Below are positions 1-64,000 of a DNA stretch of 64,000 bases, in pieces (the stretch's first letter is position 1; each line of letters opens with the position of its first letter). The translations under genes and the position numbers were made by a program. The notes beneath the pieces were generated by a model, which did no database searches, was not told the origin of the DNA, and was given only the letters and a program-made list of their open reading frames with translations. Source of the DNA: Acidimicrobiaceae bacterium (GTDB taxonomy: Bacteria > Actinomycetota > Acidimicrobiia > Acidimicrobiales > Ilumatobacteraceae); contig CANFUE010000012.1 in the NCBI GenBank assembly GCA_947450115.1, positions 1 through 64,000 on the forward strand. The letters run 5' to 3'.

Positions 1-1
1 G

Positions 2-454
2 TCTGCAGCGGGCTCGGTATTTACGCAGATCTTGAGCAGTGGCCTCAGTGATGAAGAGTCGCACATCGTGCATCGCGGGAGCACCTGCTTTGCCATCATG
101 AATGCGTTTCCGTATGCGTCGGGACACCTGCTGATTTTGCCCTACCGTGAAGTTGCAGACCTTGAAGGTCTCTCTGGAGAAGAAGCTCAAGAGTTGTGGG
201 CAACCGTGACAACATCGGTACAAGTGGTGAAATCGGTGTACCAGCCCCAAGGGCTGAACGTCGGTATCAATCTTGGCCCACCTGCTGGTGGAAGTGTTTC
301 GCAACATCTCCATGTTCATGTTGTGCCGCGCTGGATAGGTGATGCGAATTTCATGACTGCAGTGGCAAATACGCGTACATTGCCAGAAGCAATTGGAGAT
401 TCTGCACAGCGCATCCGTGCTGCTTGGCAAAAGTTCGGTAGCGTGGGCGCGTGA
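2..454 (+). CDS. HIT-family nucleotide hydrolase/transferase (5' end off window)
   Basis: HIT-domain protein. The reading frame is open to the left edge, so the true start lies outside; a TTG at 32 is the first visible start but is probably internal. The histidine triad is visible as HLHVHVV, followed by PRW, with the conserved GLNVGINLG strand before it. Family members hydrolyse or transfer nucleotidyl groups (ApnA-type phosphorylases or hydrolases). In actinobacteria a HIT gene stands just upstream of pgsA in the PIM lipid cluster, and that context is kept here. The N-terminal segment reads SVFTQIL where relatives usually have a zinc-binding CxFCxI, so both cysteines appear replaced. It overlaps the next gene by 4 bases (GTGA). 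Confidence 0.85.
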   Translation, partial: SAAGSVFTQILSSGLSDEESHIVHRGSTCFAIMNAFPYASGHLLILPYREVADLEGLSGEEAQELWATVTTSVQVVKSVYQPQGLNVGINLGPPAGGSVSQHLHVHVVPRWIGDANFMTAVANTRTLPEAIGDSAQRIRAAWQKFGSVGA

Positions 455-942
455 GCAGCGACGACCTACGCGACCAACTTCCCGATGACCTCAATGTTGC
501 AGCGTTTTCTGGCCCTTATGAATTTCCCGATAACAGTCGTCGTCGCACCCCTGGCTACCTCTATGTAGGTGTGGCGCTTGCATGCCTTGCCTTTCGTGCC
601 TTTGGTCCGTCCGATAGTGCTCTCCTCAGCAAGGGTTGGATCGGTGCGGCAATTTTGCTGGGTGTTTTCGGGCTCTTCAGCATCTCGTCGGGCTGGCGTA
701 TGACGGTCGATGAAAAACACGCACTTGTGCTCGCAACACGAGCCATTGGTTTCCCGGTTGGTCACGCTTCAGCGCAGCAAGTGTGGCGTGGACTGCGCAG
801 TCGGCCAACATGGCGCGTGTTTTGTTATAGCGCAGAAGAGCCACCGTTGCGACGTGGGTTGGTGCTTGTCGATGCAATAGATGGATCCGTGGTCGAGAAA
901 TTGACAGAAGCAAACCCCGATTTCCCCGATAGCGCAAAGTAG
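451..942 (+). CDS. Hypothetical membrane protein with two TM segments
   Basis: I do not recognise a named family. The 163-residue product has a polar N-terminus of about 33 residues, a hydrophobic segment at about 35-51, a second at about 62-81, and a soluble C-terminal part of about 80 residues rich in Arg and Trp. The GTG start overlaps the HIT gene stop (GTGA), which implies translational coupling. Its place between the HIT gene and pgsA suggests a role tied to phosphatidylinositol lipid synthesis at the membrane, but that is inference from position only. Its TAG stop also forms the beginning of the predicted -10 element of pgsA. Confidence 0.75.
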   Translation: MSSDDLRDQLPDDLNVAAFSGPYEFPDNSRRRTPGYLYVGVALACLAFRAFGPSDSALLSKGWIGAAILLGVFGLFSISSGWRMTVDEKHALVLATRAIGFPVGHASAQQVWRGLRSRPTWRVFCYSAEEPPLRRGLVLVDAIDGSVVEKLTEANPDFPDSAK

Positions 943-945
943 TAT
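940..945 (+). promoter_or_regulatory. Predicted -10 (TAGTAT) of leaderless pgsA promoter
   Basis: TAGTAT fits the actinobacterial TANNNT -10 pattern and ends 6 bases before the pgsA ATG at 952, so transcription would begin at the A of the start codon. Its first three bases are the stop codon of the upstream gene. No convincing -35 is visible. Confidence 0.4.
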
Positions 946-951
946 TTTTCT

Positions 952-1638
952 ATGTTCGATGGCCATTTTCGTGTGCAGGTAGAGCGTGCGGTGAAGCCAA
1001 TGGGTGAGTCATTGCGCAAGGTGGGGGTTACCCCCGATGTACTCACGGTGGCCGGTTTGTTGCTTGCGGTTGCCGCAGGAATTGCAGTAGGAGCCGGTGC
1101 GCTACGACTGGGTTTGCTGTTGGTCATTTTGGCTGCTTTGCCCGATCTACTTGATGGGGCAGTGGCCAAGGCAGGAAATACTGCAAGCCAACGTGGAGCA
1201 TTCTTCGACTCAGTAATTGATCGAGTGACCGATGCGCTGTTGCTCGGTGGAGTTGCTTGGTACTTGGCTTCCCGCGACAGCGCACACATGGCGGTATTGC
1301 CATTTGCGGTCATGGCGGTGTCGGCAACTATTAGCTACGAACGTGCAAAAGCTGAATCATTAGGTTTGCAGGCGAAAGGCGGGCTGATGGAGCGCGCCGA
1401 GCGAATCATTTTGTTGTGTCTTGGTTTGTTGTTCGACAATTTACTCGTACCTATTTTGTGGATCATGTTGGTACTTACTGGAGTCACCGCTGTGCAGCGT
1501 TTCATTAAAGTCTGGAAGCAGGCTGCAGTAGCTCCAGCTACAGAAGTGAAGATTGAAGAGCGTCTAGCGCGTCGTGAAACGAAGTATGCGGTGCGCCAAG
1601 AACGACGTCATTCCAACCGCCGTTCTACTTCTCGCTAG
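952..1638 (+). CDS. pgsA: CDP-alcohol phosphatidyltransferase, probable phosphatidylinositol-phosphate synthase
   Basis: Integral membrane enzyme that joins CDP-diacylglycerol to a polyol phosphate. In actinobacteria this position encodes the phosphatidylinositol-phosphate synthase that starts PIM synthesis. The CDP-alcohol motif is intact in its acidic residues (D65, D68-G69, G82, D86, D90). The usual Ala-Arg pair is Ala-Lys (A72-K73). Several hydrophobic helices follow, and the C-terminal 30 residues are strongly basic. At 228 residues the length is normal. The ATG at 952 has no Shine-Dalgarno but a -10 hexamer directly upstream, consistent with a leaderless message. patA follows 8 bases downstream. 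Confidence 0.88.
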   Translation: MFDGHFRVQVERAVKPMGESLRKVGVTPDVLTVAGLLLAVAAGIAVGAGALRLGLLLVILAALPDLLDGAVAKAGNTASQRGAFFDSVIDRVTDALLLGGVAWYLASRDSAHMAVLPFAVMAVSATISYERAKAESLGLQAKGGLMERAERIILLCLGLLFDNLLVPILWIMLVLTGVTAVQRFIKVWKQAAVAPATEVKIEERLARRETKYAVRQERRHSNRRSTSR

Positions 1639-1646
1639 AGGGCAAC

Positions 1647-2573
1647 TTGGCCACCGCCCGAGAGTCCGCCACCGATGCCTTCACTGTTGGCTCGTATCGA
1701 CTCGCTTCGTTGTTGGCACAAGTAACACCAGGGCCAATGGCTTATGGCATAGCGAAGTTGGCGGGTCACTTGGCTGCGGCATCACTTCAGTCGCGTCGTT
1801 CCATTATTGAGCGCCATATTCGCCGTGTGCGACCCGACTATTCTGAAGAGCAAATACGCAAGGCAACCCAGGGTGCTTTCGACAGCTATTCGCGCTATTA
1901 CGTAGAGAGTTTTCGCCTCCCGTCGCTCTCTGCAAAAGTTGTCGATGCAACGTTCACCCTTGATGGGTTTGATGCCATTACCGAATCTTTAAAAGACGGA
2001 AATGGAGCCATTCTTGCGCTGCCGCACCTTGGTGGTTGGGAGTGGGCGGGTCGTTGGCTATGTGATCAGGGAGTAAAGACAACTGTCGTTGTTGAAGCCC
2101 TGCAACCCCCAGAACTTTTTAAGTGGTTTGTGAGCCTCAGAACCAAATTAGGCATGAATGTTGTGCCTTTGGGGCCAAACGTTGCCGGTGAAGTTTTGAA
2201 AGCATTGCGTAATAACGAAGTGGTGTGCCTGTTGTGCGACAGAGATTTGCAAGGTGGGGGAATAGCTGTTGAATTCTTCGGTGAAAATACAACGCTTCCC
2301 GCTGGGCCAGTCACATTGTCGTTACGCACCAATGCTCCCGTCTTTCCGGTGGCCGTATATTTCACCGAGGCATATAACGGGCATCACGCAGTAATTCATC
2401 CGGCAATGCGCTTCGAACGCTCGGGAAAACTGCGTGAAGATGTTCGCATTGGTACGCAAGCTTTGGCGAAGGAACTAGAAACACTCATTTGGGCGGCGCC
2501 TGAACAGTGGCATCTCTTTCAGCCGAATTGGCCAAGCGACCCTGGCTTCGTGGTGAAAAACCACAACGCGTAG
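1647..2573 (+). CDS. patA: Phosphatidylinositol mannoside acyltransferase (LpxL/HtrB family)
   Basis: LPLAT-family acyltransferase of 308 residues. In mycobacteria the homologue acylates the mannose of PIM1/PIM2 on the cytoplasmic face of the membrane. The catalytic HX4E motif is visible as H127-LGGW-E132, and a second block reads LLCDRDLQGGG followed by FFGE, as in LpxL-type enzymes. The TTG start at 1647, 8 bases after pgsA, is the only start that keeps the N-terminal amphipathic region; no clear Shine-Dalgarno is visible. In related actinobacteria pimA follows directly, but here an arsenic cassette and an LLM gene intervene. Confidence 0.88.
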   Translation: MATARESATDAFTVGSYRLASLLAQVTPGPMAYGIAKLAGHLAAASLQSRRSIIERHIRRVRPDYSEEQIRKATQGAFDSYSRYYVESFRLPSLSAKVVDATFTLDGFDAITESLKDGNGAILALPHLGGWEWAGRWLCDQGVKTTVVVEALQPPELFKWFVSLRTKLGMNVVPLGPNVAGEVLKALRNNEVVCLLCDRDLQGGGIAVEFFGENTTLPAGPVTLSLRTNAPVFPVAVYFTEAYNGHHAVIHPAMRFERSGKLREDVRIGTQALAKELETLIWAAPEQWHLFQPNWPSDPGFVVKNHNA

Positions 2574-2580
2574 CGCTACG
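2569..2580. repeat. 12-bp perfect palindrome spanning both stop codons of patA and arsR
   Basis: CGTAGCGCTACG is self-complementary. It contains the TAG stop of patA on the + strand and the TAG stop of arsR on the - strand. The two convergent genes are only 2 bases apart. The stem is too short and lacks a T-tract, so a terminator role is weakly supported. Confidence 0.4.
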
Positions 2581-2929
2581 ACAAAAACTCTCGCACTTCA
2601 GATAATGCTTGGGTATTGACGGAGTACCAGATCCATGTTCCGCGCTTCACTCCAGACACAAGCCCTGCTTCTCGCAAAATTTTCAGGTGATGACTAATGG
2701 TGGGTTGAGATCTGTGGAGTTCATCGACAAATGAACAAGCACACACTTCTTGGCTGGGGTCGCGAGCGATGAGGGTAAATAGCTTCAATCGGATGGGGTC
2801 GCCTAACGCCGCAAATACTTGTGCAAGCGCCGCAGCATCGGAGTCGGTGAATGCTGAGGTGCTTTGGGGTGAACAACATGCCGCGATGGCTATACGAGAT
2901 GGGCTTTTTGCTATATTGATGTTTGTCAA
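2576..2929 (-). CDS. arsR: ArsR/SmtB-family arsenic-responsive repressor
   Basis: A 117-residue winged-helix repressor. The helix-turn-helix is visible around SQPTISHHLKILREAGLV (residues 74-91) and the wing around KRGTWIWYSV. Two thiol sites are candidates for As(III) binding: C18-C19 near the N-terminus and C63-x-C65 at the start of the DNA-binding region, as in classical ELCVC-type ArsR. The gene is divergent from arsI, and a perfect inverted repeat (2911-2934) spans its start, so autoregulation and control of the arsI operon are likely. The only possible start is TTG at 2929; an in-frame stop lies 9 codons upstream of it. The predicted operator therefore overlaps the start codon. Confidence 0.85.
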   Translation of the reverse strand: MTNINIAKSPSRIAIAACCSPQSTSAFTDSDAAALAQVFAALGDPIRLKLFTLIARDPSQEVCACSFVDELHRSQPTISHHLKILREAGLVSGVKRGTWIWYSVNTQALSEVREFLS

Positions 2930-2934
2930 TATAG
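2911..2934. promoter_or_regulatory. ArsR operator: 9-bp perfect inverted repeat
   Basis: CTATATTGA, six bases, then TCAATATAG form a perfect dyad between divergent arsR and arsI. The core TTGA-N6-TCAA layout is typical of ArsR-family operators. A TTGCTA (2908-2913) and TATAGC (2930-2935) pair with 16-base spacing could be the arsI promoter, with the operator lying across it. Confidence 0.7.
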
Positions 2935-2968
2935 CAAGGTGCGCAGCACATTGTGTCTAAGGAGCCTC

Positions 2969-3442
2969 ATGTCCAGAGTTCAACTCGCACTCAACGTCGA
3001 CGACCTCGATGCTTCTATTGCCTTCTATTCGGCGATGTTCCAAGTGCAGCCGCATAAGGTCCGTTCCGATTATGCAAATTTCATCATCACTAACCCACCT
3101 TTAAAGCTCATTCTCATGGCGGGTCAAGGTGAACCCGGAACAATGAATCATGTAGGGGTGGAAGTAGAGAGCACAGCAGAAGTGGTGCAAGCAGCAGAGC
3201 AGGCAGAAAAAGCTGGGCTAGCAACCACATTGCAAGAAAAAGAAACGTGCTGCTATGCCCTGCAAGACAAGGTGTGGATACATGGACCTCATGTGTCGTG
3301 GGAGGTATACACAGTTCTCGACGAAAATGCAGGTGCGGGCTCAATGTCGGCACCACGCCAAGCATTGCAAGCCTTCGATTTCATCGACGTGTCTGGTGGG
3401 TCATGTGCTCCTGGCGATGCGTGCTGCCCTACGGAGGTGTGA
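2969..3442 (+). CDS. arsI: ArsI/CadI-family heavy-metal resistance metalloenzyme (glyoxalase fold)
   Basis: Vicinal-oxygen-chelate protein of 157 residues related to ArsI (C-As lyase for trivalent organoarsenicals) and mycobacterial CadI. The CadI-type N-terminus MSRVQLALNV is clear. Q5 stands where ArsI enzymes have a metal-binding histidine, while H61 and E112 match the other ligands. The C94-C95 pair in ETCCYALQDKVW matches the arsenic-binding thiol pair, and the C-terminus adds CAPGDACC. I chose ATG 2969 because AAGGAG (2959-2964) sits just upstream. Lyase activity versus metal binding cannot be settled from sequence. It is the first gene of the arsI-aqp-arsC operon. Confidence 0.8.
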   Translation: MSRVQLALNVDDLDASIAFYSAMFQVQPHKVRSDYANFIITNPPLKLILMAGQGEPGTMNHVGVEVESTAEVVQAAEQAEKAGLATTLQEKETCCYALQDKVWIHGPHVSWEVYTVLDENAGAGSMSAPRQALQAFDFIDVSGGSCAPGDACCPTEV

Positions 3443-3443
3443 A

Positions 3444-4118
3444 GTGCAATTGTTGCACCGTCGCTTGCTTGCTGAGTTCTTGGGCACATGCGGAATAGTC
3501 CTTGTGGTGATTGGTTCGGGAATCATGGCCGAGCGTCTCACGAAAGACGTAGCTGTTCAGTTGCTCGCAAATACCATCGCAACTACTGGTGGGCTATTGC
3601 TCTTTATTTACCTCTTCAGTTCAATTTCTGGAGCTCAGTTCAACCCGGTAGTGACCGCTACGGAGTATTTCGACAAGCGAATAAGCGGTAGCGATGCCAT
3701 GCAATATGTACTTGCTCAAGTCGCAGGTGCCTGTGCTGGGGCAATGATTGCCAACATCATGTTTTCTCTCGATGTCGTCAACCTCTCCACGAAAGTGCGC
3801 TCGGGAGTTCCGCAATATGTGGGCGAGGTTGTGGCAACAGCGGTATTGATTTTGCTCATTCAAGGTTGCATCCGCACAAAGAGGACTGCTGCCATTCCCT
3901 ACCTGGTTCCGGCATGGATTACTGCTGCTTATTGGTGCACGTCGTCTACAAGCTTTGCGAACCCAGCGGTGAGCGTGGGGCGATCATTATCAAATACTTT
4001 TGCCGGTATTCGTCCGGGTTCTGTACCAATGTTCGTTGTGGCTCAGTGCATTGGTGCTGTTGTGGGAGTGCTACTTGCTCGCGGCGTTTTTATAGACGAA
4101 AGCAAAACAGCACAATGA
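3444..4118 (+). CDS. AqpS-type aquaglyceroporin, predicted arsenite channel
   Basis: MIP-family channel of 224 residues with six hydrophobic helices. The two half-helix motifs are N67-P-V in GAQFNPVVT and N173-P-A in SFANPAVSVGR. The residue after the second motif is Val, where water and glycerol channels have Arg. The same change is known in the arsenic-operon channel AqpS of Sinorhizobium meliloti. In that system ArsC-made arsenite leaves passively through the channel, and the arsC gene next door fits this. GTG 3444 is preceded by GGAGG (3433-3437) and lies 1 base after the arsI stop. There is no arsB or acr3 pump nearby. Confidence 0.82.
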   Translation: MQLLHRRLLAEFLGTCGIVLVVIGSGIMAERLTKDVAVQLLANTIATTGGLLLFIYLFSSISGAQFNPVVTATEYFDKRISGSDAMQYVLAQVAGACAGAMIANIMFSLDVVNLSTKVRSGVPQYVGEVVATAVLILLIQGCIRTKRTAAIPYLVPAWITAAYWCTSSTSFANPAVSVGRSLSNTFAGIRPGSVPMFVVAQCIGAVVGVLLARGVFIDESKTAQ

Positions 4119-4534
4119 GTAAATCATTTGGGATTCTTTACTTATGCGTGCACAACGCGGGTCGGTCACAAATGGCAGCAGCATTAACGCGGCATCTTGC
4201 GAAAGATCAAGTTGTAGTGCTTTCCGGCGGCTCGGCCCCTGCAAATAGTGTGAACCCGATGGCTCTTGCAGCGATGGATGAAATAGGTATCTCGATTGCT
4301 GAAGAGCAGCCGAAAAAATGGACGATGGAAATGTTGCACGAAGTAGATGTAGTCATCTCAATGGGTTGTGGTGACGACTGTCCAGTTTTGCCAGGCAAGG
4401 AACGTCTCGATTGGGAAATCACCGACCCCGCTGGCCAAGAATTAGATTTTGTACGCCGAGTGCGCGATGAAATTCAACTTCGTGTGGAAGAGTTTCTCCG
4501 TGAACGTGATTTGCTAGCTGTACAAAGCGATTAA
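4115..4534 (+). CDS. arsC: Arsenate reductase, low-molecular-weight phosphatase type
   Basis: Reduces arsenate to arsenite using an LMW-PTP fold. The nucleophile loop is C11-VHNAG-R17 followed by SQ, matching the CX5R signature. C85 and C89 in MGCGDDCP are positioned to act in the redox relay, and the DP of TDPAG supplies the acid. The product is 139 residues, normal for the family. Whether it couples to thioredoxin or mycothiol is not decidable here. It overlaps the channel gene by ATGA, so it is the third gene of the operon. Its last 21 bases overlap the convergent LLM gene. Confidence 0.88.
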   Translation: MSKSFGILYLCVHNAGRSQMAAALTRHLAKDQVVVLSGGSAPANSVNPMALAAMDEIGISIAEEQPKKWTMEMLHEVDVVISMGCGDDCPVLPGKERLDWEITDPAGQELDFVRRVRDEIQLRVEEFLRERDLLAVQSD

Positions 4535-5437
4535 TTCATTAATTGCTTTTGCTTGACCACCTGTTGTTGAAGACATCACAGCAATAGGAGTTACGCCCGT
4601 TGCATACCACGCCGCAATTCCTTCACGCACGCGGTCTGGCGGACCACTGAGTGTGCAGTCGTCGAGCCATTTGTTGCTCATGGCACTCGGTATCTCATCG
4701 CGCTTGCCGGCAGCAAGGAGTTCCTCAATTGCGTCCATTTCTTCTTGGTATCCAGCTTCGCGCCAGTAGTTGCGATAGTTCGGCAAAGAGACATAGCCGG
4801 TGAGGGTTTTTCTATTCACTGCACGTGCTGCATCGATGTCGTCATCAATCACTGTAGGAATCATGTTCGACAGAAAAAATGGCGAAGGCAAATGTGTTTC
4901 GTTGCGTTTGAGTTGAGTCGGAGTGAAGCTCAAAGAAGCGTTAGCCCAAATAGCACCATTACCAATTTCGCCGGCAAGCTGCAGCATCTTGTCGCGAAGT
5001 GCAGCCATATAAATGGGAGGTAAGGTTCCCGAGAATTTTTCTTGAGCGCGCATGGCTTCTACGTAGTGGCGAATATCAGATAGTGGCTTTCCTGTTGCCA
5101 CACCTAGGCGTTGAACAACTGGGCCGTGGCTCACGCCAATGCCGAAACCAAATCGACCGCCAGAAACTTCATGAATGTGGGCGGCAGTATTTGCAGCCTC
5201 AACAGGGTGGTTGTAATAAATGGGTTGAATAGAGGTCCAATACCGCAATGTAGATGTGGTGTGAGCGAGAGACACACACAAACCCATGGTTCCACCCAGG
5301 CTTGGGCAGGCGAGTCCGGCAAAGCCAAGTGATTCCAGGCGGCTTGCTAACTCTAAAATAGTGGAGCGTTTTGTCGGGCTCGCGACGAGCGAAACCGCGG
5401 GTAGGCCTGTTGCGAGTGGAGAATCATGCAAAGTCAT
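4514..5437 (-). CDS. LLM-class (luciferase-like) flavin/F420-dependent oxidoreductase
   Basis: TIM-barrel luciferase-like monooxygenase family protein of 307 residues, probably F420- or FMN-dependent; the substrate cannot be told. Typical blocks are the early segment with the catalytic-face strand, HPVEAANTAAHIHEVSGGRF followed by GFGIGVSH, and a late GPPDRVREGIAAWYATG segment. I chose the ATG at 5437 because TACCGT (5449-5444) ends exactly 6 bases upstream, predicting a leaderless transcript; a longer upstream reading has no family support. The gene is convergent with arsC and divergent from pimA. It is not part of the usual PIM cluster. Confidence 0.8.
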   Translation of the reverse strand: MTLHDSPLATGLPAVSLVASPTKRSTILELASRLESLGFAGLACPSLGGTMGLCVSLAHTTSTLRYWTSIQPIYYNHPVEAANTAAHIHEVSGGRFGFGIGVSHGPVVQRLGVATGKPLSDIRHYVEAMRAQEKFSGTLPPIYMAALRDKMLQLAGEIGNGAIWANASLSFTPTQLKRNETHLPSPFFLSNMIPTVIDDDIDAARAVNRKTLTGYVSLPNYRNYWREAGYQEEMDAIEELLAAGKRDEIPSAMSNKWLDDCTLSGPPDRVREGIAAWYATGVTPIAVMSSTTGGQAKAINELIALYS

Positions 5438-5443
5438 GACGAG

Positions 5444-5449
5444 ACGGTA
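5444..5449 (-). promoter_or_regulatory. Predicted -10 (TACCGT) of leaderless LLM gene promoter
   Basis: On the - strand TACCGT is followed by 6 bases and then the ATG at 5437, giving the TANNNT-N6-start layout. The -35 region is weak. Confidence 0.4.
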
Positions 5450-5497
5450 CCCGATACTCGCTACCGTAGAGATGTGCCGAACGGAGAAAACGCCCCC

Positions 5498-6703
5498 ATG
5501 CTGAGAATTGGCATGTTGTGCCCTTACAGCTTGTCGTTGCCCGGTGGCGTACAAATGCAGGTTCTCGGGTTAGCACGAGAATTGCGAGCCATGGGCCATG
5601 AAGTGCGTGTGCTCGGGCCGTGCGATGGTGCTCCGCCAGAACCATTTGTCACGCCGTTAGGGAAGAGCCTGCCCACAGCAGCTAATGGATCAGTTGCTCC
5701 TATTGCCCCCGACCCATCTGCTGCTTTGCGCACTATTCGTGCATTAAATGACGAAGCCTTTGATGTTATTCACTTACATGAACCCATCGCACCGGGGGTC
5801 ACCATGACCGCGTTGATGTTGCGACTGGCTCCAACGGTCGGAACTTTTCATGCCGCAGGTGATTCGGCAAGTTATAAGTACGTCAATAAACCAAGTAGGT
5901 GGCTTGCCTCGCGAATTGATATTCGCGTAGCGGTGTCAAAAGATGCTGAACTCTTGGCGAGTCGGTATCTCGGTGGCAGTTATGAAATTTTGGGTAATGG
6001 CATTGAAATTAATCGCTACGTGAAAGAAGCAATGTCTGCCGATAGGTACGCAAAAGCAAAAACACCAACCATCTTTTTCTGTGGTCGACATGAGCCGAGA
6101 AAAGGGCTCGATGTTCTTTTGCGCTCCATGCAATTTCTTCCCTCAGATGTTGAACTGTGGATTGCCTCCGATGGCTCAGATACGGAAAGCTTGAAGCGCG
6201 AATGGGCGCATGATGCACGTGTGAAGTGGTTGGGTCGAATTAATGACGATGAAAAAATTCGTCGCATGCAAGAGGCAACAGTGTTTTGTGCTCCTTCGCT
6301 GCACGGTGAATCTTTTGGAGTAGTACTTCTCGAAGCAATGGCTGCAGGTACCCCAGTGGTTGCAAGCAATATTGCTGGATATCAAAATGTTGCAACGCAC
6401 GATGTAGATGCACTTCTTGTAGAGCCAAGCGATGAACGCGGCCTGGCAAGTGCGTTAGCCAAGGTCATGACCAACTCACGACTTTCTGCGCGCCTTGTTG
6501 AAGCCGGTCACGCACGAGTAGATGAATCGTCAATGCGCAATCTGGCAGAGAAATATGTAGCGGTGTATCGCCGGGCCTTGGAAATGGAGCAAAACGGGCA
6601 AGGCGATGGTTACGCCCATCGTCAATCACCCGGCGCATCGCAGGGTCGTTGGCGTCCGAGCCGTATGCTGGCACTCTTCGAACATCGACTCCTGCGGAAG
6701 TAA
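5498..6703 (+). CDS. pimA: Phosphatidylinositol alpha-mannosyltransferase (GT4)
   Basis: GT-B fold glycosyltransferase that transfers mannose from GDP-mannose to phosphatidylinositol at the cytoplasmic membrane, the first PIM mannosylation. The 401-residue product shows the N-terminal GGV loop (16-18), the TFHA segment around H118, GRHEPRKG at about 196-203, and the EX7E motif E271-SFGVVLL-E279 that holds the sugar nucleotide. The ATG at 5498 has GGAG 11 bases upstream. It belongs functionally with pgsA and patA upstream, from which it is separated by about 2.9 kb of arsenic and LLM genes. The start codon of pseudo-HtpX follows 3 bases later. Confidence 0.88.
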   Translation: MLRIGMLCPYSLSLPGGVQMQVLGLARELRAMGHEVRVLGPCDGAPPEPFVTPLGKSLPTAANGSVAPIAPDPSAALRTIRALNDEAFDVIHLHEPIAPGVTMTALMLRLAPTVGTFHAAGDSASYKYVNKPSRWLASRIDIRVAVSKDAELLASRYLGGSYEILGNGIEINRYVKEAMSADRYAKAKTPTIFFCGRHEPRKGLDVLLRSMQFLPSDVELWIASDGSDTESLKREWAHDARVKWLGRINDDEKIRRMQEATVFCAPSLHGESFGVVLLEAMAAGTPVVASNIAGYQNVATHDVDALLVEPSDERGLASALAKVMTNSRLSARLVEAGHARVDESSMRNLAEKYVAVYRRALEMEQNGQGDGYAHRQSPGASQGRWRPSRMLALFEHRLLRK

Positions 6704-6706
6704 ATT

Positions 6707-7681
6707 ATGGCCAATACTCAACAGCGCAAGAAGCCCTCGGCTTCTTCTCGGAATAATTCTCCACAAAAACAACAGGCACGCCCAGTTCAAAAAGCATCGG
6801 CCGCAAAACCAGTACCAGCAAAAGTTGCCGCGCCACCAAAAGCTCCCGTTGCCAAACTCGAGAAGCGATTTTCACTGAAGCCATATTTTCTCCTTCTTGG
6901 TTCCCTCTGTGGCGTTCTCCTTGGTGCTGTCCTTGTGCTGCTCTCCGGACTCATCGCGTTGCTTCCCGTATTGGTTGTCGTTGGGGCCGGTCTTGGCTGG
7001 GTGGTGTACCGCCGGGCAGTTGCGCAGAGTTTTTCTCTCATGATTTCAATGGTGGCCGCAAAAGAAATTGATAGTGAAGATCATCCTCGACTCTTTAATT
7101 TGCTCGAGAGCTTGTGCGCAGTTTCTGGTGTGTCGGTTCCAGTCGTTGGTGTAACGACCGATGCAACAGTTAATGCCTACGTGGTGGCCGACCCACTTGG
7201 TGTGGAGCAAAGCCACATTGTTCTTACCGAGGGTGCATTGCGAGTAATGGAGCGCATCGAACTTGAGGGTTTCGTTGCTGCGTGTTTAGCAAGAGTGAAA
7301 TCTGGACGGCTCGAATTGCAAACAGAAACCGCTGGGGTAGTTGCGTCGCTCGGCAAGTTCATTCCGTCTGGTCTCGTTCGCAAGGCGATGGAGGCATGTT
7401 TCACCTCGCAAGATGTTTTCGATGCTGATGTCAAAGCGTGCGGCATCACCCGGTTCCCCCCAGGCCTCATTGCCGCCTATGAGAAAATGTCCGCTGAGTC
7501 AACAGTCACATCCGGTGTGAATCCGCTCAATGTCCATCTCTGGTTGGCAAATCCAAAGAGCGCATTTTCTACAAACTCCTCGAATGCATCGGGCAGCGAG
7601 GCATCGTCTTCTACAGTTATAGGAAGTGAAGTTGTGCATCCTGCACTAGCCACGCGATTGGCATTACTCCGGGAGATATAA
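6707..7681 (+). CDS. M48/HtpX-like membrane protein lacking the HExxH site (pseudo-peptidase)
   Basis: The 324-residue product has a long basic, Ala/Pro/Lys-rich N-terminus (1-55), two hydrophobic helices (about 60-82 and 83-101), and a domain that tracks HtpX. It keeps NAYVV, then VLTEGALRVMERIELEG, the conserved lead-in to the zinc site. The site itself reads A191-A192-C193-L194-A195-R196 where HtpX has AHELSH, so both histidines and the glutamate are gone. A later FDADVKACGITRFPPGL block and the final HPALATRLALL also match HtpX positions. I infer a catalytically dead relative that may act as a scaffold. It sits between pimA and a DUF3048 lipoprotein in one direction, with very small gaps. 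Confidence 0.65.
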   Translation: MANTQQRKKPSASSRNNSPQKQQARPVQKASAAKPVPAKVAAPPKAPVAKLEKRFSLKPYFLLLGSLCGVLLGAVLVLLSGLIALLPVLVVVGAGLGWVVYRRAVAQSFSLMISMVAAKEIDSEDHPRLFNLLESLCAVSGVSVPVVGVTTDATVNAYVVADPLGVEQSHIVLTEGALRVMERIELEGFVAACLARVKSGRLELQTETAGVVASLGKFIPSGLVRKAMEACFTSQDVFDADVKACGITRFPPGLIAAYEKMSAESTVTSGVNPLNVHLWLANPKSAFSTNSSNASGSEASSSTVIGSEVVHPALATRLALLREI

Positions 7682-7684
7682 AAG

Positions 7685-8779
7685 TTGAAGTCATCAGTGA
7701 AGTTGAATAAGCGTTTCGTTTCCGCAGTTGTTGTAGCTGGCGGCCTTGCGCTCGCAGCATGCGGCGCCAGCTCCACCACATCCGATACTGAACCTGCCTA
7801 CGGTGATGGCTCTTTGGTCACAGAACTTTCCGGACCAACCACCACTTTGCCTGCACCAGAGGTCATGCCTCTTACTGGTTTGCCCATTACAGATGCTGCT
7901 GTTTCCATTCGACCCGCGCTTGTTGCAAAGTTCGATAATCATCCTGCTGCTCGCCCTCAGTCGGGTCTCAATGCGGCCGACATTGTTTATGAAGAAAACG
8001 TAGAGCAACTCACACGATTCGCTGCAGTGTTCCATACAAATGCCCCAACAAACATTGGCCCCATTCGTAGCGGTCGTACACAAGACGTAGCTTTGTTCTC
8101 TGCATATTTGAATCCACTTTTCGTTTGGAGTGGTGGTAACAGCAAAGTGACTTCAGCAATCAAAAACTCTCCACTCATCAACGTGGGGGCATTGATGGCC
8201 TATAAGCAAGGTGGCTACCGTCGAGAATCAAGCCGCAAGGCTCCACACAACTTGTACGCCGATGCCGAGAAGATATTTACATTGACCCCTAAGGGGGCTT
8301 CACGCCCACCACAGCAATTTCTCTATCGCGGAGAAAGCGATGCAAAACCAGCCACTGCCACTCCTTCAGATGGCTTGCATTTATCTATGGATGGCGTGCA
8401 GGTTTCTTGGTTGTGGGACACAGCATCGTCGTCGTACATGCGCTGGAGTGGAAAAGATAAACATCTCGATGCCGACAAAACTCAAGTTGCTGCCAAAAAC
8501 GTTGTGGTTTTGTACATGGTCTATAAGGCGAGTGCGGCCGACGTGCGCAGTCCTGAAGCTCAAAGCGTAGGAGAAGGCGATGCTTGGGTCTACACCAATG
8601 GTTCGCTTGTGAAAGGTAAGTGGGCGCGTGCCCTTGCAACCGATGTCTTCACTTTGACCGATTCTGCAGGTGCGCCTATCAAGCTCACCCCTGGCAATAC
8701 ATGGGTTGAACTTCCTCGCCCCAATAAGGGTGCCGATATTGCTGCCGGATCTGATCCAGCAAAAATCAAGTTCCCGTAA
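7685..8779 (+). CDS. DUF3048-family lipoprotein
   Basis: Secreted lipoprotein of 364 residues. Basic residues and a hydrophobic stretch lead to the lipobox LAAC with the lipidated cysteine at C26, followed by a Ser/Thr-rich linker. The body matches DUF3048, with recognisable blocks such as RPALVAKFDNHPAARPQSG, IGPIRSGRTQDV and a C-terminal GNTWVELPRP. The biochemical function of DUF3048 is not established; the lipobox places it on the outer face of the membrane. The start is TTG at 7685, 3 bases after the pseudo-HtpX stop. A leaderless pdxS promoter lies just after its stop. Confidence 0.82.
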   Translation: MKSSVKLNKRFVSAVVVAGGLALAACGASSTTSDTEPAYGDGSLVTELSGPTTTLPAPEVMPLTGLPITDAAVSIRPALVAKFDNHPAARPQSGLNAADIVYEENVEQLTRFAAVFHTNAPTNIGPIRSGRTQDVALFSAYLNPLFVWSGGNSKVTSAIKNSPLINVGALMAYKQGGYRRESSRKAPHNLYADAEKIFTLTPKGASRPPQQFLYRGESDAKPATATPSDGLHLSMDGVQVSWLWDTASSSYMRWSGKDKHLDADKTQVAAKNVVVLYMVYKASAADVRSPEAQSVGEGDAWVYTNGSLVKGKWARALATDVFTLTDSAGAPIKLTPGNTWVELPRPNKGADIAAGSDPAKIKFP

Positions 8780-8806
8780 GACACAGCACACCGCGCTCGG
8801 TACGAT
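8778..8806 (+). promoter_or_regulatory. Predicted leaderless promoter of pdxS
   Basis: AAGACA (8778-8783) and TACGAT (8801-8806) are separated by 17 bases. The -10 ends 6 bases before the pdxS ATG at 8813, so the first transcribed base would be the A of the start codon. There is no Shine-Dalgarno. Confidence 0.55.
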
Positions 8807-8812
8807 AGAGCC

Positions 8813-9703
8813 ATGTCTTCTCCATCTTCAACCCCCGGCACAATGCGCGTGAAACGCGGTCTTGCAGAAATGCTGAAGGGTGGCGTCATCATGGACGTGG
8901 TCACGCCTGAGCAAGCAAAAATTGCAGAAGACGCAGGGGCGTGTGCGGTGATGGCCTTGGAGCGAGTGCCTGCCGATATTCGTCGTGATGGCGGAGTTGC
9001 GCGCATGAGCGATCCTGAAATGATCGAAGGCATCCAGGCTATGGTCAGCATTCCGGTCATGGCGAAGGTGCGCATTGGTCATTTCGTAGAAGCGCAGATT
9101 CTTGAGGCATTAGGGGTCGACTTCATCGATGAATCTGAGGTGCTCACCCCAGCCGATGAAACTCATCACATCGATAAATTTAATTTTTCAGTTCCGTTTG
9201 TATGTGGTGCCACTAATCTCGGCGAAGCATTGCGACGCATCAGCGAAGGCGCATGCATGATTCGTTCGAAAGGTGAAGCAGGAACAGGAAACATTGTTGA
9301 AGCAGTGCGACACCTGCGCAGCATCATCGGAGACATTCGACGTATCACGCAGGCCGATTCCGCCGAGTTATTCGATTGGGCAAAGAAATTGCAAGCTCCT
9401 TTGCCGTTGGTGCAAGAAGTCGCAGAACTTGGTTGGCTTCCAGTGCCTATGTTCTGTGCCGGCGGTATCGCAACTCCTGCCGATGCAGCTTTGGCAATGC
9501 AACTAGGCGCTGAAGCAGTATTTGTTGGCTCAGGAATTTTCAAGAGCGATGATCCTGCGCCGCGCGCACGGGCCATTGTGGAAGCAACAACGCATTTCCG
9601 CGACGCTAGCATTTTGGCCAAGGTCAGCCGCGGACTCGGTGCCCCAATGACAGGCATTGCAATGGATGAAATCAACCAGCGCTATGCAGAGCGTGGTTGG
9701 TGA
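8813..9703 (+). CDS. pdxS: Pyridoxal 5'-phosphate synthase, lyase subunit PdxS
   Basis: Makes PLP from ribose 5-phosphate, glyceraldehyde 3-phosphate and ammonia in the deoxyxylulose-independent route, working with PdxT. The 296-residue TIM-barrel protein carries the [17 protein letters not shown] start block, the [13 protein letters not shown] strand with the active-site lysine, [12 protein letters not shown] with the second lysine, and [16 protein letters not shown] near the phosphate site. All family landmarks are present. It is the first gene of a unit continuing into pdxT and yebC. Confidence 0.97.
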
Positions 9704-9731
9704 CCTCAAACACGAGGTCACACAGTTACCT

Positions 9732-10331
9732 ATGCCCACAGTCGGAGTTTTAGCTCTCCAAGGCGCATTCAACGCACATGCACAAGCATTGCGTCAACTC
9801 AATGTTGATGTGCGTGAGGTGCGGTTACCACAAGACCTAGACGGTGTTGATGGAGTCGTGTTGCCTGGCGGTGAAAGTACCACGATGTCGCAGTTACTCT
9901 TGACGAGCGGCGTATTTGAAGTTCTGACGCAGCGTGTTGAAGATGGTCTTCCTGTAATGGGCACCTGTGCCGGGCTCATTCTTCTTGCCAAACGAGTGCT
10001 CGATGCGCGGCCAGATCAAGTGAGTTGTTCCGTTCTCGATGTCACCGTGCGTCGCAACGGATACGGGCGCCAAATCGATAGTTTTGAGGCTGATATTGCA
10101 GTCACAGGGCTCGAAACTCCCTTGACGGCGGTCTTCATTCGTGCCCCCATTATTGAAGAAGTAGGGAGCGGCGTAGAAGTGATCGCTCAGCACAACGGGG
10201 TTCCCGTTGCAGTTGCTTCGCAAAATGTTCTCGCGGCGTCATTTCATCCAGAACTCACCAATGATGTGCGATTTCATGAACTTTTTCTCCATATGATTTC
10301 ATCAGGAAGCATCGTTCGTAACGATCGATAG
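9732..10331 (+). CDS. pdxT: Pyridoxal 5'-phosphate synthase, glutaminase subunit PdxT
   Basis: Class I glutamine amidotransferase that supplies ammonia to PdxS. The 199-residue product shows GGEST (47-50), the nucleophile C79 in GTCAGLILLA, and the H172-P-E174 pair of the triad. I chose the ATG at 9732 because MPTVGVLALQGAF is the canonical N-terminus; longer readings overlap pdxS and add unrelated residues. It lies 28 bases after pdxS. Confidence 0.96.
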   Translation: MPTVGVLALQGAFNAHAQALRQLNVDVREVRLPQDLDGVDGVVLPGGESTTMSQLLLTSGVFEVLTQRVEDGLPVMGTCAGLILLAKRVLDARPDQVSCSVLDVTVRRNGYGRQIDSFEADIAVTGLETPLTAVFIRAPIIEEVGSGVEVIAQHNGVPVAVASQNVLAASFHPELTNDVRFHELFLHMISSGSIVRNDR

Positions 10332-10358
10332 TCAGTACATCTAACAGGGGCAGGAAAT

Positions 10359-11108
10359 ATGTCAGGCCATTCCAAATGGGCAACGATCAAACACAAAAAG
10401 GCTGCTGTCGATAAAAAACGCGGAAAGCTTTTTGCCAAGTTGGCTCGTCAAATTGAAGTAGCCGCTCGCGAAGGTGGCGGCGACGCAGAAACCAATGCTG
10501 CATTACGCACAGTTGTGCTGAAAGCAAAAGCCGGGCAGATGACCAACGAAGCTATTGATCGTGCAGTGAAACGAGGTAGCGGCGAAGCGTCTGGCGCAAA
10601 CTACGAGTCCATTACCTATGAAGGCTACGGACCAGGTGGCGTTGCGATGTTGGTCGATGTACTCACCGACAATCGCAATCGCACTGCATCAGACGTCCGT
10701 CTTGCATTCTCGAAGTTTGGCGGATCAATGGCCGAACCCGGAGCGGTTGGTTGGCAGTTTTCTCGTAAGGGCGTCATCATTATTGAAGGTGCTGCTGCAG
10801 AAGACGATGTCATGACTGTTGCTCTTGAATCTGGTGCTGACGATATTGAACGTGATGGAGACGTTTGGCGCATTACAACCGAACCATCGGCATTGTGGAA
10901 TGTCAAAGCAGCACTGGAAGCAGCCAAATTCATCGTACTCGACGCGGAAAGCACGATGGTGAGCGACACTTCAATTCCTGTGTCCGACATAGAAGATGCT
11001 CGTAAGGTTCTGCGCATCATGGACATGTTGGAAGACAATGACGATGTGCAAGACGTCTATTCAAATTTCGATATTGCAGAAGAGATCATGGCGGAGATGG
11101 ACCAATGA
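10359..11108 (+). CDS. yebC: YebC/PmpR-family protein (TACO1-like)
   Basis: Cytoplasmic protein of 249 residues with the invariant start [16 protein letters not shown] and later [11 protein letters not shown]. The family was first described as transcriptional regulators; members are also linked to translation of difficult, e.g. proline-rich, stretches. Which applies here is not visible. The placement upstream of ruvC-ruvA-ruvB is the classical bacterial order. CAGGAAAT precedes the ATG at a good distance. A peroxiredoxin gene overlaps its 3' end by 4 bases and separates it from ruvC. Confidence 0.95.
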
Positions 11109-11560
11109 GTATTTCAGTAGGCGACCAAGCACCAGATTTTTCTCTTCCCGGAACAGGTAATCAGCAGTATTCCTTATCTGCCTACAAAGGGAAAAGGGTT
11201 GTTCTCGTTTTCTACCCAGGCGACAACACACCGGTATGCACAAAGCAGCTTGTGTGCTACAACAATGAGCTTGCCCAATTCGGCGAATTAGATGCACAAG
11301 TTCTCGCTGTCTCAGGTCAAGATCTCGAGAGCCATGAAAAATTTGCCGCTCAACACGGATTCCAGTTTCCGCTCTTGGCCGATACGGAAAAATCAGTTGC
11401 CCGTGCGTACGGAACACTGGGGCCTTTGGGAATTCCCCGACGCAGTATTTTCGTCATTGATGCTGGCGGGGTGGTGCGCTACGTACATCGGGCGCTCGTG
11501 GGGGTCACCTTTCGCCCGGTTGAAGAGTTGATTGCAGCAATTTCCGCCGCAAATGCTTAA
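11105..11560 (+). CDS. bcp: Peroxiredoxin, BCP/PrxQ type
   Basis: Thiol peroxidase of 151 residues that reduces hydroperoxides. The thioredoxin-fold start [11 protein letters not shown] and [10 protein letters not shown] with peroxidatic C45 are clear. C51, six residues on, is the likely resolving cysteine; many BCP proteins have the pair five residues apart. Arg in the active pocket and the C-terminal strand are conserved. ATGA overlap with yebC suggests coupled translation. Its presence between yebC and ruvC is unusual for that gene cluster. Confidence 0.9.
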
Positions 11561-11585
11561 CTTCGCTGGCCTGTTTGGCTACAAT
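11557..11585 (+). promoter_or_regulatory. Predicted near-leaderless promoter of ruvC
   Basis: TTAACT (11557-11562) and TACAAT (11580-11585) are spaced by 17 bases. The -10 ends 7 bases before the ATG at 11593. This favours 11593 over the TTG at 11575 as the ruvC start, because the TTG lies upstream of the predicted transcription start. Confidence 0.55.
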
Positions 11586-11592
11586 CAAACGT

Positions 11593-12150
11593 ATGTTCGT
11601 ACCCGAAAAGGCACCCACGTCGTCGCTGGTGGTTCTGGGCATTGACCCTGGCCTCACGCGCTGTGGTTATGCGGTCTTGCGCCGTACTTCTGGTGGGCAA
11701 TTTGAGGCCGAAGCACTAGCGCTAGGGGTGATTCGTACCGAGCCGAGCGAACACCTGGCAAACCGACTCGCGCAGGTGCATGAAGACATCACCGATCTGC
11801 TTGCCGAGTTTTCACCAGATGCCGTTGTCATTGAACAAGTTTTCCTTCACCACAACGTGCGCACCGCAATGAGCGTTGCCCAGGTGAGTGGTGTGGTGCT
11901 GTCGTTGGCTGCACTTGCTGGTTGTGCGGTGGCTCAATACACACCTACCCAGGTGAAAAGTGCTGTTGCTGGTTGGGGGCAAGCCGATAAAACTCAAATT
12001 CAAAAAATGGTGAAGGCGCGACTCGGTTTAGCATCGCTCCCACAGCCGGCCGATGCAGCCGATGCCGCAGCATTGGCTTTGTGCCATCTGGCGATGTCGC
12101 CGGCACTATCCGGGGGCAACATTCGCATTTCACGCAGGGTCGCATCATGA
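11593..12150 (+). CDS. ruvC: Holliday junction resolvase RuvC
   Basis: Endonuclease that cuts Holliday junctions moved by RuvAB. The RNase H-fold catalytic carboxylates are all present: D18 in GIDPG, E81 in VVIEQVF, and D154 with D157 in PADAADAAA. At 185 residues the length is normal. The ATG at 11593 is supported by the promoter immediately upstream. It overlaps ruvA by ATGA, forming a ruvCAB unit. Confidence 0.97.
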   Translation: MFVPEKAPTSSLVVLGIDPGLTRCGYAVLRRTSGGQFEAEALALGVIRTEPSEHLANRLAQVHEDITDLLAEFSPDAVVIEQVFLHHNVRTAMSVAQVSGVVLSLAALAGCAVAQYTPTQVKSAVAGWGQADKTQIQKMVKARLGLASLPQPADAADAAALALCHLAMSPALSGGNIRISRRVAS

Positions 12151-12746
12151 TTGGCTCATTGCGTGGAACGGTGCTCGAACGTCATGCTCCTACGCATGTA
12201 CTGGTTGAAGTTGCGGGTGTTGGATACATCGTTGCTGTAACCCCACGAGTTTTTGGTGAACTTGAACCCACCACGGGCTGCTTTTTGTATATCCATCATC
12301 AAGTTCGTGAAGATGCACAAACATTGTTCGGTTTTCTCACGCGCGAAGAGCGTGACAGTTTCCAAATTCTCATTGCAGCCCACGGAGTGGGTCCGGCAAT
12401 GGCAATGGCAATATTGGCAACTCATTCTCCGAAGGGTCTGCAGAACATTGTCATCACCTCCGATCTGGCCGCACTCACAATGGTGCCTGGTGTTGGCAAA
12501 AAAACTGCCGAACGACTATTGGTTGAATTGCGCGGAAAGTTCGACTTGCTCGATCTGCCGAGCATCAGCGGTGCTGAATCACAAGGCACCTCGTCGCTCG
12601 GAGACCTACGAGAAGCGCTCATCGGCCTGGGTTACGACAATGAGGAAATCCGTTCTGTGCTGTCTGAGTTGAACCCAGCCACAGATGCGTCTTTGGAAAA
12701 GGTACTGCGCGATGCCTTGCAAATTCTTGGAGCCCGACGTGCGTGA
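12147..12746 (+). CDS. ruvA: Holliday junction branch migration protein RuvA
   Basis: Junction-binding tetramer subunit that loads RuvB. The 199-residue product begins [15 protein letters not shown] with the OB-fold, has paired helix-hairpin-helix elements ([12 protein letters not shown] and [19 protein letters not shown]), and ends in a RuvB-binding domain ([14 protein letters not shown]). The start overlaps ruvC by ATGA. The 3' end overlaps ruvB by 8 bases. Confidence 0.97.
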
Positions 12747-13788
12747 CGAATTTGTTGATCCCAATATTTTGACGCCCCATCACACGGAACGTGAGGTGGA
12801 ACTCGAAAGTGAAGAGTCTGGCTTACGTCCGCGCCTCCTCGACGACTTCATTGGACAACGAGAACTTAAAGAACATTTACGTATTGTTCTCACAGCTGCT
12901 CGCCAGCGTTCTCAGGCCGCCGATCACGTTCTGTTGGCGGGGCCTCCTGGTCTAGGGAAAACCACTATGGCCTGCATTATTGCTGAAGAGATGGGCGCAA
13001 AACTGCATATCACTTCCGGACCCGCGCTTGAACGTGCTGGTGACCTTGCCGCAATCCTCACCAAACTCGGAGAACACGATGTGCTCTTCATCGATGAAAT
13101 TCATCGTCTGTCGCGTTCTGTAGAAGAAATCATGTATCCAGCAATGGAAGATTTCCAAATAGACATCGTGGTTGGTAAAGGCCCAGCAGCATCGTCTATT
13201 CGGCTGTCACTTCCGCCGTTCACATTGGTAGGAGCAACAACTCGTACCGGAATGATTACTGGTCCTTTGCGTGATCGCTTTGGTTTAGTGAGCCGACTCG
13301 ACTTCTACGATGAAGAAGAACTCACCGCCATCGTGCTGCGCGCCGCACGTATCTTAAATATCGTCATTGACGCCGATGGTGCAGCGCAAATTGCTCGGCG
13401 AAGTCGCGGCACCCCACGTATTGCCAACCGACTGTTGCGCCGCGTGCGCGATTTTGCAGAGGTAAATCACCCCACACCATCGGGAGAGGGAAAAATCGAT
13501 GCAGGCATTGCGGCCGATGCTTTGGTTCTTTTTGGAGTCGATGCGCGCGGTCTCGACAAAGTAGACCGGGCCATTCTTTCGGCTTTATGTAAGCAATTCG
13601 GAGGTGGTCCGGTGGGGCTCACCACATTGGCCATCAGTGTGAGTGAACAACCCGAAACAGTTGAAGATGTTTATGAGCCCTTTCTCATCCAGCAAGGTTT
13701 TTTGTCGCGCACTCCGCGGGGGCGTATAGCAATGCCTGCAGCATTTGAACACCTCAACATGGCACCCCCCGCACGCTTTCCCTCGTAG
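12739..13788 (+). CDS. ruvB: Holliday junction branch migration ATPase RuvB
   Basis: AAA+ motor of the RuvABC resolvasome. Walker A is GPPGLGKT (68-75), Walker B ends in DE at 119-120 (FIDEIHR), and the [18 protein letters not shown] block holds sensor and arginine-finger residues. A winged helix closes the 349-residue protein. I chose GTG 12739, which gives [11 protein letters not shown] and overlaps ruvA by 8 bases. An ATG at 12712 would add nine residues without family support. Confidence 0.95.
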
Positions 13789-13791
13789 TCT
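13786..13791 (+). promoter_or_regulatory. Predicted -10 (TAGTCT) of leaderless queA promoter
   Basis: TAGTCT starts on the ruvB TAG stop codon and ends 6 bases before the queA GTG at 13798. It fits TANNNT-N6-start. No clear -35 is visible. Confidence 0.4.
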
Positions 13792-13797
13792 TGAACG

Positions 13798-14838
13798 GTG
13801 CAACTCGCCGATATCGATTACAACTTGCCCGACCACTTCATTGCGCAAGTGCCGATGGAGCCTCGTGATGCGGCACGCATGTTGGTATGTGTCAATCAGG
13901 AAGTTGAGCACAGGAACGTTCGCGACATCACTGAATTTTTAAATGCAGGTGACGTACTCGTGGTGAATGAAACCAGAGTTCTACCCAGCAGGCTTTCGTT
14001 AGTGCGTCACACGGGGGGCCGAGTAGAAGTGTTGCTACTTGAGCCGCTTACCGATGATGACAGCGAATGGGAAGCACTCATTCGCCCGGGGCGAAAAATG
14101 CGAGATGGAGAGATTCTTGCTACCCCCACAGGCGAAGAGTTTGCCGAAGTGCTTGGGCGGTCCGATGCTGGCGATACCTTTCGCATTCGTCTATGTGGCG
14201 GGTCAACTCCGAGCGAACGCAGGTCGGCAATTACCCAGGTGGGTTCATTGCCGCTACCGCCGTACATCACGACGATCCTGGAAGACGTTGAGCGATATCA
14301 AACTGTGTATTCACAAGTGGCCAAGTCATCTGCAGCTCCCACGGCGGGTTTGCATTTCACGCCAGAACTGTTGCAAAAGATTGAGCTCATGGGAGTAACT
14401 ATTGCAAAAGTAGAATTGGTTGTAGGTCTTGACACCTTTAAGCCAGTTGATGTAGAAAATCCACTCGATCACGTCATTCACTCCGAGTGGTACAACGTTC
14501 CGCACGAAACGATGCAACTGGTGGAAAATGCGCAGCGGGTGATCGCTGTGGGCACTACTTCGGTCCGCGCACTTGAATCGGCTGCTACTACTGGGGAACT
14601 GTCTGGTCGTACTCGGCTTTTCATTACTCCCGGATACTCGTGGAAATTGGTTGACCTGATGATGACGAACTTTCATATGCCGCGAACAACTCTGCTGCTC
14701 ATGGTGCAAGCATTTATTGGAGAAAAATGGCGCGATCTCTATGCTGAGGCACAACGTGAGAATTATCGTTTCTTATCTTTCGGAGATGCCATGCTCCTCG
14801 CCAGATCTTGCAATTCAACAACCGAAAGTGACCTCTAG
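13798..14838 (+). CDS. queA: S-adenosylmethionine:tRNA ribosyltransferase-isomerase
   Basis: Transfers and rearranges the ribosyl part of SAM onto preQ1-modified tRNA to give epoxyqueuosine. The 346-residue product has the N-terminal block DYNLPDHFIAQVPMEPRDAARML, the conserved NETRVLPSR, TAGLHFTPELL and GTTSVRALES, and a C-terminal TNFHMPRTTLLLMVQAF. Start GTG 13798 follows the ruvB stop by 9 bases. tgt starts on the last base of its stop codon (TAGTG). Together queA and tgt modify G34 of tRNAs with GUN anticodons. Confidence 0.95.
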   Translation: MQLADIDYNLPDHFIAQVPMEPRDAARMLVCVNQEVEHRNVRDITEFLNAGDVLVVNETRVLPSRLSLVRHTGGRVEVLLLEPLTDDDSEWEALIRPGRKMRDGEILATPTGEEFAEVLGRSDAGDTFRIRLCGGSTPSERRSAITQVGSLPLPPYITTILEDVERYQTVYSQVAKSSAAPTAGLHFTPELLQKIELMGVTIAKVELVVGLDTFKPVDVENPLDHVIHSEWYNVPHETMQLVENAQRVIAVGTTSVRALESAATTGELSGRTRLFITPGYSWKLVDLMMTNFHMPRTTLLLMVQAFIGEKWRDLYAEAQRENYRFLSFGDAMLLARSCNSTTESDL

Positions 14839-15938
14839 TGCATCCAGTTTCATTTGAAGTGCAAGCCACCGATGGCACGGCCCGTGCGGGTCTCGCAACA
14901 ACCTCTCATGGAAATTATTCCACACCATGTTTTATGCCAGTGGGTACACGTGGTGCAGTGAGATACCTCAGCGCAGTCGACTATGAAGATCTTGGTGCGC
15001 AAATTGTTCTGGGTAACACGTATCACTTGATGCTGCGCCCCGGAGCCGACACGGTGGAGGCTTTGGGCGGTCTCGGAAAGTTCGCAGGGTGGGGTGGACT
15101 CACACTCACCGACTCGGGAGGCTTCCAGGTTTTTTCATTAGAGCCAAAAGTTGATGACGACGGAGTGACCTTTAAGTCCACGTACGACGGGTCGCTGCAT
15201 CGGTACACGCCAGAAACTGCGGTAGAAGTGCAGCAAAAACTCGGCGCAACTATTCAGGTGGTTCTCGACGTGTGTCCACCGTTGCCTTCTGAATCACATG
15301 TGGTGGAGTTGGCATTGAAACGCACATCGATGTGGGCCGAGCGTGCACGAGAGCACCACACGCGCGAAGACCAAGCCTTGTTCGGCATCGTGCAGGGTGG
15401 AATTAATCCGGAACTGCGCGCGAGAAGTGCAACATCAACCGCCGCCTTGGAGTTTGATGGTTATGGAATTGGTGGTCTCTCTGTGGGGGAATCGCGCGAG
15501 GAAATGTTGCCAGCCTTGGCCGCTGCGCTGCAGAATCTGCCCACAAACCGGCCGAGATATTTGATGGGCGTGGGGGACCCTGCGTCGCTCATTGAGGCTG
15601 TCAACTTAGGTGTCGATCAATTCGACTGTGTATTGCAGACGCGTCTCGGACGTCATGGGACCGCATTGACGAGTACAGGCAAGTTGAATATGAAGAACGC
15701 CCAATTCGCCTTGCAGGATCTCCCGCTCGACGCCAGCTGTGCTTGCATGGTGTGTCGGCGTCATTCTCGGGCCTATATTCGCCACTTATTCCAAACTTCT
15801 GAGCCAACCGCCTCTCGATTGGTGTCGTATCACAACATTGCATGGACTTTTGCCCTCATGGCCGAAATGCGCGAGTCCATCAGAAATGGCACATTTCAGG
15901 AGATGAGGCAGCGCGTGATGGGGGTCTGGGGTTCGTAG
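14838..15938 (+). CDS. tgt: tRNA-guanine transglycosylase
   Basis: Exchanges G34 in GUN-anticodon tRNAs for preQ1. The 366-residue TIM barrel shows GTRGAVRYLS, TDSGGFQVFS with one catalytic aspartate, GIVQGG, the second aspartate region DQFDCVLQTRLGRHG (VLPTR in most relatives), and the zinc site CACMVCRRHSRAYIRHLF. It is the direct partner of queA, with one-base stop/start overlap. The yajC-secD-secF block follows, the same order as in many bacteria. Confidence 0.96.
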   Translation: MHPVSFEVQATDGTARAGLATTSHGNYSTPCFMPVGTRGAVRYLSAVDYEDLGAQIVLGNTYHLMLRPGADTVEALGGLGKFAGWGGLTLTDSGGFQVFSLEPKVDDDGVTFKSTYDGSLHRYTPETAVEVQQKLGATIQVVLDVCPPLPSESHVVELALKRTSMWAERAREHHTREDQALFGIVQGGINPELRARSATSTAALEFDGYGIGGLSVGESREEMLPALAAALQNLPTNRPRYLMGVGDPASLIEAVNLGVDQFDCVLQTRLGRHGTALTSTGKLNMKNAQFALQDLPLDASCACMVCRRHSRAYIRHLFQTSEPTASRLVSYHNIAWTFALMAEMRESIRNGTFQEMRQRVMGVWGS

Positions 15939-15942
15939 TGGC

Positions 15943-15948
15943 TACGCT
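15943..15948 (+). promoter_or_regulatory. Predicted -10 (TACGCT) upstream of yajC
   Basis: TACGCT ends 7 bases before the ATG at 15956. It supports ATG 15956 over the in-frame GTG at 15938 as the yajC start. Evidence is positional only. Confidence 0.35.
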
Positions 15949-15955
15949 TGTCGCC

Positions 15956-16330
15956 ATGTCTCTTTCCCCTATAGGTCTTCTTGCCGCCGCCAAATCATCT
16001 GGTGGCTCTGCCATTTTCCAGCTCTTTTTCTTTGGTCTCATTTTCGTGGCAATGTACTTCTTGCTCATTCGTCCACAACGTCGACGGGCAAAAGAATCCC
16101 AAGAATTGGTGCGAGCTGTGCAAATAGGCGATCAGGTTCAACTCTCGTCTGGTCTCATTGGCTTTGTAACCGACTTTGATAAAGAAGATCAAGCAGGCGA
16201 CGTGGTGTGGGTCGACTTGGCCGATGGGGTGGAAGTGCGTTCTATGCGTTCGTCAATTGTACGTCGTATTGAAATTCGTACTGAAGCAACAACGGTTGAG
16301 AGTGATGACTCTGACGATTCAGACAAGTAG
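15956..16330 (+). CDS. yajC: Preprotein translocase accessory subunit YajC
   Basis: Small single-pass membrane partner of SecDF. The 124-residue product has a hydrophobic helix (about 17-36) followed by the hallmark LLIRPQRRR, then a basic and acidic cytoplasmic domain with GDQVQLSSGLIGFV and a Ser/Asp-rich tail. ATG 15956 is chosen from the TACGCT element ahead of it; GTG 15938, which would overlap the tgt stop (TAGTG), is the alternative. secD follows 8 bases after the stop. Confidence 0.92.
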   Translation: MSLSPIGLLAAAKSSGGSAIFQLFFFGLIFVAMYFLLIRPQRRRAKESQELVRAVQIGDQVQLSSGLIGFVTDFDKEDQAGDVVWVDLADGVEVRSMRSSIVRRIEIRTEATTVESDDSDDSDK

Positions 16331-16338
16331 TACACCAC

Positions 16339-18048
16339 ATGCGTCGTAAACTTCTCTTCACACTTTTCGCCACTGTTTTCGTTGCCTTTGCAGCTTTGGC
16401 AGGCAATCTTGTTGCGGGCAACAAGCCATCTTTGGGGCTCGACCTGCAAGGTGGCGCCTCGGTCACCCTCGAGCCAAAAGGTACATACGACACCGCTGCA
16501 CTCGATGTTGCAGTTGAAATCATTCGCGCTCGAGTTGACTCCATTGGTGTGGCTGAGCCCGAAATTATCCGCCAAGGAAGCACTGTTGTCATCAACTTGC
16601 CAGGCGTCAAAGACCAGCAACGTGCCCTTGAAATAGTTGGGCGAACCGGCGAAGTACTTCTGCGGCCTGTGCTGCAGTCGGGTATTAAGAACACGAACCC
16701 CACCACAACCACCATTGCTGGGCAAACCACACTTCCTGGGGCAACTACCTCAACGGTCGCAAGTACTACAACCACGGTCGTAGGTGTTACCACCAGTCTG
16801 CCAGCAACTGCAGGTGGCCTGGGCAAGACGCGTCAACCCATGAGCGCAGCCACCACAACAACTCCAACCACTGTTGCGCCTACTACTTCACTGGAAACAA
16901 CTACGACGGCAGCTGCCTTAGCTAGTGGCGCTCCGTCAACCACTACTGCTGTGGCTGATGCCGGAGCAACAACAACAACTGCGGTCGTTGTTGTTCCTTC
17001 CTCGGCTCCTCAACAAGATATTTCAATGACCAACGAACCCACCAAACAGGCAATTTTGGAAGGACGTGATGGTCGGGTGTATTTCGCAGGTCCTTCGCAA
17101 GCCGACGGTCAGGTGTTTGCAAATAACGCATCGGCACAAATCAACAATGGCTCATGGGTTGTTGCGGTTGGTTTGCGAAGTGGTTCAGTCGGCGAAGGAA
17201 AATGGAATGCCCTCGCCGCACAATGCTTCCAAAAAGCCGCAACATGCCCCACGGGTCAAATCGCCATCGTGCTCGATGGTGTTGTGATCTCGGCTCCAGT
17301 GGTGCAAACTGCAAACTTCAGCGGAAGTGTGCAAATCAGTGGTGACTTCAAGGAGTCCGAAGCAAAAGACTTGGCAAAAATTCTTGAGTTTGGTGCCGTA
17401 CCGGTGCGATTCGATGCGCCAACTGCTCAGACCGTTTCCGCAACCTTAGGAAAAGATTCTCTACATGCTGCTCTCATTTCGGGCTTAGTTGGCGTACTCC
17501 TCGTACTGCTCTTCCTCTTTTTCTACTACCGTCGTTTAGCCATTGTTGTCGTGGGTGGTTTGGCCATTTCCGGCATGTTGCAGTGGAGTGCCATTTCATG
17601 GCTCTCTCAACGTAATGGTCTTGCTCTTTCTCTCTCGGGTATTACCGGCATCATCGTTTCCATCGGTGTCACTGTCGACTCCTACGTTGTGTTCTTTGAG
17701 AAGTTGAAAGACGATGTATTGGGTGGCAAAACGCTCAAGAACTCTGCTTCGCGCAGTTTCGATGCTGCATGGAGAACCATTGTTGCCGCCGACACCGTAT
17801 CGCTCATTGGTGCCGTCGTGCTGTGGTTCCTCACCGTTGGTTCGGTCAGAGGCTTCGCTTTCTTCTTGGGTCTTTCCACCTTTTGCGACATTATCGTTGC
17901 GTATTTCTTCACTCGACCAACTGTCATTTTGATGGCACGATCCAAATGGATGAACGGTGTCAATATGTTTGGTGTACATGCTCGTAGTGCAGACGATGGT
18001 AAAGAAGTAATTGCGGGAAGTTCTACAGAAGGTGTGGTGGCGCGATGA
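16339..18048 (+). CDS. secD: Protein translocase subunit SecD with Thr-rich insert
   Basis: RND-like membrane subunit that uses the proton gradient to help pull exported proteins through SecYEG. TM1 lies at about 5-27, followed by the SLGLDLQGG motif (31-39) and the P1 domain. Residues 121-219 are a Thr/Ala/Val-rich low-complexity insert. The P1 domain then resumes (VYFAGPSQADG onward), with a C-terminal bundle of about five helices (380-535). At 569 residues it is somewhat long because of the insert. secF overlaps by ATGA. Confidence 0.95.
   Translation: MRRKLLFTLFATVFVAFAALAGNLVAGNKPSLGLDLQGGASVTLEPKGTYDTAALDVAVEIIRARVDSIGVAEPEIIRQGSTVVINLPGVKDQQRALEIVGRTGEVLLRPVLQSGIKNTNPTTTTIAGQTTLPGATTSTVASTTTTVVGVTTSLPATAGGLGKTRQPMSAATTTTPTTVAPTTSLETTTTAAALASGAPSTTTAVADAGATTTTAVVVVPSSAPQQDISMTNEPTKQAILEGRDGRVYFAGPSQADGQVFANNASAQINNGSWVVAVGLRSGSVGEGKWNALAAQCFQKAATCPTGQIAIVLDGVVISAPVVQTANFSGSVQISGDFKESEAKDLAKILEFGAVPVRFDAPTAQTVSATLGKDSLHAALISGLVGVLLVLLFLFFYYRRLAIVVVGGLAISGMLQWSAISWLSQRNGLALSLSGITGIIVSIGVTVDSYVVFFEKLKDDVLGGKTLKNSASRSFDAAWRTIVAADTVSLIGAVVLWFLTVGSVRGFAFFLGLSTFCDIIVAYFFTRPTVILMARSKWMNGVNMFGVHARSADDGKEVIAGSSTEGVVAR
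16699..16995 (+). other. Thr-rich low-complexity insert coding segment in secD
   Basis: About 99 codons encode runs such as PTTTT, TTTTVV and ETTTT with Ala, Val, Pro and Ser and almost no charged residues. The segment interrupts the extracytoplasmic P1 domain. Composition resembles mucin-like linkers exposed on the outer face of the membrane. Codons vary (aca, acc, act, acg), so it is not a recent simple repeat expansion. Confidence 0.75.
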
Positions 18049-19163
18049 GCGGTCGCTGGGGTCGTCTATATAACGGCGAAACAACAATTGACTTTGTTGG
18101 GCGCCGGCGTTGGGGTTTCCTTGCCTCTGGCATCGTTGTTCTCGCAACTCTCTTTTCGCTGCTCTTTCAGGGCCTCAATTTAGGAATCGACTTCAAAGGT
18201 GGAGTGGCGTGGGAAGCTCCAGTCAAGAACGAACTCACCATTGATTCTGCGAAAAGCATTCTTGAAGCGAACAAAATCGACACACGTAATGCGAAAATAC
18301 AGACCCTCGGTGGAGGGTCAAGTGAACGTATTCGCATCCAGGTCAACGACCAAACAACCGAAGTTCGCAGTGCTGTGCAAAAGGCATTGTCTGAAAAGGC
18401 AAAAGTTGGCGTAGCAGAGGTCAGCGTTTCTAGTGTGAGTTCCTCATGGGGCCGAAGTATCACTACGAAGGCTATTCGCGCCTTGCTGGTGTTCTTCCTC
18501 ATTGTCTCGCTGTACATCGCATGGAGATTCGAATGGAAGATGGCAATTGCCGCAATTTTGGCAATGGTTCACGACGTAGTTATTAGCGTCGGCGTGTATT
18601 CAATTCTGGGCTTTGAAGTGACGCCCGCAACGGTTATCGCCTTTCTAACGATTTTAGGATTCTCGTTGTACGACACCATTGTGGTGTTCGACAAAGTACA
18701 CGACAATACGGGTCGCTTTAGCGCGTCACGAGTGTCGTATGACGACATCGTCAACGTTTCAATGAACCAGGTGCTCATGCGCTCACTCAATACAAGTATT
18801 GCGGCAATTTTGCCTGTGGTGTCGCTACTGGTGCTTGGAGCAGGGGTGTTCGGAGCAGTTGCGCTTGAAGAGTTTGCTCTTGCCTTGTTCGTAGGTCTCC
18901 TCACTGGTGCATATTCATCCATATTTATTGCAACGCCTTTGTTGGCAAACTTCAAATCTCGCGAGCCCAAATATCGTTCACTTGTTGGGCAGCGTTCATT
19001 GAAGGGCGATATGGCAATTCTGATGCAAACTGGCTCATCGGTTTCACGTAAACAATCTGCTCGATCCGGAACTGAAGCATCTACTGTGGCAATCTCGCCA
19101 GTTGATGCGGTTACTGCAGTGTTGTCGCATCCACCGCGTCCTCGTAAAAAGACGCGGCGGTAA
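18045..19163 (+). CDS. secF: Protein translocase subunit SecF
   Basis: Partner of SecD in the SecDF-YajC complex. The 372-residue product has TM1 (about 26-45), the NLGIDFKGG motif, an extracytoplasmic domain with GGGSSERIRIQV, and five C-terminal helices including TILGFSLYDTIVVFDKVHDN, a SecF hallmark. The C-terminal tail of about 60 residues is basic (PPRPRKKTRR). The start overlaps secD by ATGA. apt follows 3 bases later. Confidence 0.96.
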   Translation: MSGRWGRLYNGETTIDFVGRRRWGFLASGIVVLATLFSLLFQGLNLGIDFKGGVAWEAPVKNELTIDSAKSILEANKIDTRNAKIQTLGGGSSERIRIQVNDQTTEVRSAVQKALSEKAKVGVAEVSVSSVSSSWGRSITTKAIRALLVFFLIVSLYIAWRFEWKMAIAAILAMVHDVVISVGVYSILGFEVTPATVIAFLTILGFSLYDTIVVFDKVHDNTGRFSASRVSYDDIVNVSMNQVLMRSLNTSIAAILPVVSLLVLGAGVFGAVALEEFALALFVGLLTGAYSSIFIATPLLANFKSREPKYRSLVGQRSLKGDMAILMQTGSSVSRKQSARSGTEASTVAISPVDAVTAVLSHPPRPRKKTRR

Positions 19164-19166
19164 TTT

Positions 19167-19691
19167 ATGCACAACGACTCGTTGCAAAGGTACATCCGCA
19201 ATATTGAAGATGTGCCGGCACCTGGAGTGACGTTTCGCGATATCACTCCGCTCATTGGTGATCCGCAGGGATTTAACGAGGCAGTAACTTCCATTGTTGA
19301 AATGTCTAAAGGCCTGAAAATCGACAAAGTAGTGGGAATTGAAGCACGTGGCTTCATACTTGCTGCTCCAGTTGCTTTTCACTTAGGTGCCGGATTTGTG
19401 CCTGTTCGTAAATCTGGAAAATTGCCTTGGGAAGTAGTCCGAGAGGAATACGCCCTGGAATACGGAACCGACGTCTTGGAAGCACATCGTGATGCAGTGC
19501 AGCCCGGAGACTCTGTGGTCATCGTCGACGATGTTCTCGCTACAGGTGGAACTGCGAAAGCTGCAATCAAACTCATCGAGGGTTTGGGTGCCCACGTAGC
19601 AGGCCTATTGTTTCTCATTGAACTCGACGCCCTTGGTGGTCGAGGCGTGTTGGCTGGACACACCATCAACTCGGTGATGACGTACAGGTAA
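19167..19691 (+). CDS. apt: Adenine phosphoribosyltransferase
   Basis: Salvages adenine to AMP using PRPP. The 174-residue protein has GVTFRDITPLIGD near the N-terminus, GIEARGF, and the PRPP loop VVIVDDVLATGGTAKAA. In actinobacteria apt lies between secF and rel, and the order is kept. This places purine salvage next to the (p)ppGpp enzyme; a functional link is inference. Confidence 0.96.
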   Translation: MHNDSLQRYIRNIEDVPAPGVTFRDITPLIGDPQGFNEAVTSIVEMSKGLKIDKVVGIEARGFILAAPVAFHLGAGFVPVRKSGKLPWEVVREEYALEYGTDVLEAHRDAVQPGDSVVIVDDVLATGGTAKAAIKLIEGLGAHVAGLLFLIELDALGGRGVLAGHTINSVMTYR

Positions 19692-19696
19692 CACGC

Positions 19697-21934
19697 ATGG
19701 CTTCGGGTGACCGCGTTCTTCCTTGGAGGCGCAGTTCCGCAGCGCCTGCAGAGGAACTTGCCCCCCTGTTGGCGGCATATCGATCGCGTCATCCGAAAGC
19801 ATCAATCGCTCTCATTAATAAGGCATATGTCACTGCGCGTGGTGCTCATCAGCATCAGTTGCGTGGCAGCGGAGAGTCGTATATCAATCATCCAATTGCA
19901 GTAGCAAAAATTGTTGCCGATATTGGACTCGACGATATTTCATTGGCCGCGGCATTGTTGCATGACGCCGTTGAAGACACGGAAATCACGCTCGAAGAAG
20001 TTGAACGTGATTTCGGTAAAGAAGTTGCAAGCATTGTTGATGGCGTCACAAAGCTGGAACGTTTGCAATTCGATTCGAAAGAAGAACAACAAGCAGCAAC
20101 TATGCGCAAAATGCTTGTTGCCATGGCCCGCGACCTTCGGGTATTGGTTATTAAACTTGCCGATCGTCTACACAATATGCGCACGCTTGCAGGTATGTCT
20201 GTGGAAAAACAGCAGCGCATTGCCCACGAGACACTCGATATATATGCACCGCTTGCGCACCGTTTAGGAATGCAAGAGATGAAACAGCAACTCGAAGACC
20301 TTTCGTTTGCGGCAATCTATCCAAAGAGGTTTGCAGAGCTAGACCACCTCGTTGGAACGCGTACTCCCGAAAGAGAGGTGTACCTAGCCAAGGTAGTTGG
20401 CGATGTGCAAATCAAGCTTTCTGAGTTGGGCATCAAAGCCGAAGTCACCGGACGCGGAAAGCACCTGTGGAGCATTTATGAAAAAATGGTGCAAAAGAGT
20501 AGAGACTTCGATGAAATTTTTGATCTCGTTGCAGTGCGCATCATCGTAGATTCCGTCAAAGATTGTTACGGGGCTTTGGGTTGCATTCACGGGCGGTGGA
20601 AGCCAGTAGTGGGGCGTTTCAAAGACTACATAGCAATGCCGAAATTCAATTTGTACCAGTCGCTCCACACCACTGTTATCGGGCCCGAAGGGAAACCACT
20701 CGAAGTACAAATCCGCACTCGTGAAATGCACAACCGGGCCGAGTGGGGAGTTGCTGCCCACTATTCCTATAAAGACGGAACGGCACCCGGCGATATCGAT
20801 TGGTTGAATCGCATTATCGATTGGCAGGCCGACGTTGCCGATCCAACGCATTTCATGGAAGGGCTGAAAGAAGATCTCGTTCAAGATGAACTATTTGTCT
20901 TTACGCCAAAAGGCAAGGTCATTCCGCTTCCTCTACATTCTTCGCCTGTTGACTTTGCCTATGCGGTTCACACGGAGGTGGGGCATGCGTGCATTGGGGC
21001 GAAGGTAAATGGCCGACTCGTCACATTGAATTACGAACTGCACTCTGGCGATACGTGTGAAATATTTACGGCAAAGTCAGATGATGCAGGGCCGTCACGC
21101 GACTGGATGAACTTTGTTGCTAGTCCTCGTGCGAGAAACAAAATTCGACAATGGTTCTCGCGTGAACGACGCGATGAAATGATTGAAGCTGGCAGGGAAG
21201 ACCTTGTCGCGGAACTGCGACGCGAAGGCCTCCCCGTTCATAGCATTTTGAACTCAGATGCACTCATGGCAGAAGTAAACGATGGTGGTCACGTCGACCT
21301 CGATTCTCTATTTGCTGCAATTGGGGAACACCATGTCAGCGCACGTGGTGTGGCACACCGCATTGCGCGTGTGATGGAGCTGGGAACCGATGGTGAGATT
21401 CTGGCATCAGACCTCCGTGTCGATCGTCCGAGAAGGCTCACCTTAGAAGGCCCAGCAATTCACGTAGACGGCCTTGACGATGTGTTGGTGCGGCTCTCTT
21501 CATGCTGTACTCCGGTTCCAGGCGATGAAATCATGGGGTTTATTACCAAAGGCCGTGGCGTCAGTGTGCACCGAATTGATTGTGCAAATGCCGGATCACT
21601 TGTGCAAGAGCAGGCGAGTCGCGTGGTGGAAGTGGAATGGTCCGATCACCAACGCGGTTCCACGTTCAGGGCAAGTGTCGAGGTTGTCGCACTCGATAGG
21701 TCGCGCCTGTTGCGAGACGTGGCAAATGCACTGTCCGACCACCATGTGAATATCGTCGCTTGCTCCACCCACACAGGCCTAGACCGTGTCGCAAAAATGC
21801 GTTTTGAGTTTGAGTTGGCAGACCCCAACCATCTCGATGCGGTGCTACGAACCATCAAAAATATTGCTGGGGTGTATGACTCTTATCGAGTTCTGCCAGG
21901 AAATACCACGGGTTCGACCGACTCTGACGAGTAA
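19697..21934 (+). CDS. rel: Bifunctional (p)ppGpp synthetase/hydrolase Rel
   Basis: Stringent-response enzyme of 745 residues that makes and degrades (p)ppGpp. The HD hydrolase domain has H89-D90 in ALLHDAVEDTE. The synthetase domain contains RFKD (307-310), the RxKD signature of bifunctional Rel rather than the ExDD of synthase-only RelA, followed by YQSLHTTVIGP. A TGS domain (about 385-450), a zinc-finger-like CCTPVPGD segment and a C-terminal ACT domain (about 660-735) complete the normal architecture. ATG 19697 lies 5 bases after apt. Its TAA stop forms part of the predicted hisS -10 element. Confidence 0.96.
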   Translation: MASGDRVLPWRRSSAAPAEELAPLLAAYRSRHPKASIALINKAYVTARGAHQHQLRGSGESYINHPIAVAKIVADIGLDDISLAAALLHDAVEDTEITLEEVERDFGKEVASIVDGVTKLERLQFDSKEEQQAATMRKMLVAMARDLRVLVIKLADRLHNMRTLAGMSVEKQQRIAHETLDIYAPLAHRLGMQEMKQQLEDLSFAAIYPKRFAELDHLVGTRTPEREVYLAKVVGDVQIKLSELGIKAEVTGRGKHLWSIYEKMVQKSRDFDEIFDLVAVRIIVDSVKDCYGALGCIHGRWKPVVGRFKDYIAMPKFNLYQSLHTTVIGPEGKPLEVQIRTREMHNRAEWGVAAHYSYKDGTAPGDIDWLNRIIDWQADVADPTHFMEGLKEDLVQDELFVFTPKGKVIPLPLHSSPVDFAYAVHTEVGHACIGAKVNGRLVTLNYELHSGDTCEIFTAKSDDAGPSRDWMNFVASPRARNKIRQWFSRERRDEMIEAGREDLVAELRREGLPVHSILNSDALMAEVNDGGHVDLDSLFAAIGEHHVSARGVAHRIARVMELGTDGEILASDLRVDRPRRLTLEGPAIHVDGLDDVLVRLSSCCTPVPGDEIMGFITKGRGVSVHRIDCANAGSLVQEQASRVVEVEWSDHQRGSTFRASVEVVALDRSRLLRDVANALSDHHVNIVACSTHTGLDRVAKMRFEFELADPNHLDAVLRTIKNIAGVYDSYRVLPGNTTGSTDSDE

Positions 21935-21937
21935 CCT
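21932..21937 (+). promoter_or_regulatory. Predicted -10 (TAACCT) of leaderless hisS promoter
   Basis: TAACCT begins on the rel TAA stop codon and ends 6 bases before the hisS GTG at 21944. It fits TANNNT-N6-start. No clear -35 is visible. Confidence 0.4.
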
Positions 21938-21943
21938 CTTGGC

Positions 21944-23206
21944 GTGCCATCGTTTCAAACAACTCCCGGGACTCGCGATATTTTGCCGCCCGATGCGGCT
22001 CGCTGGCGTGCCTTTGTAGAGAGTTTTGACTCGGTTGTCTCGCTGGCCGGTTTTCAACACATTGTGGTGCCGATGTTTGAAGATCTCGGGGTGTTTCAGC
22101 GACTAGGAGACGCAACCGACGTCGTCACCAAAGAGATGTATGACTTTGTCGATAAGGGTGGTCGCCACGTTGCGCTCCGACCAGAACAAACTGCTGGAGT
22201 GTGCCGTTCCTATGCCCAACATCGACCAACGTCTCCATGGAAGGTCTGGTACGGAGGTCCCAACTTCCGCTACGAGCGTGCTCAGCACGGGCGCTATCGG
22301 CAATTCGACCAAGTGGGTGTTGAAGCCCTAGGAAGCGACGACCCGTTACTCGATGTTGAAGTGATTGCGCTAGCCGTTGAATTTTTTCACGGTCTGGGTT
22401 TACGCAACGTTGTTTTGCACATCAACTCCTTAGGTGACTCGGGTGATCGTTCCCGGTATGTCGATGCTCTTGCACAGTACTTCCAAAGCCATATTGCGGA
22501 ATTGAGTTCTGAGAGCGTGGCAACACTGCAGCGCAATCCGCTGCGTGTGCTCGACTCCAAGCGCGAGAATGAACAGGCAGTTGTGTCGCAGGCTCCATCA
22601 ATTAGTGGCTACCTCAGCGATGAAGCTGCCTCGCACTTCGCTCAGGTAAAGCAAGGTCTCGATGCTCTTGGCATCTCTTATGTTGTCAACGAGCGTCTTG
22701 TACGCGGGCTTGACTACTACTGCCGTACTACTTTTGAATTTCAGTCCACTGCGTTGGAGTCTGCTCAAACAGCGGTCGGCGGGGGTGGGCGATACGACGG
22801 GTTGGTAGAAGATCTCGGCGGTCCTGCTACTCCTGGTATTGGTTTTGCCATTGGTCTCGATCGCACACTTCTGGCATGTGATGCTGAGAATGTGTTCCCT
22901 CACCCATCGACGAAAGCCGATGTGTTTGTCATCGACACGACGGGTGGAATGCAGGCGTTGCAGTTGTGTCAGCAATTTCGCAGCGCAGGACTCGGTTCGG
23001 AACGTACTTACGGTGCGCGGGCAATGAAGGCTCAGATGAAAGCTGCCGATAAGTCGGGCGCTTCGTTTGCCGTCATCATTGGAACCGATGAATTAGCTCA
23101 AGGCGTTGCAACAGTGAAGTCAATGGTCGATGGTCATCAAGAGGAAATACCTCTTGAATCCGTCGTGCAGTATGTGGCTACACAATTAGGAAAGGTGATT
23201 TCATGA
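21944..23206 (+). CDS. hisS: Histidyl-tRNA synthetase
   Basis: Class II synthetase, 420 residues. The start GTRDILPPDAARW is typical. Motif 2 is YERAQHGRYRQF. The histidine-specific loop includes LVRGLDYY, and motif 3 is GIGFAIGLDR. A C-terminal anticodon-binding domain follows (about 325-420). GTG 21944 is chosen because it begins 9 bases after rel and has the -10 element ahead of it. aspS overlaps by ATGA, a pairing common across bacteria. Confidence 0.97.
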   Translation: MPSFQTTPGTRDILPPDAARWRAFVESFDSVVSLAGFQHIVVPMFEDLGVFQRLGDATDVVTKEMYDFVDKGGRHVALRPEQTAGVCRSYAQHRPTSPWKVWYGGPNFRYERAQHGRYRQFDQVGVEALGSDDPLLDVEVIALAVEFFHGLGLRNVVLHINSLGDSGDRSRYVDALAQYFQSHIAELSSESVATLQRNPLRVLDSKRENEQAVVSQAPSISGYLSDEAASHFAQVKQGLDALGISYVVNERLVRGLDYYCRTTFEFQSTALESAQTAVGGGGRYDGLVEDLGGPATPGIGFAIGLDRTLLACDAENVFPHPSTKADVFVIDTTGGMQALQLCQQFRSAGLGSERTYGARAMKAQMKAADKSGASFAVIIGTDELAQGVATVKSMVDGHQEEIPLESVVQYVATQLGKVIS

Positions 23207-24969
23207 TTTCTCAGTCAACCTCAATGCGTTCACATTTATGTGGAGAGTTGCGGCCCGAGCACATCGGAACAACGGTACAAATCTGTGGATGGTTGTCTCG
23301 ACGGCGTGAACATGGTGAGCATTTAGCCTTTTTCGATATTCGTGACCACTCTGGAATTGTTCAGTGCGTCGTTGATCGCACAGTAGATGTGCGCTCTGAA
23401 TATGTAGTGCGCATCACTGGCGTTGTTCGTGAACGGCCAGAAGGCACATTGAATACTCAAATTCCAACAGGCGCTGTAGAAATCGGTGATTGTGTTGTTG
23501 AGGTCCTCAACGAGTCTGAACCACCTCCTTTCCCCATCGATTCACGAGCCGACGATGTAGATGAAAATATTCGCTTGCGCTTTCGCTATCTCGACATTCG
23601 TCGCGAGCGGATGCAAAAAAATCTTCGTTTAAGAGCGAAAATTAACTCAGCAATTCGGTCCGCAATGGAACTGCAGGAGTTTGTAGAAGTAGAGACGCCG
23701 TTCCTGATGCCGTCAACCCCTGAAGGTGCGCGTGAATTTTTGGTTCCCTCACGTAAAGAGCCAGGGTCGTTCTACGCTTTACCACAGTCGCCGCAATTAT
23801 GGAAACAACTGTTGATGGTCGCCGGAGTCGATAGGTATTTCCAAATTGCACGTTGCCTGCGCGATGAAGACCTGCGTGCAGATCGCCAGTACGAGTTCAT
23901 GCAACTAGATGCGGAAATGAGTTTCGTAACTCAGCCCGATGTGTTGGCAGCCATCGGCAAAGCAGTTACTGCAGCAGCTGAGGCCGCAACTGGTGTGGCT
24001 GTTCCTCCCATTGAGCAAATCACATGGCACGAGGCAATGAACCGCTTTGGCGTCGACAAACCCGACTTGCGTTTTGGTCTGGAACTACATGAACTCACCG
24101 ATATTTTTGCTGCTACAGAGTTCAAGGCGTTTGCCACTGCAGCCTCCATTAAGGGCATTCGCGTAGATGCCGCTACATATCCAGAGCAAGCCGCATCAGG
24201 ACGAGGCAGGCTCGATGCTCTCACCGATCGCGCTAAGCAAGTAGGAGCAAAAGGTTTGGTGTGGTTGCGAGTTGCTGAAGGAAAGACATTTGAGTCTCCG
24301 GTAGCAAAATTTATTTCTGCCGAGGAGAGCGCGGCATTATGTGACCGCTTTGGTGCAGTACCAGGAGACCTCATCTTGATCGTTGCAGATGAATGGGACA
24401 CCACATGTGAAGTTCTCGGACAGTTACGTAACGATATTGGTCGGCCTCCTGTGCATGAAGGTCCATATCGGTATGTTTGGGTCATCGATTTCCCTCTCTT
24501 CGTAGGTATCGATGCAGTAACGGGCCGCCCGAAGCCAGGACACCATCCGTTTTGCCACCCACATCCAGAAGATCTCCAGTACCTCGATTCCGAGCCGTTG
24601 CGGGTGCGTGCCTTGGCATACGACCTGGTTTTGAATGGTTGGGAACTGGGTTCTGGTTCCATTCGAATTCACGAGCCCGAACTGCAACGTCAGGTATTCA
24701 ACAAGCTAGGCATTAGTGATGAAGAAGCCGATCGCCGATTCGGTTTCTTCCTGCAGCCTTTCAAATATGGTGCTCCTCCACACGGAGGCTTCGCTTTTGG
24801 TATCGATCGACTCACTGCAATTCTTGCTGGTGAAGACAACATCCGCGAAGTAATTGCGTTCCCGAAGACCCAGTCGGGAAGTGACCCAATGACCAACGCC
24901 CCAACAATTGTTGATGCTGCGCAACTCAATGAGTTAGGTATACGTACATTACCTCCGGCAGTAAAGTAG
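23203..24969 (+). CDS. aspS: Aspartyl-tRNA synthetase
   Basis: Class IIb synthetase, 588 residues: N-terminal OB-fold anticodon domain (GWLSRRREHGEHLAFFDIRD), catalytic core with motif 2 RCLRDEDLRADRQYEF, a bacterial GAD insertion (about 290-420), and motif 3 FGIDRL. Whether it is discriminating or also charges tRNA-Asn cannot be told, as no amidotransferase genes are in the window. ATG 23203 overlaps hisS by ATGA; an ATG at 23224 is an alternative that keeps MRSHLCGELRP. Confidence 0.96.
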   Translation: MISQSTSMRSHLCGELRPEHIGTTVQICGWLSRRREHGEHLAFFDIRDHSGIVQCVVDRTVDVRSEYVVRITGVVRERPEGTLNTQIPTGAVEIGDCVVEVLNESEPPPFPIDSRADDVDENIRLRFRYLDIRRERMQKNLRLRAKINSAIRSAMELQEFVEVETPFLMPSTPEGAREFLVPSRKEPGSFYALPQSPQLWKQLLMVAGVDRYFQIARCLRDEDLRADRQYEFMQLDAEMSFVTQPDVLAAIGKAVTAAAEAATGVAVPPIEQITWHEAMNRFGVDKPDLRFGLELHELTDIFAATEFKAFATAASIKGIRVDAATYPEQAASGRGRLDALTDRAKQVGAKGLVWLRVAEGKTFESPVAKFISAEESAALCDRFGAVPGDLILIVADEWDTTCEVLGQLRNDIGRPPVHEGPYRYVWVIDFPLFVGIDAVTGRPKPGHHPFCHPHPEDLQYLDSEPLRVRALAYDLVLNGWELGSGSIRIHEPELQRQVFNKLGISDEEADRRFGFFLQPFKYGAPPHGGFAFGIDRLTAILAGEDNIREVIAFPKTQSGSDPMTNAPTIVDAAQLNELGIRTLPPAVK

Positions 24970-24976
24970 GACTCGT

Positions 24977-26245
24977 ACGAGTGACAACCTCTTCTCGGCA
25001 TCTGCTGCAGAGCAACTGCAGCGACAAGCTCCTCTCGCTGCACGCCTGCGGCCGCGGTCTCTCGATGAGGTTGTTGGTCAAGAGCACCTTGTTGGCGTAG
25101 GCAAACCGCTGCGTGTACTGATTGAAAGCGATCAGCTATCGTCGGTCATTTTGTGGGGGCCACCAGGAATCGGCAAAACATCACTCGCTGAAGTGATGGC
25201 ATCACAATCAAGTTCACACTTCGTACGATTGTCGGCTGTCTCAGCTGGTGTCAAAGATATTCGTGAAACCATTACTCAGGCTCAACAGCTACTGGGTGAA
25301 AAGCAGCGTCGCACGATGGTGTTTATCGACGAGATCCATCGGTTCAGCACTTCTCAACAAGACGCTTTGCTCCCCGCAGTGGAAAGTGGATTAATAGTTC
25401 TCGTTGGGGCCACAACAGAAAATCCCTTTTTTGAGGTAAATGCTCCTTTGCGGAGTCGTTCTACATTGTTCCATCTCGAGCCATTATCGGCATCAGATTT
25501 AGCTGTTTTGGTAGAGCGTGGTTGTGCTGCAGAAAATGCGCACCTAGAAGACATTGCTCAAAAACACCTTTTAGATAGGGCCCAAGGCGATGGTCGCCAA
25601 ATTCTGACATCGTTAGAGGTTGCATGTGCTTTGGCACGTAGCGGTGAAAAAAATACAACAGGCAAGCTAGTCGTGGTTTCTTTAGGCAATGTGGAAGATG
25701 CTCTCAGCACAAGCGCGCTACGTTACGGCCGAGATGACCACTACGACGTCATCTCGGCGTTCATCAAGAGCATTCGCGGTTCCGCAGTCGATGCGGCAAT
25801 TCATTGGTTGGCGCGGATGTTGGTTGCAGGTGAAGACCCCAAGTTCATCGCGCGGCGACTCATGATTTTGGCAAGTGAAGATATTGGAATGGCAGACCCT
25901 ACTTCGCTACTCGTTGCCACAGCATGTGCTCAGGCAGTGGAGCATGTCGGCATGCCAGAGGCACAACTTAATCTTGCTCAAGCAACCATTCATTTAGCGG
26001 CTGCTCCGAAAAGCAATACAACGTCACTCGCAATTTGGAATGCGATGAGTGATGTCCGCAGTGGGGGAATTGGTGAGGTGCCACTCTTTCTTCGCGACGG
26101 TCATTATCAGGGTGCTGAAACCTTGGGTCACGGTGCAGGGTATGTTTCACCACACGTTGCGACTTCGAACAACCCCGCGGCACTAGCGAACGATTACTTG
26201 CCCGAGGCTTTACAGGGTCGCCACTACTACGATGAGACCTTATGA
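24977..26245 (+). CDS. rarA: Replication-associated recombination ATPase RarA/MgsA (non-canonical start, probably ACG)
   Basis: AAA+ protein acting at stalled replication forks. Walker A GPPGIGKT, Walker B FIDEIHRF and GATTENPFFEVN are clear. Conserved sequence continues upstream of Walker A: PLAARLRPRSLDEVVGQEHLVG. The frame is closed by TAA at 24962, and no ATG, GTG or TTG occurs before the TTG at 25151, which lies right at Walker A. An ACG at 24977 gives (M)SDNLFSASAAEQ, matching the MSDxLF N-terminus I recall for actinobacterial RarA, and AGGA (24968-24971) is 5 bases upstream. CTG 25016 is an alternative. At 422 residues the length is normal. A sequencing error or mutation of ATG to ACG cannot be excluded. 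Confidence 0.85.
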   Translation, partial: TSDNLFSASAAEQLQRQAPLAARLRPRSLDEVVGQEHLVGVGKPLRVLIESDQLSSVILWGPPGIGKTSLAEVMASQSSSHFVRLSAVSAGVKDIRETITQAQQLLGEKQRRTMVFIDEIHRFSTSQQDALLPAVESGLIVLVGATTENPFFEVNAPLRSRSTLFHLEPLSASDLAVLVERGCAAENAHLEDIAQKHLLDRAQGDGRQILTSLEVACALARSGEKNTTGKLVVVSLGNVEDALSTSALRYGRDDHYDVISAFIKSIRGSAVDAAIHWLARMLVAGEDPKFIARRLMILASEDIGMADPTSLLVATACAQAVEHVGMPEAQLNLAQATIHLAAAPKSNTTSLAIWNAMSDVRSGGIGEVPLFLRDGHYQGAETLGHGAGYVSPHVATSNNPAALANDYLPEALQGRHYYDETL

Positions 26246-26676
26246 CGGGTCGCGATATTGCAGTCACAGTGGGCTTGGTGATGTGCTTTTTTGCTTTCGC
26301 TGCATTAAGCATCGTGTTGCTTCAAGTGCTGTCGGCACTGCGTGAGTTGCGCGGAGATCTCGATCTTTTTGAATCACGTGTATTGCCACTCATGGCAGAC
26401 CTGCGAGACGCCACAGATGAAACGCGCGAAGTTGTCGAAGATGCTCGTGAAGATCTAGAGCGTTTCGACAGGGTATTGGGTTCAGCAGAAGTGGTGAGTA
26501 CCGCTTTGGCCGATACCTCCCGAATTGCACGAACAGTCATCACCTCTCCGCTCATTAAGACCGTTGCTGTGGTACGCGGGGTGTCACGTGGCTTGCGGAA
26601 ATTCTCTGCATCAACCGCAACCCCAAATCAAGCGCCTCAGCGCAAAACGCGGCGGCGTCGAAAATCTGGCAGATAG
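26242..26676 (+). CDS. DUF948-like membrane protein with coiled coil
   Basis: The 144-residue product has one N-terminal hydrophobic helix (about 7-30) followed by a long charged helix (about 33-80, RELRGDLDLFESRVLPL onward) likely to form a coiled coil, and a strongly basic tail (KTRRRRKSGR). This matches the DUF948-type gene found upstream of alaS in Streptomyces and relatives. Function is unknown. It overlaps rarA by ATGA. Its stop forms part of the -10-like TAGGGT ahead of the next gene. Confidence 0.75.
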   Translation: MTGRDIAVTVGLVMCFFAFAALSIVLLQVLSALRELRGDLDLFESRVLPLMADLRDATDETREVVEDAREDLERFDRVLGSAEVVSTALADTSRIARTVITSPLIKTVAVVRGVSRGLRKFSASTATPNQAPQRKTRRRRKSGR

Positions 26677-26679
26677 GGT
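26674..26679 (+). promoter_or_regulatory. Possible -10 (TAGGGT) of leaderless DUF6167 gene
   Basis: TAGGGT begins on the upstream TAG stop and ends 6 bases before the ATG at 26686. It fits TANNNT-N6-start but the hexamer is a poor match to TATAAT. Confidence 0.25.
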
Positions 26680-26685
26680 GCGGGT

Positions 26686-26922
26686 ATGCGTCGTTTGGTC
26701 TGGTTCTTTGCAGGTTTCGTTGTGGCCCTCATTGGTGGAGGCTACGCAAAAAGGCGCGTGGTCTCTGCGGCACAAGATCTCGCACCAACACGAGTAGCGC
26801 AGCGAACCAAGGTGCGCGTAGGAGAAGTATCCCGAAGCGTTCGGTCTCGGTTCTCCGACGCAGTTCACGAAGGACAAAGTGCAATGCGTGAGCGTGAATC
26901 AGAACTCCAACCGAAGCCATAA
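26686..26922 (+). CDS. Small membrane protein, DUF6167-like
   Basis: The 78-residue product has one N-terminal hydrophobic segment (about 4-20, LVWFFAGFVVALIGGGY), an Arg/Lys-rich stretch, and a helical charged C-terminus. Size, topology and position between the DUF948-like gene and alaS match DUF6167 proteins of actinobacteria. No function is established. The conserved pairing with the DUF948-like protein suggests that the two act together at the membrane (inference). Confidence 0.65.
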   Translation: MRRLVWFFAGFVVALIGGGYAKRRVVSAAQDLAPTRVAQRTKVRVGEVSRSVRSRFSDAVHEGQSAMRERESELQPKP

Positions 26923-26926
26923 CGGC

Positions 26927-26932
26927 TAAGAT
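26927..26932 (+). promoter_or_regulatory. Predicted -10 (TAAGAT) upstream of alaS
   Basis: TAAGAT ends 8 bases before the alaS ATG at 26941, predicting a leader of about 0-2 bases. No Shine-Dalgarno is present and the -35 is weak. Confidence 0.4.
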
Positions 26933-26940
26933 TTGCGGTA

Positions 26941-29586
26941 ATGAGCACTCCCTCGAATCCGTTAAGTTCGCCAAGCCGTCCGCATTCAGCCAACGAAGTG
27001 CGCAGCGCTTTTCGTGATTTCTTCATCGCTAAGGGACATTCCCAAGTTGAATCTGCAAGCCTCATTCCTCACGACCCCACTGTGTTGTTCACCGTTGCCG
27101 GAATGGTGCCGTTCAAACCCTTTTTTGTAGGTGACGAAGTGCCGCCATACAAGCGAGCTGTCAGTGTTCAAAAGTGTGCTCGCGCTGGCGGAAAACACAA
27201 TGACCTCGACGATGTTGGGCGCACCAAGCGGCACCTTGTCTTTTTCGAAATGCTTGGAAACTTCAGTTTTGGCGACTACTTCAAAGAGAGCGCCATTCCA
27301 TGGTCTTGGGAACTCGTCACTGAAGTATTTGGTTTCGATGCCGAGCGGCTCTGGATCACGGTGCATGAGAGCGACGATGAGGCAGAAGCCATTTGGCACG
27401 AGCAAGTAGGTGTTCCGATGTCGCGTATTCAGCGACTCGGCGATAAAGACAACTTCTGGCAAATGGGCGACACAGGCCCATGTGGTCCGTGTTCGGAAAT
27501 CCATATCGACCGCGGCCCGGCTTTTGGCCCAGATGGTGGGCCGCTCAATGATCCACATGGTGACAGGTTCTTGGAATTTTGGAATCTCGTCTTCATGCAG
27601 TACAACCAAGCTCCAGACGGCTCGCGTACTCCTTTGCCCAAACCTTCCATCGATACCGGAGCTGGTCTCGAGCGCATTGTTGCGCTCATGCAAAAAACAG
27701 ACTCAGTATGGGAAACCGATTTGCTGATGCCACTCGTCGACCAGGCACAGTCTCTTACAGGTAAGAAGTATCTCTCGGGCAACTACGACGATAAGTCGAG
27801 CTTTAGTTTGCGCGTACTCGCAGAACACGCGCGTTCGTCAACGATGCTTGTGAACGATGGGGTATTCCCTTCGAACGAGAACCGTGGTTATGTGCTGCGG
27901 CGCATCATTCGGCGTGCGGTACGTCATGCATACATTTTGGGAACGGAAAAGTTGGTGATGCCATCGTTGGTCAACACCGCAATCGATGTCATGGGTTCGG
28001 CCTATCCAGACGTGTTAAAGAACCGTGATTTCATCGTTGACGTACTCACTCGCGAAGAAGAGAAGTTCCGTCAAACTTTGAAAACTGGTACCCATATTCT
28101 CGATGAGGCGCTCGACAAGAGCGGCAAGAATCTTGGTGGGTCAACAGCATTTCTATTACACGACACCTATGGATTCCCACTCGAACTCACACAAGAAATT
28201 GCTAGTGAGCGGGAAATCGAGGTCGATCTCGAAGGCTTCCGTGTGGAGATGGACCAACAGCGTGATCGTGCTAAACAGGCGCGCAAGGGCGGCAAAGTTG
28301 ACGATTCACAAATAGCGACGTACCGCACCATCATGGAAACTCATGGTGTCACCACATTTGTCGGCTACGAGAGTGTCGAGTCCTCCTCGACCATCGTTGG
28401 CCTCAATGAGTCTGTTGCTCATGACGGTTGCTTTGAGGTGTTTCTCGACGTCAGTCCTTTCTACGCAGAGAGCGGTGGTCAGGTAGGCGACAGCGGAATC
28501 ATTGCTAATGCAGAGTGCGAATTGGAAGTTCTCGATACAACCTTTGCCTTGCCCAATCTCAGAATGCACCTCTGCCGAGTAGCGAGAGGCATTCCCAAAG
28601 TAAATTCACAAGTTGTAGCCACCATTAACGATGCGCGACGCACGGAAATTCGTCGTCACCATACGGCGACCCATATGTTGCATTGGGCGTTGCGCGAAGT
28701 ATTAGGTGAACATGTAAAGCAAGCCGGTTCCCTCGTAGAGCCCGATCGTCTGCGGTTTGACTTTAGTCATTACGCAGCAGTCTCACCTGAAGAACTTCGC
28801 GAAATTGAACGTATTGCCAACCTGCAAGTGCTGAAAAACTGCGCTGTGTCGGTGTACGAAACAACAAAAGATGAAGCCACGAAGGCTGGTGCCATTGCTT
28901 TTTTTGGTGACAAGTATGGCGATCTTGTGCGAGTTCTTGACGCAGGCGATTCAGTGGAGTTGTGTGGTGGTACCCACGTAGGTGCTACGGGCGATATCGG
29001 TGCAATCAAAATACTTTCAGAGAGTTCTATTGGCTCAAACCTACGGCGTATCGAAGCGGTCGCCGGAACCCACTCGCTCGCGTTCCATCAACAGCAAAAT
29101 GCCACGCTTTCGCATGCGGCAGAGTTGCTTGGGGCAACACCCGACACCGTGAATGCCTTCATTGAACGCAAGATCGACGACATTCGCACATTGCAAGACG
29201 AAAACCGCCTCTTGCGTTCTCGCCTTGCTGCAACTCAGGCTGGCGAAATTGCATCAACCGCTGTGAATGGTGGAGTAGTGCAACAAATTGATGGGTTATC
29301 TCCAGGAGATCTGCGTGAGTTAGCTATTGCGATTCGCAATGTCAGTGGAATACGTGCAGTGGTGCTCGCGGGCATCACCGACACGGGCGGTGTTTCCATT
29401 GTCGCTGCAACGACGCCAGGTGTTTCTGTTTCAGCAGGCAGTCTCATCGCAGCCGCAGCAAAAGCGGTCGGTGGTGGCGGAGGCGGCAAAGGCGACATTG
29501 CCACTGCAGGCGGGAAAAATGCAGCAGGTCTGCCGGAAGCAATTTCTTTAGCAGAAGCCTCCGTCCAAGAAGCACTAGGTGCCTAG
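26941..29586 (+). CDS. alaS: Alanyl-tRNA synthetase
   Basis: Class II synthetase, 881 residues. It contains the catalytic core (about 1-250), a tRNA-recognition region, an editing domain with HHTATHML (about residue 570) and CGGTH (about 674) as zinc ligands, and a C-Ala domain ending in a glycine-rich GGGGGGKGDIATAGG segment. All are standard. The ATG at 26941 fits the N-terminus and the -10 element upstream. The order alaS-ruvX-mltG-aroE-aroC is an actinobacterial hallmark. Confidence 0.97.
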   Translation: MSTPSNPLSSPSRPHSANEVRSAFRDFFIAKGHSQVESASLIPHDPTVLFTVAGMVPFKPFFVGDEVPPYKRAVSVQKCARAGGKHNDLDDVGRTKRHLVFFEMLGNFSFGDYFKESAIPWSWELVTEVFGFDAERLWITVHESDDEAEAIWHEQVGVPMSRIQRLGDKDNFWQMGDTGPCGPCSEIHIDRGPAFGPDGGPLNDPHGDRFLEFWNLVFMQYNQAPDGSRTPLPKPSIDTGAGLERIVALMQKTDSVWETDLLMPLVDQAQSLTGKKYLSGNYDDKSSFSLRVLAEHARSSTMLVNDGVFPSNENRGYVLRRIIRRAVRHAYILGTEKLVMPSLVNTAIDVMGSAYPDVLKNRDFIVDVLTREEEKFRQTLKTGTHILDEALDKSGKNLGGSTAFLLHDTYGFPLELTQEIASEREIEVDLEGFRVEMDQQRDRAKQARKGGKVDDSQIATYRTIMETHGVTTFVGYESVESSSTIVGLNESVAHDGCFEVFLDVSPFYAESGGQVGDSGIIANAECELEVLDTTFALPNLRMHLCRVARGIPKVNSQVVATINDARRTEIRRHHTATHMLHWALREVLGEHVKQAGSLVEPDRLRFDFSHYAAVSPEELREIERIANLQVLKNCAVSVYETTKDEATKAGAIAFFGDKYGDLVRVLDAGDSVELCGGTHVGATGDIGAIKILSESSIGSNLRRIEAVAGTHSLAFHQQQNATLSHAAELLGATPDTVNAFIERKIDDIRTLQDENRLLRSRLAATQAGEIASTAVNGGVVQQIDGLSPGDLRELAIAIRNVSGIRAVVLAGITDTGGVSIVAATTPGVSVSAGSLIAAAAKAVGGGGGGKGDIATAGGKNAAGLPEAISLAEASVQEALGA

Positions 29587-29588
29587 TT

Positions 29589-30020
29589 GTGACAAGACCT
29601 TTGCGCGTACTTGGTATCGACTTAGGTTTAAAACGTATAGGCATAGCGGTGAGCGACCGCAGCGGAACTATTGCATCTCCGCTGTTGGTTCTGCAGCGTT
29701 CTGGTAGCACGAAAAAAGACCACGACAACATTCGCCTCTTGGTAGAAGAAGAAGAATGTGAAGCAGTTGTTGTGGGCTTGCCACTGTCCATGAATGGTTC
29801 CGTAGGGAAAGCTGCTAGCGCTGCCCTCGCCGAGACAAAGCAATTGGCTACGGTGGTCAATGTGCCAGTAAGTACTTATGACGAGCGTCTCACAACGGTC
29901 AGTGCAGACCGCGCGATGATTGAAGCGAAGATGAATGCTCAAGCACGGCGTCGTGTGGTCGACAAGGTTGCGGCTGCTGTGATGTTGCAATCATGGCTCG
30001 ATCGCCAGGCGAACCTCTAA
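29589..30020 (+). CDS. ruvX: Pre-16S rRNA nuclease RuvX/YqgF
   Basis: RNase H-fold nuclease of 143 residues, needed for 16S rRNA 5' processing in E. coli and also linked to Holliday junctions. GIDLGLKRIGIAVSD carries the first catalytic aspartate, VVGLPLSMNGS the middle block, and YDERLTTVSAD the last. GTG 29589 is 2 bases after alaS. mltG follows with no gap. Confidence 0.94.
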   Translation: MTRPLRVLGIDLGLKRIGIAVSDRSGTIASPLLVLQRSGSTKKDHDNIRLLVEEEECEAVVVGLPLSMNGSVGKAASAALAETKQLATVVNVPVSTYDERLTTVSADRAMIEAKMNAQARRRVVDKVAAAVMLQSWLDRQANL

Positions 30021-31175
30021 ATGTCGAATAACTGGAATGAAGACCCGTGGGACGTCGTCGACGTAGTGCCTGATCCAGACCTCGTGTCTCATGGGCAAAC
30101 GCGGGGGCCATCGCGATCACTTGTACTCATTGTGGTCAGTGCTTTTCTCGCCCTAGTGCTTATTGCAGGCGGCGGGTCGCTGTGGTATCTGCGGCAAGTG
30201 AATCCGGTTGGCGACCCAGCAACTGCAGTGAACTTCACCGTGGCAATCAATGACACATTGAACAACGTCAGCAGCAGGCTCGAGAAACAAAAAATAATTA
30301 CCAGTGCCCGCGTGTTTCGGTGGTACGTGGGTCGCAAGGGTGGCATTACTTTTTATCCGGGCTATTTCTTGCTCAAACCCCACGACCACATGGGCAATAT
30401 CATGGCCGCACTCAATACGCCTCCAGAACAGACATTTACCAACGTCACATTCCCAGAAGGTTTTACGCTGCAACAAATGGCATCACGTCTTGCCGAGAAA
30501 GTTCCTCGTCTCGATGCTGCAAACTTCTTACAGCAATCAAAGAGTGGGGTAGTCACTTCTACCTTCGCTCCCAGTGGGTCAACCAACCTTGAGGGTTTAT
30601 TATTCCCCGATACTTATCAAGTATCGGGCGACGACACGGCAACTCGCGTACTGCAGAGGATGGCTGGCTTGATGGAGCGGGTCGGGCGACAAGAAGGGAT
30701 CTCACAGTCGGAAGCGAAGCTCGGTTTAAGCCCCTATGAGGTGCTTATTGTCGCCTCAATGATTGAACGGGAAGCAAAAATTGATGCCGATCGGCCAAAA
30801 ATCGCACGCGTGATCTACAACCGATTGAGGCGCAAGATGCTGCTTCAAATAGATGCAACCTTGCTGTACAACCAAGATGCCACGAAGACCATGAGCGAAT
30901 TGCAAAAAATGGATTTTCCTTACAACACGTATTTGTATAAAGGCTTGCCGCCTACGCCTATTGCGCAGCCGGGTCGAGCCTCAATACGTGCTGCATTGAA
31001 CCCATCTCCCAATCCTTCAGCCGGAGACCCGCTCTGTGTTGGTTTAAAGACGAACGAAAAGTGTGAGTATCTGTACTACGTCATTGCAGATAAAGATGGT
31101 GGCCATGTTTTCGCTGCAACCCTTGCGCAACATGAGGCAAATATTGCCAAAGCAAAATTGGCAGGTGTGATGTGA
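30021..31175 (+). CDS. mltG: Endolytic murein transglycosylase MltG
   Basis: Membrane-anchored lytic transglycosylase that cuts nascent glycan strands. A cytoplasmic N-terminus of about 32 residues precedes one TM helix (about 34-56), then a LysM-like segment (LLFPDTYQVSG lies later) and the YceG catalytic domain with SMIEREAK (catalytic Glu near residue 246). The block QIDATLLYN, then TYLYKGLPPTPI is typical. At 384 residues the length is normal. It overlaps aroE by GTGA. Confidence 0.94.
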   Translation: MSNNWNEDPWDVVDVVPDPDLVSHGQTRGPSRSLVLIVVSAFLALVLIAGGGSLWYLRQVNPVGDPATAVNFTVAINDTLNNVSSRLEKQKIITSARVFRWYVGRKGGITFYPGYFLLKPHDHMGNIMAALNTPPEQTFTNVTFPEGFTLQQMASRLAEKVPRLDAANFLQQSKSGVVTSTFAPSGSTNLEGLLFPDTYQVSGDDTATRVLQRMAGLMERVGRQEGISQSEAKLGLSPYEVLIVASMIEREAKIDADRPKIARVIYNRLRRKMLLQIDATLLYNQDATKTMSELQKMDFPYNTYLYKGLPPTPIAQPGRASIRAALNPSPNPSAGDPLCVGLKTNEKCEYLYYVIADKDGGHVFAATLAQHEANIAKAKLAGVM

Positions 31176-32038
31176 ATCGTGGAGATAGCGCTCTCGACCT
31201 CCATCATTCAGCGCGCGTAGCTTGCGTGCTTGGTCAGCCGGTTGCTCACAGTTTGTCTCCAGCAATCCATAACGACTGTTTCGAGAGCATTTCCTTGAAT
31301 GCACGCTATTTCTCTTGTGATGTTTCGCCGAAAAATTTGGAGAGTGTGGTGAGAGGCTTGCAGTCGCAGCACTTTCTTGGCGCTTCAGTCACCATGCCGC
31401 ACAAAGAAGCTGTTCTTTCGCTGTGTGATTCTGTTTCACCTCGAGCTCTTGCGCTGTCGTCTGTCAATACGCTGATTCCTCAAATTGACGGCAGATTGTT
31501 CGGTGACTCCACCGATGGCGCAGGCTGTGTCGATGCACTCGTTCATCATGGAGTACTGCTTCAAGGGAAGTCGGTACTCGTCGTCGGAGCTGGTGCTACC
31601 GCACGGGCGTGTGTGGAAGCACTTTCACAAACCGAGGTGGAGCGTATTGGCGTGATGAATCGGTCGTTGGAACGAGCAGAGCAAGCAATACAACTTGCTG
31701 GCGAGAAGGGCTATCTTGCGCAACTCACCAGCGTCCCCGATGCTGATGTCATTATTCACACGACGCCCATCGGCATGAAACAAGGAACCCCTGGGGGTGA
31801 ATCTCCGCTCCCACTCCATGTACTGCGGTCGCATCATGTTGTTCTTGATGCTGTTTATCAGCCGCTAGAAACACAATTGTTGATTGATGCACAAAGCATC
31901 GGGGCGCAGGTCATCGATGGCCTATGGATGCTGATTTACCAAGCAAAGGCACAACAATTGCTGTGGACAGGGACCAATCCCGACCCAATACGCATGCGAT
32001 TTGCTGCAGAGCGCGAACTCGCTAGGCGGGGCAGATAA
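31172..32038 (+). CDS. aroE: Shikimate dehydrogenase
   Basis: NADPH-dependent reduction of 3-dehydroshikimate, step four of aromatic amino acid synthesis. The substrate site [16 protein letters not shown] with the catalytic lysine, the NADP loop [13 protein letters not shown] with NRS, and the final LLWTG motif near the C-terminus are visible in 288 residues. GTG 31172 overlaps mltG. It leads the aroE-C-K-B-Q series, although aroC may also have its own promoter. Confidence 0.93.
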
Positions 32039-32041
32039 CCT
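32036..32041 (+). promoter_or_regulatory. Possible -10 (TAACCT) upstream of aroC
   Basis: TAACCT begins on the aroE TAA stop and ends 8 bases before the aroC ATG at 32050, similar to the alaS and pheS layouts. The hexamer equals that ahead of hisS. Confidence 0.3.
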
Positions 32042-32049
32042 CTCAAGCG

Positions 32050-33210
32050 ATGTTGCGCTATCTCACTGCCGGTGAATCTCATGGTCAAGCCCTCGTAGTT
32101 ATTGTGGAAGGGCTTCCTGCAGGGTTGTCCGTCACCATGGAAGACATTCAAGAAGAGATGGGTCGCCGGCGTCTAGGTTTTGGCCGTGGGCCGCGTCAGC
32201 GCTTTGAAGTCGATGAGATTTTGCTTCTCGGGGGCATTCGCCACGGACGCACCCTTGGTTCTCCTGTTGCCATTCAGATTCAAAATACAGAATGGTTTCG
32301 CAGCGACAAGTGGCATGAAGAGATGTCTCCCGCACCCGGACAAACAAAAGATCCGCTCACACAGCCTCGTCCCGGTCATGCCGACCTTGCGGGAATGCAA
32401 AAGTACGGTTTTACAGATGCTCGCGATGTTCTAGAGCGAGCAAGCGCACGGGAAACGGCAGCTCGCGTCGCTGCCGGAGCTCTTGCAAAACTCCTCTTGC
32501 GTTCCATAGGCGTTGACGTGTTATCCCACGTTATCCAGATGGGCGACGTGCGTGCCCCGTCGCAAGTACGACCCACAATGGCCGACCTTGCAGTAATCGA
32601 TGAAAGTCCTGTTCGTTGTTTCGATACATCTGTTGAAGCACGTATGGTGACGGCCATTGAAGATGCTGCTCGTGAGGGCGACAGTCTGGGTGGGGTAGTT
32701 GAAGTGCTTGCCTATGGCGTACCTGTGGGCCTCGGAAGTCATGTTCATTGGGATCGCAAGATCGATTCCATGTTGGCGCAAGCCGTCATGAGCATTCAGG
32801 CAGTTAAAGGTGTTGAAATCGGCGATGGTTTTGAAGTTGCTGGGCGTAGAGGCAGTCAAGCCCACGATGCAATCGAGTGGGATGCAGCAAATGGCGTTTA
32901 CCACCGACTCTCGGCATTGGCCGGAGGTACCGAAGGTGGAATGACAACTGGAGAAATGGTTGTGGTGCGCGCAGCAATGAAGCCATTGGCCACGTTGAAC
33001 AGGCCAACACTACAAACCGTCGACACTGTCACGAAGGAAAACACGGTGAGTTTTAAAGAGCGCACCGATGTCACCGCAGTGCCTGCCATGGGAGTCGTTG
33101 CTGAAACCATGGTTGCTTTAGTTCTTGCAGCTGAAGCACAACGAAAATTCGGTGGTGACTCCGTTGCGGAATTCCAAAGGAATCATCGGACTTTTATTGA
33201 GTCGTTGTGA
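32050..33210 (+). CDS. aroC: Chorismate synthase
   Basis: Makes chorismate from EPSP using reduced FMN. The N-terminal [34 protein letters not shown], and the three signature regions (GESHGQAL, the [15 protein letters not shown] block and the late [15 protein letters not shown] block) are intact. The 386 residues match the actinobacterial length. aroK overlaps by GTGA. aroA, the gene for the step before, is not in the window. Confidence 0.96.
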
Positions 33211-33770
33211 ACGGTGCGCCTCTTCCGGTGCATCATGTTGTTCTCATTGGATTAATGGGCACTGGTAAAAGCACCGTAGGGCGTGTGTTGGCGAAAGAAT
33301 TAGATCGAGACTTTGTCGACACCGATGCTGCCATCGAGCGAGATGCACAAAAAGACATTGCTCGTATTTTTGCCGAAGAGGGTGAATCCCACTTCCGTCT
33401 CCAGGAAATTGCAAAGTTGACTGAACTTCTGAGTGAAGAACGCCCACTCGTCATCTCGACTGGTGGAGGAATTCTGGAATCTGAGCTATGCCGAAAGCTT
33501 CTTGCAGAGAAAAAGAGTGAAGGCACTTTGGTGGTGTGGTTACAGGCTTCGCTTGGCATCATGCTTGAACGCACAGCTCGCTCCCAGCAGAGGCCGTTAT
33601 TGGCACAAGCTAAAGATAGAAACGCACGGGAAGATGTCTTGAAGTCGCTTGTGACTCGCAGGACTCCTTGGTATCGCGAGGCCGCAGATATGGAAATTTC
33701 CACCGACACAATGTCGATTCAACGTATTGTGAGAACCGTGATATCGACAATCAATGGTTCAGCGTTGTGA
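33207..33770 (+). CDS. aroK: Shikimate kinase
   Basis: Phosphorylates shikimate with ATP. Walker [13 protein letters not shown], the DTD aspartate block ([11 protein letters not shown]), ISTGGGILE near the shikimate site and a QRPLLAQ lid with the arginine are present in 187 residues. GTG 33207 overlaps aroC by 4 bases. aroB starts 7 bases after the stop, which is the usual aroC-K-B order. Confidence 0.95.
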
Positions 33771-33777
33771 GCACCGT

Positions 33778-34812
33778 ATGAGCCTCCATTCTTCGTCTTC
33801 CATTCGAGAAGTATTAGTACCTCTTGGTGAGAGGTCATATAGCGTTTTTGTTGGAAAGGGGGCCGTATCGCACCTCCACCTTCTTTTGCCACAGTCAGCA
33901 AAGCGTGCGGTTGTGGTGACCCAGTCCGGAATCGCGACCATTCCCGATCTGGAAATTCCTACACTTACTATTCACATTCCCGCTGGCGAAGATCATAAAT
34001 CTTTATCAACCATCGAAGATTTGTGTCGTCAATTTGCACAGTTCGGCCTCACGCGTAACGATGTCGTTATTGGTCTCGGTGGTGGGTTGGTCACCGATGT
34101 TGCCGGGTTTGCCGCGTCTTCTTACCATCGAGGTACTGCAGTAGTTCATGTGGCAACCACTCTTTTGGCAATGGTCGATGCAGCAATTGGCGGCAAGACG
34201 GGCGTCAACCTGCCGGAAGGTAAAAACCTTGTTGGCGCATTTTGGCAACCCAGTGGAGTCATTTGCGATACCAACTATTTAGACACTTTGCCCGAAAGAG
34301 AATTGCGTTGCGGCTGGGGAGAAGTGGCAAAGTACCACTTTCTCACCGGCGACGACATGCTTGCCTTGTCGGTGGAAGAACGCATTGCGCTCTGCGTCAA
34401 AATTAAGGCCGACATTGTTGTGGCCGATGAGCGCGAAGGAGGAGTGAGGGCGTTATTGAATTACGGTCACACATTTGGTCACGCCATTGAAACCACAACA
34501 CACCATCAATATGCCCATGGTGAAGCAGTTGCAATTGGATTGCTTTGTGCGGCACATCTTGCTCATGTATTGGGGCGAATTGATGAAGCGCGAGTGGAGC
34601 ATCATTACAACGTCATTCGTACCTATGGTCTGCAAGCGGCTCTGCCCAGTGCAGTGAGCGCACAAGAGTACCTAGAGGTGATGGCGCGAGATAAAAAAGC
34701 ACTCAATGGGCTCACATTTATTCTTGATGGGCCAAATGGCTTAGAAACTGTCTCGCCGGTTGCGCAAGAGGATGTGGTTGAGGCTTTAAATCGCATGGCG
34801 AGTAAGCCCTAA
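33778..34812 (+). CDS. aroB: 3-dehydroquinate synthase
   Basis: NAD- and metal-dependent enzyme for step two of the shikimate pathway. The 344-residue product shows GGGLVTDVAGFAAS (from 101), ATTLLAMVDAAIGGKTGVN, metal-binding E182 in GEVAKY, and the NYGHTFGHAIE histidine site. I chose ATG 33778, which gives MSLHSSSSIREV; a TTG at 33754 inside aroK adds unsupported residues. Confidence 0.95.
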   Translation: MSLHSSSSIREVLVPLGERSYSVFVGKGAVSHLHLLLPQSAKRAVVVTQSGIATIPDLEIPTLTIHIPAGEDHKSLSTIEDLCRQFAQFGLTRNDVVIGLGGGLVTDVAGFAASSYHRGTAVVHVATTLLAMVDAAIGGKTGVNLPEGKNLVGAFWQPSGVICDTNYLDTLPERELRCGWGEVAKYHFLTGDDMLALSVEERIALCVKIKADIVVADEREGGVRALLNYGHTFGHAIETTTHHQYAHGEAVAIGLLCAAHLAHVLGRIDEARVEHHYNVIRTYGLQAALPSAVSAQEYLEVMARDKKALNGLTFILDGPNGLETVSPVAQEDVVEALNRMASKP

Positions 34813-34817
34813 CGAGG

Positions 34818-34823
34818 TACTCT
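34818..34823 (+). promoter_or_regulatory. Possible -10 (TACTCT) upstream of aroQ
   Basis: TACTCT ends 5 bases before the aroQ ATG at 34829. It is in the region expected for a leaderless start, one base closer than the best examples in this window. A GAGG at 34814-34817 could instead serve as a Shine-Dalgarno. Confidence 0.25.
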
Positions 34824-34828
34824 GCATT

Positions 34829-35290
34829 ATGGCTCTCGAAAAAAATGTGAAATCTGTGCTTTTGTTGCACGGCCCCAACTTGCAGTTACTGGGTTCACGT
34901 GAGCCTGAAATATATGGTTCTGCAACACTGAGCGACCACGTTGCAACAGTGCGAAAGGCTGTAGGAGCGCTCGGATGGTCGCTTGCCGACCTGCAGTCCA
35001 ATAGCGAAGCAGATCTTGTTGCCGCCATCCACGATGCGCGTCAGAACCATGCAGCAATCATTATTAACCCCGGAGCGTTCACGCATTATTCGTGGGCAAT
35101 CCACGATGCACTTAGTGCCTATAACGGCCCCATTGTTGAAGTTCACCTATCGCAACCTCTGCGGCGCGAATCATGGCGCCATGTCAGTGTGGTTGCTCCT
35201 TTGGCAATTGGCACCATTGCTGGGTTTGGGGCTGCGGGCTATGAATTGGCCGTAGCCGGATTAGCTCATTATTTCCAGTCTCGGCACTAA
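34829..35290 (+). CDS. aroQ: 3-dehydroquinate dehydratase, type II
   Basis: Dodecameric type II dehydroquinase, step three of the shikimate pathway. LLHGPNLQLLGSREPEIYG carries the catalytic arginine and tyrosine, NPGAFTHYSWAIHDAL the substrate loop, and PIVEVHLS the Glu-His pair. The 153 residues are typical. The usual QSNxEG reads QSNSEAD here, a mild change outside the catalytic residues. It shares one base with the next start (TAATG). Confidence 0.93.
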   Translation: MALEKNVKSVLLLHGPNLQLLGSREPEIYGSATLSDHVATVRKAVGALGWSLADLQSNSEADLVAAIHDARQNHAAIIINPGAFTHYSWAIHDALSAYNGPIVEVHLSQPLRRESWRHVSVVAPLAIGTIAGFGAAGYELAVAGLAHYFQSRH

Positions 35291-36480
35291 TGCCCCAAGA
35301 AACTCTTTCGCCAATAGATGTATCTCGGCGTATCGACGCAGTGCGTAATGCCCTGCAAGTTGAAGACGCAGCTTCGCATTGTTCAGCTGTTCTCATTACC
35401 TCTGCTGTCAATATTCGTTGGCTCACCGGATTCACTGGCTCTGCGGGCATGGTGTTGATTTCTCTCAGTTCTCAAACGCCGTCTTATCTCATCACCGATG
35501 GTCGCTATATTTCGCAAGCAGAGCAGCAATTACGAAATAGCAAATCTCCAGTAGAAATAGTTGAGAAACGTTCGTTAAAAGAGCAATTGCAATTTGTTGT
35601 GAGGAAACTCGAGGAGTATCTCCCCTCGAAGGACGAAAGATCGCTGGGTATTGAATCACACGATGTCTCAGTTGAGATGTTGCAACAACTTGAAGCTGAA
35701 GTGGCATCGCAGGGTAATGAGCGCGAGAAATTTGCTTGGCACGCAATCCAAGAAGTGTTTGTGAACCTGCGAAGGAAGAAAACTCCGGCAGAATTAGAAC
35801 GCATCACCTTGGCTGCATCTATCGCCGACTCAGCTCTTCAATCTGTTGTGCACTTGTTGTTGCCAGGAATTTCCGAAGTGCAATTCTGTCTGCATCTCGA
35901 TCATGCAATGCGGGAAATGGGTGCACAAGATGTCAGCTTTCCGAGCATTGTTGCTTTCGGGGAAAATTCTGCGCTCCCTCATCATCGCCCGAGTCGGAAA
36001 GTACTCAGCGAAGATGAAGTTGTTGTCATCGATTTTGGTGCACTCGTCGACGGATATCACTCCGACATGACCCGCTCATTTGTGTGTACTGATGGTTCCA
36101 CTGCTCGTGGTCAGGAACTTTTGGCACGTTTCGACGCGGTGAAACTCGCCTGCGAAGAAGGCGGAAAACTTGTTGCTCCAGGTGTATCTGCTGCAAGTAT
36201 CGACGCACGTTGCCGCGAGGTGCTCGCTCAAGCTGGGCTCGAAAATGAACTAAATCATGGCATTGGGCATGGGGTCGGGCTGCTCATTCATGAAGCCCCC
36301 TGGATAAACCCCAGATCTTTAGACGTTCTTTGCGAGAATGACGTGGTGACTGTAGAGCCAGGGGCGTATCGTATGGGGCTTGGCGGTGTGCGCGTGGAAG
36401 ATCTTTTCATCGTTTCCTCGGCAGGCCACATCAACATATCTCGTAGCCCAAAAACACCATATTCATCACTGAACGTATAG
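35290..36480 (+). CDS. pepP: Xaa-Pro aminopeptidase/dipeptidase, M24B
   Basis: Metallopeptidase that removes residues before proline. A creatinase-like N-terminal domain (about 1-150) precedes the pita-bread fold with five metal ligands: the D residues in [19 protein letters not shown] in [13 protein letters not shown], and the E residues in VTVEPGAY and VRVEDLF. At 396 residues it fits the actinobacterial Xaa-Pro peptidase placed between aroQ and efp. Aminopeptidase versus dipeptidase activity is not resolved. Confidence 0.9.
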
Positions 36481-36488
36481 GAAAGATT

Positions 36489-37052
36489 ATGCCTGCAATT
36501 AGCACGAACGATTTCAAAAATGGCATCACCCTTGAACTCGACAACGGTCTTTTCACTGTTGTGGAATTTCAACATGTGAAGCCTGGCAAGGGCGGAGCTT
36601 TCGTACGCACAAAGTTGCGTAACGTGCGCAACGGCAACTTGCTCGAAAAAACGTTCAACGCTGGCATCAAGGTTGAGCAGGCCATTATTGATAAGCGCGA
36701 CATGCAGTTTCTGTACAAAGACGGTGAAGAATTTGTGTTCATGGACACCGATTCCTATGACCAAACGAATGTTGGTCCGGTATCTCTTGGTGAGGCAGTC
36801 GACTATCTCATCGAGTCTGCAGTAGTCATTATTGCTTTCCACGGAACAGAAATCGTCGGAGTAGAAATGCCTGCTTCGCTCGAACTGCTCATTGCCGATA
36901 CCGACCCGGGTGTACAGGGCGACCGTGTGTCGGGTGCTCGTAAACCAGCTACTTTGCAAACCGGTAAAACCATTCAAGTGCCTCTTTTCATTAACCCTGG
37001 TGACAAGGTCAAAGTCGACACCCGCAGCGGCGAATACATCACGCGCGTTTAA
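36489..37052 (+). CDS. efp: Elongation factor P
   Basis: Relieves ribosome stalling at polyproline stretches. The 187-residue three-domain protein has the PGKGGAF loop with K34 at the tip, the residue modified in some lineages; no modification genes (epmA/epmB type) are nearby. The Shine-Dalgarno AGGAAAG lies just after the pepP stop and in front of ATG 36489. nusB begins directly after its stop. Confidence 0.97.
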
Positions 37053-37484
37053 ATGAAAAATGCATCCCCGAAAGGGAACTTCGCACCTGGTCATGCATCA
37101 GACGCCCGTGAACAGGCGCTTATCTTGCTTTATGAAGCCGAATCACGCTCAATGTCGGTATCCGACGTAGTGCGAGATCAAGTGGTGGTGCCTCATAGCG
37201 CCGCTGTTGCACTTGCGCTCGGGGTAGAAGAAGCCCAGGTGACCTACGACGAAATGATCTCCTCACGAGCCAAAGGGTGGCGTCTCGAGCGGATGCCCAT
37301 GATCGACCGTGCCGTGCTGCGTCTGGCTCTGCATGAACTACGGCAATTCCCCGATGTGCCCACGGCGGTGGTGATGAACGAGGCCATTGAGCTTGCTAAA
37401 CGCTTCTCCACAGAAGACTCAGGACGCTTTGTGAACGGAATTCTGTCGGCATTGCTGGAATCTGTTCGCCCAAATGCCAAATAA
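37053..37484 (+). CDS. nusB: Transcription antitermination protein NusB
   Basis: Helical RNA-binding protein that, with NusE, supports rRNA antitermination. The 143-residue product has AREQALILLYEAESR at the N-terminus and the hallmark block MNEAIELAKRFSTEDSGRFVNGILSAL (positions about 107-134) at the C-terminus. It follows efp with no gap, a common pairing. It ends 61 bases before pyrR, in the region holding the pyr promoter and PyrR-binding loop. Confidence 0.95.
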   Translation: MKNASPKGNFAPGHASDAREQALILLYEAESRSMSVSDVVRDQVVVPHSAAVALALGVEEAQVTYDEMISSRAKGWRLERMPMIDRAVLRLALHELRQFPDVPTAVVMNEAIELAKRFSTEDSGRFVNGILSALLESVRPNAK

Positions 37485-37485
37485 C

Positions 37486-37494
37486 TGCTAACCT
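37486..37494 (+). promoter_or_regulatory. Possible extended -10 (TGC-TAACCT) of the pyr operon
   Basis: TG, one base, then TAACCT lies in the nusB-pyrR gap. It would start transcription at about 37501, leaving a leader of about 45 bases that contains the PyrR-binding hairpin. No -35 is evident, as is common for extended -10 promoters. Confidence 0.35.
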
Positions 37495-37514
37495 GAAAGA
37501 AATTCACCGTCAAA

Positions 37515-37532
37515 CGGGTCCTGAGAGGCTCG
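37515..37532 (+). promoter_or_regulatory. PyrR-binding RNA loop in pyr operon leader
   Basis: The RNA segment matches the PyrR-binding consensus ARUCCNGNGAGGYU, reading GGUCCUGAGAGGCU. It can fold as C15-G32, G16-C31, G17-U30, G18-C29, bulged U19, C20-G28, C21-G27 with loop UGAGA (last two digits of the coordinates). The hairpin ends 2-3 bases before the Shine-Dalgarno GGAAGG (37536-37541) of pyrR, so PyrR bound with UMP would block ribosome entry. This is the translational mode described for mycobacterial pyrR; no terminator hairpin is seen. Confidence 0.82.
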
Positions 37533-37545
37533 AACGGAAGGCAAT

Positions 37546-38103
37546 ATGACGAATACCGAGAAGGCAGCCACTGTGCTGACCAGTAGTGATGTGCAGCGCG
37601 CGATACGCCGCATCGCTCATGAAATTATTGAACATGTTGCCTCAGTAGCTGGTTCTTCGAGTTCACCAGAAAAAATCGCCATCATGGGTCTCCAGCACGG
37701 AGGCGTGTGGCTCGCCGAAGCAATCCATTCCAACATTGTTGAAATCGAGCCAAATACGCCCGTCGTGCTCGGATCCATCGACGTCAGCATGTACCGCGAC
37801 GACATCGGGTTGCGACCCACTTTGGAAGTCGCCACTTCGCACGTTCCGTGCAGCCTCGATGGCGTGTTAGTGGTGCTCGTCGACGACGTGTTGTTCACGG
37901 GGCGCACAGTACGTGCAGCGCTCGATGCTCTCATCGAATTTGGCCGACCACGAGCTGTGCGTCTTGCGGTCATGGTCGACCGCGGGCATCGCGAACTCCC
38001 CATACGCCCCGATTTTGTGGGGAAGAATCTTCCAACTCATGTTTCTGATGAAGTACTCGTGCAGATGTCGGGTGTGGAAGTTTTCCCAGGAGCACACGCA
38101 TGA
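37546..38103 (+). CDS. pyrR: Pyrimidine operon regulator PyrR / uracil phosphoribosyltransferase-like
   Basis: Dual protein: UMP-responsive RNA-binding regulator with weak UPRTase activity. The 185-residue PRT fold has the PRPP loop VLVVLVDDVLFTGRTVRAALD and the PyrR-type RPRAVRLAVMVDRGHRELPIRPDFVGKN block. Its own leader carries the binding loop, so autoregulation is likely. It heads a tightly overlapping pyrR-pyrB-pyrC-carA-carB-pyrD operon. ATG 37546 has a good Shine-Dalgarno. Confidence 0.96.
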   Translation: MTNTEKAATVLTSSDVQRAIRRIAHEIIEHVASVAGSSSSPEKIAIMGLQHGGVWLAEAIHSNIVEIEPNTPVVLGSIDVSMYRDDIGLRPTLEVATSHVPCSLDGVLVVLVDDVLFTGRTVRAALDALIEFGRPRAVRLAVMVDRGHRELPIRPDFVGKNLPTHVSDEVLVQMSGVEVFPGAHA

Positions 38104-39080
38104 AGCATCTCTTGTCAATGGACGACCTCTCGCTCGGTGAACTGCAGCAACTGCTGTCGCTTGCCGACGAAATGAGTGAAATCCAAAAGCGTTCTCAACC
38201 AAAAGTTCCCGCTCTTCGTCACAAAACAGTCGCGAGCCTCTTCTTTGAAGACAGCACGCGCACTCGTTTATCATTCGAAACAGCCGCGAAGCGTTTGTCG
38301 GCCGACACCATGACCTTTAGCGCAGCATCGTCAAGCGTCAACAAGGGCGAAAGCTTGCGCGACACAGTAGAAACTCTGTCGGCGATGGGTGTCGACGCAT
38401 TCGTGGTACGTCATAAAACTGCAGGTTTGCCACTAGCGATGACGCAGTGGACAGATGCCCACATTGTGAATGCTGGTGATGGGGCGCATCAGCACCCCAC
38501 GCAAGCCTTGCTCGATGCATTTACACTCACTCGTGCTTTGGAAATGGGCAACTCTCTTGCAGGAGTGCGCATTGCAATGGTGGGCGACATTCGCCATAGC
38601 AGAGTTGCGCGCAGCACGGTACGTGCTTTTGTTCTGCTCGGCGCCCAGGTCACGCTCGTTGCTCCAGCATCGCTCTTGCCGCCTTCTCTCATTTACAGCA
38701 ATGCCACGCACACGAGCCATGAATGGCCGGTTTCTATATCGCATCATCTCGATGAAGTTCTCGGTGAGGTTGATGTTGTCTACCTCTTGCGGATGCAACA
38801 CGAGCGCATGAATGCCGCTTTCATATCTTCAGTAGGCGAGTACGCGCTGCATTTTGGTCTCACCCCAAAGCGAATGGCGAAACTTCCGCACAACTTCAAA
38901 TTGATGCACCCCGGTCCGATGAACCATGGGGTGGAAATCGGTGTCGACCCAGCGCTAGTTCCTGGGTCACTCATTACCCAGCAAGTCACCAATGGAGTAT
39001 CTATCCGCATGGCCGTATTGCTGTCGCTACTCGGTCCAGCGGCAACGAGTGAAATGACGAAAGAAGAGAGAAATGTCTAG
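38100..39080 (+). CDS. pyrB: Aspartate carbamoyltransferase, catalytic chain
   Basis: Condenses carbamoyl phosphate with aspartate. The 326-residue product has the carbamoyl phosphate motif FEDSTRTRLSFE, HPTQALLDAFTL, and the aspartate-site region with VYLLRMQHERM. No pyrI regulatory chain is present, as in other actinobacteria. It overlaps pyrR by ATGA and pyrC by 8 bases. Confidence 0.97.
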   Translation: MKHLLSMDDLSLGELQQLLSLADEMSEIQKRSQPKVPALRHKTVASLFFEDSTRTRLSFETAAKRLSADTMTFSAASSSVNKGESLRDTVETLSAMGVDAFVVRHKTAGLPLAMTQWTDAHIVNAGDGAHQHPTQALLDAFTLTRALEMGNSLAGVRIAMVGDIRHSRVARSTVRAFVLLGAQVTLVAPASLLPPSLIYSNATHTSHEWPVSISHHLDEVLGEVDVVYLLRMQHERMNAAFISSVGEYALHFGLTPKRMAKLPHNFKLMHPGPMNHGVEIGVDPALVPGSLITQQVTNGVSIRMAVLLSLLGPAATSEMTKEERNV

Positions 39081-40386
39081 CAATAAATCGGTTCTCATTA
39101 CTGGTGGAACAGTCGTCAATGCGTCGGGTGAAGTACTTGCCGATGTGATGATTGACCAAGGGGTAGTACAAGAGGTCGGCCCCAATATCTCTGCGAAATA
39201 TGCCGCCGAAAATAAAGGTGGGCCACAACGCATCGACGCAGCCTCGTGCGTTATTACCTCTGCATTCGTCGATCTGCACACCCACTTGCGTGAGCCTGGC
39301 CGTGAAGAATCTGAAACCATCGAGACGGGTTCCCGTGCGGCTGTACTTGGCGGATACGGGGCAGTCGTCGCCATGCCAAATACCGAGCCGGCTCAAGATT
39401 CGGTTGCAGTAGTCGAGTTTGTTCGCATGCAAGGGGAGCGCGCTGGTTTAGTCGATGTCGTGCCCTCTGCGTGTATCACTGTGAATCGCGCTGGGTTGCA
39501 ACTCAGCCCGTTTCATTCCTTGGCTCAAAATGGTGTGACTTTGTACACCGACGATGGCAATGGGGTGCAAGACCCTGTCATCATGCGCCGCGCCATGGAG
39601 TACGCCAAAGAACTCAACATCACTCTGATGCAGCATTGCGAAGTCTCGCGACTCACCGAAGGTGCAGTAATGCATGAAGGCTGTTGCTCATCTCACCTTG
39701 GCCTGCCAGGTTGGCCATCCATTGCAGAAGTTCTCATGCTGCAACGTGATCTTGAATTAGTGCGGGAAACCGGGGCAAAAATGCACTTCCTGCATCTTTC
39801 CACCGCGCGCAGTGTTGAGCTCGTGCGGCAAGCAAAGAACGAAGGCTTGCCGGTCACGGCTGAAGTAACTCCGCATCACTTCTCTCTCACCGATGAAAAA
39901 CTGACCGGATTCAACACGGTATTCAAAGTCAACCCACCACTACGGACCATGGAAGATGTCGAAGCATTACGTACCGGTATGCAAGACGGCACAATCGATG
40001 CCATTGCTACCGATCATGCTCCACATGCGGCACATCTCAAAGATCAAGATCTGCTTGCGGCTCCACCAGGAATGTTGGGTCTGCAAAGTGCGCTGGGTGT
40101 GGCTCTGAAGTATTCGGGTTGTTCAGTACAGCGAGTAATTGACTTGATGTCTTGGGCTCCTGCGCGCATCGCCGGTCTCACTGCTCGGCAAGGAAATGCT
40201 GTCGCATCTGGCAACATCGCAAACCTCGTTGTATTCAACCCAGCGGCGCAATGGGAACAATCTCTCGAGCAGATCGTGAGCAAAAGTCACAACACCCCTT
40301 ATCTCGGTCTCCCTCTGCAAGGTCAAGTGCAGTACGTAGTGCGAGATGGAAAAGTCATAGTAGAAGCAGGAGTAATTGCAAAATGA
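39073..40386 (+). CDS. pyrC: Dihydroorotase
   Basis: Cyclises carbamoyl aspartate to dihydroorotate. The zinc-amidohydrolase fold is indicated by DLHTHLREPG, HLSTARSVELVR, and ATDHAPH with the last metal ligand. At 437 residues it belongs to the longer class I type found with pyrB in Gram-positives. ATG 39073 lies 8 bases inside pyrB. carA overlaps the stop by ATGA. Confidence 0.96.
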   Translation: MSSNKSVLITGGTVVNASGEVLADVMIDQGVVQEVGPNISAKYAAENKGGPQRIDAASCVITSAFVDLHTHLREPGREESETIETGSRAAVLGGYGAVVAMPNTEPAQDSVAVVEFVRMQGERAGLVDVVPSACITVNRAGLQLSPFHSLAQNGVTLYTDDGNGVQDPVIMRRAMEYAKELNITLMQHCEVSRLTEGAVMHEGCCSSHLGLPGWPSIAEVLMLQRDLELVRETGAKMHFLHLSTARSVELVRQAKNEGLPVTAEVTPHHFSLTDEKLTGFNTVFKVNPPLRTMEDVEALRTGMQDGTIDAIATDHAPHAAHLKDQDLLAAPPGMLGLQSALGVALKYSGCSVQRVIDLMSWAPARIAGLTARQGNAVASGNIANLVVFNPAAQWEQSLEQIVSKSHNTPYLGLPLQGQVQYVVRDGKVIVEAGVIAK

Positions 40387-41477
40387 GCGCGCCGAACGGG
40401 TTTACAGATGGGCACCTTGTGCTTGCTAACGGCGAAGTATTCGAAGGCGAAGTATTTGGTGCTCTGCCTGAGTCTGGTATCTCGGCAGGTGAAGTAGTTT
40501 TCAACACAGCTATCACTGGTTACCAAGAAATTATGACCGATCCTTCTTATGCCGGCCAGATCATTACCTTTACGCAGCCCCACATTGGGAACTACGGAAC
40601 AGTCGATTTAGATAATGAATCGGTACGACCATTTGCTCGTGGAGTGGTCATGCGTCAAATGGCTCGTCGTCACAGCAACTGGCGCGCGCAAGACTCTTTG
40701 TTGTCGTCGCTGCAGCGCTGGGGCATTCCCGCTATCGGTGGAATCGACACACGACGCCTCACTCGCATATTGCGTGACGCAGGTGCGATGAGTGGTTCTT
40801 TTGGAACTGCTGATCCGAAGGTTCTTTTGCAAGCTGCGCAAAACGAAAAAGGTACTGCTGGGGTAGACCTTGTTTCCCAAGTCACCACACAGTCGCCCTA
40901 CGAAGTAGGGAATGGAAAATACAAAGTGGTGGCTTACGACTTCGGAATTAAAACAACCATCGTCAATTGTTTGGCAGAAATTGCCACAGTTCGCGTCGTG
41001 CCGGCGCACACCAGTGCCGACGAAGTGCTGCAGATGAAACCCGATGGCGTCTTCTTGTCAAACGGCCCGGGTGACCCAGAAATGGTGAACACAGCCGTTC
41101 AGTCCATCAAAGATCTGTTGGAAAAAGGTGTACCTATTTTCGGTATTTGTCTTGGTCATCAGTTGCTGGCTCGTGCCCTAGGTGCAAAAACCTACAAGTT
41201 GCCTTTCGGTCACCATGGGGGCAATCACCCTGTCAAACGACTCGAAACAGGAACGGTAGAAATCACGAGTCAGAACCACAACTTCTGTGTCGATGAGAAA
41301 TCTCTTGCCCAACTCATCGATGTCACACACATCAACCTCAACGATGAAACAAATGAGGGGATGAAGGTACGTGGAGCTAGGGCCTTCAGCGTTCAATACC
41401 ACCCCGAGGCGGGCCCCGGACCTCACGATTCTCGATATCTCTTTAACCAATTTGCCAACGTAATGGATGGAAAGTAA
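40383..41477 (+). CDS. carA: Carbamoyl-phosphate synthase, glutaminase subunit
   Basis: Releases ammonia from glutamine for CarB. The N-terminal domain ([31 protein letters not shown]) is followed by the class I amidotransferase domain with nucleophile C256 in FGICLGHQ and the His-Glu pair in [16 protein letters not shown] 40383 overlaps pyrC by ATGA and gives a normal 364 residues; longer readings run into pyrC. Confidence 0.97.
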
Positions 41478-44400
41478 TGCCGCGTCGTAACGATATTCAC
41501 AGCATTTTAATTATCGGTTCCGGACCAATTGTTATTGGTCAGGCGTGCGAGTTCGACTATTCCGGAACGCAGGCATGTCGCGTTTTGAAAGAAGAGGGAT
41601 ATCGCGTCGTTCTTGCCAACTCGAATCCGGCCACCATCATGACCGACCCCGACTTTGCCGACCGCACCTATATCGAACCACTGACTGTAGAAGTTCTTGC
41701 AAAAATCATCGAGCGTGAAAAACCAGATGCGGTGTTGCCAACTCTCGGCGGCCAAACAGGTCTCAACCTGGCAATGGCACTTTTTGAAAAAGGTCTCGTT
41801 GGCGTTCCGGGAACTCCAGAGCTCATTGGCGCAAATGCAGAAGCAATTGCAACCGCCGAAGACCGTGACAAATTCAAACAAGCAATGATTGAAATTGGAC
41901 TATCGGTGCCACGTAGTGGAGTTGCGCACAACATGGAAGAAGCACACAAAGTGCTTGCCGAAATTGGATTACCCATCATTATTCGACCCGCATACATTTT
42001 GGGTGGTCGCGGCACGGGCATTGCTAACACGCAAGAAGAGTTTTTGAAACTTGCCTCTAACGGTTTAGACGCAAGTCCCATTCGTGAAATTCTTATTGAA
42101 ACTTCCATCGTTGGGTGGAAGGAATATGAACTTGAAGTAATGCGCGACAAGGCCGATAACTGCGTCATTATTTGCTCAATTGAAAACCTCGATGCAATGG
42201 GCGTGCATACCGGAGACTCCATCACGGTGGCACCTGCACAAACCTTGTCAGACGTGGAATATCAAAAGATGCGCGATGCTGCATTTGCCTGCATTCGTCG
42301 AGTGGGTGTAGAGACAGGTGGTTCAAACGTTCAGTTTGCAGTGAACCCTGTGAATGGTGATCAAGTTGTTATTGAAATGAACCCACGAGTATCTCGTTCC
42401 TCTGCACTCGCTTCGAAAGCGACGGGTTTCCCTATTGCGAAAATTGCGGCAAAGCTTGCCGTGGGTTACACCCTCGACGAGATTCCTAATGACATCACCA
42501 AGATGACGCCGGCAAGTTTCGAACCAACTATCGATTACGTCGTTACAAAAATTCCACGCTGGGCATTTGAGAAACTGCCAGGCACCAGTGGTGTGCTTGG
42601 TACCCAAATGCAAAGCGTCGGAGAAGTGATGGCTATTGGGCGCACCTTCCCGGAAAGTTTGCAGAAAGCCTTGCGCTCATTAGAGCAAGGTCGCGCTGGG
42701 TTCAACGCCGACTCGTCTGAAATACATATGCGTCATATGTCCGACGATGAACTTTTGAAGAAATGTGCCATTCCTACTCCCGAGCGAATTTTCCAAGTGG
42801 GCGAGGCCTTGCGTCGCCGTATTGATGTCGAGACGGTGCAGTCTTATTGCCTGTACGACCATTGGTATCTCGATCAGATGATCTCCATCATCGATGAGCG
42901 TCTGGAATGGGAGTCTTTAGCCAAGCAAGGTATGCAACTCAGTGATATTTCGCGTGCTGTGTGGCGCCGTGCGAAGCGACTCGGTTTCTCCGATGTACAG
43001 CTGGCATTTCTCCTGGGGTCGAGTGAACGCGAAGTACGTGCTGCTCGCAAACAAGCAGGAGTCATCACCACATTTAAAACAGTCGATACCTGCAGCGCCG
43101 AGTTCGATGCAAAGACTCCGTATCACTACTCAACGTATGAAGATGAAAACGAAGTGCGGCCTTCATCGCGACCACGTGTCATTATTTTGGGCAGCGGTCC
43201 AAACCGTATTGGTCAGGGAATTGAATTCGACTACTGCTGTGTGCATGCAAGTTTCGCTCTGCGCGATGCCGGCTTTGAAACAGTGATGTTGAACTGCAAT
43301 CCAGAGACCGTGTCAACCGACTACGACACCAGCGATCGCTTGTACTTCGAACCACTCACCTATGAAGACGTGCAAAATGTGATTGAAGCCGAAACATTGG
43401 CAAGTGGCGGCGTTGAGCCAAAAGTTATTGTGAGCCTCGGAGGGCAAACGCCTTTGAAATTGGCTTCACAAATTGATGCTCGTCTCATTGCAGGTACCTC
43501 GCCGAACTCCATCGACCTCGCAGAAGACCGCGAACGGTGGAACGCCTTGTGCGAAGAGTTGTTCATTCCACAGCCTCCAGGTGGCACCGCAACGACTTTT
43601 GAACAAGCGCGCGATATTGCTTCGCGTATTGGCTACCCAGTTCTGGTGCGCCCAAGTTATGTATTGGGTGGTCGCGCAATGCAAATTGTTCACGACGTCA
43701 ATCATCTCGAGCGTGCCATGAAAGAACTTGCACACGAAGGCTCGCTGGGCCGTGAAGGTGGGCTCTCGGCCGAACGCCCCATCCTTGTTGACCATTTTCT
43801 CGAAGACGCCATTGAGGTCGACGTCGATGCTGTTCGCGACATCACTGGTGAAGTGCTCATAGGTGGGGTGATGGAGCATGTGGAAGAAGCAGGTGTCCAC
43901 TCGGGAGACAGTGCATGTGCCATTCCGCCTCAAACACTGCCCGATTGGGTAGTGGAAGTCATCCACTCTTATGCAAAAGCTTTAGCTAACGCTCTCGAAG
44001 TTGTTGGCTTATTGAACGTGCAATTTGCGGTATCAGGAACAACTGTCTATGTCATCGAAGCTAACCCACGCGCAAGTCGCACAGTTCCCTTCGTAGCTAA
44101 GGCAACTGGTGTGCCGTTAGCAAAGGTCGCAACACGAGTGATGCTCGGAGCAACGTTGAACGAACTGCGCAAGGAAGGCTTGCTGACAGAACCAGTGACT
44201 GGCCACGTGTCGGTGAAAGAAGCAGTTCTGCCATTTAGCCGTTTCCCTGAAGTCGATACAGCTCTCGGGCCAGAAATGCGTTCCACTGGCGAGGTCATGG
44301 GAATTGATGCAACCTTTGGCCTTGCTTTCGTCAAAGCAGAAACCGCTGCAGGAACGGTCTTGCCAACTACTGGCTTGGTGTTTTTGTCACTCGCCGATCG

Positions 44401-44821
44401 CGATAAGCCAGCCGGGCTCGTTGTTGCTCAGCGCCTGAGGGAACTAGGTCTCGGTATTGCCGCTACCTCTGGTACAGCAAAGTATCTGTCACGCTTCGGA
44501 GTCGTCGTCGATCGCATCGTGGCGAAAGTGTCAGAGTCAACAACCGGGAGCGACACTGCAGTGGGTCTCATCGAATCTGGTGATGTTGCATTTGTTGTGA
44601 ATACGCCTCGAGGTGGTGGCTCTCGCTCTGATGGTCAAGCAATCCGTAAGGCAGCAAACGTTCATCATGTTTCTTCAGTAACAACAGTCGAAGCAGCCCT
44701 AGCGGCGTTCCGTGGACTCATTGAGCAAAGAAAACACCCCATTACGGTGTGCTCTCTGCAAGAGTTTCATCAGATCGGTCGACAACGTGCGAGCCAGGTA
44801 GGTGCGGTTCATGAGGCATAG
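41477..44821 (+). CDS. carB: Carbamoyl-phosphate synthase, large subunit
   Basis: Makes carbamoyl phosphate for both pyrimidine and arginine synthesis. The 1114-residue protein has the expected duplicated ATP-grasp halves: [22 protein letters not shown] in the first, and [21 protein letters not shown] in the second (from about residue 572). A C-terminal MGS-like allosteric domain (about 960-1100) carries TSGTAKYL. It shares one base with carA (TAATG). Confidence 0.97.
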
Positions 44822-45764
44822 CCACCTCAAATCTTTTGCACAAAAACAATGTGCCGATGGTGTTTCCATCGGTTCAGTTCGCTTGCGTCAGCCGGTACTG
44901 ACGGCATCGGGCACTGCTGGTCATTCCACTGAATTGAATCACTATTTCAACATGTCGGAAATTGGTGCAACGGTGGTGAAGTCGTTATTCGCTACTCCGT
45001 GGCCTGGTAACCCAGCACCTCGAGTGCATCCAACGCCAGCAGGAATGATTAATGCCGTGGGGTTGCAAGGACCAGGAGTAGCCAAGTGGTGTGCAGAAGA
45101 TCTCCCTGAGTGCGAGAAGCATGGAGTCACAATTGTTGCGAGCATATGGGGACGCACTGTTGAGGAATATCGTCAGGCAGCTGAGATGCTCGCGCCCCAT
45201 GCGCATCGCATCACAGCGCTCGAAGTGAACTTGTCTTGCCCTAACTTGGAAGGTCGCGGTGGAATCATTGCTCACGATGCCGAGATGAGTGCAAACGTCA
45301 TCGCGGCCTGTGCCGTTGCCGGCGTACCGTTATGGGCAAAGTTGAGTCCAAATACCGATCGACTCATTGCTATTGCTGAAAGCGCTATTGAAGCCGGTGC
45401 GGAATCGCTCACCCTCACCAACACCTTGCTCGGAATGTTGCTCAACACTGAAACTGCACAGCCGGTGCTAGGAAATGGTGGTGGGGGAGTTTCTGGCCGT
45501 GCAATGTTCCCGGTTGCGCTGCGCGCGGTATTCGACGTGCGCAAAGCACTGCCACACATTCCCATTGTTGGGGTAGGCGGTATCGCTAGTGGCAACGATG
45601 CAATTGCGATGATGCAAGCAGGTGCGCATGCGGTGCAAGTAGGCACAGCATCATTTGCGCGTCCCGATGCCGCAATGAAAATACTGAATGAAATGCATGC
45701 TTGGGCGCGAAAACAGGGCGTGTCTCGGTGGTCAGAAATCACCAATGCGGCCCATCGCCCTTGA
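44811..45764 (+). CDS. pyrD: Dihydroorotate dehydrogenase, class 1B-like
   Basis: FMN TIM-barrel enzyme of 317 residues that oxidises dihydroorotate. The catalytic cysteine C143 in NLSCPN marks class 1 rather than the membrane class 2. The [16 protein letters not shown] and [11 protein letters not shown] blocks resemble the NAD-linked 1B catalytic subunit, but no pyrK partner is in the window. ATG 44811 is preferred because GGTAGG sits about 9 bases upstream; GTG 44802 lies too close to that signal. In many actinobacteria pyrF occupies this place after carB. Confidence 0.9.
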
Positions 45765-45804
45765 TGTTGTGCGGCTATTTCCCAATTCAGGCTGCTTGTT
45801 TCGG

Positions 45805-45810
45805 TAGTGT
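45805..45810 (+). promoter_or_regulatory. Predicted -10 (TAGTGT) of leaderless mihF promoter
   Basis: TAGTGT ends 6 bases before the mihF ATG at 45817, fitting TANNNT-N6-start. No Shine-Dalgarno is present in the 52-base gap after pyrD. Confidence 0.4.
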
Positions 45811-45816
45811 TATGTC

Positions 45817-46125
45817 ATGAAAGGCACAAGTTTCACTTCTCTTAAGGAAGTAGAAGGTGCCGTCGCTGAGGTTCTGCAGGGTCGAAAACAGTTCATTGCG
45901 GCTGTGTCACGTGGTGAATTTACTGCACTCACCGTTCATGAATTTATTGCTCATAACCCACAGGTGCATGCGCTCTACGTGGTGAAAGTTGCCGAGTCTC
46001 TTCCTGGAATGGGAAAAGTGTCAGCACGTCGCGCACTCGATGAATTAGGTGTTGGCTATCTCTGCCCGTGTCTCTCCGTCACTCTTGAGCAGTGGACCAC
46101 ACTCTTGGCGGGCGGGCAACAATGA
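45817..46125 (+). CDS. mihF: Actinobacterial integration host factor (mIHF)
   Basis: Small nucleoid protein of 102 residues, specific to actinobacteria and unrelated to E. coli IHF. The C-terminal helix-two-turn-helix segment LPGMGKVSARRALDELGV is clear. The N-terminal helix (EVEGAVAEVLQGRKQF) is shorter than in some relatives. Position before gmk and rpoZ is conserved. It overlaps gmk by ATGA. Confidence 0.9.
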   Translation: MKGTSFTSLKEVEGAVAEVLQGRKQFIAAVSRGEFTALTVHEFIAHNPQVHALYVVKVAESLPGMGKVSARRALDELGVGYLCPCLSVTLEQWTTLLAGGQQ

Positions 46126-46691
46126 GCGGTACTCGTGATCCCATTATCTTGGTTCTGTCTGGGCCTGGCGGCGTTGGCAAGGGAACCATTGTGCAGGCTC
46201 TGGTGAAGCGTGATCCGCAATTGTGGTTGAGTCGGTCATGGACCACACGCGACCGCCGTGAAAATGAAGACCCGAATGCATATGTCTTCGTATCTCGCGA
46301 AGACTTTCAAGACCGTATTGCGGCCAACGGATTTTTAGAGTGGACCTCGTTTCTCGGTAACTATTACGGCACCCCGTCTCCTGAGCCAGTGGCAGGAAAC
46401 GACATTGTTCTAGAAATAGAGGTTGACGGGGCTCAACAGGTGAAAACCAGCCACCCCGACGCGGTGCTCGTTTTCGTGTTGCCCCCGTCACGCCTCGAAC
46501 AGCAGCGTCGTTTGCGGGGTCGGGGAGACCCTGAACAAAAGGTCGAAGAGCGCCTGCGTAAGGCCGAAGAAGAAGAACCTGTGGGCATCGCCATTGCCGA
46601 CCATGTGGTGGTCAACGACGATCTCGAGCTGACTTTGCAGGAACTTTTACGAGTTTTGCATCACGAACGTAACCGGCGCACTACTCGGTAA
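46122..46691 (+). CDS. gmk: Guanylate kinase
   Basis: Phosphorylates GMP to GDP. The 189-residue product has the P-loop G14-PGGV-G19-K20-G21-T22, the GMP-binding SRSWTTRDRRENE, and FLEWTSFLGNYYGTP. Most Gmk proteins read GPSGVGKST; here the Ser/Thr after the lysine is Gly followed by Thr, as in adenylate kinases (GKGT). The rest of the fold is standard, so I keep the Gmk call. ATG 46122 overlaps mihF by ATGA. Confidence 0.95.
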   Translation: MSGTRDPIILVLSGPGGVGKGTIVQALVKRDPQLWLSRSWTTRDRRENEDPNAYVFVSREDFQDRIAANGFLEWTSFLGNYYGTPSPEPVAGNDIVLEIEVDGAQQVKTSHPDAVLVFVLPPSRLEQQRRLRGRGDPEQKVEERLRKAEEEEPVGIAIADHVVVNDDLELTLQELLRVLHHERNRRTTR

Positions 46692-46745
46692 GATAGACCC
46701 ACTTCGTCGACCCTGTTTTTCTCACTAGACATCTTGGAGGCCCCC

Positions 46746-47129
46746 GTGGCACGCGCAAATGACTCAATGATCAATCCGAAAATTGAAGAACTCCTCAATC
46801 GGGTCGACTCCAAATTCAGCCTCGTTACTTTAGGTGCACGTCGTGCGCGCCAAATCAACTCTTACTTCAATCAGTTAGGTGACGGCTTGGGCAACTCCAT
46901 CCCACCTCAGGTGAGCTCGGTGGCACGTAAGCCCATCAGCATTGCCTTTGAAGAAATCGCTGCCGACAAAATCATCAAAACAGAAATGCCTGACGACGTG
47001 TACTACGACGCAGTCGACGGCAACGTGTACCTCACCGATTGGGCAGCAGCTGCACAAGAGCAAGCCGCTATCGACGCTGAGATCGCTGCTGAAGCCGCAG
47101 AGAACAGCTCATCAGACAACGCCGAGTAA
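46746..47129 (+). CDS. rpoZ: RNA polymerase omega subunit
   Basis: Small RNAP subunit that helps beta-prime fold. MINPKIEELLNRVDSKFSLVTLGARRARQIN and the KPISIAFEEIAADKI block are the omega core. A C-terminal Ala/Glu-rich tail brings it to 127 residues, longer than E. coli omega. GTG 46746 is chosen because GGAGG (46736-46740) lies 5 bases upstream; ATG 46761 is an alternative. It sits in the common gmk-rpoZ-coaBC order. Confidence 0.94.
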   Translation: MARANDSMINPKIEELLNRVDSKFSLVTLGARRARQINSYFNQLGDGLGNSIPPQVSSVARKPISIAFEEIAADKIIKTEMPDDVYYDAVDGNVYLTDWAAAAQEQAAIDAEIAAEAAENSSSDNAE

Positions 47130-47174
47130 ATTGCCGCCGGCACTGTCAGAAGAACCTCTTTCAACTGTTGTGTC

Positions 47175-48407
47175 ATGACTGAGTCCTCAATTTTCTCAGA
47201 CAAATTTATTGTCGTTGGAGTTTGTGGTGGTATCGCCGCATACAAGTCAGTAGAGCTCATTCGCTACCTCGTCGATGCCGGGGCTCATGTTGCGACCATC
47301 ATGACCCCCGATGCAGAGCACTTCATTGGGAAAACAACACTGTCGGCATTGTCCTCTGAGCCAGTGCACACCTCTTTGTGGGAAGACCAGAGCATCATTC
47401 CCCATACGCGACTTGGTCAAAAAGCAGACCTCATCGTTGTTGCCCCCGCTACAGCGCGCCTCATCGGGTCATATGTCGCTGGTATTTCCTCAGATCTTCT
47501 CACGACAACCCTCATTGCTACCCGAGCCCCAGTGGTGGTGTGTCCGGCAATGCACACCGAGATGTGGGAACACGATGCAGTGCAACACAATATTTCTCTT
47601 TTGCGCAGTCGCGGAGTTTTCATTACACCTCCTGAAGAAGGTCGTCTTGCTGGCGGCGATGTGGGTAAGGGCCGACTTGCAGCTACGGAAAATATTGTTG
47701 AAGTAATGGCACAAGCGCTGCAACCTCTTTCCGGTAACGGCTCGTTGTCAGGAAAGCACGTGTTGGTCACAGCGGGGGGAACTCGCGAACCCATCGATGC
47801 GGTGCGCGTTCTCGCCAATCGTTCAAGCGGCAAACAGGGTCATGCCATTGCGCTAGCCGCTGCATCGCGCGGTGCTCTCGTCACGCTCATCACCACGGTG
47901 GAAATGACCCCCGCCCGAAATGGCATTTCGCAAGTGCAGGTGGAAACCGCACAGCAAATGCAAGATGCCGTTGAGAAAATTGCTCCGAGTGCCGACGTTG
48001 TTGTGATGGCAGCTGCTGTTGCCGATTTCCGACCTATTCCCATTGCCGATGGTAAGTGGAAAAAGGAAGACGGCGTTCCGCCCATAGTGCTTGAGGCAAC
48101 GCCCGACATTTTGGCCGGCTTGGGGAAAATGAAACGCCCAGGTCAGGTCCTGGTGGGGTTCGCTGCGGAAACCAGCAATCTTGTGGCTAATGCTCAGGGC
48201 AAGTTAGAGCGTAAAAACCTCGACCTCATTGTGGCAAATGATGTCTCTTTGCCACAAGTAGGTTTCGGGCACGAGACCAACGCTGTGACCATTGTCAGCG
48301 CATATGACGAGCCCGTTACAGTCGATCTAGCGAGTAAAACCACGATCGCACAACGCGTATTAGATAGCGTGGAGAAGTCACTTCATCGCATACAGGAGCA
48401 CACGTGA
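47175..48407 (+). CDS. coaBC: Bifunctional phosphopantothenoylcysteine decarboxylase/synthetase
   Basis: Two steps of coenzyme A synthesis. The FMN-dependent CoaC half (about 1-180) has [16 protein letters not shown], the substrate motif PAMHTEMW, and [14 protein letters not shown], which lacks the cysteine of E. coli Dfp as in other actinobacterial forms. The CoaB half starts near [20 protein letters not shown] (the CTP site) and ends with VANDVS. It has 410 residues. metK overlaps by GTGA. Confidence 0.95.
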
Positions 48408-49597
48408 GCAAGTACACATTTACATCAGAGAGCGTCACCGAGGGTCACCCCGACAAAATGGCAGACCAAGTGTCTGATGCCGTGCTCGATGCCATCTTGA
48501 CCGAAGACCCCCATGCTCGTGTTGCCTGTGAAACATTGCTCACCACTGGCTTGTGCATCGTTGCTGGTGAAATTTCAACAAATGCATACGTTCCTATTCC
48601 CGACATTGCTCGTGCAGTCATCAATGAAATTGGCTACGACAATGCCCTCTATGGTTTCGACGGCAACACGTGCGGAGTCATGGTTACCCTCGATGCGCAA
48701 AGCCCCGACATTGCTCAAGGCGTCGACTCCAGCGAAGAAGTGCGTAAGGGTAAAAGCGGCGAAGATATTTTGAACAGTCAAGGTGCTGGCGACCAAGGAA
48801 TGATGTTTGGTTATGCATGCAACGAGACCGACGACCTCATGCCGCTTCCTATTTGGCTTGCGCATCGCATGGCAGAACGCCTCACCGAAGTGCGTAAGTC
48901 GGGTGCCATTCCATATTTGCGCCCAGATGGTAAGACGCAAGTGACTTTCGACTACGAAGACGGCAAGCCAGTTCGCTTGAAGACCGTTCTCATTTCTACA
49001 CAACACGCTGCAGAAGCCGATCGCGACACCGTCATTCGTCCCGACCTCATCGAGCAAGTCATTCGCCCAGTCATTCCTGCGCAGTTTCTCGACGACAACT
49101 ACGACATCTTCGTCAACCCAACAGGCAAGTTTGTTTTGGGTGGGCCACATGCCGACACCGGGCTCACTGGTCGCAAAATCATTGTCGATACATACGGTGG
49201 TATGGGTCGTCACGGCGGTGGAGCCTTCTCGGGTAAAGACCCTTCAAAGGTCGACCGTTCAGGTGCCTATGCAGCACGTTGGGTAGCCAAGCACGTTGTT
49301 GCCTCAGGTGCTGCAACTCGTTGTGAAGTGCAAGTTGCCTACGCAATTGGTGTTGCGCATCCTGTCAGCATTTTGGTGGAGACATTCGGAACTGAAGTGG
49401 TCCCAAATGCCGTTATCGAAGAAGCAGTGCGCAACGTTTTCGACCTGCGCCCAGCTGCAATTGTGCGCGATCTCGACCTCAAGCGTCCGATCTATCGTAA
49501 GACCGCTGCATATGGTCACTTTGGTCGTGCGTTGCCACAGTTCTCGTGGGAGCACACGTCGCGTCTCGCCGATTTCAAGGCGGCTGTCAAGCTCTGA
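48404..49597 (+). CDS. metK: S-adenosylmethionine synthase
   Basis: Makes SAM from ATP and methionine. The 397-residue product has [32 protein letters not shown], and [19 protein letters not shown] with phosphate-binding residues. GTG 48404 overlaps coaBC. No SAM riboswitch is possible in this overlap, so control must come from further upstream. SAM made here feeds queA and the methyltransferases in the window. Confidence 0.97.
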
Positions 49598-49608
49598 ACC
49601 AGCATGAG

Positions 49609-51384
49609 TTGATCTCCTCTCCCTCATTGGGTGGGCGCATTGTGCGCGTGGTGCCCGATGTGAGCGGAGTCAATAAAGTCTTCGATTATCTCGTTCCTGA
49701 GACATTGAAAAATGTCAAGGTCGGAAGTGTCGTTCGTGTCGAGTTACATGGTCGTCGTGTGGATGCATGGGTTGTCTCTGAAGTTGAATATCCGTCAAGC
49801 GACATCAATTTCAAAGAGGTCTTAAGTTTTCTCTCGGAAGGCCCTTCTGAGGAAGTAGTGCAACTCTCACAGTGGGCAGCTGAACGTTTTTGTGGTCCGT
49901 TACGAGCCGTGTTGTCGTCTGCGAGTCCTGCGCTGCGCATTAAGAAATTGGGCACGCGACACGGTGGAGCATCACGCAAATCAGGTCAGCGCAGTGTGGT
50001 TGACGAAGCTGAAGAGCTTTTTCACAACAAACGAGGAGGGGTGCTTGTATGGCCAGCACCACGACCTTTGCGCCCAGTGCTTGAACCAGGGATCTCACGA
50101 GGCAGAACTCTTGTTGTCACTCCTTCCGTTGGTTTTGCGCGCACCATTGCTCAAGCCCTGCGACGCGAGGGTTTGTCGGTTGCGTTAATGCCCGACGACT
50201 GGCAGCGCGCTGCTGAAGGCGTCGATGTGGTGGTGGGTGCGCGCAGCGCAGTGTGGGCGTCAATTCCCGAGCTCAAGAGCATCATTGTTCTCGATGAACA
50301 TGATGAACGCTTGCAAGATGAGCGCAGCCCTACATGGCATGCACGCGATGTGGCTATTGAAAGAGCGCGGGCATTAGGTATCCCTTGTGTGTTGGTTTCC
50401 CCGCTTCCCACAGTTTCGGCAACCCATTGGGCTGGTGCAGAAGCGGTCAGATTCGTCGAGCAGGTTGCAGGCGATTGGCCTCCTATTGAGGTGGTTGACC
50501 CCTACAGCGATTTGGGAGATGAAGAAAAACCACAATTTGGACTTCTTTCGTCACGGCTCATTGAAGTGTTACGTGACAAGACACAAACGGTGGTGTGCAT
50601 TTTGAATACCAAGGGCCGGTCGCGGTTGCTGTCGTGCAGGGCGTGTAAGGCCATTATTCGCTGTGAAAACTGTGATGCTGCAGTGATTCAAAATGAAGAA
50701 GGGCTTCTGGAATGTAATCGTTGTGGTGTTCATCGCCCTTCCACATGCCAGTCGTGTTCAAGTAATGCACTTGCCTTACTCCGCAAGGGAGTTGCCAAAA
50801 TGCGTGATGAAATAGAAAAGGCGGCCTTACGACAAGTCGTGGAACTTTCGGCAGATACAACTATTGCCGCAAATGCGTCTTCTCTGGTGTACATCGGCAC
50901 CGAAGCAGCCTTGCACCGTGTGTCGTCGGCCGATGTGGTCGTTTTTTTAGATTTTGACAATGAGTTGTTTGCGCCTACTTACAGAGCAGGGGAACAGGCA
51001 TGGACCTTGTTGATACATGCAATACGACTACTCAAGGGCTCTAGTAGAGCGCTCATTGTCTTGCAGTCGCAAGATGCGTCAAATCCGCAGTACAGCGACT
51101 TTGTAGAGCCAGAGCCTCGACAGTTCATAGAACGCGAGCAAAACAAACGTAAGGCGATGCAGTTACCACCGTATGCGGCGATGGCGCGAATGGTTTTTGC
51201 CGACTCATCGTTCAATCCCGCCGACTGGGCTCATTGCAATCTTTCATTTTCTGCGAGTGCGAAACCGACAGAGTTTCTCGTTCGTGCTGCAAATAACGAA
51301 TTACTTACACAAGGCATAAAGCAGTTGCGCGGCGAGTTCTCAGGTCGCTTCCGTTGCTATGTCGACCCCATGCGTTACGCGTAA
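49609..51384 (+). CDS. priA: Primosomal protein PriA, ATPase-deficient actinobacterial form
   Basis: Replication restart protein of about 591 residues. It keeps the N-terminal DNA-binding domain (VRVVPDVSGVNKVFDYLVPE) and the eight-cysteine zinc module (CRAC, CENC, CNRC, CQSC), plus DEHDE at motif II. There is no Walker A GKT; the region reads GGVLVWPAPRPLRPVLE. Loss of the ATPase is known for actinobacterial PriA. The start is uncertain: TTG 49609 lies 11 bases after metK, with TTG 49627 and GTG 49642 as alternatives. Its 3' end overlaps the convergent methyltransferase gene by 45 bases. Confidence 0.88.
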   Translation: MISSPSLGGRIVRVVPDVSGVNKVFDYLVPETLKNVKVGSVVRVELHGRRVDAWVVSEVEYPSSDINFKEVLSFLSEGPSEEVVQLSQWAAERFCGPLRAVLSSASPALRIKKLGTRHGGASRKSGQRSVVDEAEELFHNKRGGVLVWPAPRPLRPVLEPGISRGRTLVVTPSVGFARTIAQALRREGLSVALMPDDWQRAAEGVDVVVGARSAVWASIPELKSIIVLDEHDERLQDERSPTWHARDVAIERARALGIPCVLVSPLPTVSATHWAGAEAVRFVEQVAGDWPPIEVVDPYSDLGDEEKPQFGLLSSRLIEVLRDKTQTVVCILNTKGRSRLLSCRACKAIIRCENCDAAVIQNEEGLLECNRCGVHRPSTCQSCSSNALALLRKGVAKMRDEIEKAALRQVVELSADTTIAANASSLVYIGTEAALHRVSSADVVVFLDFDNELFAPTYRAGEQAWTLLIHAIRLLKGSSRALIVLQSQDASNPQYSDFVEPEPRQFIEREQNKRKAMQLPPYAAMARMVFADSSFNPADWAHCNLSFSASAKPTEFLVRAANNELLTQGIKQLRGEFSGRFRCYVDPMRYA

Positions 51385-51984
51385 GACCCGAAAACCCTTT
51401 TTGCTACCGAGGCGTTTGACGGCGTAACCATTTTCTTCAATCCATTGTGCGAGCGAATCGGATCCGAGATTTTTTTGCACAACAAGCCATGCTTCTCCCG
51501 TTGGAGTTAAACGAGGTAACCACCTCATCAGCAACTCGTGTAAAGCTTCTTTGCCGATACGAATGGGTGGGTTACTCCAAATGAGGTCGAACTGAATATC
51601 GCTCGGAACATTGTCAGGGGATTCCACGTGAATATTTTTGAGCTGCGCAATATTGATGTTGCGCAGTACAAGGTCGCGGGCGCGCGGGTTCACATCGATA
51701 GCCCAGACCTTGCTCGCAGGTGCAAGTTTTGCCATGCACAAAGACATTGGCCCCCAGCCACAGCCGAGGTCGAGAAAATTGCCTTGGTCCGGAGGGAGAG
51801 GCACCAGAGAGAAAAAGACTGCAGTTCCTCTGTCGAGGTGGTCGTAGCTAAAGACGCCCCTGTCGCTTTTGGCGAGAAAATCATGACCAAAAGCATTCCA
51901 ATTGACATCTCTTACTGCAGAGCCAATTTTGGCAAGGTCACCTTCTTCAGAGGAAAAGTAATGTTGCTGCGCTCCGGAGTTCAT
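51340..51984 (-). CDS. RsmC-like class I methyltransferase (MTS domain)
   Basis: SAM-dependent methyltransferase of 214 residues. Motif I is DLGCGWGPMS and motif IV is WSNPPIRIG, the NPP type used for base N-methylation, as in RsmC (16S rRNA G1207). Target assignment is by family only. The ATG at 51984 is preferred over upstream starts that run into def. It is divergent from def with a 19-base gap, and the def promoter lies at least partly inside its 5' end. Confidence 0.82.
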   Translation of the reverse strand: MNSGAQQHYFSSEEGDLAKIGSAVRDVNWNAFGHDFLAKSDRGVFSYDHLDRGTAVFFSLVPLPPDQGNFLDLGCGWGPMSLCMAKLAPASKVWAIDVNPRARDLVLRNINIAQLKNIHVESPDNVPSDIQFDLIWSNPPIRIGKEALHELLMRWLPRLTPTGEAWLVVQKNLGSDSLAQWIEENGYAVKRLGSKKGFRVLRVTHGVDIATEAT

Positions 51985-51996
51985 CGTAGATAGCCT
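51964..51996 (+). promoter_or_regulatory. Predicted promoter of def
   Basis: TTGCTG (51964-51969) and TAGATA (51987-51992) are spaced by 17 bases. The overlapping hexamer TAGCCT (51991-51996) fits TANNNT and ends 7 bases before the GTG at 52004. Either implies a very short or absent leader. The -35 lies within the first codons of the divergent methyltransferase gene. Confidence 0.45.
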
Positions 51997-52003
51997 TACA
52001 GGT

Positions 52004-52555
52004 GTGGGATACGAAATCAGGACATATGGCGATCCGGTATTGAAGTCGCAATCGCTTGCAATTGAAAATATCGACGACAAGCTCGTGCGTTTAACCGACG
52101 CAATGTTCGACATCATGTATGAAGCGCCGGGTATCGGCTTGGCTGCTCCTCAAATTGGTGTTCAAAAACAACTCTTCGTCTATGACATTGGCGATGGGGC
52201 AGATGTGCTCATCAACCCTGTTGTGGTGGAATCAAGCGGGGAATGGGTTTACGAAGAGGGTTGTCTGTCTATCCCTGGTTTGTACGTCGAGATGGTTCGG
52301 CCAAAAGAGATTCTGCTGAAAGGCATCAATATCGACGGCGAAGAAGTATCAGTCGAAGCCGACGAACTCTTGTCACGGCTCTTTCAGCACGAACTCGACC
52401 ATTTGAATGGCGTTTTAATGTTTGAACGCATGACCCCCGATCAGCGAACTGAAGCGCTAGCGGAATACCGACGTTTAACCGATGCACTCGACGATGCCTC
52501 AGGGGCACGAGAGAAAATCAAAAGCCAAGAGCCCAAGGTCATCAAGCTGAAGTAG
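52004..52555 (+). CDS. def: Peptide deformylase
   Basis: Removes the formyl group from nascent proteins. All three motifs are present: GIGLAAPQ (43-50), EGCLS (85-89) with metal ligand C87, and HELDH (129-133). The 183-residue length is normal. GTG 52004 is just after the predicted promoter. It is paired with fmt, the gene for the opposing formylation step, with only 17 bases between the def stop and the chosen fmt start. Confidence 0.95.
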   Translation: MGYEIRTYGDPVLKSQSLAIENIDDKLVRLTDAMFDIMYEAPGIGLAAPQIGVQKQLFVYDIGDGADVLINPVVVESSGEWVYEEGCLSIPGLYVEMVRPKEILLKGINIDGEEVSVEADELLSRLFQHELDHLNGVLMFERMTPDQRTEALAEYRRLTDALDDASGAREKIKSQEPKVIKLK

Positions 52556-52572
52556 GAATCATCGCAACACAA

Positions 52573-53547
52573 CTGGTACCCGCGCCTTCTGGGCCTACTG
52601 AACGCGTCATCTTTTTTGGTACTCCAGAAATCTCGAGCGAAGTTCTTGTAATGCTCATTGAGAATGGAATACGTGTTGAAGCTGTTGTAACGCGACCCGA
52701 CAAGCGTCGCGGGCGCGGTTCTGAAACTTCACCTTCGCCTGTGAAAGCAACTGCAGCTCGTTTCAATATCCCGTGTTTCGATGCCATCGACACAGTGGTG
52801 GCAGAACTCAACAACCAAGAATCTCTCGCAGGCGTGACCGGTGTTGTGGTTGCCTACGGGCGCATCTTGAAAGAGCCGGTCATTTCTTTGATCCCGCTTG
52901 TCAATCTCCATTTCTCGCTGTTGCCACGTTGGCGTGGCGCTGCACCTGTTGAGCGCGCAATCTTCAGTGGTGATGCAAAGACTGGTTCGAGCATCATGCA
53001 AATAGAAGAGGGTCTCGATACGGGCGGTGTGTACGCAGTAGAGGAAGTGGAAATACTCTCTCATGAGAGCGCAGATGAGTTGCGTTCACGACTCGGAGTG
53101 GTGGGAGCTCGCCAATTAGTGCAACTGTTGCGTCATGGCTTTCCTCAGCCAATAGTGCAAGTGGGAGAGCCGGTACATGCCGAAAAGATCTCTCCGGTTG
53201 AGTTGCAAATTCATTGGAGCCAGCCAGCAATCAATGCACATCGACAAGTTCGTGTTGGCGGGGCATTTACCTATTTTCGCAATTCGCGCGTGAAAGTTCT
53301 CGATGCTTGTGTGTACAACACTGCTGCCGAGAACGCTGCCGAGAGCGGTTTTTCTGCGGGGGAAATAGTGCAACTGCGCAAAGATGGAGTTGTGGTGCAG
53401 ACGGATGATGGTCAGCTCCTCATTTCACATGTGCAAGCAGAGAGCAAAAAACCGATGCTCGCTCGAGACTGGGCAAATGGATTGCGGGTTTCTACTGGCG
53501 ATTATTTTGAGTTCGTTACTTCTTCTCCACATAAGGATGTTTCATGA
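52573..53547 (+). CDS. fmt: Methionyl-tRNA formyltransferase (non-canonical start, CTG or ATC)
   Basis: Formylates initiator Met-tRNA. The conserved N-terminus RVIFFGTPEISSEVL, the VNLHFSLLPRWRGAAP block with catalytic Asn and His (about 111 and 113), and D149 in EGLDTGG are intact. No ATG, GTG or TTG occurs between the in-frame stop at 52450 and the ATG at 52651, and that ATG lies after the GTPE motif. I give CTG 52573 as start (324 residues, normal). ATC 52561, close to AGGA (52554-52557) at the def stop, is an alternative. mog overlaps the 3' end by ATGA. Confidence 0.85.
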   Translation: MVPAPSGPTERVIFFGTPEISSEVLVMLIENGIRVEAVVTRPDKRRGRGSETSPSPVKATAARFNIPCFDAIDTVVAELNNQESLAGVTGVVVAYGRILKEPVISLIPLVNLHFSLLPRWRGAAPVERAIFSGDAKTGSSIMQIEEGLDTGGVYAVEEVEILSHESADELRSRLGVVGARQLVQLLRHGFPQPIVQVGEPVHAEKISPVELQIHWSQPAINAHRQVRVGGAFTYFRNSRVKVLDACVYNTAAENAAESGFSAGEIVQLRKDGVVVQTDDGQLLISHVQAESKKPMLARDWANGLRVSTGDYFEFVTSSPHKDVS

Positions 53548-54020
53548 CAACCCAATGGCAGGCAAAAGTTCTCACTGTTAGCGATGGTGTTTCAACTGGT
53601 CACCGTGAAGATCTCTCTGGTCGTGCACTTGTTACATTTCTCGAAGAGCACGGGTTCACAGTGGTGGAACATGCTTTATGCGCCGATGGGGAAGAAACAG
53701 TATTCGCTCAGCTCTCGGTCATGACCACTGCCTTTACCGGTCTTGTCGTGTCTACCGGTGGTACGGGATTCTCGCCTCGCGATGAAACCCCAGAAGGCGC
53801 TCTTCGTGTCGTTCAGCGCTTGGCTCCTGGCTTGTCAGAAGCAATGCGGGCAGTAAACCCGTTGGGTCGCCTGTCGCGGGGAGTCGCTGGAATAGTGGGG
53901 CAGTGCATTGTGGTCACAACGCCCGGTAGCCCCAAAGGTTGCGTTGAACAGCTCGGCGCCATTATCGACGTGCTCCCACATGCACTTGCCCTGCTGTGTG
54001 AAACCCCAACACAACACTGA
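53544..54020 (+). CDS. mog: MogA/MoaB-family molybdopterin protein
   Basis: Molybdenum cofactor protein of 158 residues, probably a molybdopterin adenylyltransferase or MoaB-like. VLTVSDGVSTGHREDLSG, STGGTGFSPRDETPE and TTPGSPKG match the MPT-binding fold. MogA and MoaB cannot be separated with confidence. No other Moco genes are in the window. It overlaps fmt by ATGA, so it is likely cotranscribed with def-fmt. Confidence 0.88.
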   Translation: MTTQWQAKVLTVSDGVSTGHREDLSGRALVTFLEEHGFTVVEHALCADGEETVFAQLSVMTTAFTGLVVSTGGTGFSPRDETPEGALRVVQRLAPGLSEAMRAVNPLGRLSRGVAGIVGQCIVVTTPGSPKGCVEQLGAIIDVLPHALALLCETPTQH

Positions 54021-54045
54021 GGGCAATAATCCCGAGGCATCTATA

Positions 54046-54062
54046 ACGAGTTCTCGTAAGAT
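54046..54062 (+). promoter_or_regulatory. hisG leaderless -10 (TAAGAT) with adjoining palindrome
   Basis: TAAGAT (54057-54062) ends 6 bases before the hisG GTG at 54069. ACGAG-TT-CTCGT (54046-54057) is a perfect short dyad that touches the -10, a position suited to an operator. No regulator can be named. Confidence 0.4.
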
Positions 54063-54068
54063 GCAAGG

Positions 54069-54941
54069 GTGCTTCGCCTCGTCTTGCCTAAAGGTTCATT
54101 AGAAAAAGCAACCCTCGAACTCTTTGAGGCTGCCGATCTCACTGTCATTCGTTCGTCTTCGGTTGACTATCGCGCATCCATCGACGATCCGCGTGTCGTT
54201 GAAGTACGCATCTTGCGGCCGCAGGAAATTCCTGTCTATGTCGCTGAAGGTCTTTTCGACCTCGGTATTACGGGTCGCGACTGGGTGGAAGAAACCAGTA
54301 GCACAGTTCATAGTTTGGGAGAACTGCAGTATTCAAAAGCAACGAGCAACCCTGTTCGCGTTGTTGTTGCCGTCGATGGAAACTCTGCAGTACAACGCAC
54401 GGAAGATTTGCCAGCAGGCGTACGAGTTGCAAGTGAATATCCTGAAATGACCAAGCGTTACTTTGCTGCCAAGGGCATACAAGCCGATGTTCGATTGTCG
54501 TATGGAGCAAGTGAAGCAAAAATTCCCGACATTGCCGATTGCGTTGTTGACATTACGGAAACCGGCAGGGCACTACGTGCGGCCGGGCTGCGCATTATCG
54601 ACACCATTCTCACCAGTTACACAGAGCTCATTGCTCACCCGGCTTCTTGGGCAAACCCAGAGAAGCGTCATGCAATGGAACAACTCCACACCTTGCTCAT
54701 CGGAACATTGGAAGCTCGTGGGCAAGTGCTTGTGAAGCTCAACGTCAGCGAAGCAAATTTTGAAAAAGTGTTGAAGGTATTGCCATCAGCCAAGTCGCCA
54801 ACGGTGAGCCGTTTGGCTTCTGGTGATTACGCCATTGAGTCGGTAGTGCAAAAACGCACCATCAATACAGTTATTCCTGCTCTCAAAGATGCAGGTGCCA
54901 GCGACATTCTTGAAATTCCCATTTCTAAAATCATTCATTAA
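54069..54941 (+). CDS. hisG: ATP phosphoribosyltransferase, long form
   Basis: First step of histidine synthesis. LRLVLPKGSLEKATLELFEAADL, the PRPP-site segment DCVVDITETGRALRAAGL, and a C-terminal ACT-like regulatory domain (about 215-290) give the 290-residue long form that works without HisZ and is feedback-inhibited by histidine. GTG 54069 directly follows a -10 element. Other his genes are absent; hisE, its frequent neighbour, is not here. Confidence 0.96.
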   Translation: MLRLVLPKGSLEKATLELFEAADLTVIRSSSVDYRASIDDPRVVEVRILRPQEIPVYVAEGLFDLGITGRDWVEETSSTVHSLGELQYSKATSNPVRVVVAVDGNSAVQRTEDLPAGVRVASEYPEMTKRYFAAKGIQADVRLSYGASEAKIPDIADCVVDITETGRALRAAGLRIIDTILTSYTELIAHPASWANPEKRHAMEQLHTLLIGTLEARGQVLVKLNVSEANFEKVLKVLPSAKSPTVSRLASGDYAIESVVQKRTINTVIPALKDAGASDILEIPISKIIH

Positions 54942-54944
54942 TCA

Positions 54945-55187
54945 ATGGGAACATTTGTTGCAACCGATGCCCCATTTGTTGAGGGCGTGCATTCGGGTCT
55001 CATCGTCGAGTTCGATTCACCGGCGGGTCTGGGATACATCGACTCCGCCAACGGCAATCGCTATCTCTTTCACTGCATCGCCATTGCCGATGGCTCACGC
55101 GAAATTGCGGTGGGGCAAAAGGTGCTTTTCGAACTTGTCGTACGCTTCGAAAAATCTGAAGCATGGAACATTCAGAAAAACGACTAG
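54945..55187 (+). CDS. Small cold-shock-like (OB-fold) protein
   Basis: The 80-residue product has the core HSGLIVEFDSPAGLGYI followed by RYLFHCIAIADGSREIAVGQKVLFELV, which follows the layout of cold-shock domain proteins but without the canonical RNP1 KGFGFI and RNP2 VFVH. Actinobacterial relatives of this divergent type are annotated as cold-shock domain proteins. Nucleic-acid binding is inference. It lies 3 bases after hisG and ends 4 bases into the convergent DUF1844 gene. Confidence 0.7.
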   Translation: MGTFVATDAPFVEGVHSGLIVEFDSPAGLGYIDSANGNRYLFHCIAIADGSREIAVGQKVLFELVVRFEKSEAWNIQKND

Positions 55188-55528
55188 GCCGTTTCCTCTT
55201 CTTCTTTCAGCAACGCATCTTTAATTTGTACAAAGGCAATACGAATATTGTCGAGCGCCAACTTCAGAGTTGCTTCCTCGTCGCCCAGTCGTCCTTCGAG
55301 TCCCTCTACTAAACACGCCACCGCATCAATGGCGAGAGCTGCCTCGAAGAGGCGAGGTGGCTGAGCAGAGAGGTGAATGGCCGCCAGTTCGTAGAGGCCC
55401 ATCACATGGTTCACCACAACGATTTCGGCAGGAATCTCGGCTAAGCGCTGGCGGGTCTCGGCCAGAGCTTCTGCCGCTTCGGAGATGTCGATTTCTGATT
55501 CCTGGGGGGTGGTGCTGTCATTGGGCAT
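55184..55528 (-). CDS. DUF1844-family protein
   Basis: A 114-residue protein, acidic at both ends, with mostly helical sequence. The AEIPAEIVVVNHVMGLYELAA segment and the LGDEEATLKLALDNIRIAFV segment match the DUF1844 pattern. In actinobacteria a DUF1844 gene is usually found next to infC-rpmI-rplT, as here. Function is unknown. ATG 55528 is chosen; an upstream extension is Cys/Pro-rich and unsupported. It is divergent from the infC operon across the long leader. Confidence 0.75.
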   Translation of the reverse strand: MPNDSTTPQESEIDISEAAEALAETRQRLAEIPAEIVVVNHVMGLYELAAIHLSAQPPRLFEAALAIDAVACLVEGLEGRLGDEEATLKLALDNIRIAFVQIKDALLKEEEETA

Positions 55529-55766
55529 ATTCACGGTGGTGACGGTACATGGCAAAAGCGGTTGAAGGCAGCATTTTGGCGGTAGTCTTTCCAGCAATAC
55601 ATCGGCAAAAGTGGGTTCGCCCCACCCAGCCACCCCGTTAGCGGGAGTGCGTCTGGGTCCCGTTGCACGCGTTGCGTGCTGCGCGACCTCGCGTGCCCCT
55701 TTTAACGGTTATCCAGGTTTATTGGGCAATCGAAAGGGAGAGCCACTTGCACAGGAGTGAACGGCC
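55529..55766 (+). promoter_or_regulatory. Structured infC operon leader (238 bases without a gene)
   Basis: The longest non-coding stretch in the window. It holds several potential hairpins: GTGGG/CCCAC (55611-55625), CGGGA/TCCCG (55642-55662), GCACGC-GTT-GCGTGC (55665-55679) and CGCG/CGCG (55682-55693). A less structured segment and AGGAG (55753-55757) precede the infC start. A TAGTCT at 55583-55588 could be a -10. An autoregulatory leader for the IF3-L35-L20 operon is known in Firmicutes; I see no clear match to that fold, so homology is not claimed. Confidence 0.45.
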
Positions 55767-56438
55767 ATAGCTACGGCGACGAACGAACCACGGTACAACG
55801 ATCGCATTCGGGCACGAGAAGTACGTCTCATCGACGCACTAGGCAACCAGTTGGGCATCAAAACCCTTCCAGAAGCACTCGAACTTGCCAAGCAGTCCGA
55901 CCTCGACTTAGTTGAGGTTGCACCGCTAGCAGTTCCGCCCGTATGTCGCATCATGGACTACGGAAAGTTCCGCTACGAAGAAGCACAAAAGGCAAAAGAG
56001 TCGAGAAAAAAGACCACGCAGGTCACCATTAAGGAAGTGAAGCTTCGCCCCAAAATTGGTAAGGGCGACTTCGATACCAAGGTGCGTCACATGCATGACT
56101 TTTTAGAAGACGGACACAAAGTGAAAGTCACTTTGCAATTCAGGGGCCGCGAAATGGCTCACCCTGAGTTGGGGTCCCGATTGCTCGACAATGTCATTGA
56201 ACAGTTAGGCGAGGGAGTCCGAGTGGAAACCCAAGCCCGACTTGAAGGACGAAATATGACCATGGTGTTGTCTTCAGACAAAAAAGTAGTGAAAAAGGCA
56301 GATGAAAAACCCGCTGTCAGACCTTCAGAGAAGCCAAAAGTAATTGCCGAAGCGGTACCAGTACCAGCGGCAATAACACCAGAAGTTGAAGTAAGTGTTA
56401 CCGAGTCAGGAGAAGTACATGCCGAAAATGAAAACTAG
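55767..56438 (+). CDS. infC: Translation initiation factor IF-3 (ATA start)
   Basis: Ensures correct initiator tRNA and start codon selection on the 30S subunit. The N-terminal domain reads [25 protein letters not shown], the linker [16 protein letters not shown], and the C-terminal domain [31 protein letters not shown]. The 223 residues include an extra Lys/Pro/Glu-rich tail of about 45 residues. No canonical start exists after the in-frame TGA (55758-55760). ATA 55767 lies 9 bases after AGGAG. Rare AUU/AUC/AUA starts are known for infC and allow IF3 to limit its own synthesis. It overlaps rpmI by 20 bases. Confidence 0.93.
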
Positions 56439-56616
56439 CAAGACAGCGTCAAAGCGCTTTCGTAAAACAGGTACAGGCAAGCTGCGTCGTCAGCAAGCCA
56501 TGCGTCAGCACTTGTTTGAAAAGAAGTCGTCAAAGCGCACTCGTTCATTAGCCGGAACCGTCGATGTGCACTCAGGTGATGTGAAGCGCATTAAGCGCCT
56601 CCTCGCCGAAAGATAA
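56419..56616 (+). CDS. rpmI: Ribosomal protein bL35
   Basis: Basic 65-residue 50S protein. [24 protein letters not shown] and the [16 protein letters not shown] segment are the family signature. ATG 56419 has AGGAG (56408-56412) upstream and lies inside the last codons of infC, so translation is probably coupled to IF3. Confidence 0.97.
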
Positions 56617-56667
56617 TCATCCACCGTTGTCAACAAGTTGTTTAAAGAAAGTTAAAGGAGAACCAAT

Positions 56668-57024
56668 ATGGCCCGCGTAAAACGCGCCGTTAATGCTCGT
56701 AAGAGTCGCAAGCAGACTCTCGAGCGTGCAAAAGGTTATTACGGTAACAAGAGCCGTTCGGCTCGTGCTGCCAATGAGCAGGTAATGAAGTCAGGGCAGT
56801 ACGCCTTCCGCGACCGCCGTGCAAAGAAAGGCGAATTCCGTCGCCTCTGGATCCAGCGCATCAATGCTGGCTGCCGTATCTACGACATGAGCTATAGCCA
56901 ATTCATTGCCGGCCTCAATGCAGCAAACATTGAAGTCGATCGCAAGATCCTGGCCGACATGGCAGTTCACGACATCGACTCGTTTGGTCGCTTGGTGCAA
57001 GCCGCAAAGGCAGCGCTCGGCTGA
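56668..57024 (+). CDS. rplT: Ribosomal protein bL20
   Basis: A 118-residue 50S assembly protein. MARVKRAVNARKSRKQTLERAKGYYGNKSR and LWIQRINAGCRIYDMSYSQFI are standard. A strong Shine-Dalgarno (AAAGGAG) precedes ATG 56668. In other bacteria L20 can repress this operon by binding its leader. It follows rpmI by 51 bases. Confidence 0.98.
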   Translation: MARVKRAVNARKSRKQTLERAKGYYGNKSRSARAANEQVMKSGQYAFRDRRAKKGEFRRLWIQRINAGCRIYDMSYSQFIAGLNAANIEVDRKILADMAVHDIDSFGRLVQAAKAALG

Positions 57025-57044
57025 ATCAGCCCCTTGTAAGTTTT

Positions 57045-57818
57045 ACGAGCACCCCAGTTCGTCGGCTGCGCCAATTGCTCTCTGAGCGAAAGGAACGCTA
57101 CGAATCGGGGTGCTTCGTTGTTGAAGGGCCCACTTTGGTGCAGGCCGCTCTCGACGCTGGACTCGAACTCATTGAGCAGTTCGTCTGCGAAGGAACGCGT
57201 CCATGTGTTGCTCCTGGTGAAGTGCATTTCATAAGTCAAAATACATTGGAGCGTGTTTCCACAACGGTGACACCACAAAAGGTACTTGGAGTGTTTGCGA
57301 TGCAGACCCCAGACCTCTCGGCCTTGGTCGAAATGTCGCCGTCGCATTCTTTAGAGCCACAATGGATTCTTGTTGCTGATCGAGTTGCAGACCCAGGAAA
57401 CCTTGGCACCATGATTCGTAGCGCAGTTGCTGCAGGTGCAAGTGCCATTGTTCTTACCCCCGGAACTGTTGACCCTTATTCGCCAAAGGTCGTGCGGTCT
57501 GCTGCTGGGGCAATCTTCTCGAGCGTAGTGTTCTCATCGGTTTCTCTGTCTCAACTCGCTGAGATGAAGTGGCCGCTCTTGGGTACGACTTCACATGAAA
57601 AACTCAGTCCACTCGCGTACGACGAAGCGGTGTTGACCTCGGGCATCGCACTGGTCATGGGTAATGAAGCTGCAGGAATTGCGCTCGACCAACCCATCTC
57701 GCAGTGGATCACCATTCCCCACCAAGGGCCAGTCGAGAGTCTCAATGTGGCGATGGCCACCACTGTTTTATGTTTTGAAGTCGCACGGCAGCGAAAACAC
57801 CACGCTTCTGGTGTCTGA
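57045..57818 (+). CDS. SpoU-family rRNA/tRNA 2'-O-methyltransferase (non-canonical start, probably ACG)
   Basis: SPOUT-fold RNA ribose methyltransferase, like the TsnR/RlmB genes found between rplT and pheS. DPGNLGTMIRSAVAAGA, LVMGNEAAGI and ESLNVAMA are the three SpoU motifs. The N-terminal substrate domain reads STPVRRLRQLLSERKERY, then GCFVVEGPTLV. The TTG at 57075 cuts off VRRLRQ, which aligns with family N-termini as I know them. Upstream there is no ATG, GTG or TTG; ACG 57045 (ACG AGC) gives 257 residues. CTG 57021, inside the rplT stop region, is another option. The exact rRNA target is not known. Confidence 0.82.
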   Translation, partial: TSTPVRRLRQLLSERKERYESGCFVVEGPTLVQAALDAGLELIEQFVCEGTRPCVAPGEVHFISQNTLERVSTTVTPQKVLGVFAMQTPDLSALVEMSPSHSLEPQWILVADRVADPGNLGTMIRSAVAAGASAIVLTPGTVDPYSPKVVRSAAGAIFSSVVFSSVSLSQLAEMKWPLLGTTSHEKLSPLAYDEAVLTSGIALVMGNEAAGIALDQPISQWITIPHQGPVESLNVAMATTVLCFEVARQRKHHASGV

Positions 57819-57824
57819 GACCAC

Positions 57825-57830
57825 TAACGT
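57825..57830 (+). promoter_or_regulatory. Predicted -10 (TAACGT) upstream of pheS
   Basis: TAACGT ends 8 bases before the pheS ATG at 57839, implying an almost leaderless message. It favours 57839 over the TTG at 57833. The -35 is weak. Confidence 0.35.
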
Positions 57831-57838
57831 CGTTGTCT

Positions 57839-58867
57839 ATGACTTCTCCTGTGCCCTTTGTTGAGCAAATTGCCGCGGTTGTCGACGTTTCGCTGAAAAC
57901 TATTGCCGCCCTCGCATCGTCTGAAGAAGTTGCTCAGGCCGCTCCTGGCTTGGTGGGTAAGAAGTCTGCACTCAGCCAGTTGAAGTCGTCAATGGGAAGC
58001 ATCACCGATAGCGAAGAGCGTAAATCTGCGGGTCAGGCGTTACATGCTGCTCAAACAAGTGTCGATGCAGCGCTCGCTGCCAAGAAATCAGAATGTGAAG
58101 CAACAGAGATGGCCGCGCAGTTATTGCGCGAACAGATCGACATCACCGAGCACCTTGTGGCGGGAACCACCCGCGGGCGACTGCACCTTGTTACCCAAGC
58201 AACACAGCGACTTGAAGATGTATTTATTGGGTTGGGTTTCCAAGTTGCTGAAGGTCCAGAGGTGGAAAGTGATTTCTACAACTTCGAGGCATTAAATATG
58301 CCGAAGTCGCATCCAGCGCGCAGCATGTGGGACACCTTGTTTGTTGAGAGTGAAGAGCCGGGCAGTGTTGTGTTGCGTACGCATACGTCTCCCGTTCAAA
58401 TTCGTGTCATGCAAAATTGGCCACCGCCCATTTATGCAATCATGCCGGGTCGTGTATTTCGTCGCGATACACCCGATGCAACGCATATGCCGGTGTTTCA
58501 TCAAATTGAAGGCCTTGTCATCGACCGCAACATCACGTTTAAAGATCTTGCCGGCACCATCGAGGCGTTCACTAAAGCATTCTTTGGTGACGACTTCACG
58601 AGCCGACTTCGCCCGTCGTATTTTCCTTTCACCGAACCAAGTGCAGAATTCGATATTCGTCGTGCAAATGGCTCGTGGATTGAGCTGGGCGGTTGCGGCA
58701 TGGTGCACCCCGATGTCTTGCGCGCAGGTGGACTCGACCCAGAAGAGTGGTCGGGGTTCGCTTTCGGGTTCGGTATCGACCGCATGGCGAAGGAACGCCA
58801 CAATGTGGAAGACATCCGTGAGATGTACACCAACGATCTTCGTTTCTTAAGGCAGTTCTCGTCATGA
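57839..58867 (+). CDS. pheS: Phenylalanyl-tRNA synthetase alpha subunit
   Basis: Catalytic alpha chain of the alpha2beta2 enzyme, 342 residues. An N-terminal coiled coil (about 1-85) is followed by the class II core: GFQVAEGPEVESDFYNF, HTSPVQIRVM, HQIEGLVIDRNITF, and motif 3 FAFGFGIDRMAKER. ATG 57839 is chosen from the -10 element upstream. pheT overlaps by ATGA. Confidence 0.97.
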   Translation: MTSPVPFVEQIAAVVDVSLKTIAALASSEEVAQAAPGLVGKKSALSQLKSSMGSITDSEERKSAGQALHAAQTSVDAALAAKKSECEATEMAAQLLREQIDITEHLVAGTTRGRLHLVTQATQRLEDVFIGLGFQVAEGPEVESDFYNFEALNMPKSHPARSMWDTLFVESEEPGSVVLRTHTSPVQIRVMQNWPPPIYAIMPGRVFRRDTPDATHMPVFHQIEGLVIDRNITFKDLAGTIEAFTKAFFGDDFTSRLRPSYFPFTEPSAEFDIRRANGSWIELGGCGMVHPDVLRAGGLDPEEWSGFAFGFGIDRMAKERHNVEDIREMYTNDLRFLRQFSS

Positions 58868-61224
58868 AAATTCTCTTGTCTTGGCTCAACGAGTTCGCCG
58901 ACTTCGGCACCGATACTGAGAGCCTGAGTGATGCATTGACCTCATTGGGCATGCCTGTTGAAGAAGTTATCGAGTCGGGTTCACGCCTGCAGGGTGTTGT
59001 TGTCGCACAGGTGCTACGCACTGAGCGTCACCCCGATGCAGAAAAAGTTCACCGCGTGTATGTCACCACCGATGGGGTCAACGAATTACACGTGTGGTGT
59101 GGAGCATTCAATATGTCGGCGGGCGACAAGATTCCGCTGGCAACTCTTGGCACAACGATGCCCGATGGTCGCCAAATATTGAAACGTGGAATTCTTGGTA
59201 TCGATAGCGAAGGCATGTTGTGTAGCGCTAAGGAGTTGGAACTCAACGAAGATCATGGTGGAATTTTCATCTTGCCATCACATTTGCCACTTGGCGTTGA
59301 ACTCTTCGATGCGCTCGGTGCTACCACCGACACCATTTTCGATATCGATCTCACCCGTAATCGCCCCGAATGCTGGGGGCATTTAGGTGTTGCTCGCGAT
59401 CTTGCAGCACACTTGGCCGTTCCTTTCCAAGCAAAGAAGATCGATGTTCATACTGCGCCAGTGCACAAAGTAGACATCAATATTGCAAGTCAAGATGCCT
59501 GTGGTCGCTTTACGGCAACGGTAGTGAAGAACATTGCAGTGCGCCCATCGCCGCAGTGGCTACAAGACCGGTTGTCTCGCAGTGGTATGCGCTCTATCAA
59601 TAACGTTGTTGATGCTTCAAACTTCGTGATGCTCGAACTCAATCAACCAACACACGCGTACGATCTCAACGCTGTGCAAAGTGGTTTCCGTGTACGTTTC
59701 GCACTGCCGCAAGAAACTCTTGTCACTCTCGATGGCGCAACACGCGAGTTAGACCCAACCGACATCGTTATTGCAAATGGTGAAGATACGGCTATTGGTC
59801 TTGGTGGCGTGATGGGTGGCCTGGACTCTGAAGTCACCCCCGCAACCACGGAAATTGTGCTTGAAGCTGCATGGTTCCCGGCCGACACTGTTTTAGAGTC
59901 TGCGGCTCGGCACGGATTGCGTTCAGAAGCCTCTGCCCGATTCGAAAGAGGAGTCGACCCGTTTGGCGCGGAATATGCAGCATCACGATTCATTGAGATC
60001 TTGCAAATCACGTGCCCAGATCTTGTGGTGTGTGGCTCATCTCAGGTTGTTGCCAATAACACCTGCCCGCAGCAACTCACGCAAGTTACCTTGCGGTTGT
60101 CGCAAGTGTTGCGCGTTCTCGGGGTCTCACTCAATGCCACAGAAGTGCATGAACTCATTTGGCCAATCGGATTCGTTGTCGCCGACCAAAAAGATGGCAA
60201 CGCCTTGGTGGGTATTCCTTCGTGGCGACCCGACTGCACGAGTGAAGTAGACATCATTGAAGAAATTGCTCGACATTATGGCTATGACGCCTTAGGTAAG
60301 TCGGTTCCACATTCGCCAGTGCATGGGCGGTTGTCTGGAGTACAACAACGTCGCCGCCTGGTGCATGAAGTAATGGTGGAAGCCGGTTGGTGCGAAGCAA
60401 TGCCGAACCCGTTTCTCGATCCTTCATCAACACGACTTGCCGGCATTGACGACGGCGCGCAGCTTGCATTGGTGAATCCACTTGTCGCCGAAGAGTCAGT
60501 ACTGCGTGTTTCATTGCGGCCAGGTTTGCTGCGAGCAATTGCGTATAACCAATCGCATCGTGTCGACAACATTCATCTCTACGAAGTAGGGCATGTGTAC
60601 CCGCGGGGTAGTAGCGGCGCGTTGCCCGATGAAGAGGAAATGCTGTGTGTGATGTCGGTCGATTCTGACGGCAAAGACCTTTCTGCACTTTCCACATGGA
60701 ACTTATTGGTCGATGCTTTAGGAATCGGTGCTCAAATTGATCAGAAGAACCCTCCCGCTGGCTTTCACCCTGGACGTAGTGCAACTCTGCGCCGCGGCAA
60801 GACCATCATTGGTGCAATCGGAGAAATTTCTCCTGTTGTCTTGAAACAACATGGCATTACCGGCCGTGTGAGTTGTATGGAACTGTCGCTCTCTACCGTG
60901 TTGCGAGAAGAGCCAAAGGCAGTTGCTGCGAAAACAGTGAGCCGTTATCCATCGAGCGATGTCGATCTTGCTTTCGTTGTTCCCAATACGGTGTCTGCTT
61001 TCGATATCCATCGCGCAGTACGGCAAGGCGCGGGCGCACTCGCCGTGTCTGTCGACCTCTTCGATATTTATCGTGGCAAGGGCGTCAGCGACGACTCCCG
61101 CAGTTTGGCCTTTCGGATTCGGCTCCAGGCTCCCGATCGGACCCTCACCGATGAAGAAGTAGCCGCTGCTCGCCAAAAGAGCATCGATGCGGTTGCCAAA
61201 CTAGGGGCGCAATTGCGGGCTTAA
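58864..61224 (+). CDS. pheT: Phenylalanyl-tRNA synthetase beta subunit
   Basis: Beta chain of 786 residues. It contains an EMAP/tRNA-binding domain (about 40-150), a B3/B4 editing region (about 210-370), B5 (about 390-460), a catalytic-like core, and a C-terminal anticodon-binding FDX-ACB domain (RYPSSDVDLAFVV onward). It is paired with pheS by ATGA. The stop is followed by 49 bases with the argC operator and promoter. Confidence 0.97.
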   Translation: MKILLSWLNEFADFGTDTESLSDALTSLGMPVEEVIESGSRLQGVVVAQVLRTERHPDAEKVHRVYVTTDGVNELHVWCGAFNMSAGDKIPLATLGTTMPDGRQILKRGILGIDSEGMLCSAKELELNEDHGGIFILPSHLPLGVELFDALGATTDTIFDIDLTRNRPECWGHLGVARDLAAHLAVPFQAKKIDVHTAPVHKVDINIASQDACGRFTATVVKNIAVRPSPQWLQDRLSRSGMRSINNVVDASNFVMLELNQPTHAYDLNAVQSGFRVRFALPQETLVTLDGATRELDPTDIVIANGEDTAIGLGGVMGGLDSEVTPATTEIVLEAAWFPADTVLESAARHGLRSEASARFERGVDPFGAEYAASRFIEILQITCPDLVVCGSSQVVANNTCPQQLTQVTLRLSQVLRVLGVSLNATEVHELIWPIGFVVADQKDGNALVGIPSWRPDCTSEVDIIEEIARHYGYDALGKSVPHSPVHGRLSGVQQRRRLVHEVMVEAGWCEAMPNPFLDPSSTRLAGIDDGAQLALVNPLVAEESVLRVSLRPGLLRAIAYNQSHRVDNIHLYEVGHVYPRGSSGALPDEEEMLCVMSVDSDGKDLSALSTWNLLVDALGIGAQIDQKNPPAGFHPGRSATLRRGKTIIGAIGEISPVVLKQHGITGRVSCMELSLSTVLREEPKAVAAKTVSRYPSSDVDLAFVVPNTVSAFDIHRAVRQGAGALAVSVDLFDIYRGKGVSDDSRSLAFRIRLQAPDRTLTDEEVAAARQKSIDAVAKLGAQLRA

Positions 61225-61237
61225 CTCGCCACGATGC

Positions 61238-61266
61238 TTGTATTACTATACATCATAATGTATAGT
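61238..61266 (+). promoter_or_regulatory. Predicted leaderless promoter of the arg operon
   Basis: TTGTAT (61238-61243) and TATAGT (61261-61266) have exact 17-base spacing. The -10 ends 7 bases before the argC ATG at 61274. Both elements lie inside the ARG-box palindromes. Confidence 0.65.
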
Positions 61267-61272
61267 AATACA
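61239..61272. promoter_or_regulatory. Tandem ARG-box-like operator upstream of argC
   Basis: Two 15-base arms form a perfect inverted repeat around CATA (61254-61257). Each arm also holds its own dyad: TGTAT-TACT-ATACA (61239-61252) and TGTAT-AGTA-ATACA (61259-61272). This equals the ARG-box layout TGAAT-N4-ATTCA with one changed base per half-site, and the two cores are 20 bases apart centre to centre, about two helical turns, close to the spacing of paired ARG boxes. Bound ArgR would cover the whole promoter. argR itself is not in the window. Confidence 0.75.
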
Positions 61273-61273
61273 T

Positions 61274-62299
61274 ATGGCTAAGAAAACAGCAGCAATACTT
61301 GGGGCAACGGGGTTCACAGGGGTTGAGCTTTTGCGTCTTATCGCCCAGCACCCTGAAATGGAAGTGGTGTACGCAAGTGGAGACTCCCAAGCAGGGGAGA
61401 AGCTTTCCCACTTGTATCCCAGTTTGCGTGCTGCGTATCCCAACATGGTGGCCCAAGAGTTCTCGCAAAAGGCCGTGTCTGGAGTCGACGTTGTCTTCCT
61501 CGGGCTCCCACATGAATCATCGGTCGAAATCGTTCCGCAACTGCTGGGAGATGTTGGTTGCGTCGTTGACCTTTCCGCTGCATTTCGTTTGCGCGACACT
61601 GCGCAGTATCCACAGTGGTATGGCTTCACGCATGAACACCCCGAATACGTAGCGCAAGCTGTTTACGGTTTGCCCGAGATCTACCGAAAAGAACTTGCCG
61701 GAGCGCAACTCGTAGCAACGCCGGGTTGTTATGTCACTGCAGCAACTCTGGCATTGAGGCCGTTTGTGCATGGTGGAATCTTTCATCGCGAAGGTCTCAT
61801 TGTTGACGCTGCATCAGGTGTGTCTGGTGCAGGCAAAGCCCTCAAGTCTTCAAGCATGTTTACGAGCGTCGATGAAGATTTTTCTGCCTATGGTCTTGTC
61901 TCGCATCGCCATACGCCAGAGATGGAACAAGAAATCGGTGGGCAAGTGCTGTTTACTCCGCATCTTGCGCCAATGAACAGGGGAATTTTGGCAACGTGTT
62001 ACGCGCGACCCGTATCGGCAAATACGACCACGGAAAGTCTCTTGCAAGTGCTTACAGAGTCATACAAAAACGAAAAGTTCGTTGTGGTGAGTGAAGAGGC
62101 CCCTTCAACGAAATCAACACAGGGAACAAATGCTGTGCACATCACTGCTCGTTACGACGCGCGTACCGGCTATGCACTTGTTATTGCAGCACTCGACAAC
62201 CTCACCAAGGGAGCATCAGGGGGAGCCTTGCAGTCGGCCAATGTTGCTCTTGGGCTTGAAGAGTCGCTTGGTCTGAGTGCAGTGGGTATGTGGCCATGA
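61274..62299 (+). CDS. argC: N-acetyl-gamma-glutamyl-phosphate reductase
   Basis: NADPH-dependent third step of arginine synthesis. The N-terminal GATGFTGVELLRL nucleotide loop, catalytic C152 in ATPGCYVTA, and SHRHTPEMEQE are present in 341 residues. ATG 61274 begins right after the operator-promoter. The next gene is argB; argJ, which normally lies between them in actinobacteria, is absent. Confidence 0.97.
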   Translation: MAKKTAAILGATGFTGVELLRLIAQHPEMEVVYASGDSQAGEKLSHLYPSLRAAYPNMVAQEFSQKAVSGVDVVFLGLPHESSVEIVPQLLGDVGCVVDLSAAFRLRDTAQYPQWYGFTHEHPEYVAQAVYGLPEIYRKELAGAQLVATPGCYVTAATLALRPFVHGGIFHREGLIVDAASGVSGAGKALKSSSMFTSVDEDFSAYGLVSHRHTPEMEQEIGGQVLFTPHLAPMNRGILATCYARPVSANTTTESLLQVLTESYKNEKFVVVSEEAPSTKSTQGTNAVHITARYDARTGYALVIAALDNLTKGASGGALQSANVALGLEESLGLSAVGMWP

Positions 62300-63183
62300 T
62301 GACTGCAAACGAAACGGCAGCAGTGCTCATCGAAGCATTGCCCTACATTCAGCGGTTTGCGGGTGCGACGGTTGTAGTGAAATATGGTGGTAACGCTCTG
62401 TCGGGTACCACTCATACAGACCCGCTCAAAGTTTTTGCCGAAGATATGGTTTTTCTTGCATCCGTCGGCATTCGCCCCATCGTGGTGCACGGTGGCGGAC
62501 CGCAAATCAATGCCGAACTTGAACGTCAAGGTATTGAAAGCAAGTTTGTCGATGGTCGGCGCGTCACCGATGCGCCAACAATGAAGGTTGTTGAAGAGGT
62601 GCTGGCAAACCAGGTGAACCCGAGCATCGTTGATGCAATCAATAGTTGCGGCGGCAAGGCACGCGGCATGTCGGGGGCGAAAGATGGCCTCATCGCAGTT
62701 GTTCAACGCAATGAGATGCTCGGTTTCGTTGGCGACGTTGTAGGTATTGGTTCACGTGCGCTGGCAGACGTCATTTCTACGGGTGAAATACCCGTCATTG
62801 CAACGGTGGGTGTCGACTCCACTGGGCAAACCTTCAACATCAATGCCGATTCAGTGGCCGCCTTTGTTGCCGGTGAAATGAAGGCCGAGAAGCTTCTGTA
62901 TCTCACCGATATTGAGGGGCTACGTCGTGATGTGTCTCGGGCCGACTCACTCATTAGCGCTCTCACGGCTAGTGAACTCAATGAACTTCTCAACGACGGA
63001 ACAATTGTCGGCGGAATGATTCCGAAAGCAGAGAGCTGTATGGAAGCTGTTGGGTTGGGTGTTCCAGCTGTTCATATTCTCGACGGGCGCATTGCTCACG
63101 TGAGCATTATTGAGCTTTTTACAGACGCAGGTATTGGAACAATGGTGACAAAAAGTGATTCAACAAAGGTGGCAAAGTCATGA
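62296..63183 (+). CDS. argB: Acetylglutamate kinase
   Basis: Phosphorylates N-acetylglutamate. VVKYGGNAL, VVHGGGPQIN and NINADSVAAFVAGEM are the amino acid kinase motifs in 295 residues. An N-terminal helix (ETAAVLIEALPYIQRFAG) is of the kind found in arginine-inhibited hexameric enzymes. ATG 62296 overlaps argC by ATGA; ATG 62299 is the alternative. Confidence 0.96.
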   Translation: MMTANETAAVLIEALPYIQRFAGATVVVKYGGNALSGTTHTDPLKVFAEDMVFLASVGIRPIVVHGGGPQINAELERQGIESKFVDGRRVTDAPTMKVVEEVLANQVNPSIVDAINSCGGKARGMSGAKDGLIAVVQRNEMLGFVGDVVGIGSRALADVISTGEIPVIATVGVDSTGQTFNINADSVAAFVAGEMKAEKLLYLTDIEGLRRDVSRADSLISALTASELNELLNDGTIVGGMIPKAESCMEAVGLGVPAVHILDGRIAHVSIIELFTDAGIGTMVTKSDSTKVAKS

Positions 63184-64000
63184 CGAAGCACGCATTTCTC
63201 GAGAACAACGCTCAACCAGTGCCAGAGGCCGCAGGTATGGATCATTGTCCATTTCTTCCAGTCTTCGGACCACCTGCGGTGATGTTTGTTCGCGGACAAG
63301 GAACGGAACTCTGGGACTCACAAGGAAAGCGTTATCTCGATTTCCTCTGTGGTCTCGCGGTCACCTCATTGGGTCACTCTCATTCATGTGTCACCGATGC
63401 ATTGACTCAGCAATCTGCTGAACTCATTCATGTGAGTAACTTTTTTGCTAACCCAGTTGCCACTGCAGCAGCTATCGATATCAACCAGCTTTTGGAAAGT
63501 GCCACAGGCAGTAGCGGTCAAGTGTTTTTCTGTAACTCAGGTGCAGAAGCCAATGAAGCAGCAATCAAGCTCGCTCGTAAACACGGCGGACGTGGTCGCC
63601 ACACAATGGTGTCGGCCCTCGGTAGTTTTCATGGCCGTACTCTTGGTGCACTCGCAGCCACTGGCCAACCGGCAAAACATGAACCATTCCAGCCCATGCC
63701 CGAAGGTTTCAAGCACGTTGCCTATGGCGATATTGAGGCGCTGTCGCAAGCCGTCGATTCATCGGTAGCGGCTGTATTGCTGGAGCCGATTCAAGGCGAA
63801 GGCGGAGTCATCCCAGCCCCCGCTGGTTACTTGAAGGCTGTCGAGTCGCTGTGTAAAGAACGTGGTGTGCTGCTCATCATCGATGAAGTGCAAACAGGTA
63901 TGGGACGTACCGGAAAATGGTTTGGCTTTGAACATTCTGGTATTTCACCCGATGCTGTGCTCATGGCTAAAGCGCTCGGCAATGGCGTTCCTGTTGGCGC
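63180..64000 (+). CDS. argD: Acetylornithine aminotransferase (3' end off window)
   Basis: PLP enzyme that makes N-acetylornithine. The first 273 codons are open to the right edge. NSGAEANEAAIKLARKH, SFHGRTLGAL, LLEPIQGEGGV, IIDEVQTGMGRTG and the PLP lysine K264 in MAKALGNGVPVG identify the family. It overlaps argB by ATGA. The sequence ends just after the lysine block, so roughly the last third is missing. Confidence 0.96.
   Translation, partial: MTKHAFLENNAQPVPEAAGMDHCPFLPVFGPPAVMFVRGQGTELWDSQGKRYLDFLCGLAVTSLGHSHSCVTDALTQQSAELIHVSNFFANPVATAAAIDINQLLESATGSSGQVFFCNSGAEANEAAIKLARKHGGRGRHTMVSALGSFHGRTLGALAATGQPAKHEPFQPMPEGFKHVAYGDIEALSQAVDSSVAAVLLEPIQGEGGVIPAPAGYLKAVESLCKERGVLLIIDEVQTGMGRTGKWFGFEHSGISPDAVLMAKALGNGVPVG

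Follow-up and report, generated by a model that had tools for sequence, protein, structure and literature searches.

A conserved ATC codon as the apparent start of the methionyl-tRNA formyltransferase gene in a genus of Ilumatobacteraceae

At which codon does translation of fmt, the methionyl-tRNA formyltransferase gene, begin when the reading frame offers no usual start? Fmt formylates the first amino acid of new proteins (as formyl-Met-tRNA), and peptide deformylase (Def) is the partner that removes the formyl tag. The question arises from a stretch of 64,000 nucleotides of an Acidimicrobiaceae bacterium of the Ilumatobacteraceae (contig CANFUE010000012.1, positions 1 to 64,000; hereafter, the window), in which fmt adjoins def. 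The fmt frame is free of stop codons from 52453 (the upstream in-frame stop is TGA 52450-52452) and carries the coding sequence of the Fmt signature RVIFFGTPE, beginning at 52603. An initial sequence-only reading had stated that fmt lacks a canonical start upstream of its conserved N-terminus, and this holds: between 52453 and 52651, the frame contains no ATG, GTG or TTG. Very few bacterial genes are, to our knowledge, dependent on a non-canonical start.

The identity of the gene was examined by profile comparison. Both Pfam domains of the predicted product, PF00551 (Formyl_trans_N) and PF02911 (Formyl_trans_C), are complete and score above cut-off, and the best match is TIGR00460, covering profile positions 2-310 of 315 with 196.1 bits, slightly below the cut-off of 201.5. 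The two domains, the nearly full-length TIGR00460 match and the def neighbor (NF001159, 158 bits, and TIGR00079, 142 bits, both above cut-off) identify the gene as fmt. A pseudogene was rejected, given that the gene is intact and conserved, and no second fmt was found in the same genome, where purU was the only other match. At the 5' end of def, the longest open reading frame of an RsmC-like methyltransferase gene (51340-52116, minus strand) overlaps def head-to-head; the true start of this methyltransferase is probably an ATG near 51985.

Table 1. Positions in the window of the genes, codons and motifs discussed in the text
Feature	Positions	Strand	Remarks
def, peptide deformylase	52004-52555	+	GTG start; stop TAG 52553-52555; identified from open reading frame and NCBIfam profiles
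AAGTAGG, Shine-Dalgarno-like	52550-52556	+	One mismatch to AAGGAGG; includes def stop; 4 nt before ATC
GTA, rival fmt start	52552-52554	+	Overlaps def stop (GTAG); conserved in genus
fmt, methionyl-tRNA formyltransferase	52561-53547	+	328 amino acids counted from ATC
ATC, proposed fmt start codon	52561-52563	+	Conserved in 11/11 same-genus species
CTG, rejected start candidate	52573-52575	+	CTC or CCA in L011, L012 and L013
ATG, earliest in-frame canonical start	52651-52653	+	Inside formyltransferase domain, at Pfam position 29 of 181
infC (IF3)	55767-56438	+	ATA start behind AGGAG; no in-frame ATG/GTG/TTG; TIGR00168, 215.9 bits
rarA-like AAA ATPase	24977-26245	+	ACG start behind AAGTAGG, which contains the stop of the upstream gene
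TrmH/SpoU-family RNA methyltransferase	57021-57818	+	CTG start overlapping rplT stop (CTGA)
priA	49594-51384		CTGA overlaps metK stop

If translation started at the earliest canonical codon, ATG 52651, the truncated protein would lack positions 1-28 of Formyl_trans_N, a domain that is whole when Fmt starts at 52561; this start was rejected. An indel masking a start was rejected as well: from the def stop as far as 52603, ATG, GTG and TTG are absent whichever frame is read, so that a start is not restorable by a single indel. A sequencing or assembly error, for which the sequence-only reading had left room, is excluded by ten further genomes of the same genus that share the layout. Among the stop-free stretches of 51 codons in the window, 4.9% contain no ATG, GTG or TTG; such a stretch is not rare by itself, and the evidential weight lies in conservation.

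We located fmt in 10 other species of this genus, a group of freshwater actinobacteria; Fmt identity ranges from 57 to 100%, and all of the same-genus genomes are metagenome assemblies. A canonical in-frame start is absent in all 11 species, AAGTAGGnnnnATCGC is kept in each of them, and AAGTAGGnnnnATCGCA is retained in all 11 fmt loci. When near-cognate codons are listed from the in-frame stop upstream as far as the conserved arginine, one alone is common to all 11 species, ATC 52561. The Fmt alignment of these species includes 142 columns with an invariant amino acid, only 14 of which are also invariant at the codon level; among the eight invariant isoleucine columns, the codon never varies only in the first one, ATC 52561. 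An ordinary isoleucine codon is not expected to be frozen to this extent, so the codon invariance supports a role of ATC as the start. Alignment across relatives thus reveals a conserved non-canonical codon and separates the two candidates proposed initially: ATC 52561 is the one that is conserved, whereas CTG 52573 was dropped, being lost in 3 of the 11 species. The adjacent codon, ATC 52558, was rejected too, as it varies freely (ATC, ACT, AAT, ATT, GCC, GTC).

The surroundings of the codon are equally stable. The AAGTAGG motif at the def-fmt junction, a putative Shine-Dalgarno sequence of fmt, is unchanged in all 11 species, and so is the entire AAGTAGG-N4-ATC-GCA layout; in each species, the ATC begins 5 nt past the def TAG, the arrangement of a termination-reinitiation pair. 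In other genera, the GTG or ATG starts of fmt lie within about one codon of the position of ATC 52561. Translation of fmt appears to begin at ATC 52561, and, having an invariant ATC and no canonical start, the gene seems to belong to the class with conserved near-cognate starts.

We favor, with moderate confidence, the interpretation that fmt is an intact, predicted functional gene with an AUC start that is translated through attenuated re-initiation after def, keeping Fmt below Def. Ribosomes finishing def would terminate at the UAG within AAGUAGG, with the AUC 5 nt beyond; base pairing between AAGUAGG and the tail of the 16S rRNA would keep the ribosome, or the 30S subunit, in place after termination, and it could then re-initiate at the AUC with fMet-tRNA, at a low efficiency because IF3 would discriminate against this codon. 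The weak codon may have been retained as a fixed attenuator that holds Fmt below Def in their shared operon, presumably because formylation outrunning deformylation would be toxic. In E. coli, re-initiation depends on IF2 and on a formylated initiator tRNA, and excess IF3 lowers it (PMC2268962). Loss of def is lethal unless fmt is lost as well (PMC13245402), and in yeast, the toxicity of Fmt is relieved by Def (PMC7949028); given these two observations, an Fmt level below that of Def is a plausible selected purpose. The single mismatch of AAGUAGG to the anti-Shine-Dalgarno sequence counts against the re-initiation model, and attenuation is not required, considering that most relatives outside the genus have GTG or ATG at the same junction. 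An unusual initiator tRNA was rejected because its anticodon stem is the ordinary GGG/CCC, which leaves no mark of unusually permissive machinery. A search for conserved RNA structure across the def-fmt junction found none, the consensus fold being weak (covariation term of +0.11).

To place fmt among its neighbors, 69 conserved open reading frames of the window were compared with those of a distant genome of the same genus, G012 (G005 was too close to yield conservation boundaries). In four genes (fmt, infC, one rarA-like and one of the TrmH family), conservation extends in the 5' direction beyond the first canonical start (Table 1). The ATA of infC is found in 13 of 13 same-genus genomes, and either ATA or ATC in nearly all relatives from the order that were checked; this is the known infC start pattern, an internal reference case. 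All 12 same-genus loci of the rarA-like gene have ACG, and the nearest in-frame stop upstream is just 3-5 codons away; several other genera have ATG or GTG at the homologous site. All 13 same-genus loci of the TrmH-family gene are devoid of ATG, GTG and TTG ahead of the conserved N-terminus; CTGA overlaps the rplT stop across the whole genus, and does so in 14 of the 18 relatives from the order that have rplT upstream. Behind metK, priA combines CTGA with the absence of a canonical start in relatives L036, L037, L046, L126 and L168; in the window itself, in-frame TTG codons downstream and a GTG inside metK are further possible starts. In these counts, CTGATG matches (a real ATG with a -1 overlap) were left out of CTGA, and false positives from an automatic-anchor screen of adjacent genes, such as rplT, were discarded. 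Non-canonical starts were absent or almost absent in rsmB, moaB, hisG, a second TrmH gene and def, which, compared with rarA, trmH and priA, indicates a feature of particular junctions rather than of every coupled gene. The proposed arrangement, a near-cognate start behind the stop codon of a housekeeping gene, would accordingly recur at other def-fmt junctions (with CTG or ACG), at rplT-trmH, at metK-priA and behind the gene that precedes rarA.

In other genera of Ilumatobacteraceae, fmt starts with GTG or ATG at the homologous position or close to it and encodes a similar N-terminus (for example, MTALAPLPTGPVRRVAFLGTP), and the fmt starts of the nearest sampled outgroup, G013/G039, are canonical. 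Relatives with a clear ATG or GTG at this site, which had been taken as potential evidence against a non-canonical start, therefore exist outside the genus only; within the genus there are none (0/11). Predicted non-canonical fmt starts are not confined to this genus. A canonical start is absent in 37 of 167 distinct fmt loci, compared to 0 of 124 def loci, under the same criterion of no ATG, GTG or TTG in the 30 codons that precede the conserved N-terminus. When other classes of the phylum were added and a 25-codon criterion was used, 42 of 188 fmt genes (about 22%) lacked one. Most of the start-less genes have CTG immediately before the conserved R[LIV].[FY][LF]GTP motif; in about 15-17 loci, this takes the form of CTGA overlapping a def TGA stop, and other CTG starts sit behind a good Shine-Dalgarno sequence (L026: AAGGAGCCTCGG-CTG). 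Among in-frame -4 overlaps at the def stop, CTGA is the commonest (24), followed by GTGA (18), ATGA (8) and TTGA (4), and in another family of the phylum (f64), CTGA covers the def stop in four of the five genera sampled (L274, L277, L279, L283). ACG is the apparent fmt start in L019 and L272, and ATT, behind a strong AGGAGGT, in L102 (minus strand of the locus). On an Fmt tree built with FastTree, the non-canonical state is clustered by descent and needs 15-17 changes, at least 7 of them forced by supported branches, these change counts being approximate.

Our literature searches for fmt with a non-canonical start turned up no description. An arXiv preprint by Gvozdjak and Samanta (2020) reportedly deals with genes that prefer non-AUG starts. 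The nearest known cases are infC and Streptomyces sigR. In E. coli, infC starts with AUU and is subject to autoregulation by IF3. Similarly to infC, fmt is a translation gene in an essential process with a conserved AUN near-cognate start, which in Streptomyces infC is AUC (PMC5472188). The difference is that the product of infC itself discriminates the start codon, whereas Fmt does not inspect codons; furthermore, the def stop precedes fmt by 5 nt, but infC of the window has no abutting upstream gene. In sigR, a GTC start keeps SigR below RsrA through IF3 (Feeney et al. 2017, PMC5472188). Here too, a non-canonical start is conserved in an actinobacterial genus, and in sigR it is proven to determine the relative amounts of two proteins encoded in one operon. 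However, the gene and the codon differ, sigR is the upstream gene and has an extensive AGGAGGTG ribosome-binding site, and the dependence on IF3, demonstrated for sigR, is a proposal for fmt. Like the described coupled pairs (ATGA, GTGA, TAATG), def-fmt, rplT-trmH and metK-priA are adjacent or overlapping and spaced closely enough for coupling (PMC10666635, PMC2268962), but those pairs have canonical starts, whereas the downstream codon here is CTG, ATC or ACG. Among 61,358 ancestral AUG starts, Belinky et al. 2017 (PMC5622118) found two replaced by CUG and one by AUU; CTG and ATT thus do replace canonical starts, but extremely rarely in that set, whereas fmt is non-canonical in roughly a fifth of the sampled relatives.

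Several alternatives to attenuated re-initiation have to be weighed. The codon could be tolerated without selection: at a termination-reinitiation junction, the ribosome is already in place, the codon would matter little, and near-cognates would drift in and persist. The lead of CTGA among the -4 overlaps at def-fmt and its near-fixation at rplT-trmH are compatible with drift, as is the location of all cases in the window except infC within a few nucleotides of an upstream stop. The pattern is, however, not uniform, with rsmB, moaB and the second TrmH gene having almost exclusively ATGA or GTGA; moreover, ATC is frozen at fmt although ATT and ATA would be equivalent under drift, and the ACG of rarA is likewise frozen across 12 loci. 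We therefore regard drift as rather unlikely.

The sequence-only reading had instead suggested that a weak start ties Fmt synthesis to initiation fidelity. In such a loop, the fmt AUC would sense fidelity the way infC does for IF3: low Fmt would relax discrimination, initiation at AUC would increase, and Fmt would recover. The parallel with infC is apt in so far as infC, 3 kb downstream in the window, starts with ATA (and that of Streptomyces with ATC, PMC5472188) and low Fmt lowers initiation fidelity according to a review (PMC7949028), low Fmt permitting, and extra Fmt suppressing, initiation by a 3GC-mutant initiator tRNA. The conservation of ATC 52561 across the genus and the recurrence of non-canonical starts at fmt also fit. 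Nevertheless, we consider the loop unlikely. The published effect of Fmt concerns the selection of tRNA, not of codons; re-initiation needs formylated tRNA (PMC2268962), so that the feedback would be positive, that is, of the opposite sign; and other lineages have CTG or ACG at fmt, and most have GTG or ATG. Furthermore, rarA, trmH and priA, which have no role in initiation, show similar starts right behind an upstream stop codon, which makes a loop specific to fmt unnecessary.

It is very unlikely that fmt starts at GTA 52552, as a descendant of an ancestral GTGA overlap. This codon is conserved in the genus and sits in the DNA where other genera of the family have GTGA, and GTC is proven as the start of Streptomyces sigR (PMC5472188). 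Yet GTA is fixed in any case by the lysine codon and stop of def and by the AAGTAGG motif, no Shine-Dalgarno-like sequence precedes it, and a start there would account neither for the frozen ATC and GCA codons nor for a codon at 52558 that is free to vary; in four species, moreover, rarA, which shares the AAGTAGG layout, has an in-frame TAG that leaves room for a downstream start only. Finally, a Def-Fmt fusion through -1 frameshifting or stop-codon bypass, which would need no fmt start codon, is scarcely credible: in the window, the fmt frame extends for 105 nt into def without a stop, and Exiguobacterium has functional fusions of def and fmt (PMC12690207), but in G004 (L006), a TAA 13 codons ahead of the ATC closes the frame, leaving the last 9 def codons without a slippery heptamer, the def TAG is invariant, the RNA fold across the junction is weak, as noted above, and the site carries an ordinary start in other genera.

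Beyond attenuated re-initiation at fmt, we tentatively raise the possibility that Actinomycetota, above all Acidimicrobiia, systematically use CTG, ATC or ACG at re-initiation junctions as hard-wired attenuators of low-copy enzymes encoded behind abundant ones, with def-fmt as a repeated target since Fmt must not exceed Def. Gene callers restricted to ATG, GTG and TTG truncate or mis-start conserved enzymes in Acidimicrobiia, and if the systematic use of such attenuators is real, annotation pipelines of this kind would miss or mis-start all of these genes. The def-fmt, rplT-trmH and metK-priA junctions, together with the one before rarA, make up a list for studying the choice of start codons by re-initiating ribosomes. 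The ATC of fmt, frozen in this genus, and the independent adoption of CTG and ACG elsewhere suggest that weakness of the start codon is a selectable control of the balance between formylation and deformylation.
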